NCBI GenBank assembly: GCA_021789495.1
Contig: JAJYJM010000017.1
Location: 1 to 43,689 of the forward strand
DNA from: Nitrospirota bacterium
Lineage (GTDB): Bacteria; Nitrospirota; JACRHJ01
Direction: 5' to 3'
DNA length: 43,689 nt
The notes under the pieces were generated by a model. The model was not told the origin of the DNA. It did not search any database and worked only from the letters and a program-made list of their open reading frames with translations. Below, in pieces: positions 1-43,689 of this stretch; position 1 is the first letter of the stretch, and each line of letters opens with the position of its first letter. The position numbers and the translations under genes are program-made.

Positions 1-90
<90 letters not shown>

Positions 91-190
91 TAATTTTACC
101 CTTTGAGCAGTCACAGGCCCAAAGGTTCGGCAACGCGCAAAAAGACTCGTGACGCATGTTAAGTTATCAAAGCGGTGATGGTTCTATGCC

Positions 191-220
191 GTCATTCCCG
201 CGAAAGCGGGAACCCAGTGA
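191..220. repeat. Palindromic repeat copy 1 (TTCCCGC-GAAA-GCGGGAA type)
   Basis: In the 23S-5S spacer, a 7-bp perfect stem (195-201 with 206-212) closed by GAAA, flanked by GTCA on the left and a CCCAGTGACTGG tail on the right. The same arms recur at 246-263 and 38013-38030. It belongs to the widespread class of short intergenic repeats of the form TCATTCCCGC...GCGGGAATCCAG. Confidence 0.8.
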
Positions 221-240
221 CTGGCCAGGTTTGAAAGGTT

Positions 241-268
241 CGTCATTCCCGCGACGGCGGGAATCCAG
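241..268. repeat. Palindromic repeat copy 2 (TTCCCGC-GACG-GCGGGAA type)
   Basis: Second copy in the same spacer, 28 bases after the first and in the same orientation: arms 246-252 and 257-263, loop GACG, followed by TCCAG. It ends only about 12 bases before the mature 5S sequence, so it must be transcribed in the rRNA precursor. Confidence 0.8.
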
Positions 269-279
269 AAATTTAAGGT

Positions 280-397
280 TTCCGGTGGTGATTCCGGAGA
301 GGCCACACCCGATCCCATTCCGAACTCGGAAGTTAAGCTCTCCAGGGCCGATGATACTGCCTTCGCAGGGAGGTGGGAAAGTAGGTCGCCGCCGGGA
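280..397 (+). rRNA. rrf: 5S ribosomal RNA
   Basis: About 118 nt with the standard 5S features: 5' CCGGTGG (282-288) pairs with 3' CCGCCGG (389-395), and the conserved loop text CACACCCGATCCCATTCCGA (305-324) is followed by ACTCGGAAGTTAAGC. The late block GTGGGAAAGTAGGTCGCCGC is also typical. It follows the 23S gene with a 190-base spacer that carries two palindromic repeats and no tRNA. Ends are accurate to a few bases. Confidence 0.95.
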
Positions 398-406
398 TTA
401 ATTGGG

Positions 407-437
407 AAGCCCCGCATGAAAATGCGGGGCTTTTTTG
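407..437 (+). terminator. Rho-independent terminator of the rRNA operon
   Basis: A perfect 11-bp GC-rich stem (AAGCCCCGCAT, 407-417, with ATGCGGGGCTT, 422-432), a GAAA tetraloop and a run of six T from 431. It lies just after 5S and ends the rRNA transcript. Confidence 0.92.
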
Positions 438-491
438 TTTTTCGAGCTATAATTAATATCAGGAAAGGTTTTCAACAAAGGAAGTGGAGGC

Positions 492-842
492 ATGAAAAGC
501 TTCGCGTTTTGGTTAGCATTTTTGCTTATTTTCGGAGGATTTCCTGCTCTGGCCGCGCCGGGTCAGCGCTCAGTAGCTGGCAATGCAGCTCTCGCCGAAA
601 CCGGCTCCAACGTATATACCGCGCCCGATACGTCCGGGCTGTCTCTGTATACCCTGGGGGTCAGGAAGCCCGACGGGATATGCTATGTTACCGAGAAATA
701 TGCGAAAACGTTGGACGATGCTATGGCGTCTGTGGCTAAGACCTGTAAAAGCTGCACTGTAGATGATATAACCGGCAATTCATATCTGCCTGGAGCGCCG
801 GATTTCCGGGAATTTTGCCAGACGCCGCCGGGGAGATATTAA
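492..842 (+). CDS. Small secreted four-cysteine protein (paralogue 1 of 3)
   Basis: 116 residues. An N-terminal signal peptide (residues 1-22, ending PALAA) predicts export. The mature part contains the block YTLGVRKPDGICYV and four cysteines at 64, 85, 88 and 109 (C-x20-C-x2-C-x20-C), ending PPGRY. The same arrangement is found in the next two genes, so the three form a tandem paralogous family. A good ribosome-binding site (GGAGG, 485-489) supports this start; a TATAAT-like box lies at 448-453 without a clear -35. Cysteine pairing or metal binding is possible, but no known family is recognised. Function unknown. Confidence 0.8.
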   Translation: MKSFAFWLAFLLIFGGFPALAAPGQRSVAGNAALAETGSNVYTAPDTSGLSLYTLGVRKPDGICYVTEKYAKTLDDAMASVAKTCKSCTVDDITGNSYLPGAPDFREFCQTPPGRY

Positions 843-872
843 CGGGCGCAGAGGCGTAAATGAATGTGAATG

Positions 873-895
873 AAGAGCCGGGGGGCTTTTTATTT
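873..895 (+). terminator. Probable rho-independent terminator after paralogue 1
   Basis: Short stem AAGAGCC (873-879) with GGCTTTT (884-890, one G-T pair), loop GGGG, followed by TTTATTTT. It lies between the first and second small secreted-protein genes, just before a separate promoter. Confidence 0.5.
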
Positions 896-902
896 TGCCT
901 TT

Positions 903-931
903 TTGCGCCTTTGGCCGTAACGAGTTATAAT
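903..931 (+). promoter_or_regulatory. Sigma70-type promoter for paralogue 2
   Basis: TTGCGC (903-908), 17-base spacer, perfect TATAAT (926-931). It predicts transcription from about 938, 26 bases before the second small secreted-protein gene. Together with the preceding terminator it suggests the second gene has its own start. Confidence 0.6.
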
Positions 932-963
932 TATTGATATGCAATAGCGTTGGGAGGGGAATT

Positions 964-1275
964 ATGAAGCCCTTTAAAATTTTCCTGACAGTGGCGACGG
1001 TAATATTGGCGCTGTCGCCAAGCTTGGCATTCGGGCTTCTCCTGCCGGGTGGAAGCGGAGAAAATGTAACAAATCCGAAGATTTATTATATCGGCGTTCA
1101 CCGCCCGGACGGGAGCTGCGAGACGGTAAGCGTGCTCGCGGACAACGAGGCCCAGGCGGAGCAGACGGCAAAAGGGGACTGCAATATATGCACGACTGAA
1201 GACCTTACGAGCCTCTTCCAGAATATGACGCCGGCGAGAAGGCTTGAGGTCGCGCGGACGTGTCCGAGGTATTAA
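964..1275 (+). CDS. Small secreted four-cysteine protein (paralogue 2 of 3)
   Basis: 103 residues from the ATG at 964, chosen because GGGAGGGG lies just upstream; an in-frame start at 934 would add ten residues in front of the signal peptide. Signal peptide about residues 1-23 (ends LAFG). The mature part carries YYIGVHRPDGSC and cysteines at 52, 73, 76 and 100 (C-x20-C-x2-C-x23-C), ending CPRY. The spacing from the first to second cysteine is identical to both neighbours. No known family recognised; likely periplasmic or secreted, function unknown. Confidence 0.8.
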   Translation: MKPFKIFLTVATVILALSPSLAFGLLLPGGSGENVTNPKIYYIGVHRPDGSCETVSVLADNEAQAEQTAKGDCNICTTEDLTSLFQNMTPARRLEVARTCPRY

Positions 1276-1353
1276 ATGGGGCGCAAAAACGGAGTATTTT
1301 GCAGTGAGGCGGACGGCTTTAATGTAAATTTTCAGGCAGCAGGGAGGCCGGTT

Positions 1354-1710
1354 ATGAAGACTTATAAGGCATTGATTCTCGCGGTTTTTGCCGCGTTGGC
1401 GCTTGCGGCGTATGCGTTTGCAGATACAGGTTATTCAAAAATAACAAGGGGTTACGATCCATATGCCGCACTTAGCCTGAAAGAGGGGAGCGGTGTCCTG
1501 CACGATTATTACATCGGCCTGCACAGCCCCAACGGCAATTGCGTCACTAAGGTCATCAGGGCGCAGTCGCTTGCGGAAGCGGTAGCTAAGGGCTTGAAAA
1601 CATGCAGAAATTGCGCGGTATACAATCTGACGGACAATTTTACCGGGAATAACAAGGCCTTTGAGATCCAGAGCCTGAGGTATTGCCCGATAAGCGGGCC
1701 GCGCAAGTAA
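1354..1710 (+). CDS. Small secreted four-cysteine protein (paralogue 3 of 3)
   Basis: 118 residues from the ATG at 1354, which has AGGGAGG (1341-1347) upstream; a longer in-frame start at 1276 lacks this and would bury the signal peptide. Signal peptide about residues 1-23 (ends AYAFA). It contains YYIGLHSPNGNC and cysteines at 63, 84, 87 and 111 (C-x20-C-x2-C-x23-C). The region between signal peptide and domain differs from the paralogues, so only the four-cysteine domain is conserved. No separate promoter is evident, so it may be co-transcribed with paralogue 2. Function unknown. Confidence 0.8.
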   Translation: MKTYKALILAVFAALALAAYAFADTGYSKITRGYDPYAALSLKEGSGVLHDYYIGLHSPNGNCVTKVIRAQSLAEAVAKGLKTCRNCAVYNLTDNFTGNNKAFEIQSLRYCPISGPRK

Positions 1711-1811
1711 AAAGAGGGCAAAAACGCCTTCTTTGCCCGCTTCCCGTGACATGCAAATCGCGCCCCCGCGCCCTGATTTTGCCCCGTGATTCGCCCGCGA
1801 ATGTCCCGTAA

Positions 1812-1839
1812 AAAAAATAGGGACACACCCCTATTTTTT
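1812..1839. terminator. Bidirectional terminator
   Basis: Perfect 11-bp stem AAAAAATAGGG (1812-1822) with CCCTATTTTTT (1829-1839), six-base loop. The A and T runs make it work in both directions: for the secreted-protein genes on the plus strand and tRNA-Leu on the minus strand. Confidence 0.8.
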
Positions 1840-1859
1840 CATGTCGTCTGATATGGATT

Positions 1860-1946
1860 TGGTGCCGGCGGCCGGAATCGAACCGGCACATGGTTGCCCA
1901 TACTGGATTTTGAGTCCAGCGCGTCTACCAGTTTCACCACGCCGGC
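1860..1946 (-). tRNA. tRNA-Leu (anticodon CAA)
   Basis: 87 nt read on the minus strand. Acceptor GCCGGCG pairs with CGCCGGC and CCA is encoded. The anticodon stem-loop CTGGA-CTCAAAA-TCCAG gives anticodon CAA, reading UUG. A long variable arm (ATGG-GCAA-CCAT) is typical of class II leucine tRNAs, and the T arm contains GGTTCGATTCC. It is transcribed alone from its own promoter toward the bidirectional terminator at 1812-1839. Confidence 0.95.
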
Positions 1947-1976
1947 ATACTGGAGGTGTGGAACCCGCGAAGTAGA

Positions 1977-2005
1977 AATATATTATACATTCGCCTTCCC
2001 GTCAA
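1977..2005 (-). promoter_or_regulatory. Promoter of tRNA-Leu
   Basis: Read on the minus strand: TTGACG (2005-2000), 17-base spacer, TATATT (1982-1977). A TATAAT overlaps at 1987-1982 but would give a spacer of only 12. The predicted start is about 25 bases before the tRNA. Confidence 0.6.
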
Positions 2006-2016
2006 CCTCTTTTTGC

Positions 2017-2046
2017 TTGCGCTGATGCCATGCCTTTATATATAAT
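2017..2046 (+). promoter_or_regulatory. Promoter of the conserved hypothetical / transketolase operon
   Basis: TTGCGC (2017-2022), 18-base spacer, perfect TATAAT (2041-2046); transcription would begin about 20 bases before the gene at 2073. It is divergent from the tRNA-Leu promoter. Confidence 0.55.
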
Positions 2047-2072
2047 CCAGATACTTAAAAGGCGAACTCATC

Positions 2073-2516
2073 ATGCTTACCGGCTTCAACACCGATTTCC
2101 GGTACAAAGGTACCGTCTATCATGTCCAGACAGAGGATAACGGCACGTCCAATCCCGTTATCGTTACACTCCTGTACAAGGGCGGAGCCATACTCGCGGC
2201 ACGGAAGACCAGCTATGCCGATATTCTGAAGTTCAACAAGCTGGAGAAGGTTGTCCGGGAGATAATGGAGGAGCAGCACAAGCAGGTCATAAAAGACCTG
2301 GTGGCGGGGAAATTCACGTCAGCGGAGGGGCAGGTCTCAAAACCGGATATGCCTGCGCCCGTTCCGGTTTCCACTCCCGCCGTAAAAACGAAGGCCGAAC
2401 ACGGCACAGAGACGGCGGAAGAGGCCGTTGAGAGGGCGCTTAAGGAAAAAGGGCTTGACACGGAGATTCTTGATTACCTGGCGTTCGAGGACGACAGGGA
2501 TGAAAAGGGGGATTGA
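2073..2516 (+). CDS. Conserved protein of unknown function
   Basis: 147 residues, acidic and probably cytoplasmic, with no signal peptide or membrane segment. The N-terminal 75 residues (GFNTDFRYKGTVYHVQTED, then a beta-rich stretch ending in KTSYADIL and a helix) match, from memory, a family seen in Desulfobacterota, Nitrospirota and Acidobacteria with no assigned function. The C-terminal half is a Pro/Ala/Glu-rich linker followed by an acidic tail (LDYLAFEDDRDEKGD), suggesting a small folded domain with a flexible partner-binding tail. Its stop overlaps the first possible transketolase start, so the two are probably translationally coupled. Confidence 0.8.
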   Translation: MLTGFNTDFRYKGTVYHVQTEDNGTSNPVIVTLLYKGGAILAARKTSYADILKFNKLEKVVREIMEEQHKQVIKDLVAGKFTSAEGQVSKPDMPAPVPVSTPAVKTKAEHGTETAEEAVERALKEKGLDTEILDYLAFEDDRDEKGD

Positions 2517-2518
2517 TT

Positions 2519-3352
2519 TTGACGCTTGCGGTTGACAGTATAAAACATCTTGCACAAACGGCCTGCACGATAAGGATGGACATCGTCGAGATGCTCAACA
2601 AGGCCGGTTCCGGACATACCGGAGGTTCTCTTTCGGCGGCGGATATAGTCACGGCGCTTTATTTCCACAAGATGCGGCACATGCCCTCTGACCCGAAGTG
2701 GCCTGAGAGGGACAGGTTCATCCTGTGCAAGGGTCATGCGGCCCCGGTGCTGTACGCCGCCCTTGCGCGCTCAGGATATTTTCCGCTCGACGAGCTTAAA
2801 ACCCTTCGGCAGTTCGGGAGCAGGCTCCAGGGGCATCCGGATTCCAGGAAACTGCCAGGCGTGGAAATATCCACCGGCTCTCTTGGGCAGGGCCTGTCCG
2901 TGTCATGCGGACTGGCGCTCTCAGGGAAGATGGACGGGAAGTCGTGGCGCGTCTACGCCCTGCTTGGGGACGGCGAGCTCCAGGAAGGCCAGGTCTGGGA
3001 GGCTGCGATGGCCGCAGCCCATTACGGTCTGGATAACCTCACGGCAATAATCGACAACAACGGCCTTCAGATCGACGGCGCATGTTCCGAGGTCATGTGC
3101 GTCGATTCCATCTCCGATAAGTTTGCCTCCTTCGGCTGGGACACGATAAACATAGACGGCCACAACATGGAAGAGATTACAGACGCGCTCGACCGCGCAC
3201 AGGCCCACAAGGGCAGGCCGACGGCGATAATCGCCCGGACGATAAAGGGGAAAGGGTGCTCGCTTTTCGAGGGCAAGGTTGAATACCACGGCACGCCGCC
3301 GTCGGACAAGGAACTGGAAGCGGCGCTGAAAGAATTGGGGGGAGTGGAATGA
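2519..3352 (+). CDS. tktA: Transketolase, N-terminal subunit
   Basis: 277 residues. Thiamine-diphosphate-binding half of a split transketolase, which moves two-carbon ketol units in the non-oxidative pentose phosphate pathway. Visible: GSGHTGGSLSAADI near residue 27, GHAAPVLYA, the ThDP/Mg motif GDGELQEGQVWEA from about 150 ending in DNNGLQ near 180, and IARTIKGKG near the end. Only the PP domain is present, as expected for the two-gene form. The TTG at 2519 is preferred because AGGGGG (2506-2511) sits at proper distance; a TTG at 2513 would leave about two bases. It overlaps the C-terminal subunit by four bases (ATGA). Confidence 0.93.
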   Translation: MTLAVDSIKHLAQTACTIRMDIVEMLNKAGSGHTGGSLSAADIVTALYFHKMRHMPSDPKWPERDRFILCKGHAAPVLYAALARSGYFPLDELKTLRQFGSRLQGHPDSRKLPGVEISTGSLGQGLSVSCGLALSGKMDGKSWRVYALLGDGELQEGQVWEAAMAAAHYGLDNLTAIIDNNGLQIDGACSEVMCVDSISDKFASFGWDTINIDGHNMEEITDALDRAQAHKGRPTAIIARTIKGKGCSLFEGKVEYHGTPPSDKELEAALKELGGVE

Positions 3353-4296
3353 GCAAGGTCGCTACAAGGGAGGCGTACGGCAAGGCCCTCCTTGAGTTGG
3401 GGAAAAAGAATCCGTCGGTGGTCGCGCTGGATGCGGATTTATCCGGCTCTACCAAGACAAAGGTATTTGGGAAAGAATTCCCGGAGAGGTTCGTCAACGT
3501 CGGCATAGCGGAGCAGAACCTCATGGGCATTGCGGCGGGGCTTTCGCTCGGTGGAAAGATCCCTTTCGCCAGCACGTTCGCCGTATTCGCCACTGGCCGC
3601 GCGTGGGAGCAGATACGCCAGTCGATATGCTACCCCGGGCTGAACGTAAAGATTGTCGCGTCCCACGCCGGGATTACCGTGGGCGAGGACGGCGGCTCTC
3701 ACCAGTCCGTCGAGGATATATCTCTCATGCGCACGATTCCCGCCATGACGGTCATCGTCCCGGCGGACGGCGTCGAGACGGCCAAGGCCATAACGGCGAT
3801 GGGAGAATATGCCGGCCCGACGTATATAAGGGTGGGCCGCGCAAAGACGGAAATCATCTACGACGACTCCTACAGCTTCAGGGTAGGCAAGGCTAACGTC
3901 CTCAAAAAAGGCGCCGACGTTACCGTCATAGCCTGCGGGGTGATGGTGCCGGAGGCCATGAAGGCTGCGGATGAGCTTCTGGCCGAGGGTATTTCGGCGG
4001 GCGTGATAAACATGTCCACCATAAAGCCGCTCGACTCCGACGCGGTTATAGAGGCGGCGAAGGGTTCCGGAGCCATAGTCACAGCCGAGGAGCATTCGAT
4101 AATCGGCGGCCTGGGGAGCGCCGTTGCCGAGGTAATATCCGAGGCGTGTCCCGTGCCGCTTGTGCGTGTCGGCATTAAGGACGTATTCGGGACGTCCGGC
4201 AAGCCGGACGACCTGATGGAGAAATACGGACTCACGGCGAATGATATAAAAAAGGCCGCAAAAGAGGCTGTGGCAAAGAAACCTCGCAAAGTCTGA
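3349..4296 (+). CDS. tktB: Transketolase, C-terminal subunit
   Basis: 315 residues. It carries the pyrimidine-binding domain (residues about 5-165, with the catalytic glutamate in GIAEQNLMGIAAGL near 55) and the C-terminal transketolase domain (about 185-300). With the preceding gene it rebuilds one full transketolase, and the ATGA overlap suggests equal production. The motifs SHAGITVGEDGGSHQS and YIRVGR are typical of the family. The closely related DXP synthase is a single longer chain, so transketolase is the better call. Confidence 0.93.
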   Translation: MSKVATREAYGKALLELGKKNPSVVALDADLSGSTKTKVFGKEFPERFVNVGIAEQNLMGIAAGLSLGGKIPFASTFAVFATGRAWEQIRQSICYPGLNVKIVASHAGITVGEDGGSHQSVEDISLMRTIPAMTVIVPADGVETAKAITAMGEYAGPTYIRVGRAKTEIIYDDSYSFRVGKANVLKKGADVTVIACGVMVPEAMKAADELLAEGISAGVINMSTIKPLDSDAVIEAAKGSGAIVTAEEHSIIGGLGSAVAEVISEACPVPLVRVGIKDVFGTSGKPDDLMEKYGLTANDIKKAAKEAVAKKPRKV

Positions 4297-4297
4297 A

Positions 4298-4951
4298 ATG
4301 ATTCAGTTCTATCACGTCACAAAGTCCTACGGCGGACCCAGGCCTGCTGTCAGCGACGTTACGTTCCAGCTTAAAAAAGGCGAGATGGTCTACCTGACCG
4401 GCCCGTCCGGCGCGGGGAAGAGCACCATCATAAAACTTATCCTCTGCGCCGAGGAGCCGGACGACGGGCAGATACTCGTCGCCGGGCGAAACGTCGCGAG
4501 GCTCAGGCAGAGTGACATACCGGGCCTCAGACGGAGCATCGGGGTCGTTTTCCAGGACTTCAAGCTGATAGAGAGGAAGAGCATATTTGAGAATGTCGCG
4601 CTTTCACTTCGGGTAGCCGGGGCGAGGGAGGAAAAAATAAGGGAGAAGACCGATTCAGTCCTGAAGGCGCTCGACATCTACAAAAAGAAGGACAGCTATC
4701 CCCTGGAGCTATCCGGCGGGGAGCAGCAGAGGGCGGCGCTCGCTCGCGCTCTCGTGAAGGAGCCGGTCATACTCCTGGCGGACGAGCCAACCGGGAACCT
4801 CGATTACGACACCACGCAGATTATCATGGGCATCATAAAGGACATCAACGCGTTTGGAACTACGATTATTCTCGCCACGCACAACCGCGAGCTTATCGAG
4901 ATGGTTCCGAGGCGCATTTTACATATCGAAGCGGGAGTGGTTACGGAATAA
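4298..4951 (+). CDS. ftsE: FtsE-type cell division ABC transporter ATPase
   Basis: 217 residues, a single ABC domain: Walker A GPSGAGKST (35-43), Q-loop in VVFQDFKLI, signature LSGGEQQRAALARAL, Walker B ILLADEPTGNLD, and the switch histidine in ATHNRELI. The opening MIQFYHVTKSY and the overall length match FtsE, which with membrane protein FtsX controls septal murein hydrolases. It starts one base after the transketolase stop, so it is in the same operon. The expected ftsX does not follow: a strong promoter and a hydrolase gene come next. The closely related LolD/MacB-type ATPases cannot be fully excluded. Confidence 0.82.
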   Translation: MIQFYHVTKSYGGPRPAVSDVTFQLKKGEMVYLTGPSGAGKSTIIKLILCAEEPDDGQILVAGRNVARLRQSDIPGLRRSIGVVFQDFKLIERKSIFENVALSLRVAGAREEKIREKTDSVLKALDIYKKKDSYPLELSGGEQQRAALARALVKEPVILLADEPTGNLDYDTTQIIMGIIKDINAFGTTIILATHNRELIEMVPRRILHIEAGVVTE

Positions 4952-4956
4952 AGAAC

Positions 4957-4984
4957 TTGACAGACAAGCCAATTTTTTTATAAT
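4957..4984 (+). promoter_or_regulatory. Strong sigma70-type promoter for the hydrolase-methyltransferase-bioA group
   Basis: Perfect TTGACA (4957-4962), 16-base spacer, perfect TATAAT (4979-4984). Transcription would start near 4991, about 30 bases before the hydrolase gene. It is among the closest to consensus in the window. Confidence 0.85.
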
Positions 4985-5021
4985 TTGGGAAGCTTATCGC
5001 TATCAAATACAGAAACTCCAC

Positions 5022-5786
5022 ATGAAGATAACCATCCTGGGTTGCGGCACGTCTTTCGGCGTGCCGATGATTGCCTGCAAGTGCCCCGTGTGCCTGTCCG
5101 ACGACCCCAGGAACAAGAGGCTTCGCGCATCCATACTGGTAACGAAGGGAGACAAAAACGTCCTTGTCGATACGGCCACGGATCTCCGCGCGCAGGCCAT
5201 AGCGGGCGGTATAGACCACATTGACGCGGTGCTATATACCCATCCCCACGCCGAGCACACGCACGGCATAGACGAACTCAGGCGCTTCAACTGGCTTCAG
5301 AACTCATCCATCCCCTGCTATGGAAGCCCTGAGACCCTCAAGGTGCTCCGGGACAACTTCAAATACGTATTCGTCCTCCAGGGGAAGCCCGGCTGGCAGC
5401 CGAACCTTACCACGCACGAAATAGAGGAGCCGTTCGATCTCTTCGGGATGAAGATTGTTCCCGTAGAGGTGATGCACGGCGACCTGCCGATATTCGGATA
5501 CCGGTTCGACGACTTCGCGTATATAACGGATTTCAGCGAGATACCGGAGGAGTCGATGGATCTGTTGAGGGGCCTGGACGTGCTGGTGATAGAGGCTCTG
5601 CGGTTTGAACCGCACCCATCGCACGTGACGATTGCGCAGGCGATGGAGTATATTGAGGTGTTGAAGCCCGGCAGGGCGATATTCACGCACATGGCGCACG
5701 GGTTCGATTACGAGACTGTAATGAAAGAGCTGCCGCCGGGCATGGAGCTTGCCTACGACGGCATGGTCATTGAAACGGGGGATTGA
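5022..5786 (+). CDS. PhnP-like metallo-beta-lactamase-fold hydrolase
   Basis: 254 residues from the ATG at 5022; upstream in-frame starts would run through the promoter and the end of the ATPase gene. The opening GCGTSFGVPMIACKCPVC, with clustered cysteines, followed by SILV and LVDTATDLRAQ, is typical of the PhnP-type branch (cyclic phosphodiesterase and relatives). The metal motif reads H74-P-H76-A-E78-H79, then HGIDELR; the usual HxHxDH aspartate is replaced by glutamate. Later metal-site blocks are VMHGDLPIFGYRFDDFAY, ITDFSEI and FTHMAHGFDY. Role likely phosphodiester or similar hydrolysis; substrate unknown. Confidence 0.8.
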   Translation: MKITILGCGTSFGVPMIACKCPVCLSDDPRNKRLRASILVTKGDKNVLVDTATDLRAQAIAGGIDHIDAVLYTHPHAEHTHGIDELRRFNWLQNSSIPCYGSPETLKVLRDNFKYVFVLQGKPGWQPNLTTHEIEEPFDLFGMKIVPVEVMHGDLPIFGYRFDDFAYITDFSEIPEESMDLLRGLDVLVIEALRFEPHPSHVTIAQAMEYIEVLKPGRAIFTHMAHGFDYETVMKELPPGMELAYDGMVIETGD

Positions 5787-5787
5787 C

Positions 5788-6783
5788 ATGACGATTACGC
5801 AGGAACGGATTCACGCGATGGCTTCCGGGTTTCAGTCCGCGAAGATAATACTTGCGGCGAACGAGCTTGGGATATTCAGACTCCTGGCCGAAAAGGGCTT
5901 GAACGCAGGCGAGGCGGCAGGCGCTCTGAATCTCGACGCGGAGGCGTGCGAAATGCTTCTGGGCGCGCTTGTCGGGCTAAAACTCCTTGAGCATAAAAGA
6001 GGGAGATTTTACGATGCCCCCGACGTAAAAAAATACCTGGGGGACGACTCGGACGAGGGCATGTCCTGCATATTAAGACACATGAACCATCTGTATGAGT
6101 CATGGGGGAACCTGGACGCGGCGGTAAAAAAGGGCCGGGCAAAAATAAAGGCGCCCTCGAAGCTTCTGTCCGACAGGAATATCAACAGGGACTTCATCTG
6201 CGGGATGTTCGAGATAGGCTATCCGACGGCGCGAAAGTTTACCGAAGAGGTGGATTTAACAGGCGTCAGAAAATTCGCCGACATCGGCGGCGGGCCGGCG
6301 GTATATCCCATCGCGATAGGAAAGAAATATCCCGACATGAACTTCGTCGTTGCAGACTATCCCAATACGATAAAGGTGGCGCGCGGATATGTTAAAAAAT
6401 ACGGCATGAGCAAAAGGGTGAAGCTTGTAGATTGCCCGTTTTTCGAAATTGACGACCTGCGTATCGGGGACGGCTTCGACATGGCCCTTCTCTCACAGGT
6501 GCTTCATGCGGCCCCGGACGACAAGGCGAAGGGACTGCTGAAAAAGGTCTTCGGCATCCTGCGTCCCGGCGGGAAGATAATAATAAACGAGAACGCCAGA
6601 AACGACGACGCTTACTCTCCTGCTCCGCCGCTCGTCTTTGCAATCAACATGCTAATCCAGAACGCCGGGCGGACGTTCACCGTTGGCGAGCTTAAGGGCT
6701 GGCTTAAGGAAATCGGTTTCCGGAAAATCGGCGCAAGGCGACTCCATGAGCGTTCCGTGCTCGTGGAGGGGACAAAGCCGTAA
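5788..6783 (+). CDS. SAM-dependent methyltransferase (O-methyltransferase family 2-like)
   Basis: 331 residues from the ATG at 5788, one base after the hydrolase stop and behind a GGGGG-type ribosome-binding site. The N-terminal 100 residues form a winged-helix dimerisation domain (AANELGIFRLL...LNLDAEACEMLLGAL). The Rossmann domain follows, with SAM motif FADIGGGPAVYPI near 170, then VVADYPNTIKVAR, ALLSQVLHAAPD and LRPGGKIIINE. This layout is shared by hydroxyneurosporene/acetylserotonin-type O-methyltransferases. The natural substrate is not evident; position beside bioA suggests but does not prove a cofactor-related role. Confidence 0.8.
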   Translation: MTITQERIHAMASGFQSAKIILAANELGIFRLLAEKGLNAGEAAGALNLDAEACEMLLGALVGLKLLEHKRGRFYDAPDVKKYLGDDSDEGMSCILRHMNHLYESWGNLDAAVKKGRAKIKAPSKLLSDRNINRDFICGMFEIGYPTARKFTEEVDLTGVRKFADIGGGPAVYPIAIGKKYPDMNFVVADYPNTIKVARGYVKKYGMSKRVKLVDCPFFEIDDLRIGDGFDMALLSQVLHAAPDDKAKGLLKKVFGILRPGGKIIINENARNDDAYSPAPPLVFAINMLIQNAGRTFTVGELKGWLKEIGFRKIGARRLHERSVLVEGTKP

Positions 6784-6801
6784 GGAGCCGTAGAGAATTC
6801 C

Positions 6802-8142
6802 GTGAGCACGCTGTCGGAAAAGGACAAGAGATATATATGGCACCCGTTTACCCAGATGAAGGACTGGGAGGCGGAAGAGCCGCTCGTGATAGAGCGAGGC
6901 CGCGGCAACTACCTCTACGACACCGAAGGCAGGCGCTACTTCGATGGCGTGTCGTCGCTCTGGGTGAACGTCCACGGGCACAGGAGAAAAGAGATTGACG
7001 ATGCGGTGATAAAGCAGGTAAAAACGCTCTCCCATTCGACGTTCCTCGGTCTTTCCCATCCGCCCGGCATTCTCCTTGCCGAGAAATTAATAAATATCGC
7101 CCCGAAGGGGCTCAGGCGCGTTTTTTATTCCGACAACGGCTCTACAGCCGTCGAGATAGCTCTTAAGATGGCCTATCAGTACTGGAAGCACAAGGGCTGC
7201 GAAAGGCCGCTTTTCCTGTGCCTGAAGGAGGGCTATCACGGCGATACCATCGGCTCCGTCAGCATGGGAGGAATGGAGCTTTTCCATGAGATTTTCAAGC
7301 CGCTCCTGTTTAAAACCGTCAAGGCGCCTGCCCCTTTCTGTTACAGGTGCGGTCTTGGAAAAGAAAAAGATTCCTGCGGCATGGCCTGCCTGGGTGAGCT
7401 TGAGAGGCTGATGCGCGAGAACAAGGGCAAGATCTCGGCGCTTGTGATGGAGCCGCTCGTCCAGGGCGCGGCGGGAATGTTTGTGCACCCGGAAGGCTAT
7501 CTCAGGCGCGCGCGGGAGCTTTGCGACAGGTATAATATCCTGCTCGTGCTCGACGAAGTGGCGACAGGTTTCGGCAGGACCGGGAGGATGTTCGCCTGCG
7601 AGCACGAGAACGTGTCTCCGGACATCCTCTGCCTCGCAAAGGGTATAACCGGGGGATACCTTCCCCTGGCCGCAACGTTGACGACGGAAGAGGTTTACGG
7701 GGCATTCCTGGGAGATTATGCGCAGTTCAAGACCTTCTTCCACGGCCACAGCTATACCGCGAACCCGCTTGCCTGCGCCGCCGCCTTGGCGAACCTGGAG
7801 GTCTTCGATAAGGACGAAACACTAAGGCATATACCGGAGCGGGAGGCCGCGCTCTCCGAGGGATTGAAGAAAATAGAAAGACTCCCGCATGTGGGAGATG
7901 TGCGCTGGAAGGGTTTTATGGCCGGCATAGAGTTGGTAAAAGACAAAAAAACGAAAGAGCCCTATCCTCCGGCTGAGAAGACGGGCATACGGGTAATAAC
8001 CGAGGCGAGGCGGCTGGGGCTTATAATCCGGCCACTTGGGAACGTCATAGTCCTTATGCCGCCGCTTTCCTCGACGCCTGGGGAATTGAAAAAAATAACG
8101 GAGATTACGCGCAAGGCGATTATATCCGGGACCGGATTTTAA
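6802..8142 (+). CDS. bioA: Adenosylmethionine-8-amino-7-oxononanoate aminotransferase
   Basis: 446 residues from a GTG start. A PLP-dependent class III aminotransferase that turns KAPA into DAPA in biotin synthesis, using SAM as amino donor. Diagnostic blocks: IWHPFTQMKDW near residue 12, GVSSLWVNVHGH, SDNGSTAVEIALKMA (PLP phosphate), the GYHGDTIGSVSMGG block, LDEVATGFGRTG, and the PLP lysine K280 in CLAKGITGGYLPLAAT, with FFHGHSYTANPLACAAA after it. Length is normal. It is the last gene of the plus-strand group; no other bio genes are in the window. AAGGAG lies at 6782-6787, rather far upstream. Confidence 0.93.
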   Translation: MSTLSEKDKRYIWHPFTQMKDWEAEEPLVIERGRGNYLYDTEGRRYFDGVSSLWVNVHGHRRKEIDDAVIKQVKTLSHSTFLGLSHPPGILLAEKLINIAPKGLRRVFYSDNGSTAVEIALKMAYQYWKHKGCERPLFLCLKEGYHGDTIGSVSMGGMELFHEIFKPLLFKTVKAPAPFCYRCGLGKEKDSCGMACLGELERLMRENKGKISALVMEPLVQGAAGMFVHPEGYLRRARELCDRYNILLVLDEVATGFGRTGRMFACEHENVSPDILCLAKGITGGYLPLAATLTTEEVYGAFLGDYAQFKTFFHGHSYTANPLACAAALANLEVFDKDETLRHIPEREAALSEGLKKIERLPHVGDVRWKGFMAGIELVKDKKTKEPYPPAEKTGIRVITEARRLGLIIRPLGNVIVLMPPLSSTPGELKKITEITRKAIISGTGF

Positions 8143-8158
8143 GCGCCCTGCGGGGGGT

Positions 8159-8854
8159 TCATTTGGGACTTTCGGCGCTCTGCCCCTGCCGTTCCTGAAA
8201 GAAATTAAGCCGCGCGCCGCGCCTGCTTGAGCCCATTGGCGTGCCGAGAATATTCTTCTGCTCCATCACCCTCTGGCCGGCGTATTCCGGTTCATGGAAA
8301 ATGATATTTGACGTGTCCCAGAACGCCGTGAGGACCTTCGGGCCAAAAGGGAAATCCCTTAGCGGGCTCCCGGCGGGAATGACTACCTTCGATAGCGAAA
8401 TACCGATTTTCGAGATGAAATGGTTCTGAAGGTAAACGACGTTGTTTCCCTTCATGCACAGAAACGGGAGCGTGCCCGTGAACGGTATGTCCTGAAAAAG
8501 CGGGCGCATTTTTATCTGCGCCAGGGCGCCCTCTTCCGAGCCTACGTTCAGCGTGACAAGCCGGTCGCTTCCGCCCCACGAAAAAGAGCCGCACGAGCAG
8601 CCTTCGCGGGCCGGGTTGTTGTCCATGCAGAAGTGGTCGATAAAAAAGCCTTTCTTGTCTCCGTACCGGACATATGACGGCATAATGCCGAATTCACTTA
8701 CAAAATCCCCGCCCCGGCTCCAGTATCTGGCGGCGTAAATCCCGCCTACGGTAAGGCCGGGAACTATCTCCGCAACCTTGAGCTGCCCCGGCACCCGGTC
8801 TTTCACTTTCCTTACGGGAACCAGGTAGAGTATTATCATGCAGAGCGATTTCAC
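8159..8854 (-). CDS. Possible acetoacetate decarboxylase-fold protein
   Basis: 231 residues, overlapping the ABC-F gene upstream by four bases. Pattern of short beta strands with VSEFGIMPSYVRYGDKKGF, IDHFCMDNNPAREG, a WGGSD turn and PAGSPLRDFP. The spacing loosely recalls the acetoacetate decarboxylase superfamily, but the catalytic PK lysine motif of true decarboxylases is not visible, so activity cannot be claimed. Four cysteines cluster around residues 75-90 (C-MDNNPAREG-C-S-C). The C-terminal tail is basic and polar and probably disordered. The hydrophobic N-terminus looks like part of a strand rather than a signal peptide. Function unknown. Confidence 0.6.
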   Translation of the reverse strand: MKSLCMIILYLVPVRKVKDRVPGQLKVAEIVPGLTVGGIYAARYWSRGGDFVSEFGIMPSYVRYGDKKGFFIDHFCMDNNPAREGCSCGSFSWGGSDRLVTLNVGSEEGALAQIKMRPLFQDIPFTGTLPFLCMKGNNVVYLQNHFISKIGISLSKVVIPAGSPLRDFPFGPKVLTAFWDTSNIIFHEPEYAGQRVMEQKNILGTPMGSSRRGARLNFFQERQGQSAESPK

Positions 8855-10758
8855 GACACCTCTTTTTCCAGCAGATCGTAGAGCCTGTCCCTTTCCTGTT
8901 TTAATTCATTATACCACCGCGTGATGGCCGTAAGCTCATTAAAATCCGTATAAACCTCCGGAATCGCAAGTTTTTCCTCAGCCGCTTTCAGATCGCTTTC
9001 GAGCGACTCTATATCCCTTTCCAGTTCAAAAATCCGTTTTTCCTTTAATTTTAAATCCCTTTCCCTTTTCTTTTCAAGCGCTTGTTTTGACTTTCGCTCC
9101 TCCCACGCCGCACGGCCTTCGGCCTCCCGATGGGATTTTTCATCCTGTGCCGCCTGTTTTTTCCCGATTGCGTATGAGTAGTTACCCCAGTATTCCGTAA
9201 GGCCGGATTCTTCGAGATCATAGGTCTTGTCCGCGAAGCTGTCGAGGAAATAGCGGTCGTGCGAGACGGAAATGACTGTGCCGCCGAAGCCTTTTAACGC
9301 TCCTTCCAGCGCCTCGCGCGAGGGTATGTCGAGGTGGTTCGTAGGCTCGTCCAGGACAAGCAGGTTGGCCCCCGCAAGCACCGTTTTCGCCAGGGAGAGG
9401 CGTCCCTTCTCTCCGCCGCTCAGGTCGGATATTTTCTTCTCCGCGCTGTCCCCGGAAAACAGAAACGCGCCAAGCAGGTCCCGTATCTCCTGCTCAATGG
9501 CCAACGGTTTGACGGACCAAATCTCGTCCATGACGGAATTTGTCTCTGTAAGGCCCTCAAGCCCCTGCGCGTAATACGCCGTCTTGACGCCCGGCGATAT
9601 AAAAACCTCGCCGGTATCCGGCTTGATCTCTCCAAGTATGATTTTCAGCAGTGTGCTTTTCCCGCTCCCGTTCCTGCCGATTATCCCGGCCCTCTCGCCG
9701 CGCCTGATTGTGAGGGATATGTCATTGAGGACGGCTTTGCCCCCGAACGATTTCGATACGCCCTCGGCCTTGACGACGGTATCAGACGAGCGCTTCGTCT
9801 CCGACCATCCGAAAGAAAGTGTTTTTGCCTCAGCCGCAGGCTTGTCCGGGAAATTGAACCTGTCAAGACGCTTCTCGCGCCCTTTGGCCTGGCGGGCGTT
9901 CTGCCCTGCGCGCATTCGGTTTATATATTCCTTTTCCTTCTCAAGGCGCGCGGCCATCAGGTCGTAATGGCGCTGCCTTTCCGCCGTCCTTTTTTCCTTC
10001 TCTATCCTGTATGCGCTGAACCCGCCGTTATATTCCTCGGTCCGGCCACGGTCTATCTCCACCGTGCGCGAGACTACGCGGTCGAGGAAATAGCGGTCGT
10101 GCGAGACGATGAGCGCGGCCCCCGGATATGTCCTCAGGAACTCCTCAAGCCAGAGTATCGCCGGGACGTCCAGGTGGTTCGTAGGCTCGTCGAGCATGAG
10201 CAGGTCGTTTCCGGCAAGCAGGGTTTTCGCAAGGAAGAGGCGGGTGCGCTGGCCGCCGCTTAAGGTGGAGATTTTCCTGTCGAACTCGTCTTTATCGAAG
10301 CCGAGGCCTGTCAACGCCCCCGTAACGAGATTGTCGTAGGCATATCCGCCGCTCTTTTCAAACTCTTCCTGGAGCAGCCCGTAGGATTCAAGGGCAGGTA
10401 GACCGGCTTCGGAAGCCGATAGACCGATCTCGGAAAGGGCGGCGGCTGCGTCAGCAAGCTTATGCTTCAGGGACAGGACGTCCGGCCTCGCAGACAGCAT
10501 CTCGTCCAACAGGGAGTTTCCCGCCGGGTATTCGGCCTCCTGTTCGAGATAACCGATATTTTTCCCCCTGGCAATGGCAATCTCGCCCCCGTCGGGTGCG
10601 GTTTTTCCGCTTATAATGTCGAGGAGGGTGGTCTTTCCGCTTCCGTTTCTGCCGATAAGACCGATTTTTTCACCGGGAGAAATGCCGAAAGAGACGCCAT
10701 TCAAAATTTCTCTCGACCCCCAGGATTTTTTTATGTCTTTCAGGGATAGCAGGCTCAA
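8851..10758 (-). CDS. ABC-F family ATPase (ribosome-associated)
   Basis: 635 residues with two ABC domains and no membrane part. Domain 1: Walker A GLIGRNGSGKTT near residue 34, signature LSGGQRTRLFLAKTLL, Walker B LLMLDEPTNHLD. The basic interdomain linker (about 235-310) is rich in Lys/Arg/Glu. Domain 2: GIIGRNGSGKST, LSGGEKGRLSLAKTVL, LLVLDEPTNHLD. The C-terminus (about 545-630) is a coiled coil as in Uup/YdiF-type members. ABC-F proteins act at the ribosomal E site to rescue or protect ribosomes. A degenerate 15-base repeat encodes EIGLS...EAGLP near residue 112. It is coupled to dnaB by ATGA overlap. Confidence 0.92.
   Translation of the reverse strand: MSLLSLKDIKKSWGSREILNGVSFGISPGEKIGLIGRNGSGKTTLLDIISGKTAPDGGEIAIARGKNIGYLEQEAEYPAGNSLLDEMLSARPDVLSLKHKLADAAAALSEIGLSASEAGLPALESYGLLQEEFEKSGGYAYDNLVTGALTGLGFDKDEFDRKISTLSGGQRTRLFLAKTLLAGNDLLMLDEPTNHLDVPAILWLEEFLRTYPGAALIVSHDRYFLDRVVSRTVEIDRGRTEEYNGGFSAYRIEKEKRTAERQRHYDLMAARLEKEKEYINRMRAGQNARQAKGREKRLDRFNFPDKPAAEAKTLSFGWSETKRSSDTVVKAEGVSKSFGGKAVLNDISLTIRRGERAGIIGRNGSGKSTLLKIILGEIKPDTGEVFISPGVKTAYYAQGLEGLTETNSVMDEIWSVKPLAIEQEIRDLLGAFLFSGDSAEKKISDLSGGEKGRLSLAKTVLAGANLLVLDEPTNHLDIPSREALEGALKGFGGTVISVSHDRYFLDSFADKTYDLEESGLTEYWGNYSYAIGKKQAAQDEKSHREAEGRAAWEERKSKQALEKKRERDLKLKEKRIFELERDIESLESDLKAAEEKLAIPEVYTDFNELTAITRWYNELKQERDRLYDLLEKEVS
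10396..10431 (-). repeat. Degenerate 15-bp repeat inside the ABC-F gene
   Basis: Read on the minus strand, two related units (GAGATCGGTCTATCG, 10431-10417; GAAGCCGGTCTACCT, 10410-10396) separated by six bases. They closely match the triple 15-bp repeat GAGGCCGGTCTNNNN inside der at 20801-20845, also in the frame giving E-x-G-L. Confidence 0.45.
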
Positions 10759-12158
10759 GTTAAATATTTCTGGGATTCAGGTAAATATTCCTGCTGCTCG
10801 GTCCTGTCCTCGAAGCGGGCGTATCTGGAGATGAAGGTAAGTTTTATTTCGCCGGTGGGGCCGTTACGCTGCTTTCCAATGCTGACGGTGGCCGTGCCTC
10901 TGTGCGCATCGCATATGCAGGGGGCCTCCGGTGGACACGTGCACTTCTTGTAGAACTCCTCGCGATAGATGAACATTATCACGTCCGCGTCCTGCTCGAT
11001 GGCGCCGGATTCCCGGAGGTCTGCAAGGAGCGGCTTCCTGTCCGTTCGCAGTTCCACGGCGCGGTTAAGCTGTGAAAGCGCTATGACGGGGCAGTTAAGC
11101 TCCTTAGCCAGCCCCTTCAGGGAGCGCGAAATATCGGATATTTCCTGCTGGCGGGACTCCACGTTTCCGTAGCCGCGCATAAGTTGGAGGTAGTCTATTA
11201 TTACAAGCCCAAGTCCGCGCTCGCGCTTAAGCCTCCTGGCCTTCGCACGCATCTCAAGGACGTTCAGGCCGGATGAGTCGTCTATGAAAATGGCCGCCTC
11301 GGACAGCTCTCCGGCGGCGGTAGTGAGCGAGTTCCAGTCGCCCTGCGCAAGGTGACCGGTGCGCACTTTTTTCCCGTCTATCCGGGCCTCGGAAGACAGC
11401 ATCCGGAGAACGAGCTGTTCCTTGGACATCTCAAGCGAGAATATGGCGACGGGAAGTTTGTCCTTTATGGCGACGTTCGCGGCGATGTTCAGGACGAAGG
11501 CCGTCTTGCCCATCGAGGGCCGCCCGGCGACGATTACGAGGTCGGAAGACTGAAGTCCCGCTGTCATCTCGTCGAGCTCCTTGAAGCCCGTCGGGACGCC
11601 TGTTATCATCTCCTTGCGGTCGTAGAGGCGCTCTATCATCTCGAAGCTGTCCTTTATGACCGTCTTGATGCCGAAGAAGGACGGCTTTATCTTTTTCTCG
11701 GCGATCTCGAATATCGTCTTCTCAGCGTCGTCGAGGAACTCGTCCACGTTCTTCGTGTCCTCATAGCCTCTGCTGACGATGGAAGTTGCGGAGTTTATGA
11801 GGCTCCTCAGGATGGATTTCTCGCGGATTATCTTGCAGTGGTATCGGATATTCGCCGCATTCGGGACGGACGAGAGCAGGCTCGAAATATATGACAGGCC
11901 GCCCGCTTTTTCGAGTTCTTCCTTCCTGCGGAGGATTTCCGGGAGGGTAATCAGGTCGATTGCCTCGCCTTTGTCGGCAAGGTCTATCATCGCAATGAAA
12001 ATCCTCCTGTGCGCCTCCTTGTAGAAGTCGTCCGGCATGATAAGTTCGAGCGCCTTGTCTATGGAAGTATTCTCAAGCAGTATCGCGCCGAGGATGGACT
12101 GCTCGGCGTCAAGGTTTTGCGGGGGCTTTCTTAAAAGCAGGTTCTCTTCGACGGACAT
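10755..12158 (-). CDS. dnaB: Replicative DNA helicase DnaB
   Basis: 467 residues. The N-terminal helical domain begins around PPQNLDAEQSILGAIL (residues 11-26). The RecA-like motor has Walker A AGRPSMGKTAF near 211, FSLEMSKEQLV, Walker B LGLVIIDYLQLM, the RQQEISDISRSLKGLAKEL block, ALSQLNRAVE, and SGAIEQDADVIMFIYR. Unwinds DNA ahead of the replisome as a hexamer. A cysteine-rich insert (KCTCPPEAPCICDAHRG) interrupts the C-terminus before GTATVSIGKQRNGPTG. No intein. It has its own promoter at 12204-12232 after the rplI terminator and a GGAGCGA ribosome-binding site. Confidence 0.96.
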   Translation of the reverse strand: MSVEENLLLRKPPQNLDAEQSILGAILLENTSIDKALELIMPDDFYKEAHRRIFIAMIDLADKGEAIDLITLPEILRRKEELEKAGGLSYISSLLSSVPNAANIRYHCKIIREKSILRSLINSATSIVSRGYEDTKNVDEFLDDAEKTIFEIAEKKIKPSFFGIKTVIKDSFEMIERLYDRKEMITGVPTGFKELDEMTAGLQSSDLVIVAGRPSMGKTAFVLNIAANVAIKDKLPVAIFSLEMSKEQLVLRMLSSEARIDGKKVRTGHLAQGDWNSLTTAAGELSEAAIFIDDSSGLNVLEMRAKARRLKRERGLGLVIIDYLQLMRGYGNVESRQQEISDISRSLKGLAKELNCPVIALSQLNRAVELRTDRKPLLADLRESGAIEQDADVIMFIYREEFYKKCTCPPEAPCICDAHRGTATVSIGKQRNGPTGEIKLTFISRYARFEDRTEQQEYLPESQKYLT

Positions 12159-12203
12159 GGTTCTCGCTCCGAAAAATAAAAAGGCAGGCTGTTCAGTAAG
12201 GGA

Positions 12204-12232
12204 ATATTAGCAGATTGAAATATTAAAAACAA
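12204..12232 (-). promoter_or_regulatory. Promoter of dnaB operon
   Basis: Minus strand: TTGTTT (12232-12227), 17-base spacer, TAATAT (12209-12204). It lies directly after the hairpin that terminates rplI, giving dnaB-abcF transcription independent of rplI. Confidence 0.5.
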
Positions 12233-12256
12233 GGGGCGCAATAAAATTGCGCCCCT
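12232..12256 (-). terminator. Terminator of rplI built from a GGGCGCAAT palindromic repeat
   Basis: Perfect 11-bp stem AGGGGCGCAAT/ATTGCGCCCCT with a three-base loop. On the minus strand it is followed by TGTTTTTAAT, so it can act as an intrinsic terminator for rplI. The same palindrome recurs at 27360-27379 and 33088-33107. Confidence 0.75.
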
Positions 12257-12288
12257 ATAATTGTAACCGACCGATTTATCGGGCGATT

Positions 12289-12738
12289 TTATTCCTCTTT
12301 CTTTTCCACCCTGACCGTAACGCCGGCCGTGACGCCGCCGGGGAGCTTGACCTGGGCCTTGTATTCGCCGAGCCTCTTTATTGGCTCGTCTAAGTGAATC
12401 TTGCGCCTGTCGATCTCTATGCCCTGCTCTGTCAGGGCGCCGGCGATTTCCATGGAGGTAACGGAGCCGAAGAGCTTGTCCTCCTCGCCCGCCGCATGGA
12501 AAAGCGTAACGACGGCCTGGTCAAGTTTCTGGGCGAGGGTGGCGGATTCCTTCTGGACTTTCTTTATCTTGTCCGCCACGAGGCGTTTTGCGTGTTCGAG
12601 CTGTTTGATGCTCCTGTCCGTGGCCTCGACGGCCAGGCTGCGGGGAATCAGGTAGTTCCTGGCGTAGCCGCGCTTCACTTCCACCACCTGGCCCATCTGT
12701 CCGAGTTTTTCGATGTCTTCTTTTAATATTACCTGCAT
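12289..12738 (-). CDS. rplI: 50S ribosomal protein L9
   Basis: 149 residues. The N-terminal globular domain starts MQVILKEDIEKLGQMGQVVEV and includes the signature GYARNYLIPRSLAVEAT (about 29-45). A long connecting helix follows, then the C-terminal domain (GSVTSMEIAGALTEQGIEIDR). This is the full L9 length (about 148). In many bacteria rplI follows rpsF-ssb-rpsR; here those genes are absent and a tRNA gene lies divergently upstream. It has its own promoter (12783-12811) and a terminator before dnaB. Confidence 0.96.
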   Translation of the reverse strand: MQVILKEDIEKLGQMGQVVEVKRGYARNYLIPRSLAVEATDRSIKQLEHAKRLVADKIKKVQKESATLAQKLDQAVVTLFHAAGEEDKLFGSVTSMEIAGALTEQGIEIDRRKIHLDEPIKRLGEYKAQVKLPGGVTAGVTVRVEKKEE

Positions 12739-12782
12739 AATATCGACTGCTCCTTTCGGGATTTGTTCTTTAAAAGACAGTT

Positions 12783-12811
12783 ATGTTACAACAGGATAAG
12801 GCGACTGTCAA
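12783..12811 (-). promoter_or_regulatory. Promoter of rplI
   Basis: Minus strand: perfect TTGACA (12811-12806), 17-base spacer, TAACAT (12788-12783), about 40 bases before the L9 start. Divergent from the tRNA-Thr promoter 17 bases away. Confidence 0.7.
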
Positions 12812-12828
12812 GAATAAATCGAAAACCC

Positions 12829-12857
12829 TTGACAACACACGGGGCTTAAAGTAGAAT
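12829..12857 (+). promoter_or_regulatory. Promoter of tRNA-Thr
   Basis: Perfect TTGACA (12829-12834), 17-base spacer, TAGAAT (12852-12857). The predicted start is about eight bases before the mature tRNA. Confidence 0.8.
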
Positions 12858-12871
12858 TTCAAAATCTTTTT

Positions 12872-12947
12872 GCCGGTGTAGCTCAGTTGGTAGAGCAAGC
12901 GATTCGTAATCGCTAGGTCGCGGGTTCGAGTCCCATCACCGGCTCCA
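12872..12947 (+). tRNA. tRNA-Thr (anticodon CGU)
   Basis: 76 nt with encoded CCA. Acceptor GCCGGTG pairs with CACCGGC, the discriminator base is T, the D arm reads GCTCAGTTGGTAGAGC, and the T arm GGGTTCGAGTCCC. Anticodon loop TTCGTAA in stem AGCGA/TCGCT gives CGU, reading ACG. It has its own promoter and terminator. Confidence 0.95.
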
Positions 12948-12957
12948 TAAACCTGAG

Positions 12958-13009
12958 GGCGGACGTTTAAAACCGTGGCGTTTGAGCGGCTTAAGCGTCC
13001 GCCTTTTTT
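12958..13009 (+). terminator. Terminator of tRNA-Thr, just upstream of iorA
   Basis: Stem GGCGGACG (12958-12965) with CGTCCGCC (12996-13003), an inner partly paired 30-base region, and six T at 13004-13009. It ends nine bases before the iorA ATG. Confidence 0.7.
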
Positions 13010-13017
13010 CATAGATT

Positions 13018-14832
13018 ATGAATAAAGTTAAAAAAGAGATACTTTCGGGAAACGAGGCCATTGCGCGTGGGTTCGCGGACGCCGGCGGGAGGTTCGCGGC
13101 GTCATACCCCGGCACGCCGGCCACCGAGGCGCTGGAGGAGCTTTGCCGTCTTCCCGGCATTCATGCGGAGTGGTCTATAAACGAGAAGGCGGCCCTCGAA
13201 GCGGCAATCGGCGGCTCGCTTTCGGGGCTGCGCTCTATGGCGTCCATGAAGCATGTCGGGGTGAACGTCGCGGCTGACCCGCTTATGACGGCCTCCTACA
13301 CCGGCGTAAACGCGGGCCTTGTCCTGATGGCGGCGGACGACCCCGGCATGTTCAGCTCCCAGAACGAGCAGGATACCCGCCATTTCGCCCGCATGGCGAA
13401 GATACCCTGTCTTGAGCCGTCGGACTCCCAGGAGGCGATGGACTTCACGAGACTTGCGCTTGAGCTCTCGGAGCAGTTCGACACGCCCGTAATCCTCCGA
13501 ACCACCACGAGAATCTCCCATTCAAGGAGCGTTGTTACTTTTCTTTCAGGTGAAAGAAAAGTAACCAAAAGAAAGCCGGACTTTCTTGCAGCAGACTCCG
13601 GCGTTTTGCAAATAAACATCCCGAAATACGTCATGCTCCCCGGCTATGCCGGGAAGCGGCACGTAGTAATTGAAAAACGCCTGGCAAAGCTTCAGGAGTG
13701 GGCGGAGAGTACCGAAATAAATAAAATCATCGGAAGCGAAAGTCCGAAGCCGGTTCACCGGCGCCGGCTTGGCATCATTACCTCAGGCGTTTCGTTCCAG
13801 TATGCGCGTGAGGCCTTCCCGGAGGCCGCGATGCTTAAACTCGGCATGACGTGGCCGCTCCCGGAACGGATGATAAAGGAGTTCGCAAAGGGCGTGAAAA
13901 GTCTTGCGGTCGTCGAGGAGCTTGATCCGTTCATCGAAGACGCCGTACGCGCAATGGGGGTGCGCGTGGACTGGGGCAAAAACGTCCTGCCTCTGACAGG
14001 CGAGTTTACGGCCGGCATGGTCTTCGAGGCGATTTCAAGGCGGCGCGAAAGCAGCCCCAAAACCCCCGCCGCGGGCATTCCGGAGAGGCCGCCGAACCTG
14101 TGTCCGGGATGCTCCCACAGGGGCCTTTTCGTCGCGCTGTCGAAGCTGAAGACCTTTGTTTCCGGAGATATAGGCTGCTATACGCTCGGCGCGCTGGAAC
14201 CTTTTTCCGCCATTCATTCCGTCCTGTGCATGGGCGCTTCCGTTACGATTGCGCACGGTATCTCCGCTGGCCTTAAGCTACGGGGAATAAAGCGGAAACC
14301 TGTCGCGGTCATTGGGGATTCCACCTTCCTGCACTCCGGGATTACCGGGCTTATAAACCTCGCGTATAACGGCGGGGACGCCATAGTTGTCATAATGAAC
14401 AACGACACAACCGGCATGACCGGCGGACAGGAGCATCCGGGCACGGGCCGGAACGCGGGGGGAGAAAAGGCGCCACGGATGGATATTATGGGCCTGTGCA
14501 GGGCCTGCGGGCTAAGGGTCCGGGAGATAGACACCTTCGATCTTAAGGGACTTGAGGCCCTGTTCCGGGAGGAAATGGCGGCCCCGGGGCCTGTTGTCCT
14601 CGTATCTAATCAGCCGTGCGCCCTGCGTTACAGGCTGGCCGGGAGACCGCTTGAAATCGACGCGGAAAAATGCACAGGCTGTCTTAAGTGCCTCAAGGCC
14701 GGTTGCATAGGTCTTAAAATCGCGCCCGTGGATGGCCGGAGACGCGTATCGGTAGACAGGCTTGTCTGTAACGGCTGCGGTATCTGCGCCCAGCTGTGCA
14801 AGGCCGGCGCATTCCGGGAGATATTGGCATGA
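13018..14832 (+). CDS. iorA: Indolepyruvate:ferredoxin oxidoreductase, alpha subunit
   Basis: 604 residues. Oxidatively decarboxylates aryl pyruvates to aryl-acetyl-CoA with reduction of ferredoxin, an anaerobic aromatic amino-acid pathway. The start LSGNEAIARGFADAG and AASYPGTPATEALEEL are typical. The TPP-binding half begins at LCPGCSHRGLF near 361 and contains GDIGCYTLG and GDSTFLHSGITGLINLAYN. Two ferredoxin motifs close the protein (C-x2-C-x2-C-x4-C near 551, C-x2-C-x2-C-x3-C near 584) and bind two [4Fe-4S]. A perfect DNA palindrome (13534-13565) is translated within a linker near residues 173-188. No ribosome-binding site is visible. It overlaps iorB by four bases. Confidence 0.93.
   Translation: MNKVKKEILSGNEAIARGFADAGGRFAASYPGTPATEALEELCRLPGIHAEWSINEKAALEAAIGGSLSGLRSMASMKHVGVNVAADPLMTASYTGVNAGLVLMAADDPGMFSSQNEQDTRHFARMAKIPCLEPSDSQEAMDFTRLALELSEQFDTPVILRTTTRISHSRSVVTFLSGERKVTKRKPDFLAADSGVLQINIPKYVMLPGYAGKRHVVIEKRLAKLQEWAESTEINKIIGSESPKPVHRRRLGIITSGVSFQYAREAFPEAAMLKLGMTWPLPERMIKEFAKGVKSLAVVEELDPFIEDAVRAMGVRVDWGKNVLPLTGEFTAGMVFEAISRRRESSPKTPAAGIPERPPNLCPGCSHRGLFVALSKLKTFVSGDIGCYTLGALEPFSAIHSVLCMGASVTIAHGISAGLKLRGIKRKPVAVIGDSTFLHSGITGLINLAYNGGDAIVVIMNNDTTGMTGGQEHPGTGRNAGGEKAPRMDIMGLCRACGLRVREIDTFDLKGLEALFREEMAAPGPVVLVSNQPCALRYRLAGRPLEIDAEKCTGCLKCLKAGCIGLKIAPVDGRRRVSVDRLVCNGCGICAQLCKAGAFREILA
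13534..13587. repeat. Palindromic repeat inserted in the iorA coding sequence
   Basis: Perfect 15-bp arms (GTTACTTTTCTTTCA, 13534-13548; TGAAAGAAAAGTAAC, 13551-13565) with a two-base loop. A second hairpin follows, AAGAAAG (13569-13575) with CTTTCTT (13581-13587). This resembles the common intergenic TTACTTTTCTTT...AAAGAAAAGTAACCAAAAGAAAG repeat class, but here it lies in frame inside a gene and is read as VVTFLSGERKVTKRK. Confidence 0.75.
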
Positions 14833-15407
14833 CCGGGGGGGATATAGTCATCGCGGGCGTCGGCGGCCAGGGGATACTGCTCGTCGGCAGGGCCATAGCG
14901 GAAGCGGCGATGGCCGAAGGCTTCGACGTGAAGCAGAGCGAGGCGCACGGCATGGCCCGGCGAGGCGGGAGCGTAGTGTCGCACGTCCGATTCGGCGGGA
15001 AGGTGTTTTCTCCGACAATAGAGCCCGGAGCCTGCGATCTCCTGATAGGATTCGAGCCGACGGAGGCGCTCAGGAATATCCACTTTCTGAAAGAGGGCGG
15101 AAAACTTGTCTGCAACACGCGGAAAATAAGCGCCCCGGCGGTCTCCGGCAGCATTGTAGTAAAACAACCCCCGGACATTGAAACAGCGCTGAATGCGCGC
15201 CCCGGGACGCTGTTGATCGACGGATATTGCATGGCCGCAAAGGCAGGCAGCCCGCGCGCCGTAAATCTCGTCCTCCTGGGAGCGGCGGCAAGGTTTCTTC
15301 CGATTCCCTCTTCGCGGCTTGAGGCGATAATAAAAAAATCCTTCTCAGGGAAGACGCTTGAAATTAATCTGATAGCGTTCCGGATGGGCCGCGGCTTAAG
15401 AAAATGA
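14829..15407 (+). CDS. iorB: Indolepyruvate:ferredoxin oxidoreductase, beta subunit
   Basis: 192 residues from the ATG at 14829, which overlaps the iorA stop (ATGA). It is the gamma-type domain of 2-oxoacid oxidoreductases: GVGGQGILLVGRAIAEAAM near residue 10, then the VKQSEAHGMARRGGSVVSHVRFG block and DLLIGFEPTEALR, with the Rossmann-like end NLVLLGAAARFLP. Partner of IorA in an (alpha-beta)2 complex. An upstream in-frame start at 14796 would overlap iorA by 37 bases and is less likely. It converges on the Fur-family gene with a shared terminator. Confidence 0.92.
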   Translation: MTGGDIVIAGVGGQGILLVGRAIAEAAMAEGFDVKQSEAHGMARRGGSVVSHVRFGGKVFSPTIEPGACDLLIGFEPTEALRNIHFLKEGGKLVCNTRKISAPAVSGSIVVKQPPDIETALNARPGTLLIDGYCMAAKAGSPRAVNLVLLGAAARFLPIPSSRLEAIIKKSFSGKTLEINLIAFRMGRGLRK

Positions 15408-15434
15408 AGGCCGCACGGTGGCGGCCTCCGTTTT
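15408..15434. terminator. Terminator between iorB and the Fur-family gene
   Basis: Stem AGGCCGC (15408-15414) with GCGGCCT (15421-15427), six-base loop, then CCGTTTT on the plus strand and TCATTTTCTT on the minus strand. Probably serves both converging genes. Confidence 0.55.
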
Positions 15435-15453
15435 CCCTCATGAGCAGAGCGCT

Positions 15454-15852
15454 TCAGCCGGTGCCGTTGTCGCAGTCCGAGCAGACGCCGTAGAAATCCG
15501 CATGCCTGTCCATTATCTTGAAATCTCTTGAAATATCCCCTGGGACTTCCAGGTCGAATTTCTTCCGCACGTTAATGATTTTTTTGCACCTCGTGCAAAT
15601 CAGGTGGTGGTGCGGCTCAGTCTCCGGATCGAAGTGCTTCCTTTCCCCGTCGATGTTCAGTTCGGTGACCTTGCCCATCTGCTTGAGAATCTCAAGCGTG
15701 TTGTAGACTGTGGCCAGGGACACCATGGGATATTTCTCGATTACTGCCGCGTAAATGTCCTCAGCCGAAGGGTGTGAACGGTTGCCTTCGAGATAAGCCA
15801 TAATTGCGGCTCGCTGGGGAGTAAGCTTGAAACCCCTTTCCCGTTGTCCCAT
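15454..15852 (-). CDS. Fur/PerR-family metal-dependent transcription regulator
   Basis: 132 residues from the ATG at 15852, chosen because AGAGGT precedes it; longer in-frame starts (15879, 15951) lack such a site. Winged helix: GFKLTPQRAAIMAYL (7-21), SHPSAEDIYAAV, VSLATVYNTLEILKQMG. Metal sites: HHH at 81-83, H117, and two C-x2-C structural zinc motifs (86/89, 124/127). HPSAEDI (H27) and the FDPETEP segment recall PerR more than Fur, so a peroxide-sensing role is likely but unproven. A minus-strand TTGACA lies at 15914-15909 without a good -10. uvrC ends 74 bases upstream. Confidence 0.88.
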   Translation of the reverse strand: MGQRERGFKLTPQRAAIMAYLEGNRSHPSAEDIYAAVIEKYPMVSLATVYNTLEILKQMGKVTELNIDGERKHFDPETEPHHHLICTRCKKIINVRKKFDLEVPGDISRDFKIMDRHADFYGVCSDCDNGTG

Positions 15853-15925
15853 GCTGTACCTCTTATGAACGTTAATCATATAAAATTGATGCCATGCTAA
15901 ACAGGATTTGTCAAATCGAAGTGTT

Positions 15926-17818
15926 TTAACCCTGGGCACCCGCGTTTTCATTTTCCTTCAATTTTCTGAATATCTCCTCCGCGACCTTCTTCGGCATTTT
16001 CGGGACATTCTCCAGGTCTTCCAGGGCCGCTTCCCTGATTGCGCGGAAGCTGCCGAAATGGCGAAGCAGCTGGGTCTTCCTCGTCTTGCCTATACCGGGA
16101 ATATCGTCCAGGGGCGACGATACGCCTTTCTTGTGCCGGAGCTTCCTGTGCTGCGTTATGGCGAACCGGTGAGATTCATCCCGCACGGCGGCCAGCAGGT
16201 TCACAGCCGCCGATGTGGGGGACAGGAGGCGCGCCTCGGACTCGCCGGGTTTGTATACGCGCTCATAAGCGCTTGCCTCGTGTATTCCGCCGCCGGTCGA
16301 CCGGCCGCCGCCGAACTTGAGGCCCTTCTCCTTTGCCTTCGCAAGGCCCACTATGTCGATTTCGCCCAAATCCGCGCCGATGTCCCGCAGCGCCTCGCAG
16401 GCCGTGGAAAGCTGCCCCTTGCCCCCGTCCACCATTATCAAATCCGGCCACGGGCCGTCCTCGTCCATAAGCCGCCTGTAACGGCGGGTTACGACCTCTC
16501 TCATCATCGCGAAATCGTTCGCCTCAGGGACGGTTCTTATATTGAAATGCCTGTAGCCGGATTTCACGGGCCGGCACATCTCGAAGCTGACCATCGAGCC
16601 GCAGGCTTCCCTGCCGCCGGTGTTGGATATGTCGAACGCCTCTATGCGTTTCGGCAGCTTTTTAAGCCGGAGTTCGGATTTCAGCGCCATGAGCGTAAGT
16701 TCCCGGCCTGATTCCGTCTTGAGGTTCTGCCGCAGGGACTCGCGCGCGTTGTCCAGGGCCATCTCCATAACCTGCCGTCCATGGCCCCTCTGCGGGGAAT
16801 ACAGGTTTACGCTCCTGCCGCGCAGCTCGGACAGAAAGCCCTCTATCATGCCATGCTCCGGAAGTTCGCGCGCGACAAGCACCTCCGGCGGGACTTCCCT
16901 GCCTTCCGTATAGAACTGCTTGACGAAGTTCGCCAGAAGCTCGTCTTCAGGCATCTCCAGGGCGTCGGAAAAGAAAAAATCCTTCCTCCCGATTATCTTG
17001 CCCGCGCGTATGAAAAGCGCCTGAATATCCGCCGCGGAACCCTCTTTCACCGCAGCGATCACGTCCCTGTCTTCCATCCGGGCCGATATTATGCGCTGGG
17101 ACTGCGTTGCGGCCTTGAGCGCGTAAATCCTGTCCCGGATGTTCGCCGCCGCCTCGAAGTTACGGGCATCGGCGGTCTCCTTCATCCTGGCTTCCAGGTC
17201 CCTTATAAGTTCCCTGTCCCTGCCGGAGAGGAACATCCGGACGTCCTCCACCATCTTCCAGTATTCCTCTTTCGTTATCATCTCCCCGCACGGCCCGGAG
17301 CAGCGCTTCATCTCGAACTGAAGACAGGGGCGCTCAAGCTTCTGTCCGACTCCCTTCCTCTTGCACTTGCGCATGTTGAAGACCCGGTTTATGAACTTGA
17401 GCGTCTCCCACATAGGCGTCGTCGGGACGTACGGCCCGAAATAGAGCGCGCCGTCCTTTTCTATTCTCCGCACTACTCTCAGGGCCGGGAATTCCTCGTT
17501 TACGGAGAGTTTCAGGTATGGATAGTTCTTGTCGTCCCTGAGCACGACATTGTAGCGGGGTTTGTGCTTCTTGATGAGGTTGGATTCAAGGATGAAGGCT
17601 TCCATCTCGGAGGCCGTGACGATAGTCTCGAAATCGGCTATCTGCCCGGCCATTTGCGCCTTCCTGGGGTCGGGGTCGGGCGTGGACTGGAAGTATGAGC
17701 GCACCCGGTTTAAAAGCGACTTCGCCTTGCCGACGTATATCACCCGCCCCTTTGCGTTCTTCATCAGGTAAACGCCGGGGCGGTCGGAGAGGTTCGTTAA
17801 TTTTTCTTCGAGGGTCAT
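15926..17818 (-). CDS. uvrC: Excinuclease ABC subunit C
   Basis: 630 residues, normal length. GIY-YIG nuclease domain at the start (RPGVYLMKNAKGRVIYVGKA, residues 13-32), four cysteines between about 135 and 160 (CKRKG...CLQFEMKRCSGPC), the UVR UvrB-binding motif near 200-235, the RNase H-like C-terminal nuclease (FDISNTGG, MVDGGKGQL), and tandem helix-hairpin-helix motifs (LDDIPGIGKTRKTQLLRHFG). Makes the two incisions in nucleotide excision repair. Overlaps truA by four bases (ATGA). Confidence 0.96.
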   Translation of the reverse strand: MTLEEKLTNLSDRPGVYLMKNAKGRVIYVGKAKSLLNRVRSYFQSTPDPDPRKAQMAGQIADFETIVTASEMEAFILESNLIKKHKPRYNVVLRDDKNYPYLKLSVNEEFPALRVVRRIEKDGALYFGPYVPTTPMWETLKFINRVFNMRKCKRKGVGQKLERPCLQFEMKRCSGPCGEMITKEEYWKMVEDVRMFLSGRDRELIRDLEARMKETADARNFEAAANIRDRIYALKAATQSQRIISARMEDRDVIAAVKEGSAADIQALFIRAGKIIGRKDFFFSDALEMPEDELLANFVKQFYTEGREVPPEVLVARELPEHGMIEGFLSELRGRSVNLYSPQRGHGRQVMEMALDNARESLRQNLKTESGRELTLMALKSELRLKKLPKRIEAFDISNTGGREACGSMVSFEMCRPVKSGYRHFNIRTVPEANDFAMMREVVTRRYRRLMDEDGPWPDLIMVDGGKGQLSTACEALRDIGADLGEIDIVGLAKAKEKGLKFGGGRSTGGGIHEASAYERVYKPGESEARLLSPTSAAVNLLAAVRDESHRFAITQHRKLRHKKGVSSPLDDIPGIGKTRKTQLLRHFGSFRAIREAALEDLENVPKMPKKVAEEIFRKLKENENAGAQG

Positions 17819-18555
17819 GTTTCATACCTTACACTGACCAGATAAAGTCCCTGTCCCGGCGCGGTCGGGCCGGCCTTCGAGCGGTCCCGCGCCTGAAGCA
17901 TATCCCTTACGTCCTCCGGCCTGAACCGCCCCTTGCCTACCTCCACCAGCGTCCCCACTACCGTCCGCACCATGTGCCGGAGGAAACCATTCGCTTCCAA
18001 TGAAAAAAATATCCTGTTGCCGTCCGGCAGGATTTCAAGCGTCCGCAGTGTCCTGACGGGGTTTATTCCGTCGCTGTTTACGGCCCTGAAGGACGTGAAA
18101 TCGTGCTCGCCCAGGAGGTGCCCGGCGCCCTCCTTCATGGCCTCCATGTCAAGCGGCATCGGGACGTGCCAGGAATAGTTCCGCTTAAGCGGCGAGGGGA
18201 TGCGGCGGTTCAAGACGATGTATCCGTATTGCTTTCCCTTGGCGCAGTAACGCGCGTTGAAATCCTCCGGAACTTCCGCCGCCTCAAGCGCCCGCATCTC
18301 GGCAGGCAGGAAGTGGTTCAGCGCGCCCTGCCATGCGGCGGCGTCCATGTCGGAGCCGGTCTTGAAATTCACCGCCTGGCCCAGCGCGTGGACTCCGGCA
18401 TCCGTCCTGCCGGACGCCGTAACGCGGAGGTCTTCGCCGGATATTTTTCTTACCGCGGCCTCGAATTCCCCCTGGAGGGTGCGCTGATTCGGCTGGAACT
18501 GCCATCCGGAGAAGCCCGTGCCGTCGTATTCGAGGATAATTTTTATATTTTTCAT
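17815..18555 (-). CDS. truA: tRNA pseudouridine(38-40) synthase
   Basis: 246 residues. Begins NIKIILEYDGTGFSGWQFQPN; catalytic aspartate in ASGRTDAGVHALGQ (near 52); later blocks FNARYCAKGKQYGYIVLN, DFTSFRAVNS and FLRHMVRTVVGTLVEVGKG are diagnostic. Modifies the anticodon arm of many tRNAs. First gene of the truA-uvrC overlapping pair, itself 52 bases downstream of the amidase gene and probably in the same transcript. Confidence 0.95.
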   Translation of the reverse strand: MKNIKIILEYDGTGFSGWQFQPNQRTLQGEFEAAVRKISGEDLRVTASGRTDAGVHALGQAVNFKTGSDMDAAAWQGALNHFLPAEMRALEAAEVPEDFNARYCAKGKQYGYIVLNRRIPSPLKRNYSWHVPMPLDMEAMKEGAGHLLGEHDFTSFRAVNSDGINPVRTLRTLEILPDGNRIFFSLEANGFLRHMVRTVVGTLVEVGKGRFRPEDVRDMLQARDRSKAGPTAPGQGLYLVSVRYET

Positions 18556-18607
18556 AAGAGTTATTTTACAACAAAGGCGGGCGCATATTCAACGGGCGCA
18601 GCTAAAA

Positions 18608-20434
18608 TCATCTCTGCGTCTGATACGCTGTTACGCTGGGATTTTTCAGGTATTTCTTTATGCCGTCGAATATTGCCTGGGCAATATGCCGGCGATACTC
18701 AGGCCTGGCAAGGCGGGCCTCTTCCTCCGGGTTGGTTATGAATCCGACCTCGGTCAGGATGCTCGGCATGCTCGCGCCGTAAAGCACGAGGAACGGCCCC
18801 TGTTTTACGCCTTTGTTATTCACGTTGTATTTATGGAGGTCGGATATCAGGCACGACTGGACGCAGTGCGCAAGCCGGAGAGAGTCGTCCCGCTTGCTGT
18901 CGAGGATGAGGTCTTTGAGTATCGCTTCGAGCGGACCCATGCTCTTGAGCTCCATCATGTTCTCACGCTCGGCCACCTCCATGATGTTTCTGTCTTTCGT
19001 GAGGTTCAGCAGATACGTTTCGATGCCGTGCGCGGAGGGGTTTCTGCTTGCGTTGGCATGGATGGATATGAACAGGTCGGCGTCGTTCTGAACTGCGATG
19101 GCGGGCCGCTCGTCCAGGGGTATGAAGACGTCCTTGTCCCTTGTCATCACGACCCTGCATCTGAAATTTTTCCTGATGATTTTCCGAAGCCGCAGCCCTA
19201 TATCCAACACCACGTTCTTTTCGTAGAGGCCGTTGCAGCCGATTGCCCCGGTGTCCTTGCCGCCGTGGCCGGGATCTATGACTATGGTGCTTATGCCGCA
19301 GGTCTGCGGCCTGGCGGCGGGTTTTGCCGTTGCGGGCGCGACAGGCGCGGCAGAGGCCGTGTTTGCGGGAGCAGGCGCGGGCGCTGAAACTGCGGCGGGT
19401 TTTTGCCTTGGAGCGGAAGGTTTTTGCTCCGGGGTGCGGGAGGATATGTTTTGATATATTTCTTCGGGTGGATTTGTCCGGCAGACTTTGTTTATCGGCT
19501 GGTTCTTCCCGCTTACGTCTATAACCAACCTTGTAGGGTTCTGGAGCATCAACGTCCTCGAGGACGCCGCGCCTGAAAGGTCGAGCACAACCCGCACGGT
19601 GTCGACATTATGCTGGCTGGCCCGGATTCTCCTTAAGACACCGTCGCTTACATCGATTGAAATGTCCTTGTGGCCCTTCGGCAGGCAGGAGTCTTTCAGA
19701 TCGAAGAAAAGGCGATCCGGGTTTTTAAGGCTTCCCGATGTATAACTTGTCTCGCCGCTCATCGCTACGACGATCCTGGTGTATCCGACATTCGACCAGT
19801 GTCGGATTTCGTTTATGCGGATTAGTTGTCCTGATGCGTCGGATGACGTGGAATCCGCCCCTGCACCGCTTTTCGGGCCGCTTTCCTGCGCCGCCGCGGG
19901 TGGCAGGGAAGACGCGAGGATTTCGTCGTTAACCGGACTGGAGGCCTTAGAGAGGGTTATTACCCGCCCGCGTTTATTGCCCTTTAATACCGGATGCGCT
20001 GCGGAACCGGCTGACCGGCTGGAAGTAGCCCCAAGGGCCTTCAGCCTTCTTTTCGCTTTTGCCGCCTCGCGCGACATAGGATAAGCCTTTATGCATTTCG
20101 AGTAGGCTTCCTCCGCCCGGGTCAAATCCCGCCGGACGCGCGATATTTCATACAGTCTCTCACGGGTCTCCGCCCTGTAATAACTTGCCAATCTTCCGTA
20201 TTTTGTGCCGCGCGAGGAAGACGATATTTTGTCGAAGCGGTTTATGCAGCGCTCCCAGGCGCTTCTAAGTCTTCGTTTTTTCTTGTCTTTCAGGAGCCGG
20301 ACATAGTCCGCCCGCGCGGCGGTATACGCCCTTCGCGGGTTCGGCCCGGCGTAGGCCGGTTCCTGAAAAAGGGCCGACTGGACAAGGACGGAAACGGTTA
20401 AAAACAGGAAAAAAAGCGGCCTGTGGACGCGCAT
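18608..20434 (-). CDS. amiC: N-acetylmuramoyl-L-alanine amidase with AMIN domain
   Basis: 608 residues from the ATG at 20434 (GGGGAG just upstream; an in-frame start at 20455 lacks it). Signal peptide about 1-29 (ending EPAYA). Then an alpha-helical, TPR-like region to about 125, a Ser/Ala-rich linker, an AMIN domain (about 205-320: INEIRHWSNVGYTRIVVAM, RLVIDVSG), a Pro/Ala-rich linker, and the amidase_3 domain (about 380-595). Zn ligands sit in DPGHGG, YEKNVVL and SIHANAS; catalytic glutamate in LTEVGFITN. It cleaves peptidoglycan cross-bridges at division. The gene symbol is by similarity only; AmiA/B/C type is not resolved. Confidence 0.93.
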   Translation of the reverse strand: MRVHRPLFFLFLTVSVLVQSALFQEPAYAGPNPRRAYTAARADYVRLLKDKKKRRLRSAWERCINRFDKISSSSRGTKYGRLASYYRAETRERLYEISRVRRDLTRAEEAYSKCIKAYPMSREAAKAKRRLKALGATSSRSAGSAAHPVLKGNKRGRVITLSKASSPVNDEILASSLPPAAAQESGPKSGAGADSTSSDASGQLIRINEIRHWSNVGYTRIVVAMSGETSYTSGSLKNPDRLFFDLKDSCLPKGHKDISIDVSDGVLRRIRASQHNVDTVRVVLDLSGAASSRTLMLQNPTRLVIDVSGKNQPINKVCRTNPPEEIYQNISSRTPEQKPSAPRQKPAAVSAPAPAPANTASAAPVAPATAKPAARPQTCGISTIVIDPGHGGKDTGAIGCNGLYEKNVVLDIGLRLRKIIRKNFRCRVVMTRDKDVFIPLDERPAIAVQNDADLFISIHANASRNPSAHGIETYLLNLTKDRNIMEVAERENMMELKSMGPLEAILKDLILDSKRDDSLRLAHCVQSCLISDLHKYNVNNKGVKQGPFLVLYGASMPSILTEVGFITNPEEEARLARPEYRRHIAQAIFDGIKKYLKNPSVTAYQTQR

Positions 20435-20465
20435 TATTACTCCCCGGTATTGCAAAATGCGACTT

Positions 20466-20495
20466 ATTTTAACCCCTGCGCGCGCCTTAAGTCAA
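20466..20495 (-). promoter_or_regulatory. Promoter of the amidase-truA-uvrC operon
   Basis: Minus strand: TTGACT (20495-20490), 18-base spacer, TAAAAT (20471-20466), about 30 bases before the amidase start. Confidence 0.55.
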
Positions 20496-20513
20496 CAGTG
20501 AAAACGAAATCGT

Positions 20514-20542
20514 TTCCATTGAATAAACAGGCGTGCTATGAT
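20514..20542 (+). promoter_or_regulatory. Possible extended -10 promoter of der
   Basis: TGC directly before TATGAT (20537-20542) forms an extended -10; the -35 (TTCCAT, 20514-20519, spacer 17) is weak. Transcription would start about 30 bases before der. Confidence 0.35.
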
Positions 20543-20581
20543 AATTAAATATGCTTTTTGAGTCTTGGAGGTGTCCATAAC

Positions 20582-21985
20582 TTGAGTATCCCCACGGTTG
20601 CGATAGTCGGCAGGCCCAATGTGGGCAAGTCCACGCTGTTTAACAGGATATTGAAAAAAAAGCTTGCTGTGGTCGAGGACGTTCCCGGGGTGACCCGCGA
20701 CAGGAACTATGCCTCGGCGGTTTACGAAGGCAGGCGCTTTACGGTAATAGACACGGGCGGTTTCGAGCCTGACAAGGGCCGGGCTGCGGTCATCGGGCCT
20801 GAGGCCGGTCTGTCTGAGGCCAGTCTGCATGAGGCCGGTCTACCGGCCCAGATGAGGGAGCAGACCGAGCTTGCGGTGCTGGAGGCGGACATTATAATAT
20901 TCATGGCCGACGCCCGCGAAGGCCTTTCCGCCGCCGACCGGAATGTGGCGGAAGTCCTGAGGAAATCCGGCAAGCCTGTGGTATATTGCGTAAACAAGGT
21001 GGACGGGCCGAAGCTGGAAGAGGAAATCTATGATTTCTACAGCCTCGGCGCCGGCGAGATTTTTGCGGTTTCGGCCTTGCACGGCCCCGGTTTTACGGAA
21101 CTTATGGACCGCGTGCTGGAACTCCTCCCTCCGGAGACGGAGGAGAAAGAGGGCGAGGCCCCGGTATCCAACATTGCTATAATAGGCAGGCCGAACGTAG
21201 GTAAATCCACGCTTTTAAACGCCCTTACCGGTGAGAAAAGGGCTGTAACAAGCCCCGTCCCAGGAACCACCGTGGACCCTGTCGACACAGTGGTTAAATT
21301 TTACGGCAAGACCTATAATTTTGTGGATACCGCGGGGTTCAGGAGCAGGGGGAAAATCACCTCCGGCATAGAGAAATACAGCGTAATCCGCGCCATTAAA
21401 GCGGTGGAGCGCTGCGATGCGGCGATACTTCTGGTAGACTCCTTCGAGGGCGTTACGGAGCAGGACAAAAAGATAGGCGGCATAGCGCACGAGGAAGGCA
21501 AGGGGATAATCATCGCGCTCAACAAATGGGACCTGCTCGAAAAGGGCGGCAAGACATTCGACGATTACGTGAAAAAGGTCCGGGAAGAGATGAAATACCT
21601 GGACTATGCGCCGGTGGTTGCAATATCGGCGCTTACAAAGCAGAGGATAGGGAAGCTCTACGAGCTTGTGGACGAGGTCGTGGAACAGGGGAAAAAGAGG
21701 GTCTCTACTCCGGAGCTTAACGGGATTCTCGATTCCGCCGTCAGGGCGCAGGCGCCGGGGATGTTCAAGGGCCGCAGGATAAAATTTTACTTCGGGACGC
21801 AGGTCGGCATATCGCCTCCGACGTTTGTCTTTTTCGTGAACCGCCCGGAAGGCGTCCATTTCTCTTACTTGCGTTACCTGGAGAACAGGCTGCGGGAGCG
21901 GCATTCGTTTGCGGGGAACCCCGTGAGGATATTCCTCAAGAAACGCAAGCGGGAAGACGGGCGCGAAAGGACGCCGGGATATTGA
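20582..21985 (+). CDS. der: Ribosome biogenesis GTPase Der (EngA)
   Basis: 467 residues from the TTG at 20582, placed eight bases after GGAGGTG; a TTG at 20558 lies before that site. Two tandem GTPase domains: first GRPNVGKST at 9-17 with DTGGFEP and NKVDG, second GRPNVGKST near 203 with DTAGFR and NKWD; the KH-like C-terminal domain covers about 360-460. Needed for 50S assembly. Unusual: a triple in-frame 15-bp repeat (20801-20845) encodes EAGLS-EASLH-EAGLP in the first GTPase's switch II loop, lengthening it. The stop overlaps the next gene's TTG. Confidence 0.96.
   Translation: MSIPTVAIVGRPNVGKSTLFNRILKKKLAVVEDVPGVTRDRNYASAVYEGRRFTVIDTGGFEPDKGRAAVIGPEAGLSEASLHEAGLPAQMREQTELAVLEADIIIFMADAREGLSAADRNVAEVLRKSGKPVVYCVNKVDGPKLEEEIYDFYSLGAGEIFAVSALHGPGFTELMDRVLELLPPETEEKEGEAPVSNIAIIGRPNVGKSTLLNALTGEKRAVTSPVPGTTVDPVDTVVKFYGKTYNFVDTAGFRSRGKITSGIEKYSVIRAIKAVERCDAAILLVDSFEGVTEQDKKIGGIAHEEGKGIIIALNKWDLLEKGGKTFDDYVKKVREEMKYLDYAPVVAISALTKQRIGKLYELVDEVVEQGKKRVSTPELNGILDSAVRAQAPGMFKGRRIKFYFGTQVGISPPTFVFFVNRPEGVHFSYLRYLENRLRERHSFAGNPVRIFLKKRKREDGRERTPGY
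20801..20845 (+). repeat. Triple 15-bp tandem repeat inside der
   Basis: Three direct copies of GAGGCCGGTCTNNNN (second copy GAGGCCAGTCT), in frame, each encoding E-A-x-L-x. The same sequence occurs in degenerate form inside the ABC-F gene (10396-10431). Confidence 0.75.
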
Positions 21986-22809
21986 AAACCGTTCTTTCCG
22001 CATTCAGGCTCTATTTCAGGGACGGCTGCATTTACCTCTCCGCGGCAATATCGTTCTATGCCATTCTGTCGTTCGTTCCCCTGATATTTTTCGTGATGCG
22101 CATCTTCGCAATGGCGCTCGGCAGACACGTGGACATGCGTCAGGCGGTTATACAGTTTGTGCGCAGCGCGTATCCGGTCATCGGCCCGGGATTTGGGAGC
22201 GAGATCGACCGCATGGCCGCCTGGCGCGGCGCGGGTTCGATAAGCTTCATAATATTTCTCTGGGTGGGAAGCCTCGTCTTCAGTTCGCTTGAGTATTCCA
22301 TAAACCGCGTCTTCCATTCCCTGAACCGCCTCCGTTTCTTCAGTTCGAGGCTCATGTCGTTCGCGATGGTAATTTTTTCCGGGTTTCTTTTCACCGTATC
22401 GTTCTGGCTGACATACATACCCACATTCATCAGAAAGCACGAGGATTTTTTCGGCTCGTCCAGAGCGATACCGTTCCTTACGGCGGCCCTGCTCGTAAAG
22501 GCCGTTCCGGTGGTTCTGACATGCGTTTCTTTCACGCTGCTCTACATTCTGCTCCCGCGGAGAAAAATAGGCATAAAAGAGGCGGCGACCGGCGGGATAA
22601 CCGCCGGGCTTCTCTGGGAGGCGGCGAAGATATTCTTCGCATGGTATGTCGGGAGGATGGGAACGCTCAGCCTGTACGGCTCGTTTACGACGGTAATACT
22701 CTTTATGGTGTGGATATATTATTCCGCGACAATATTCCTCCTGGTAGCCGAAGGACTGTATGTCCGCGCGCGCAGAAAACAGAGAATCGGCTTGAAAAAA
22801 AGGGCGTAA
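21982..22809 (+). CDS. YihY/BrkB-family inner membrane protein
   Basis: 275 residues from a TTG that overlaps the der stop (TTGA). About six hydrophobic segments. Family marks: the opening GCIYLSAAISFYAILSFVPL, ISFIIFLWVGSLVFSSLEYSIN around 95-115, TLLYILLPRRKIGIKEAATGG near 190-210, and the end GTLSLYGSFTTVILFMVWIYYSA. The family was once called RNase BN, but nuclease activity is not accepted. Function is unclear; the context, coupled to der, gives no strong hint. Confidence 0.88.
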   Translation: MKTVLSAFRLYFRDGCIYLSAAISFYAILSFVPLIFFVMRIFAMALGRHVDMRQAVIQFVRSAYPVIGPGFGSEIDRMAAWRGAGSISFIIFLWVGSLVFSSLEYSINRVFHSLNRLRFFSSRLMSFAMVIFSGFLFTVSFWLTYIPTFIRKHEDFFGSSRAIPFLTAALLVKAVPVVLTCVSFTLLYILLPRRKIGIKEAATGGITAGLLWEAAKIFFAWYVGRMGTLSLYGSFTTVILFMVWIYYSATIFLLVAEGLYVRARRKQRIGLKKRA

Positions 22810-22820
22810 GATTATAAAAT
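22793..22820 (+). promoter_or_regulatory. Possible promoter of the MglA-like GTPase gene
   Basis: TTGAAA (22793-22798), 16-base spacer, TAAAAT (22815-22820), about 38 bases before the start; overlaps the end of the membrane-protein gene. Confidence 0.4.
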
Positions 22821-22864
22821 TAGTCTCGCGTATCCCCGCATAACCGGAAAACTACTGGAGCGAT

Positions 22865-24247
22865 ATGGTATTAATAAATTACGCTACCAAGGAAATCGTC
22901 GCCAAAATCGTCTATTACGGCCCTGGTCTTTGCGGCAAGACGACCAATCTTCAACATATCTATACAAAGATGAACCCGAAGAAGCGCGGGAAAATGATAT
23001 CCCTCGCCACGGAAGCGGACAGGACGCTCTTTTTCGATTTCCTGCCGGTGGAACTCGGCGTCGTCCAGGGGTTCAAGGTGCGTTTCCAGGTATATACGGT
23101 TCCGGGCCAGGTCTTCTACGGCGCCACCAGGAGGCTTGTCCTGAAGGGCGCCGATGCCGTGGTCTTCGTTGCCGACTCCCAGACGGACGTGGTATCGAAA
23201 AACCTGGAGAGCATCGAAGACATGAAACTGAACCTCCTGGAAAACGGCCTCGACCCGGAAACCATCCCTATAATATTCCAGTGGAACAAGCGCGACCTGC
23301 CGAATATTATCGACACGGCCTCCCTCGACGAAAAACTGAATTACCGCCATGCCCCGAACTACGAGGCTTCGGCGGTAACCGGCGCGGGCGTCATGGAGAC
23401 TTTCAAGGGTGTGGTATCCCTTCTCATAAAGGATCTGAAGCGAAAGCACACGCTTATAGATTCCGGGATAAAGGAGCTTCCGCCGGATATATTCGAGCCG
23501 AAGCCGGAAAATCCTCCGGAGGCGGCCTTGGAACTGGAGCTCGGTTCCTCGATACGGGAAAATTCTCCGGAATCCGGCAAAAACGGACCGGAATCCATAC
23601 TGGACAAAATGGAGTCGATAACCCTGTCGGACGTTGTTCAGGCGGAGGTCTTTTTCGATAACGTGCGGCAGGGAAAGCAGGCGGATGAGGCGAAGCTCAA
23701 GGCCCAGTCAGCCGGAACGGCTGGAGCGGTGGATCTGTCGGACGCCTCCGGAGAGTTCGAGATAGTGCATGAATCAGCTGAACCTTCCACGGAAGTTGCC
23801 GGCGCCTCGGCATCCCCGGCTGTGGCGGCGGCGACAAGGAGGCCCGATTTTGATATAATGCCGTTAATCGAGCATATCACAAAGCTCGAAGAAATGACGA
23901 CGGCCCTCACGCGCGAGGTGGCGGGCTTAAAAGAAAAGGTAAACTCCGTGCCGGAAGCCGGGCCGGGCGCGGCGAAACTTGAGGAAGGTATCGCGGCGCT
24001 TTCGCGGGAGATAGCAGGTTTAAAAGAGAAGAAAAAGGCGGCCCCCGAGGTTGACGCCCGCGCCCAGGGCGAATTGATCGAGCGAAAGATCAGGGAAGCG
24101 TTCGAGGGGCACGACCAGTTTATGCTGTCGCTGCTTGAGAATGTGCGCGAACTGAAAAAGAACATGTCTGATTTTAACGACAGGGTCGAAGACGCGCTCA
24201 AGAATCTTGGCGGCGGTGCGGGTTCCCAGAAAAGGAAATGGTTTTAA
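22865..24247 (+). CDS. MglA-like small GTPase with long C-terminal coiled-coil extension
   Basis: 460 residues; CTGGAG lies upstream. The first 195 residues form a complete MglA-type Ras-like GTPase: Walker A GPGLCGKTT (19-27), the PGQVFYGATRRLVLKGADA block (G3 and following helix), and QWNKRDLPN (G4). MglA sets cell polarity and motility, normally as a stand-alone protein of about 195 residues. Here about 265 extra residues follow: an acidic, Pro/Ser/Ala-rich linker, then two similar helical units (TREVAGLKEKV and SREIAGLKEKK) and a predicted coiled coil to the C-terminus. No MglB/roadblock GAP gene is adjacent. Role in polarity or gliding/pili is inference. Confidence 0.88.
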   Translation: MVLINYATKEIVAKIVYYGPGLCGKTTNLQHIYTKMNPKKRGKMISLATEADRTLFFDFLPVELGVVQGFKVRFQVYTVPGQVFYGATRRLVLKGADAVVFVADSQTDVVSKNLESIEDMKLNLLENGLDPETIPIIFQWNKRDLPNIIDTASLDEKLNYRHAPNYEASAVTGAGVMETFKGVVSLLIKDLKRKHTLIDSGIKELPPDIFEPKPENPPEAALELELGSSIRENSPESGKNGPESILDKMESITLSDVVQAEVFFDNVRQGKQADEAKLKAQSAGTAGAVDLSDASGEFEIVHESAEPSTEVAGASASPAVAAATRRPDFDIMPLIEHITKLEEMTTALTREVAGLKEKVNSVPEAGPGAAKLEEGIAALSREIAGLKEKKKAAPEVDARAQGELIERKIREAFEGHDQFMLSLLENVRELKKNMSDFNDRVEDALKNLGGGAGSQKRKWF

Positions 24248-24248
24248 A

Positions 24249-24272
24249 CGCGAAACACGTTCGTGTTTCGCG
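24249..24272. repeat. Short perfect palindrome between the GTPase and zinc-ribbon genes
   Basis: CGCGAAACACG (24249-24259) pairs perfectly with CGTGTTTCGCG (24262-24272), loop TT. No T run follows, so it is not a terminator; it may be an mRNA stability element or a mobile palindromic repeat. Confidence 0.5.
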
Positions 24273-24297
24273 GTCTTTCAATAAGGAGCGCGAGATT

Positions 24298-24504
24298 ATG
24301 ATGGAGCCGGTAATGTGCCCGTTCTGCGGCGGGAGCGAACTTATAGAGGAAGAAGAGTCGGAGATGGAGACCGACGAGGAATACTGGGTAATCTACCACT
24401 GGCGCTGCCAGGACTGCGGCGAGGGTTTTGAAAAGATAATCGCGCGCCCGCTCTCGGAATCTTTCGAGGAGATGGAAGACGACGAGGGGCCGATCTGGAG
24501 CTGA
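24298..24504 (+). CDS. Small acidic zinc-ribbon protein
   Basis: 68 residues from the ATG at 24298, with AAGGAG (24283-24288) upstream; the second ATG at 24301 is also possible. Two C-x2-C pairs (C7-PF-C10 and C37-QD-C40) form a zinc ribbon separated by a very acidic stretch (EEEESEMETDEE). The C-terminus is also acidic and ends IWS. Such ribbons usually bind nucleic acid or proteins, but no specific family is recognised. It follows the MglA-like GTPase by 50 bases and is probably co-transcribed with it. Confidence 0.75.
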   Translation: MMEPVMCPFCGGSELIEEEESEMETDEEYWVIYHWRCQDCGEGFEKIIARPLSESFEEMEDDEGPIWS

Positions 24505-24633
24505 TGTTTCCACGCAGGCTTTAAAGTTGCGGTTTTCAGGAGAATGTAACCGTATTGGAATTCCGAATCTTAAATAAACGCTTCTTTATATTTCCATAAA
24601 AGCTTTTTATTTTAAAAATCCTTAGATTTCTCC

Positions 24634-24662
24634 TTGACACGTCCATGGTTTTAGAATAATAT
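24634..24662 (+). promoter_or_regulatory. Promoter of the nuo operon
   Basis: Perfect TTGACA (24634-24639), 17-base spacer, TAATAT (24657-24662). The start would be near 24670, giving a leader of about 70 bases before nuoA. The region 24505-24633 upstream is AT-rich with no gene. Confidence 0.75.
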
Positions 24663-24739
24663 ACCGGACGGTCTGGTTAATCCTGTCATTAATTTTATAA
24701 ATATAGTCAAGGCAAAACGAGTTTTTCTGGAGGTTTGTT

Positions 24740-25120
24740 TTGACGCAGGCGCCCGGAACTCTCTTTCCGCTTGAATACTGGCCAGTCGTAATCTACCTTG
24801 CCGTAGCTATCGCTTTCGGCGTCCTCACCATATCCATAGGCATACTTTTAAGACCGAGCCGGCCCGATCCTTCCAAGCTTTCCCCGTATGAGTGCGGATG
24901 TCCGCCGGTGGGGGACGCCAGGGAGCAGTTCTCCGTCCGCTTCTATATTATCGCAATGCTTTTCGTCCTGTTCGATCTCGAAGCCGTATTCATGTATCCC
25001 TGGGCTATTACTTTCAACAGGCTTGGCCTGTACGGTTTTATCGAGATGCTTGTCTTCATCGCCATACTTCTGGTCGGATATTTTTATGCCTGGAAAAGGG
25101 GAGCTCTCGAATGGGACTGA
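24740..25120 (+). CDS. nuoA: NADH-quinone oxidoreductase subunit A
   Basis: 126 residues from a TTG start behind TGGAGGT (24728-24734). Three membrane helices; the hallmark loop [20 protein letters not shown] after the first helix and [13 protein letters not shown] in the second are characteristic. Membrane-arm subunit near the quinone site. First gene of a complete nuoA-N set; overlaps nuoB by ten bases. Confidence 0.95.
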
Positions 25121-25611
25121 TAGAGGGGCGCTTCGAGGACAATTTCATCACTACCAAGATAGACTGGGTGATTAACGCCTCGCGGGCATACTCGATCTGG
25201 CCGATGACATTCGGCCTGGCCTGCTGTGCGATAGAGATGATACATGCATACGGCGCGCCCCAGATGGACTTCGACCGTTTCGGCGTCATCCCGCGCGCGA
25301 CGCCGCGCCAGTCCGACCTCATGATCGTCGCCGGCACGCTTACCAAGAAAATGGCCCCGGTTTTAAGAAAAGTCTACGACCAGATGCCGGAGCCGAGGTG
25401 GGTTGTGGCTATGGGAAGCTGCGCATGCACCGGGAACATATACCAGACATACAGCGTCGTCCGGGGCGTGGACCAGATAGTGCCCGTGGACGTATTCGTG
25501 CCGGGCTGCCCGCCCAGGCCGGAGGCTCTGTTTTTCGCCATAAAGAAGCTCCAGGACAAGATAATGACCGGCAGATACGTGCGAAAGCCGTTGTTTGCCG
25601 AGAAGGGGTAA
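25111..25611 (+). CDS. nuoB: NADH-quinone oxidoreductase subunit B
   Basis: 166 residues from the ATG at 25111, inside the end of nuoA. It carries cluster N2, which passes electrons to quinone: ligands C38, C39, C104 and C133 ([26 protein letters not shown]), with the same spacing as E. coli NuoB. Peripheral arm, at the membrane junction. Confidence 0.95.
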
Positions 25612-25619
25612 TCGAAACT

Positions 25620-26108
25620 TTGCATCCCGATAACATTATCGAACAGATAAAGGAAAGGTTCCCGGAAGAAGTTACCGGTTCCGGGAGCGCCTTCGGGCAG
25701 AGTTGGGCCGTTCTTAAACGGGAAAAGCTCGAAGAGATATGCCGTTTCCTGAAGGACGACCCGGATGTAAGGATGGATTATCTGATAGACGTTACCGCGG
25801 TGGACTGGCTTCCCAGGGCACCGAGGTTCGAGGTCGTATACAACATGCATTCCATGATGCACGGCCATCGCGTCCGCCTCAAGGTGCCGGTGGAGGACGA
25901 CGGAGACCCGTGGGTGCCTTCAGTGTCGGGAACCTGGAAGACGGCCTGCTGGCACGAGAGGGAGACATACGACCTGTTCGGGATAGTATTCCGCGGAAAT
26001 CCTGATTTAAGGAGGATACTCCTGCCGGACGACTGGGAAGGCTACCCGTTAAGGAAAGATTACCCCATAGAGGGTCCGGAATGGACTTTCAAGCCCTGGC
26101 CGGAATAG
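25620..26108 (+). CDS. nuoC: NADH-quinone oxidoreductase subunit C
   Basis: 162 residues. The start is taken as the TTG at 25620, eight bases after the nuoB stop with AAGGGG upstream; no ATG lies near, and an earlier in-frame start at 25398 would overlap nuoB deeply. Family signature [38 protein letters not shown] in the C-terminal half (given here in part: [28 protein letters not shown]). Peripheral-arm 30-kDa subunit, separate from nuoD rather than fused. Confidence 0.93.
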
Positions 26109-26176
26109 GGGTCGTGGCGTCGGCGTGACCGCGCAGGGAAACCGGGAAGATATTCGCCGGGATATTAAGAAAATAG

Positions 26177-27352
26177 ATGCCTTTAAACACTAAAGAAATA
26201 ACCATAAACATGGGGCCTCAGCACCCCAGCACGCACGGGGTCTTAAGGCTCGTGCTGGAGCTTGACGGCGAGGTCGTCGTTTCCTGCACCCCGCATATCG
26301 GCTATCTCCACAGAGGCTCCGAGAAGCTCGCCGAGGCCAGGACATACCAGCAGATAGTCCCGCTTACGGACCGTTTCGATTACCTCTCCTGCGGGAACAA
26401 TAATCTTGGTTATGCAATAGCGGTCGAAAAGCTCATGGGCATAGAGGTGCCGGAACGCGCCGATTACCTGCGCGTGATAGTAGCCGAATTGTCCAGGCTC
26501 TCAGCGCATCTGCTCTGGCTTGCCACGCATGCCGCAGACATCGGCGCCGTTACCGTGCTTCTGTACTGTCTCCGTGAGAGAGAGGAGATACTGGATCTTT
26601 TTGAGATCCTCACCGGGGCGCGGCTTACGGTCTCCTACGTCAATATCGGCGGTGTAAGGCGGGACGCGACTCCCGATTTTTTCCGCCGCACGCGGGAATT
26701 CATGGCCGGGATGCCAAAGAGGATAGAGGAATACAACACCCTGATAATGCAGAACCGCATCTGGCTTGGCCGCACAAAAGGCATCGGAATAATATCTTAT
26801 GACGAGGCAATCGACTGGGGCCTGACGGGCGGTTCGCTAAGGGGATCCGGCGTCAATTACGACTTGAGAAAGGTCATGCCGTACGCGGCTTATGAGAAAT
26901 TGAAATTTGAAGTCCCCCTGGGCGAGATTGGCGACGTGTACGACCGGTACATCGTGCGCATGGAGGAGATGAACCAGTCCATAGCCATGATAAACCAGTG
27001 CGTCGAGGACATCCCGGACGGCCCGTACAAGGCGGACATTCCAATGGTGAGCCTTCCGCCGAAAGACCGCGTGATGCAGGACATCGAGACGTTGATACAT
27101 CACTTCGTCCTGGTATCCAAGGGGTTCTCCGTCCCAAAGGGCGAGATATACGCCGCCGCGGAGGTGCCGAAAGGGGAACTGGGGTTCTATATCGTGTCAG
27201 ACGGCTCTGAAAAGCCCGTCCGCATGAAGGTGCGCTCTCCGAGCTTCGTAAACCTCGCGTGTCTGCCAAGGATGGTGAAGGGGCACATGATCGCGGACAT
27301 CGTCTCCTGTATCGGCAGCATTGACATAGTCCTGGGAGAAGTGGACAGGTAA
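26177..27352 (+). CDS. nuoD: NADH-quinone oxidoreductase subunit D
   Basis: 391 residues. 49-kDa subunit forming the quinone pocket with NuoB. Visible: NMGPQHPSTHGVLRLVLELDGE (in part NMGPQHPSTHGV, residues 11-22, with the quinone-binding histidine), GYLHRGSEKLAE, VPERADYLRV, GGVRRD near 160, and the C-terminal SFVNLACLPRMVKGHMIADI. The NiFe-hydrogenase-type metal cysteines are absent, as expected for complex I. 68 bases after nuoC. Confidence 0.95.
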   Translation: MPLNTKEITINMGPQHPSTHGVLRLVLELDGEVVVSCTPHIGYLHRGSEKLAEARTYQQIVPLTDRFDYLSCGNNNLGYAIAVEKLMGIEVPERADYLRVIVAELSRLSAHLLWLATHAADIGAVTVLLYCLREREEILDLFEILTGARLTVSYVNIGGVRRDATPDFFRRTREFMAGMPKRIEEYNTLIMQNRIWLGRTKGIGIISYDEAIDWGLTGGSLRGSGVNYDLRKVMPYAAYEKLKFEVPLGEIGDVYDRYIVRMEEMNQSIAMINQCVEDIPDGPYKADIPMVSLPPKDRVMQDIETLIHHFVLVSKGFSVPKGEIYAAAEVPKGELGFYIVSDGSEKPVRMKVRSPSFVNLACLPRMVKGHMIADIVSCIGSIDIVLGEVDR

Positions 27353-27359
27353 GGCGTAG

Positions 27360-27379
27360 GGGCGCAATTCATTGCGCCC
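27360..27379. repeat. GGGCGCAAT palindromic repeat, nuoD-nuoE junction
   Basis: GGGCGCAAT (27360-27368), loop TC, ATTGCGCCC (27371-27379). Same family as 33088-33107 and the rplI terminator at 12232-12256. No T run follows, so it should not terminate. Confidence 0.75.
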
Positions 27380-27390
27380 GGCGGAGATTT

Positions 27391-27861
27391 ATGATTACTT
27401 TAAGCGAAAATACATTACAGGAAATAGAGCGGGCCGCGTCCAAATATGTGGACAGGAAGAGCGCGCTTATGGCGGCTCTCTGGGCGGCTCAGGCGGAGTT
27501 CGGCCAGCTTTCGCCGGACGTCATAGAGGCGGTGGCGGAGGTAATCGGCGTATCGAGCGCCCATGCCCAGGGCCTTGCTACATATCACTCGCTGTATTGG
27601 AAGAAGCCCGTCGGCAAATACGTCGTCATGCTATGCACGAATATCGCCTGCACGCTGATGGGCGCGGAGACGCTCCTTGAGCACCTGGAGAAGAAGCTCG
27701 GAATACACGAGGGCGAGACGACCCCGGACGGCATGTTCACCTTGCAGGAGGTCGAGTGCATCGGCTCGTGCGGCAACGCCCCGGCAATGGTAATAAACGA
27801 GACGTTCTATTACGACCTGACGGCGGAGAAAATAGACGGGATACTGAGCGGCCTGAGATAA
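27391..27861 (+). CDS. nuoE: NADH-quinone oxidoreductase subunit E
   Basis: 156 residues; GGAG just upstream. 24-kDa thioredoxin-like [2Fe-2S] subunit: ligands C82, C87, C123 and C127 (LCTNIACTLMGAE, ECIGSCGNAPAM). The N-terminal helical bundle covers residues 1-75. Part of the NADH-dehydrogenase module with NuoF and NuoG. Confidence 0.95.
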   Translation: MITLSENTLQEIERAASKYVDRKSALMAALWAAQAEFGQLSPDVIEAVAEVIGVSSAHAQGLATYHSLYWKKPVGKYVVMLCTNIACTLMGAETLLEHLEKKLGIHEGETTPDGMFTLQEVECIGSCGNAPAMVINETFYYDLTAEKIDGILSGLR

Positions 27862-27869
27862 GCAGATTG

Positions 27870-27943
27870 TGTCATTCTGAGGCATCGCCGAAGAATCTGC
27901 CTTTAAATAAAACTTCGGATTCTTCACTTCGTTCAGAATGACA
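27870..27943. repeat. TGTCATTCTGA inverted repeat, nuoE-nuoF junction
   Basis: Outer arms TGTCATTCTGA (27870-27880) and TCAGAATGACA (27933-27943); inner near-perfect arms GAAGAATCTG (27890-27899) and CGGATTCTTC (27916-27925). This is the common TGTCATTCTGAG...CGAAGAATCT type of intergenic repeat. Its right end contains one possible nuoF start codon. Confidence 0.85.
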
Positions 27944-27958
27944 GAACAAATGGGTTTT

Positions 27959-29239
27959 ATGGAAAAAATTTTATTAAAAAACGCCGACGTCCCTGACATA
28001 AACGACATAGACGTCTATGTCGCGCACGGCGGCTATAAATCACTCGACAAGGCCTTCCAGATGGGCCCTGCCGCCGTTCTGGAAGAGGTGAAGCGCTCAG
28101 GGCTTCGGGGCAGGGGCGGCGCGTGGTTTCCCGCAGGGATGAAGTGGCAGTTCTGTGTCGAGGTCAATAAGTTTCCGAAGTATCTGATTGCCAATGCGGA
28201 CGAGGGTGAACCGGCGACGTTCAAGGACAGACCGTTCCTCGAAAAGGACCCGCACCAGCTTATCGAAGGCATGATCGTCTCCGCATACGCCATAGGTGCG
28301 TCCAAGGGCTACATATATCTGCGCGGCGAATATCCCACTGGTTATAAGGTGCTGAACGCCGCCATCGACCAGGCATACAAAAAGAACATGCTGGGGCAGC
28401 ACATAAAGGGCGCTGATTTCTCTTTTGACCTCGCCGTTCATCGCGGCGCGGGCGCGTATATCTGCGGCGAGGCGTCGGCGCTCATAGAATCACTGGAGGG
28501 CAAGCGCGGGCAGTTCCGCGTCAGGCCGCCGTACATGGCCACGCACGGCGCGTTCGGTATGCCCACGGTCGTGAATAACGTCGAGACGCTTGTTAACGTA
28601 TCGCACATAATAAACGGCGGAGCGGACTGGTGGGGTTCGATAGGCTCTAAGGACTCGCCGGGTCCGAAGATCTTCGGCATAAGCGGCCATTTGCAGAGGC
28701 CGGGGCTCTACGAACTCCCTATGGGCGTTACGCTCCGTGAACTGATATACGAGTACGGCGGCGGCATAAAGGACGGCAGGGAGCTTAAGGCCGTTATCCC
28801 CGGCGGCGTGTCCACGGCCATGCTGACTCCGGAACACCTCGATATAAAAATGGACGTGAAATCGCTCCAGGCGGCTGGTTCCGCGATAGGCTCCGGGGCT
28901 ACGACCGTGATGAGCGAGGACGCATGTGTCGTGCACATGGTCTGGCGCGCGATGGCGTTCTTCTATCACGAATCCTGCGGGCGCTGCACGCCTTGCAGGG
29001 AAGGCACGGACTGGATGGTGAAGATACTTGCCCGGATAGAGAACGGCGCGGGCAGGACGGAGGACTTGAAAATCCTCGAAGACGTCTGCCACACCATCCA
29101 CAACAACTGTTTCTGCCCGCTCGGCGAGGGCGCGGTCAACCCAGTTTTGTCGAGCCTGAAATATTTCAGGCAGGATTTTGAAGAGCATATCAGGACGCGC
29201 GGATGCCCTAAGGGATTGAGGGCGAGGGCGAGGCATTAA
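27959..29239 (+). CDS. nuoF: NADH-quinone oxidoreductase subunit F
   Basis: 426 residues from the ATG at 27959. Similarity to NuoF begins at ILLKNADVPDINDIDVY; ATGs at 27938 (inside the repeat) and 27950 are in-frame alternatives, and none has a clear ribosome-binding site. FMN and NADH site blocks GLRGRGGAWFPAGMKW near 45-60 and GEYPTGYKVL; the single [4Fe-4S] cluster has ligands in ESCGRCTPCREGT (near 338) and CFCPLG. NADH-oxidising subunit, working with NuoE and NuoG. Confidence 0.94.
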   Translation: MEKILLKNADVPDINDIDVYVAHGGYKSLDKAFQMGPAAVLEEVKRSGLRGRGGAWFPAGMKWQFCVEVNKFPKYLIANADEGEPATFKDRPFLEKDPHQLIEGMIVSAYAIGASKGYIYLRGEYPTGYKVLNAAIDQAYKKNMLGQHIKGADFSFDLAVHRGAGAYICGEASALIESLEGKRGQFRVRPPYMATHGAFGMPTVVNNVETLVNVSHIINGGADWWGSIGSKDSPGPKIFGISGHLQRPGLYELPMGVTLRELIYEYGGGIKDGRELKAVIPGGVSTAMLTPEHLDIKMDVKSLQAAGSAIGSGATTVMSEDACVVHMVWRAMAFFYHESCGRCTPCREGTDWMVKILARIENGAGRTEDLKILEDVCHTIHNNCFCPLGEGAVNPVLSSLKYFRQDFEEHIRTRGCPKGLRARARH

Positions 29240-29246
29240 AGAGAGC

Positions 29247-31943
29247 ATGATAAACATAAAGATAAACGGCATACCGCTTTCGCTTGAGAAGCCGACGAAC
29301 ATCATAGAGGCTGCGGCCAAGGTCGGTGTGCACGTGCCGCATTTCTGCTATCATAAAGAGCTTTCGATATATGCCGGGTGCCGGATATGCATGGTGGAGG
29401 TAAAGGGCAAGCCGAAGCTCCTCCCGGCCTGCGCGACGGCGGTCTCCGACGGCATGGAGATAATTACGGAGTCGGAGAAGATAGCGAAGTCCAGGAGGGG
29501 CGTGCTGGAGCTTCAGCTGACGCACCATCCGTTGGACTGCCCGGTCTGCGACAAGGGCGGCGAATGCAGTTTACAGGACTATGTCTTCCGTTACGGCGCG
29601 GACCGCTCCCGTTTCATTGAAAAGAAACGCGAGATACCGGTCAACTACGAAAACCCCCTGATAGAACGCAACATGGAGCGCTGCGTAAGCTGCAAGCGCT
29701 GCGTAAGGATCTGCGCCGAAGTCCAAGGCGACTGGGTGCTCTCGGACATGAATCGCGGCTCGCGCGTAACTATGGAATCCTTCTGCGGGAGCGAGGAGGA
29801 ATGCGTCCACTGCGGGCACTGCCTTTCCAATTGCCCGGTCGGCGCTATCCAGAGCAGGCTCACCAAAAACCAGGTGCGCCCGTGGTTCGTCGAGCGCGAG
29901 GCGGAGACCGTCTGCCCGTATTGCGGCGACGGCTGCACGCTTTATTTGCAGAGCAGGGAAAATACCATCCTGCGGGCGCTCTCGGACGAGACATACACCA
30001 AAGGCAGCAACCGCGGGAGCCTCTGTGTGCGCGGCAGGTTCGGATACGATTTCCCGAACAACCCGGAGCGGCTGAAGACGCCGCTTATAAAGAAAAACGG
30101 CAGCTTCGTCGAGGCATCGTGGGACGAGGCGATTTCGCTTGTGGCGGAGAGGTTCGGCAGGATAAAATCCTCCGCCGGGCCGGACGCAATCGGCGCGGTT
30201 ATCGGCGGTCGGAATACTAACGAAGAGGCCTATCTCCTGCAGAAGTTCATGCGCGCGGCGGTCGGGACGAACAACATAGACAACATGGCCCGCATGGGAC
30301 ACATAAACGCATTGACGGCGCTTGAGGACGCCTTCGGCCTGGGCGGCATGACGAACCAGATTAAGGACATCGCCCAATCCGGCGCGGTGCTTTTGATAGG
30401 CAACGACGCAGCGGCGGAAAACCCCATAACGGGGCTTGCCGTAAAACGCGCGGTATTCAAGAAAGGCGCGAAGCTTATTGTCGCCGACGCCGGCAAGAAC
30501 TCCATGTCTAAACATGCCGCCCTGAGGCTTACGTATAAACCGGGCACGCATGGCAGGCTGATTGAGGCGATGGTTAACGTGATATTCGACGAGGGCCTCC
30601 AGGACAAGGCCGTAGAGGAAAAGAACAAGGTTCTGTTCGGCAGGATAAATGTCGCCTACGCGCATAACACGCCGGAGAAGGCGCAGGAAACGACGGGCGT
30701 CCCGGCGGAGGATATAAGAAAAGCGGCGAGGTCGTTCGCATCCGCGCCTGCGGCGTCAATAGTCTTCGGAAAAGGTGTCACCGCGAGCGTCTGCGGCTAT
30801 GAAGATTCTCTTGCGCTTGCCGACCTCTCGCTCATCACGGGAAACGTTGGCCGTTCGGGAGGCGGAGTAAATCCAATGGCCGGGAAGGCCGGAGAGCAGG
30901 GCGCATGCGACATGGGCGCGCTGCCGGACAGGCTGCCCGGCTACAGGAAAGTAGCGAGCGATGAAGACAGGAAGAGGCTCGGCTCGCTATGGAAGACGGA
31001 GATTCCGAAGACCGCCGGCCTGACGGTCATGGAGATGCTGGTTGCGGCGGCTGAAGGGCGCGTGCAGGCGCTCTACGTAGTCGGGTCCGACCCGGCCTTC
31101 GAGCTTCCCGACAGGAAAAGGACCGCGGATGCGCTAAGCAAGACGAAGTTTCTTGTCGTCCAGGACGTATTTATGAGCGATACCGCCGCCCTTGCGGACG
31201 TTATTCTTCCGGCGGCCACTTTTGCAGAGAAGGAAGGGACGTTCACGAACTCGGAGCGCCGGGTGCAGAGGATTCGCCCGGCAATGAAAGTCCTGGCCGG
31301 GGCAAGGCCGGACGGAGAGATAATCTCTCTCATATCCGGCAAAATGGGCCGCCCGATGGACTGGGAGCCCTCGCTGGTGATGGATAAAATATCCGTTTCC
31401 ACGCCTATATACGCAGGAATAACCTACGACCTGCTTGAGAGCGGCGGTGTCCAGTGGCCGTATTACGAAGAGATGAAATCCGGGACCGCGATACTGCACT
31501 CCCAGGGTTATGACGACAGGCGGGCGGCGAAGGGAGAAGAAATCGCCGCGAAGGTCGCCGCGGCCAGGAGCGTCAAGGACGATATAAAGGAAGGATACCC
31601 CTTCTTCGCCGACATCGCCGTATCGCTCTACCACTCCGGCACTACTACCAGAAAATCCAAGGGGCCCAACCTTGTGGTGGGAGGGCCGTTTGCGGCGCTT
31701 AACCCGGCGGACGCCAAGGGTCTTGGCATAGGCGAGGGGGATACGGTCAAAGTGCGCTCGCGTTCCGGTTTCCTGAGGCTCCCCGCGAAGCTGGACGCAG
31801 GCGTTCCGCAGGGAATAGTTCATATCCCCAATCATTTCCTTGGCGCCGGATGCAACGTCCTGACAGAGGTAATACTCGACCCGGTGAATAAGGTCCCGGA
31901 GGCGCGGTACTGGCCGGTTTCCATAGAGCCGGAGGGGCGGTAG
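29247..31943 (+). CDS. nuoG: NADH-quinone oxidoreductase subunit G, formate-dehydrogenase-like
   Basis: 898 residues. N-terminal [2Fe-2S] (C34, C45, C48, C62), a His-Cys3 [4Fe-4S] segment (HHPLDCPVCDKGGECSLQDY), then two full C-x2-C-x2-C-x3-C motifs (CVSCKRCVRIC near 148-158, CVHCGHCLSNCP near 190-201). The molybdopterin-type domain starts with CPYCGDGC near 222 and has another cysteine in GSLCVRGRFGYDF. Two complete ferredoxin motifs and the opening of this domain match NAD-linked formate dehydrogenase alpha more than E. coli NuoG. The catalytic Cys/Sec position, expected in RxCH, is G351 (RMGH), so formate oxidation is unlikely. Peripheral arm electron wire. Confidence 0.93.
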   Translation: MINIKINGIPLSLEKPTNIIEAAAKVGVHVPHFCYHKELSIYAGCRICMVEVKGKPKLLPACATAVSDGMEIITESEKIAKSRRGVLELQLTHHPLDCPVCDKGGECSLQDYVFRYGADRSRFIEKKREIPVNYENPLIERNMERCVSCKRCVRICAEVQGDWVLSDMNRGSRVTMESFCGSEEECVHCGHCLSNCPVGAIQSRLTKNQVRPWFVEREAETVCPYCGDGCTLYLQSRENTILRALSDETYTKGSNRGSLCVRGRFGYDFPNNPERLKTPLIKKNGSFVEASWDEAISLVAERFGRIKSSAGPDAIGAVIGGRNTNEEAYLLQKFMRAAVGTNNIDNMARMGHINALTALEDAFGLGGMTNQIKDIAQSGAVLLIGNDAAAENPITGLAVKRAVFKKGAKLIVADAGKNSMSKHAALRLTYKPGTHGRLIEAMVNVIFDEGLQDKAVEEKNKVLFGRINVAYAHNTPEKAQETTGVPAEDIRKAARSFASAPAASIVFGKGVTASVCGYEDSLALADLSLITGNVGRSGGGVNPMAGKAGEQGACDMGALPDRLPGYRKVASDEDRKRLGSLWKTEIPKTAGLTVMEMLVAAAEGRVQALYVVGSDPAFELPDRKRTADALSKTKFLVVQDVFMSDTAALADVILPAATFAEKEGTFTNSERRVQRIRPAMKVLAGARPDGEIISLISGKMGRPMDWEPSLVMDKISVSTPIYAGITYDLLESGGVQWPYYEEMKSGTAILHSQGYDDRRAAKGEEIAAKVAAARSVKDDIKEGYPFFADIAVSLYHSGTTTRKSKGPNLVVGGPFAALNPADAKGLGIGEGDTVKVRSRSGFLRLPAKLDAGVPQGIVHIPNHFLGAGCNVLTEVILDPVNKVPEARYWPVSIEPEGR

Positions 31944-32022
31944 CGGGGCGCAACGCGCGGGATGAGAGGGGGGAGCCGTAGCCCCTATAGTCCCTGTACC
32001 CTTAAAGTAACGGAGAGTAAAC

Positions 32023-33078
32023 GTGGGTTTGGCAGAGCTTGGCATATATACCCTGATGACCCTTCTTGGGATAGTAGTGGTATTCGCGTTTACCATGTTA
32101 AACTCGGCATACCTGACTTACTACGAGCGCAAGGTCATGGGGCACATGCAGGCGAGGGTAGGCCCGATGCATACCGGGCCGCACGGTCTGCTTCAGCCCC
32201 TGGCGGACGGCATAAAGCTCTTCTTTAAGGAGGATATAATCCCGGCGAAGGCGGACAGGAAGGTGTTTGTCCTGGCTCCGCTGATGGCTCTCGTTCCGGC
32301 GCTGGCGGCTTATGCGGTAGTGCCGTTCGGCCCGTCGATTACGCTCTTCGGGCACAGTATACACCTCTATATAACCGACCTGAACATCGGCGTCCTTTAC
32401 GTCCTCGCGCTCTCTTCGCTCGGCGCATACGGCATAATCATGGCGGGCTGGTCCTCCAACAGCAAGTATTCGCTCATGGGAGGGCTTCGCTCGGCATCGC
32501 AGGTAATCAGCTACGAGATACCGATGGGACTTGCGATAATATCGGTCTTGATGATGACCGGTTCGCTTTCACTGGTAGACATAACGCGCGGCCAGGAACA
32601 TATCTGGAATATAGTCTACCAGCCCGTGGCGTTCGTCATTTACATGATTGCCGGGATAGCCGAGACGAACCGCGCGCCGTTCGACCTCCCGGAGGCGGAG
32701 AACGAACTGGTCGCCGGCTTCCATGTCGAGTATTCCGGTATGCGTTTTGCGTATTTCTTTATGGCGGAATACGCGAACATGCTCATGGTCTCGTGCATCG
32801 CCGTCGTGCTTTTCCTGGGCGGATGGAACCCGATAATCCCGCGCAGTCTGTTCGAGTCGGTCCCGATATTCGGGCAGTACCTGGGCTTTCTGGGAGACCC
32901 TGCGGTCTGGTGGTTCATAATAAAGATTTACGCGTTCTTCTTCATGTTCCTATGGATCAGGGCGACGCTTCCGAGGCTCCGGTACGACCAGCTCATGAGG
33001 CTTGGATGGAAGATACTGATCCCGGTCGCGCTCGGCAACATCCTCGTAACGGGTCTGATAAAGGTGCTGGTGCAGTAA
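32023..33078 (+). CDS. nuoH: NADH-quinone oxidoreductase subunit H
   Basis: 351 residues from a GTG start with CGGAGAG upstream. Eight or nine membrane helices; the conserved loop [16 protein letters not shown] (residues about 28-43), [30 protein letters not shown] and [18 protein letters not shown] (with acidic residues at the quinone channel) identify it. It connects the peripheral and membrane arms. 79 bases after nuoG. Confidence 0.95.
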
Positions 33079-33087
33079 ACCCTGTAG

Positions 33088-33107
33088 GGGCGCAATTTAT
33101 TGCGCCC
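33088..33107. repeat. GGGCGCAAT palindromic repeat, nuoH-nuoI junction
   Basis: GGGCGCAAT (33088-33096), loop TT, ATTGCGCCC (33099-33107), followed by GTTTTAAGG. The short T run could make it a weak terminator or attenuator on the plus strand. Confidence 0.75.
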
Positions 33108-33148
33108 GTTTTAAGGTTGACGAAGATTCTGGTTTAAGGAGCCGGGTT

Positions 33149-33616
33149 TTGAAGGCTATAGAAAAATTCATAAAGACCATCACCTTCTGGGAGATACTGA
33201 AGGGCCTGAAGCTCACGTTCTCCACCATGCTCACGAAGCCGGTGACGAGGCTCTATCCCATCGAGAGGCCGGTTATTCCGCCCGTGTTCAGGGGCCTCCA
33301 CGCGATGAGGCGCCACCCGGACGGAAGCGAGATGTGCATCGCCTGCGGCCTGTGCGCGGCATATTGCCCGACGGGCTGCATAAAGATAAAAACCTCCGAA
33401 GGGCCGGATCATAAAAAGAAGCTTGACACATACGAGATTGAACTTCTGAAGTGCCTGTTCTGCGGATATTGCGTCGAGGCATGTCCCGTAAGGGCGCTCA
33501 CGATGACCCAGGAGTATGAACTGGCGGATTATTCCAAGGAGAAGCTCGTCTATACGAGAGAAAAGCTCCTGGCAAACGGAGAGAGGTACAGGGGAAAGGA
33601 GACCCATTTAGACTGA
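33149..33616 (+). CDS. nuoI: NADH-quinone oxidoreductase subunit I
   Basis: 155 residues from a TTG start seven bases after AAGGAG (33136-33141). Two [4Fe-4S] ferredoxin motifs: C63/66/69/73 (CIACGLCAAYCP) and C102/105/108/112 (CLFCGYCVEACP). An amphipathic N-terminal helix sits on the membrane. It carries clusters N6a and N6b, delivering electrons to N2. Overlaps nuoJ by one base. Confidence 0.95.
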   Translation: MKAIEKFIKTITFWEILKGLKLTFSTMLTKPVTRLYPIERPVIPPVFRGLHAMRRHPDGSEMCIACGLCAAYCPTGCIKIKTSEGPDHKKKLDTYEIELLKCLFCGYCVEACPVRALTMTQEYELADYSKEKLVYTREKLLANGERYRGKETHLD

Positions 33617-34128
33617 TGATCCTTCAGGTCGCGTTCATATATTTTGCGGCAGTCACGGTCTTCTCCGCGCTTATGGTAATCACCAGGAAAAATCCGGTGC
33701 ACTGCGCGCTTTACATGCTCGCCGTGTTCACTCACGTTGCCGGGCTTTTTGTCCTGCTGGACGCGGAGTTCGTCGCGGCGGTGCAGGTATTGGTATACGC
33801 CGGAGCGATACTGGTGCTCTTCCTGTTTGTTATAATGCTGTTCCGCGGCGACGGGATGAAGGACAAGGCAAGGTTTGTGTCCGGATGGCCCATTGTTGCG
33901 CCGATAGCGATTGCGCTGATGGGGCTTTTAATGAGCATACTTATGCATTCGGGCTTCAGCGGCGCGCAGGGCAGCTATACCATCGAAGCCGTGAGATCCG
34001 CCGGGAACTCCCAGGTCATAGGCATGGCTCTCTATACGGACTATCTCTTTCCGTTCGAGATAGCTTCCGTTATTCTCCTGGTGGCGATGGTGGGCGCTAT
34101 CGTCCTGGCAAAAAAAAAGGCGGACTAA
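33616..34128 (+). CDS. nuoJ: NADH-quinone oxidoreductase subunit J
   Basis: 170 residues, five membrane helices. Typical: [27 protein letters not shown] (here in part [10 protein letters not shown]), [20 protein letters not shown], and [21 protein letters not shown] at the end. Membrane-arm subunit; starts inside the nuoI stop. Confidence 0.94.
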
Positions 34129-34129
34129 A

Positions 34130-34432
34130 ATGATTCCTCTTTCGTGGTATATAGCGCTTAGCGTATTGATGTTCTCCATAGGCGTCCTTGGCGTCCTCAT
34201 AAGGCGGAACGTCATAATCATCTTCATGTGCATCGAGCTTATACTCAACTCCGTCAACATCGCGATGGTCGCCTTCGCGCATTACCTGAATTCCGTGCGG
34301 GGGCAGATTTTCGTTCTCTTTATAATGACCGTCGCTGCGGCTGAGGCGGCGATCGGCCTTGCCATCATAATCGCCATGTACCGGAACAAGGAAACGCTCA
34401 ACACCTCCGATATAAACATAATGAAGTGGTAG
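34130..34432 (+). CDS. nuoK: NADH-quinone oxidoreductase subunit K
   Basis: 100 residues, three membrane helices. Diagnostic [20 protein letters not shown] (membrane glutamate of the proton path), LILNSVNI and [15 protein letters not shown] with the second conserved glutamate. One base after nuoJ. Confidence 0.95.
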
Positions 34433-34450
34433 TTCATAACGCCCCCCTTG

Positions 34451-34475
34451 CCCCCCTCTTATCTTAAGAGGGGGG
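34451..34475. repeat. C-rich palindromic repeat, nuoK-nuoL junction
   Basis: CCCCCCTCTTA (34451-34461), loop TCT, TAAGAGGGGGG (34465-34475), preceded by GCCCCCCTTG. It resembles the common CCCCCTCTTATCTTAAGAGGGGG class of intergenic repeats. No T run; GAGGAG just after it can serve nuoL translation. Confidence 0.75.
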
Positions 34476-34497
34476 AAGAGGAGTAAACGGGATTAAA

Positions 34498-36417
34498 ATG
34501 ATAAAATACGCGCTCATACCCATGCTTCCCCTGGCGGCATTTGTCGTGTCCGGGCTTTTCGGACACTGGCTGAAGGGGAAGGCGCACTGGCCGCCGATAA
34601 TCGCCGTGCTGGCGTCTTTTGCGCTTTCCGTCTCCACGCTGTTTGACGTCATGGGCGGGCATACGGTCAATACCGTTCTTTATTCCTGGATACTCTCAGG
34701 CCGCTTCGACGTCCATATCGGCCTTAAGATAGACCAACTGACCGCCGTCATGCTCATTGTCGTAACAACGGTCAGTTCTCTCGTCCATATATATTCCACC
34801 GGCTATATGCACGGGGACAAGGGCTATCCGCGTTTCTTTTCGTATCTCGCCCTGTTCACGTTCTCCATGCTCATGCTCGTCATGGCGGACAACTTCCTCC
34901 AGCTCTATGTCTTCTGGGAGGCGGTCGGGCTATGCTCCTACTTCCTTATCGGGTTCTGGTATGAGAAGAAGTCCGCGACGGACGCGGGCAAGAAGGCGTT
35001 CGTCGTTAACCGCGTCGGAGACTTCGGCTTCGGTCTTGGCGTGATGCTCGTGTTCATAACCTTCGGGACTCTTAACTACGACGCCGTCTTCGCGGCGATA
35101 CCGGGCCACGTCGGGCAGACGCTCACCATCCTCGGCCACAGCTGTAACCTCTTCACGGTCATTGCGCTTTTGCTCTTCATGGGCGCGGTCGGGAAATCGG
35201 CGCAGCTCCCGTTGCACGTCTGGCTGCCGGACGCGATGGAAGGCCCGACGCCGGTCTCCGCCCTCATTCACGCGGCGACTATGGTCACGGCGGGCATATT
35301 CATGGTCGCGCGGTGCCATCCACTCTTTAACCAGTCCCAAACTGCGCTCGATGTCGTAACCTGGGTCGGCGGCATAACCGCACTCTTTGCGGCGACAATC
35401 GCCCTTACGCAGTATGACATAAAGCGCGTCATAGCCTACTCCACCATAAGTCAGCTTGGATACATGTTCGTGGCGTGCGGCGTAGGTGCCTACGCCGCGG
35501 GGATTTTTCATCTTATGACGCATGCGTTCTTCAAGGGACTTCTGTTCCTCGGCGCGGGCAGCGTCATCCACGCCCTCTCCGGCGAGCAGGACATGCGCAA
35601 GATGGGGGCTTTGGCCGGGAAAATCAAGTGGACGTACATCACCTTCCTCGCGGCGTCCGTCTCCATCTCCGGCATTCCGCCCTTCGCGGGCTTTTTCAGC
35701 AAGGACGAGATACTCTGGAAGGCGTACAGCTCTCCCGGCGCGGGTCATATCGTCTACTACCTCCTGGCGTTTGCGGCGTTTTTGACGGCCTTCTACTCCT
35801 TCAGACTCATTTTTATGACCTTCCACGGCAAATGCAACATTGACCACGAGGTCTCGCACCACGTCCACGAATCTCCGAAGAGCATGCTTATCCCGCTTAT
35901 CATTCTCGGCGCGCTGGCCGTTGTCGCCGGTTTCGTCGGAGTGCCGGGAGTCCTTGGCGGCTCTAACGGTTTCGGCCAGTTCATGTCGGGCGTGTTCGGG
36001 CCCGGGACGGCTGAGGCCGCGCCTGCCGGTATGGAAATGACCATGATGGTCGTCTCCGTAGTTATCGGCGTTTCCGGTATCGCGCTCGCCTGGTTCATGT
36101 ATATTGTCAGGCCGGAGCTTCCCGGCAAGGTGGCAAAGACCTTCGCGCCGATACATGCTCTTCTGTATAACAAGTATTATGTCGATGAGATATACGATTT
36201 CGTGTTTGTAAGATCCATCAAATGGGCGTCTGCGAACCTCTTTTGGAGCGTTGTGGATGTGGGCATCATAGACGGCTTCGTAAACGCCATAGCCTCGCTT
36301 GTGGAGGCCATGAGCCGTGTGCTCCGGAGGCTCCAGAGCGGTTATTACAACCACTACGCCTTCGGGATGGTGTTCGGCGTCCTGGTAGTCGTCGGGATTT
36401 ACCTGTTCGCCAGATAA
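34498..36417 (+). CDS. nuoL: NADH-quinone oxidoreductase subunit L
   Basis: 639 residues, about 16 membrane helices; proton-pumping antiporter-like subunit at the far end of the membrane arm. LYVFWEAVGLCSYFLIGFWY holds the helix-5 glutamate; GKSAQLPLHVWLPDAMEGPT the helix-7 lysine region; HAATMVTAGIFMVAR, QYDIKRVIAYSTISQLGYM and HAFFKGLLFLGAGSVIH are further marks. The C-terminus has the long lateral-helix segment, ending IYLFAR. Ribosome-binding GAGGAG lies about 15 bases upstream. Confidence 0.96.
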   Translation: MIKYALIPMLPLAAFVVSGLFGHWLKGKAHWPPIIAVLASFALSVSTLFDVMGGHTVNTVLYSWILSGRFDVHIGLKIDQLTAVMLIVVTTVSSLVHIYSTGYMHGDKGYPRFFSYLALFTFSMLMLVMADNFLQLYVFWEAVGLCSYFLIGFWYEKKSATDAGKKAFVVNRVGDFGFGLGVMLVFITFGTLNYDAVFAAIPGHVGQTLTILGHSCNLFTVIALLLFMGAVGKSAQLPLHVWLPDAMEGPTPVSALIHAATMVTAGIFMVARCHPLFNQSQTALDVVTWVGGITALFAATIALTQYDIKRVIAYSTISQLGYMFVACGVGAYAAGIFHLMTHAFFKGLLFLGAGSVIHALSGEQDMRKMGALAGKIKWTYITFLAASVSISGIPPFAGFFSKDEILWKAYSSPGAGHIVYYLLAFAAFLTAFYSFRLIFMTFHGKCNIDHEVSHHVHESPKSMLIPLIILGALAVVAGFVGVPGVLGGSNGFGQFMSGVFGPGTAEAAPAGMEMTMMVVSVVIGVSGIALAWFMYIVRPELPGKVAKTFAPIHALLYNKYYVDEIYDFVFVRSIKWASANLFWSVVDVGIIDGFVNAIASLVEAMSRVLRRLQSGYYNHYAFGMVFGVLVVVGIYLFAR

Positions 36418-36436
36418 GAAACCAAAGGGGATAACC

Positions 36437-37960
36437 TTGACCGGATACATACCGAACAACCTGGGCTACCCGATACTTAGCCTCGTCTGCTTCCTGCCGC
36501 TTATCGGCGCTATCGCGATACTGCTGGCAGGCAAGAGAGACGGCATGGCCAGGTGGCTGGCCCTGATAACCTCCGGCATAACGTTTCTCGTCTCCATCCC
36601 GCTCGTTACGAACTTCGACCGCACCACCTCCAACATGCAGTTCGTGGAGCAGAAGAGCTGGATACCCGCCTGGCATGTGAACTACATCGTCGGCGTGGAC
36701 GGCATATCCGTCCTGCTGGTAATGCTCACAACGCTCCTGACTCTTATCTGCGTCATATCCTCCTGGAAGGCCATAACCGTCAAGGTCAAGGAGTATATGA
36801 TGGCGCTCCTGCTCCTTGAGACCGGCATGATAGGCGTCTTCATCGCGCTCGACCTCTTCTTATTCTACATCTTCTGGGAAGCGATGCTCATCCCGATGTT
36901 CCTCCTTATAATCATCTGGGGCGGGCCGAGGAAGATGTATGCGGGCCTTAAGTTCTTCCTGTATACCCTGGCCGGGAGCGTGCTCATGCTCCTGGGCATC
37001 ATCGCGCTTTATTACCAGGGCGGACATACCTTCGAGATAGTAAAGCTCATGGGCCGGCATTATCCAATGTCGTTCCAGTATTGGGTTTTCCTGGCGTTCT
37101 TTATCGCCTTTGCGATAAAAGTCCCGATGTTCCCGTTCCATACGTGGCTCCCGGACGCCCATGTCGAGGCGCCGACGGCTGGCAGCGTCATCCTCGCGGG
37201 CGTGCTCCTGAAGATGGGGACGTACGGCTTCCTCCGGTTCAACCTCCCGATGTTCCCGCAGGCGACGATGCACTTCACGCCCATGATACTCGTCCTGTCA
37301 GTCGTCGCGATAATCTACGGCGCGCTTGTCGCCATGATACAGAAGGACTTGAAAAAACTTATCGCCTACTCCTCCGTCAGCCACATGGGCTTTGTTACGC
37401 TCGGCATCTTCGCCTTCACCCGCCAGGGCATGGAGGGCGGCATACTCCAGATGTTAAACCACGGCGTGACGACCGGAGCCCTGTTCCTCTGTGTCGGGCT
37501 GATTTACGAACGCACCCATACGAGGATGATTGCGGACTTCGGTGGGCTTACGAAAAGGCTCCCGATATACGCCGTGTTTTTTATGATATTCACACTCTCA
37601 TCGCTTGGGCTGCCCGGTATGAACGGTTTCATCGGCGAGTTTATGATACTACTCGGCGCGTTCACGACACAGAGGATATACGCCGTAATCGGCACCACCG
37701 GCATCATACTCGGCGCGGCCTACATGCTCTGGATGTACCAGCGCGTGATGTTCATGGAGCTCAAGCCGAAGAACAGCTCGCTTATCGACCTGTCGATGCG
37801 GGAAGCCCTGACACTTATACCGCTTGCCGTGTTCGTCTTCTGGATAGGCATATTCCCGAACCCGTTCCTTGGGATAATGCACGAGACGGTGAAGCACCTC
37901 CTCATGCAGGTCAACGGGGCTGCGAACATGTCGGCCTCGGCCGGGTTTAGGGGATTTTAG
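36437..37960 (+). CDS. nuoM: NADH-quinone oxidoreductase subunit M
   Basis: 507 residues from a TTG start with AAAGGGG upstream. About 14 membrane helices; FYIFWEAMLIPMFLLIIIWG (conserved glutamate), AIKVPMFPFHTWLPDAHVEA (lysine), LAGVLLKMGTYGFLRFNLP, QKDLKKLIAYSSVSHMGF, and LGLPGMNGFIGEFMIL identify it. Second antiporter-like subunit; 19 bases after nuoL. Confidence 0.96.
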   Translation: MTGYIPNNLGYPILSLVCFLPLIGAIAILLAGKRDGMARWLALITSGITFLVSIPLVTNFDRTTSNMQFVEQKSWIPAWHVNYIVGVDGISVLLVMLTTLLTLICVISSWKAITVKVKEYMMALLLLETGMIGVFIALDLFLFYIFWEAMLIPMFLLIIIWGGPRKMYAGLKFFLYTLAGSVLMLLGIIALYYQGGHTFEIVKLMGRHYPMSFQYWVFLAFFIAFAIKVPMFPFHTWLPDAHVEAPTAGSVILAGVLLKMGTYGFLRFNLPMFPQATMHFTPMILVLSVVAIIYGALVAMIQKDLKKLIAYSSVSHMGFVTLGIFAFTRQGMEGGILQMLNHGVTTGALFLCVGLIYERTHTRMIADFGGLTKRLPIYAVFFMIFTLSSLGLPGMNGFIGEFMILLGAFTTQRIYAVIGTTGIILGAAYMLWMYQRVMFMELKPKNSSLIDLSMREALTLIPLAVFVFWIGIFPNPFLGIMHETVKHLLMQVNGAANMSASAGFRGF

Positions 37961-37964
37961 AGAG

Positions 37965-38036
37965 TGTCACCCCCGTGAAAACGGGGGCCCAGCGACTTTG
38001 AAAGTCACTGGATTCCCGCTTTCGCGGGAATGACGG
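37965..38036. repeat. Triple-hairpin CCCGC palindromic repeat, nuoM-nuoN junction
   Basis: Three stems in a row: CCCCCGT/ACGGGGG (37970-37976, 37981-37987), GACTTTGAAAGTC (37994-38006), TTCCCGC/GCGGGAA (38013-38019, 38024-38030). Outer ends TGTCA and TGACG. The third stem equals the 23S-5S spacer repeats at 195-212 and 246-263, so this is a longer member of that family, with the first stem diverged. Confidence 0.8.
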
Positions 38037-38069
38037 TTTTTTTGATATTGGACATAAAGAGAGTTGCAA

Positions 38070-39515
38070 ATGCCGACAATATCGACAGCCGACCTCGCAG
38101 CCATCTCGCCTGAGATAATAGTATTGTGCTCGGCGATGGCCGTTCTTATCATGGGCCTTTTCGTAAAGAAGGAATGGCGCTTCCTGCTCGGCTATCTCTC
38201 CGTTGCAGGGCTGGCCGCCGCGGCGGACAGGACATGGGCGATGAGGTCCGTCGTCCATGGCGCGTTCTCCGGCATGTTCATACTCGACGGCTATGCGACA
38301 TACTTCAAGATGGTCTTCTATGTCGCGGCGGCGATTGCGCTCCTTATCTCCATAAGCTACGTCAGGATGGAGAATATCGAGAAGGGCGAATACTACGGCC
38401 TTATACTCTTCGCTACGGCGGGCATGATGGTCATGGCCTCCGGCTCGGATCTGATGACCGTATATCTCGGCATTGAGCTTATGGCGCTTTCGATTTACGT
38501 CCTGGCCGGGTTCTTGAGAAAATCCCTGAGAAGCAACGAAGCCGCGCTGAAGTATTTCCTTCTGGGCGCGTTCTCGTCCGGGATACTCCTTTACGGCATC
38601 GCGCTCATCTACGGCATCACCGGCACGACAAACCTGCACGACATTGCGGCGTTCATCCAGACCGGGACATACAGCAAACCAGCGCTTATACTTTCCATGA
38701 TTCTAATGCTGGCGGGTTTTGGATTCAAAGTCGCGGCGGTTCCGTTCCACATGTGGACGCCGGATGTCTACGAAGGCGCGCCGACGTCAGTTACAGCCTT
38801 CATGTCCGTAGGCCCTAAGGCCGCCGCGTTTGCGGCGTTCCTCAGGGTGTTCATAACCGCGCTCCCGCAGATACAGGCGGACTGGACCATAATCATCGCG
38901 GCCCTGGCGATACTTTCCATGCTCATAGGGAACGTCGTCGCCATATCCCAGACCAACATCAAAAGGATGCTCGCATATTCCTCCATCGCCCATGCCGGGT
39001 ATGCCATGGTCGGTTTCGTAGCCGGCGGGGCGGAGGGCATCTCAAGCGTAATGACCTACCTGCTGATATATGTCTTTATGAACCTCGGCGCGTTCGGAAT
39101 GGTCGTGGCGCTCAGCAGAGGCGGGATGACCGGCGAGCGCATAGAGGACTTCGCGGGCCTTTCCAAGAAGAACAAGATGGCGGCGCTCCTCATGCTGATA
39201 TTCATGTTCTCTCTTGCGGGTATCCCTCCGACCGCAGGGTTCATAGGGAAGTTCAACATCTTTATGGCCGCGCTTAACTCCGGGTTTTTGTGGCTCGCCC
39301 TGATAATGGTCGTGATGAGCGCAGTCTCTGCCTTTTTTTATCTCCGTGTTGTGCTCGTGATGTATATGAAGGAGCCTGAGGACGACAGAAAGCTCACCCC
39401 AAATCTCTCCATGTACACGGCAATGGCTGTCGCCGCATACGCCGTCCTGTATATCGGCATGAACCCTTCAGGGGTCATCGACTTCGCCATGAAATCCGTC
39501 TCCGGGCTGATGTAG
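38070..39515 (+). CDS. nuoN: NADH-quinone oxidoreductase subunit N
   Basis: 481 residues from the ATG at 38070, with AGAGAG upstream; a TTG at 38064 is the other candidate. About 14 membrane helices; LGIELMALSIYVLAGFLRKS with the conserved glutamate, EAALKYFLLGAFSSGILLYG, GFGFKVAAVPFHMWTPDVYE, ISQTNIKRMLAYSSIAHAGY and SLAGIPPTAGFIGKFNIF are family marks. Last gene of the operon; no clear intrinsic terminator follows within 100 bases. Confidence 0.96.
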   Translation: MPTISTADLAAISPEIIVLCSAMAVLIMGLFVKKEWRFLLGYLSVAGLAAAADRTWAMRSVVHGAFSGMFILDGYATYFKMVFYVAAAIALLISISYVRMENIEKGEYYGLILFATAGMMVMASGSDLMTVYLGIELMALSIYVLAGFLRKSLRSNEAALKYFLLGAFSSGILLYGIALIYGITGTTNLHDIAAFIQTGTYSKPALILSMILMLAGFGFKVAAVPFHMWTPDVYEGAPTSVTAFMSVGPKAAAFAAFLRVFITALPQIQADWTIIIAALAILSMLIGNVVAISQTNIKRMLAYSSIAHAGYAMVGFVAGGAEGISSVMTYLLIYVFMNLGAFGMVVALSRGGMTGERIEDFAGLSKKNKMAALLMLIFMFSLAGIPPTAGFIGKFNIFMAALNSGFLWLALIMVVMSAVSAFFYLRVVLVMYMKEPEDDRKLTPNLSMYTAMAVAAYAVLYIGMNPSGVIDFAMKSVSGLM

Positions 39516-39783
39516 CCAGCCGAACACCAAGAGTAAATCTAATCGGTCGGGAAAGTTCGTTCTCAGGATAATTTACTATGAGCTACGATAACTCCCCGCC
39601 AACTTTGGATTATTTTTATAAATTCCCGAATTTCCCCCCGGCATCGGAAACGGGCTGAAAACGGGCCGTTTTCGGGGCAAAAAGGGGGTGCGGGGAAGGT
39701 GTGATTTCTGCGGGCTTCCGAATGTTCTTCTAAATAATAGCAAACCTACTGTAATTCAAAGAAAATCTTTTATCGTTGAGGAC

Positions 39784-39813
39784 TTGACACGGAGATGCCG
39801 AGGGAGCTATACT
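39784..39813 (+). promoter_or_regulatory. Strong promoter of the structured-RNA region
   Basis: Perfect TTGACA (39784-39789), 18-base spacer, TATACT (39808-39813). Transcription would begin at about 39820-39822. The preceding 39516-39783 has no gene; it holds one 17-base palindrome (39657-39673) and AT-rich patches. Confidence 0.75.
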
Positions 39814-39820
39814 AATTATA

Positions 39821-40282
39821 GGTAAAGGTTCTATAACCCATTGTTCTTTGACAATAATTTCTCTGCGGACGAGGCGTAAAAGGCTTGTTTCATTGCGGGT
39901 TCATCGAATGGGGGCCTGCCGCACAGGGCAGCGCCCGTCTCTTGCCTCCTTTCGGGACGGGTGAGGTTACTGGCAAAGGCCCCCATAACCAATGAATTTC
40001 GCTGAGATAAGTCTCCACCAGGTTCGCAGGGAATGATAATTGGGGATAGGATAGAAGAAGGCCTGTGAAGGAGGTGAGAATAGTCCTTTGGAAAATGTCC
40101 TATCCTCAAGGAAAAGCAAAAGAAATAGATACCGCGCTGGTTCACGCTGGTGAACGTCAAGCTCATCCGTAGGGCGCCTTAAAGCCGCCTCAAAGCGTGG
40201 CAGGCCGGGCCTTTAAAGCCTCAATGATGACCTGTTACTGACGGATCGGGAAAAAGGAACATAAAGCGCGGTATCTGTTTTC
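39821..40282 (+). ncRNA. Candidate large structured non-coding RNA (unassigned)
   Basis: About 460 nt downstream of a strong promoter with no convincing protein gene on either strand. Long-range pairing is clear: ATGGGGGCCT (39908-39917) with AGGCCCCCAT (39977-39986), 10 bp perfect; 40042-40052 with 40097-40107, 11 bp with two G-T pairs; AGATACCGCGCT (40127-40138) with AGCGCGGTATCT (40265-40276), 12 bp perfect; ATCCGT (40165-40170) with ACGGAT (40241-40246) nested inside. Local hairpins: ATTGT/ACAAT (39840-39855), CCCGTC/GACGGG (39934-39961), GTTCAC/GTGAAC (40140-40155). GTTTTC after the last helix may mark the 3' end. I see no RNase P, tmRNA, SRP or 6S hallmarks. Identity unknown. Confidence 0.6.
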
Positions 40283-40290
40283 TTGCCGTT

Positions 40291-40740
40291 TCATCTCATT
40301 TGGGGGCTGGTTTTGTCCTGTGTTTCATCCGAGGATTTAATCATTTCCTTTAGCCACTCAGGCGGCCTTACGGGTTTTCCCTGTCCGTCCATGAAGGCGT
40401 GCAGAGTAGCACCCTCGGCCAGTTTTTCGCCGTCACGTGACCAGCCGACCAGCCTCAATATCTCATACTTAAACCCCAGCCGCACTCCCTTGAATTCCGT
40501 TATTTCAGTCCTGATTGCAAGCAGGTCGTCGTATCTGGCAGGCTTGAAATACCTGCATGAAACTTCAATAACCGGGAGGTAAAATCCCTCGTTTTCAAGG
40601 TCGATGTATGGTCTGCCAAACGAGCGTATGAGCTCCGTCCTGCCAATCTCGAAATAAGTCATGTAGTTGCCGTAGTATACGAAACCCATCTTATCGGTCT
40701 CGGCATAGGTTACGCGATGTGGAAAGTCGAAGCTTGTCAA
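40291..40740 (-). CDS. YbgC/4HBT-family acyl-CoA thioesterase
   Basis: 149 residues, single hotdog fold. RVTYAETDKMGFVYYGNYMTYFE (in part AETDKMGFVYYGNY) with the catalytic aspartate D16 is the 4HBT signature; YFKPARYDDLLAIRT and GATLHAFMDGQGKPVRPPEW follow the family pattern. Hydrolyses acyl-CoA thioesters; substrate not determinable. The C-terminal 15 residues are a polar tail. Overlaps the upstream radical SAM gene by four bases and is not next to tol-pal genes, unlike classic ybgC. Confidence 0.88.
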   Translation of the reverse strand: MTSFDFPHRVTYAETDKMGFVYYGNYMTYFEIGRTELIRSFGRPYIDLENEGFYLPVIEVSCRYFKPARYDDLLAIRTEITEFKGVRLGFKYEILRLVGWSRDGEKLAEGATLHAFMDGQGKPVRPPEWLKEMIKSSDETQDKTSPQMR

Positions 40741-42098
40741 GACTCGTCTCCCCTGAAAGAGTCAATCAGCCTGCGAACTTCGGAGAGTTTTACGCCGCGC
40801 CCCCTGAGGGCGCTCAAGACGCTGGTAAGTAGCCTTCCCGGTCTCATCCAGAACTTCTTGTACGCCTTGAAAAGTAACTCCCGCAGTTCTTCCGGCGAGA
40901 GATAATCGGAGCGGATTACCGGATGCGTGCAGTCGAACTTCTCCCAGTCCGTAGTCAGCAGTCTTCCGGACATATCCTGCCATAGCTCCGTGCCGGGAAA
41001 GGGCGTCAGCAGCGTGTACTGGACTCCGCCAGTTTTCAGGTCTATCGAAAACTTTATGGTGTTCTCTATCATTTCCCTTGTCTCGTCCGGCGCGCCAAGT
41101 ATATATGCGGCAAGCGTCTCTATCCTGTTCTTTCGCAGAAGGTCTACCGCTTTTTTCGCCATTTCAGGATCCGTTCTTTTTGCGAATCTATCCAATATCC
41201 CCTGGTTTGCCGATTCTATGCCCATAAAGACATACCTGCACCCGGAGCGGCCCATCATTTCCACCATCTCCGGGTTTTTGAGTATGTTGTCCACGCGTGA
41301 AAAACACCACCACCTTATGTCCAGCCCTTCGTCGATAATTCTCCTGCACAGGTCTACGACGCGGCGCGGGTCAATGGTGAAATTATCGTCCACGAACGCC
41401 ACACCGCCATATCCGTATATCCCCACTGCAAGCCTTATTTCCGACATCAGGCTGTCAACGGAACGCGCCCTCCATTTTCGCCCCGCGTATCTGTGCGAGG
41501 CGCAGAAACGGCATCCGCTTGGGCATCCCCGTGAAGATACAATCGAGGTTATCTTCCTCTTTGCCATCTCAAGACTTCTGTACCTGTCCATCTTCAGCAG
41601 GTCGCGCGCAGGGTATGGGAGCGCGTCGAGATTCTGAGGAGGGGTGCGGTCGGGATTTCTGATTAATGAGTCGTTATTTATATATGATATGCCGTGGATG
41701 CCGCCTGGGCCGTCTCCTCTTTCCAGAGCATCCGCCAGTTCGACCGCCGTCTCTTCCGCTTCCCCGCGAAGGACATAGTCCACGGAGCCTTCGCGCAGAG
41801 TTTCTTCGTCCATGAACGTGACGTGCGGCCCGCCGGCCATAACAGCAGCGCCTGCGGCCCCGGCCTGCGAGGCTATATCCATCAACTTCTTATGACGGCA
41901 CGTATCCCCGGATACGCCGACAAGGTCGAATCTCGAATAATCGGGAGGCGAGTGTTCGACGTTGAAGTCGTGGATTTGGACATCGTGGCCCGCCTCGCGC
42001 AGGGTCGAGGCGATGTAAGCGATCCCAAGGGGTGGTACGATAAAACCTACTTTTGTAAAGGCATTGTCCGAGGGGGTATTGACCAGCAGCACGCGCAT
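40737..42098 (-). CDS. B12-binding-domain radical SAM enzyme
   Basis: 453 residues. The N-terminal Rossmann-like cobalamin-binding domain (residues 1-140: VLLVNTPSD, PPLGIAYIASTLREAGHDV, MAGGPHVTFMDEE, DYVLRGEAEET) lacks the DxHxxG histidine, common in this class. Radical SAM domain: cluster motif CPSGCRFC near 192, then FVDDNFTIDPRRV, MGIESANQGILDRFAKRT, and the later PFPGTELW. Resembles BchE/Mmp10-type class B enzymes doing methylation, cyclisation or lipid modification; the product cannot be told from sequence. Adjacent era and thioesterase genes give no clear hint. Confidence 0.88.
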   Translation of the reverse strand: MRVLLVNTPSDNAFTKVGFIVPPLGIAYIASTLREAGHDVQIHDFNVEHSPPDYSRFDLVGVSGDTCRHKKLMDIASQAGAAGAAVMAGGPHVTFMDEETLREGSVDYVLRGEAEETAVELADALERGDGPGGIHGISYINNDSLIRNPDRTPPQNLDALPYPARDLLKMDRYRSLEMAKRKITSIVSSRGCPSGCRFCASHRYAGRKWRARSVDSLMSEIRLAVGIYGYGGVAFVDDNFTIDPRRVVDLCRRIIDEGLDIRWWCFSRVDNILKNPEMVEMMGRSGCRYVFMGIESANQGILDRFAKRTDPEMAKKAVDLLRKNRIETLAAYILGAPDETREMIENTIKFSIDLKTGGVQYTLLTPFPGTELWQDMSGRLLTTDWEKFDCTHPVIRSDYLSPEELRELLFKAYKKFWMRPGRLLTSVLSALRGRGVKLSEVRRLIDSFRGDES

Positions 42099-42985
42099 TA
42101 TTTATAGCCCATTTCCCGAAGCGCGCCGGGCTTCTCGCGCCAGTCGCTCTTCACCTTGACCCAAAGCTCCAGGTATATCGGGGAGCCTAAAAGCCGCTCA
42201 ATATCGCGCCTTGCGGCCTGGCCGATTTTCTTGAGCATCTGCCCGTTTGCGCCGATTATAATTCCCTTGTGCGAGTCCTTCTCGACATATATATCGGCCC
42301 GCGTGAATATTTTTTCTCCGCGCTCCTTCATTTCCTCCACCAGGACGGCAGTGGAATAGGGCACTTCGTCGCTGGTCATCCGGAATATCTTTTCGCGGAT
42401 AATCTCGGCGGCGATAAAACGCTCCGGCTGCCGGGTCATCTCGTCTTCCGGGTAATATTGCGGCCCTTCCGGGAGATAGCCGATTATGGTGTCTTTAAGG
42501 TCGGAGACGTTTTCTCCCTTAAGCGACGAGACCGGTATTATCTCCCGGAAATTATATATAGACGAATATTTATTTATAAGCGGCAGAAGCGAATCCTTGC
42601 GAACCAGGTCGGTCTTATTTATCACAAGGAACACCTTCGTTTTCAGTCCCTTCAGGAATTCTATTATCTCTCTTTCGTCCTCGCCGCGACTTTTATCCGC
42701 CTCGACCATGAAAAGAACCAAATCGACTTCCTCGCAAGCCTCCTTTGCCGTGTTCACCATATACTCGTTCAGCAGCCCCTTTGGCCTGTGCAGGCCTGGA
42801 GTATCGAGGAATATGACTTGCGCATCCGGCAGAGTCAGGATACCGGTGATGCGGTTCCGCGTCGTCTGTGGCCTGTCGGAGACGATTGAAATCTTCTCCC
42901 CGACAAGGGCGTTCAGAAGCGTGGACTTTCCCGCGTTAGGGCGCCCGATAATGGCGACGAACCCGGACTTGAATTTATTATTCAT
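42098..42985 (-). CDS. era: GTPase Era
   Basis: 295 residues from the ATG at 42985, with AAGGTGG upstream and a four-base ATGA overlap with the ubiX stop; a GTG at 42991 is less likely. G1 GRPNAGKST (near 13-21), G3 DTPGLHRPKG, G4 NKTDLV, and the C-terminal KH domain (IIGANGQMLKKIGQAARRDIERLLG, in part IIGANGQMLKKIG). Binds 16S rRNA near its 3' end and is required for 30S maturation. The stop overlaps the start of the radical SAM gene by one base. Confidence 0.96.
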   Translation of the reverse strand: MNNKFKSGFVAIIGRPNAGKSTLLNALVGEKISIVSDRPQTTRNRITGILTLPDAQVIFLDTPGLHRPKGLLNEYMVNTAKEACEEVDLVLFMVEADKSRGEDEREIIEFLKGLKTKVFLVINKTDLVRKDSLLPLINKYSSIYNFREIIPVSSLKGENVSDLKDTIIGYLPEGPQYYPEDEMTRQPERFIAAEIIREKIFRMTSDEVPYSTAVLVEEMKERGEKIFTRADIYVEKDSHKGIIIGANGQMLKKIGQAARRDIERLLGSPIYLELWVKVKSDWREKPGALREMGYK

Positions 42986-43575
42986 TTCCACCTTCTATAT
43001 AAATCATTGTTTATGCCAAGAAGGTCAAGCCCGCGCCCGGCCACACTATCTATTATATCCTGAATCGTCTTCGGCTTGTTGTAAAATCCCGGCATGGCGG
43101 GAAGGATATGGACGCCAAGGCGTGCAAGTTTCAGCATGTTCTCCAGGTGTATCGCGGAAAGCGGCGTCTCGCGCGGAATCAGCACCAGAGCCCGATGCTC
43201 TTTCAGCACTACGTCCGCTGCGCGCTCGATGAGGTTATTTGCGTACCCGTTTGCGACTCCGGAGAGAGTCTTCATGGAGCACGGCGCGATAACCATCCCG
43301 GAGGTCTCGAAGGAGCCGCTCGATACGGGCGCATGGAGGTCGTCTTCAGGATAAAATATAATTGATTTTTTATCTATTCTCAGTTTGTCGGCGATTATCG
43401 CAGAGGCGCTATTCATCCCGGAAATATCCACGCCGGTCTCGTCTTTCATTATGAGAATGCCTTCGCGGCTGGCCGTGACTATTACCTCGTGCCCGGTGTC
43501 CGCAAGGCCCTTGATTACGGAAAGTCCGTACGCGCTTCCGGACGCCCCGCTGATAGCGACAATATATCTACACAT
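42982..43575 (-). CDS. ubiX: Flavin prenyltransferase UbiX
   Basis: 197 residues. YIVAISGASGSAYGLSVIKGL (in part AISGASGSAYG, residues 7-17) binds FMN; later blocks SGSFETSGMVIAPCSMKTLSG, IERAADVVLKEHRALVLIPRETPLS and LARLGVHILPAMPGFY are diagnostic. Makes the prenylated FMN used by UbiD-type decarboxylases in quinone or aromatic-acid metabolism. Overlaps ubiA by eight bases, so the two are co-translated. Confidence 0.95.
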   Translation of the reverse strand: MCRYIVAISGASGSAYGLSVIKGLADTGHEVIVTASREGILIMKDETGVDISGMNSASAIIADKLRIDKKSIIFYPEDDLHAPVSSGSFETSGMVIAPCSMKTLSGVANGYANNLIERAADVVLKEHRALVLIPRETPLSAIHLENMLKLARLGVHILPAMPGFYNKPKTIQDIIDSVAGRGLDLLGINNDLYRRWK

Positions 43576-43689
43576 ATGACCTCAATAATACCGCTCCCGC
43601 GGTGAAGATAAAAATCGTAACGCTTATGTAGCCGTTCATGTTGAAGAACGCCGCGTCGAGCTTCTTCAGGTCTCCGCCACGTATAAGCA
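43568..43689 (-). CDS. ubiA: UbiA-type prenyltransferase, C-terminal end (partial)
   Basis: Only the last 39 residues lie inside the window (frame entering at 43687). They read GDLKKLDAAFFNMNGYISVT followed by a hydrophobic helix ending in RSYV and TAG at 43570-43568. The AFFNMNGYIS segment just before the last membrane helix is typical of 4-hydroxybenzoate polyprenyltransferases (UbiA/MqnP branch). The overlap with ubiX supports this. The 5' part is outside the window. Confidence 0.72.
   Translation of the reverse strand, partial: LIRGGDLKKLDAAFFNMNGYISVTIFIFTAGAVLLRSYV

Follow-up and report, generated by a model that had tools for sequence, protein, structure and literature searches.

Large structured bacterial RNAs without a protein product are few, and several of those that have been characterized proved unusual. 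OLE, ROOL and GOLLD, all of them included as families in Rfam release 15, are long and highly structured RNAs of this kind, and ROOL and GOLLD are encoded typically by phages and prophages. RNase P RNA and tmRNA are single-copy structured RNAs comparable in size to the one described here, and 6S RNA is likewise single-copy and structured. OLE, ROOL and GOLLD employ kissing loops, and many GOLLD RNAs exceed 800 nt (PMC12286853). The alpha-r14 or 'cuckoo' sRNAs have three hairpins, every one of which bears CCUCCUCCC, and one of these sRNAs, NfeR1 of Sinorhizobium meliloti, silences mRNAs through these unpaired motifs (PMC10746234).

In this work we analyze a locus on a Nitrospirota contig of 43,689 nt (the window) that encodes what appears to be a single-copy, independently transcribed RNA of about 470 nt. 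Like the alpha-r14 sRNAs, it has its own promoter, three structured elements in series and an unpaired anti-Shine-Dalgarno motif that is conserved while the stems vary. Unlike them, it presents a single 12-nt loop with a different motif on one long arm, contains a large conserved third domain, reaches about 470 nt, belongs to another phylum and matches no Rfam family. In one feature it would act as anti-Shine-Dalgarno sRNAs do, but it is not an alpha-r14 member, since it fails the three-motif definition of that family (PMC10746234). With OLE, ROOL and GOLLD it shares length, a high degree of structure, the lack of a protein product and possible kissing loops, but it is shorter than GOLLD and, in contrast to ROOL and GOLLD, absent from the phages and viral contigs searched.

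Table 1. Features of the RNA locus and of its homologue. Coordinates are window positions, except where L031 (in NC_groundwater_1774) is given; domains and helices are predicted.
Feature	Coordinates	Strand	Remarks
Sigma-70 type promoter TTGACA-18-TATACT	39784-39813	+	11/12 consensus bases; TTGACA 39784-39789, 18-nt spacer, TATACT 39808-39813
Structured noncoding RNA gene (predicted)	39821-40290	+	about 470 nt; based on fold z and homologue; 3′ end approximate
Domain 1	39859-40033	+	closing helix P1 39859-39870/40022-40033, 12 bp
Helix P2, inside domain 1	39908-39986	+	39908-39916/39978-39986; perfect 10-bp inverted repeat in window (39908-39917/39977-39986)
Hairpin P3, tip of domain 1	39934-39961	+	invariant 12-nt loop UUGCCUCCUUUC at 39942-39953
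Domain 2 hairpin	40040-40109	+	outer helix P4 40040-40050/40099-40109; inverted repeat 40040-40051/40098-40109, 11/12 paired; internal loop AAGGAGGUGAGAAU
AAGGAGGUGA, domain 2	40068-40077	+	candidate pairing partner for 39942-39951
Domain 3	40111-40292	+	closing helix P5 40128-40137/40266-40275; perfect 12-bp inverted repeat in window (40127-40138/40265-40276), within 28-nt arm pair
Hairpin P6, GUUCAC-GCUG-GUGAAC, in domain 3	40140-40155	+	loop position 4 is A in homologue
Helix P7	40165-40246	+	AUCCGU 40165-40170/ACGGAU 40241-40246; closes variable insert
Convergent 4HBT thioesterase	40291-40740	-	Pfam PF03061/PF13279
Homologous RNA	L031, about 1573-2160		in NC_groundwater_1774
Homologue promoter TTGACA-16-TATAAT with TG extension	L031, 1539-1566		12/12 consensus bases; same position as in window

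A preliminary description of this stretch had proposed a near-consensus promoter followed by long complementary segments, laid out as three domains in a row. The promoter is present (Table 1) and the 5′ end of the RNA is placed from its position; 0.8 promoter-like sites of this quality are expected by chance in the 901-bp region examined, so the promoter by itself proves little, and the perfect promoter at the same place in the homologue adds weight. The repeats that had been named are also present, and the region 39821-40295 folds with an energy of -192.6 kcal/mol, compared to a mean of -150.1 kcal/mol (sd 6.5) for dinucleotide shuffles (z -6.49; 0/100 shuffles equally stable). The predicted fold agrees with three domains in series. 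No clear terminator was found for the window copy.

The nucleotide search for homologues that had been suggested returned one real second copy among 99 related genomes. It is located in the metagenome-assembled genome Nitrospirae bacterium NC_groundwater_1774 (G005, contig C31, JACRHJ010000047.1), which belongs to another genus of the same family, and the match consists of three collinear segments (E 1.2e-13, 4.8e-6 and 0.0086); its contig was named by scanning about 85,000 species for motifs of the RNA. The two RNAs are 62% identical. Folded alone, the homologue again gives the three domains (z -5.8), and a terminator-like hairpin lies downstream of it.

All 62 pairs of the seven helices P1-P7, which were placed by hand after both folds had been seen and in a manner that may favour pairing, are standard in both genomes, against 22-32 pairs in controls where the partner strand was slid by one to three bases. 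Twelve pairs changed between the genomes, five of them doubly and seven singly, with none broken. Covariation is clearest in P1, where 7/12 pairs differ and all seven still pair (four by double change); P4 shows one double and one single change with all pairs kept, and the changes in the P3 stem also preserve pairing. The helices of domain 3 (P5-P7) are invariant and therefore uninformative for covariation, yet informative as conservation: P5 is the same in both genomes, and domain 3 has the highest sequence conservation of the three, with its covariance model scoring 172 and 248 bits for the two copies. The homologue has about 50 additional nt in the insert closed by P7.

With two sequences and hand-placed helices, this covariation is modest and does not lend itself to formal significance of the R-scape type. 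A sequence-only alignment yields a consensus fold with z -6.7, equalled by 0/100 column shuffles. Automatic consensus folding counts 14 double changes against a mean of 16.5 in shuffled alignments; since these counts include misaligned pairs and the double changes do not exceed those of the shuffles, the claim of covariation rests on the hand-placed helices. The fold thus surpasses shuffled sequences in independent homologues, and its pairs are kept through compensating changes. Gene, promoter, three-domain fold and an invariant loop predicted to be exposed all emerge from the comparison of the two genomes. Because conserved pairs are combined with independent folds and with a promoter in each of the two genomes, it can be concluded firmly that this is an RNA gene: as judged from sequence, it is very probably real, new and structured, and probably transcribed independently.

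The absence of a convincing protein gene, also put forward in the preliminary description, is borne out. The largest plus-strand open reading frame within the RNA encodes 38 aa, a minus-strand frame of 111 aa is not conserved, its counterpart in the homologue being closed by a stop after 17 codons, and no reading frame common to both RNAs was found over any length. Two in-frame peptides, IPRWFTLVNVK and LTFTSVNQRGI, were rejected as well, being seen on both strands and coinciding with the invariant P5 and P6; invariant RNA segments force such short matches on both strands. The sense frame of the peptides in the window runs between a TAG and a TAA and lacks a suitably placed start codon. That the locus has no RNA function, being a chance fold, what is left of a repeat or an overlooked protein gene, is favoured by the small number of homologues and nothing more, and is highly improbable given that all 62 pairs are kept with 12 of them changed, that promoters and folds occur in both genomes and that no protein frame is conserved. 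The two observations named beforehand as speaking against an RNA, unconserved helices and a protein gene covering the region, were thus not encountered.

The Rfam scan proposed in the preliminary description found no family of release 15 above its gathering threshold for the window RNA, and nothing convincing at E up to 5 (the best match, Atu_L1, is spurious at 12.4 bits against a cut-off of 60). The homologue has no match either, the best being sR52 at 16.2 bits (cut-off 50). None of the OLE, ROOL and GOLLD covariance models matches the locus in the scan of the whole of Rfam, and ARAGORN predicts no tRNA or tmRNA there. RNase P, tmRNA and 6S had not been recognized in the sequence; their models match elsewhere in both genomes and not at the locus, and a missing housekeeping RNA was rejected on these grounds. 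Every tested helix being kept in the homologue with compensating changes, and Rfam holding no match, the results agree with the new large structured RNA that had been suggested.

Two covariance models, R1 for domain 3 and R2 for domains 1-2, were searched across 396 genomes of the phylum, and the convincing matches are the two known copies only; a search of the 38 nearest genomes with looser filters gave no further copy. Weaker matches in G035 (in a 23S-5S spacer), G188, G207, G344, G265 and G303 looked like chance, the latter five lying within or next to unrelated sequence, and R2 matches in G013 and G084 were dismissed because the other conserved motifs are absent. These are the weaker matches that were inspected, and the remaining low-scoring R1 matches span E 0.003 to 0.08. 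The scan of about 85,000 species produced 16 matches, among which the other motifs are present in the Nitrospirae one only, and phages, plasmids and viral contigs (the latter in two motif scans) gave no match.

None of the other four genomes in the window's genus (one 96% complete, three 75-88%) contains the RNA, and a close relative of the window nuoN is also absent from them, so loss or exchange of a block of genes is possible. A mis-binned contig is another possible source of this patchy distribution; the assembly has a rated completeness of 97% and contamination of 0%. The genome has two nuo-type operons, at window 38064-39515 and at G000:C8:12278-13699. For the window operon, G005 offers a close relative (nuoN 70% identical) and the four other genus genomes offer none (best 36%). 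The placement of the RNA 'after nuoN', given in the preliminary description, is incidental: in G005, nuoN lies on a contig other than that of the RNA. The thioesterase is the only neighbour of the RNA that the two genomes have in common, its homologue (59% identical; G005:C31:26817-27194) being likewise convergent to the RNA, and the remaining neighbours differ. Beside the G005 RNA, L031 522-1247 (minus strand) encodes an alanine/proline/lysine-repeat protein that begins with CETCG-type cysteine motifs and lacks a Pfam match.

The P3 loop, which forms the tip of domain 1, does not differ between the two genera despite the 62% identity of the RNAs, and its predicted unpaired probability is 0.91-1.0 in both genomes. 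It contains CCUCCUUUC, which we take to be the core of the 16S rRNA 3′ end (anti-Shine-Dalgarno), and it would therefore pair with strong Shine-Dalgarno sequences. We propose as the most likely mechanism, with a probability of about 0.4, that the RNA is a trans-acting regulator blocking translation through this exposed loop. Targets, switch and partner would, we infer, be arranged as follows. Domain 1 would form a long, rigid arm with the 12-nt loop exposed at its end, and this loop would base-pair with GAAAGGAGGCAA-type ribosome-binding sites and block the start of translation, a mode of action established for NfeR1. The AGGA-GUGA loop of domain 2 may pair with the same loop and cap it from within, which would let the RNA switch between closed and open forms, and domain 3 may bind a protein or ligand by which the RNA is stabilized or controlled. 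An extension of this scheme is improbable: a new class of bacterial RNA switch with mutually capping anti-Shine-Dalgarno and Shine-Dalgarno-like loops, in which domain 3 would sense a ligand or protein and free the loop, silencing many mRNAs at once. The domain 2 loop (window 40068-40077, L031 1861-1870) has a common core, AGGA-GUGA, which resembles both a CsrA site and a Shine-Dalgarno sequence.

Genes with AAAGGAGGCA before the ATG number 8 in one genome and 12 in the other, and they include one orthologous pair, the lipoprotein-like L125/L124 (63% identical), with predicted duplexes of -19.2 and -20.0 kcal/mol. In L125 (1501-1516; G000:C50:7078) and in L124 (1501-1516; G005:C40:12476) the loop-complementary GAAAGGAGGCA stands just before the ATG, in leaders that are otherwise unrelated. 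The first 150 aa of the L125 product have no Pfam match. This common candidate target is a lead only and may be due to chance: strong Shine-Dalgarno sequences are common, and strong ribosome-binding sites are often conserved.

Against such a regulator it can be argued that a simple antisense RNA would hardly need 470 nt to carry one anti-Shine-Dalgarno loop, that the single common candidate target may be fortuitous and that the loop can pair internally with domain 2 instead. The last point leads to the main rival reading, of only slightly lower probability, in which the RNA is a scaffold or a self-assembling RNA or RNA-protein particle like OLE, ROOL and GOLLD, its domains packing by tertiary contacts and the domain 1 loop forming a kissing interaction with domain 2, either within one molecule or between two. 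The length, the three rigid domains and the high sequence conservation of domain 3 are in line with this, as is the pairing of the UUGCCUCCUU loop (39942-39951) with domain 2, which is 10/10 in the window (two G-U) but 8/10 in the homologue, where the two mismatches are uncompensated. The lack of an Rfam match to those three families, and of any match in the phage, viral and plasmid collections, also argues against it.

A local role, in which antisense read-through or shared termination would let the RNA regulate the thioesterase gene convergent to it, draws on the constancy of this neighbour while others differ. It is nevertheless unlikely, as the RNA ends short of the gene, the terminator-like hairpin of the homologue lies about 137 nt before the gene's stop, and antisense overlap needs no elaborate conserved fold. 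The same conserved neighbour in two genera also weighs against an orphan RNA that would have served a mobile element as guide or template (an omega-RNA, a retron or a group II intron remnant) and now lacks its protein. The preliminary description had raised such an element, and a large structured RNA with terminal inverted arms would suit it, but the RNA is single copy in its genome, has no viral, phage, plasmid or Rfam match, and shows no recognizable nuclease or reverse transcriptase among its immediate neighbours; this very improbable reading is already disfavoured.

The RNA is thus new, has no Rfam entry and comes from a poorly known lineage, its spread being so far very narrow (two related Nitrospirota genomes). 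This very narrow known spread suggests that similar RNAs are undetected in other deep-branching groups. The RNA has defined helices and, in its invariant anti-Shine-Dalgarno loop, offers a directly testable clue.
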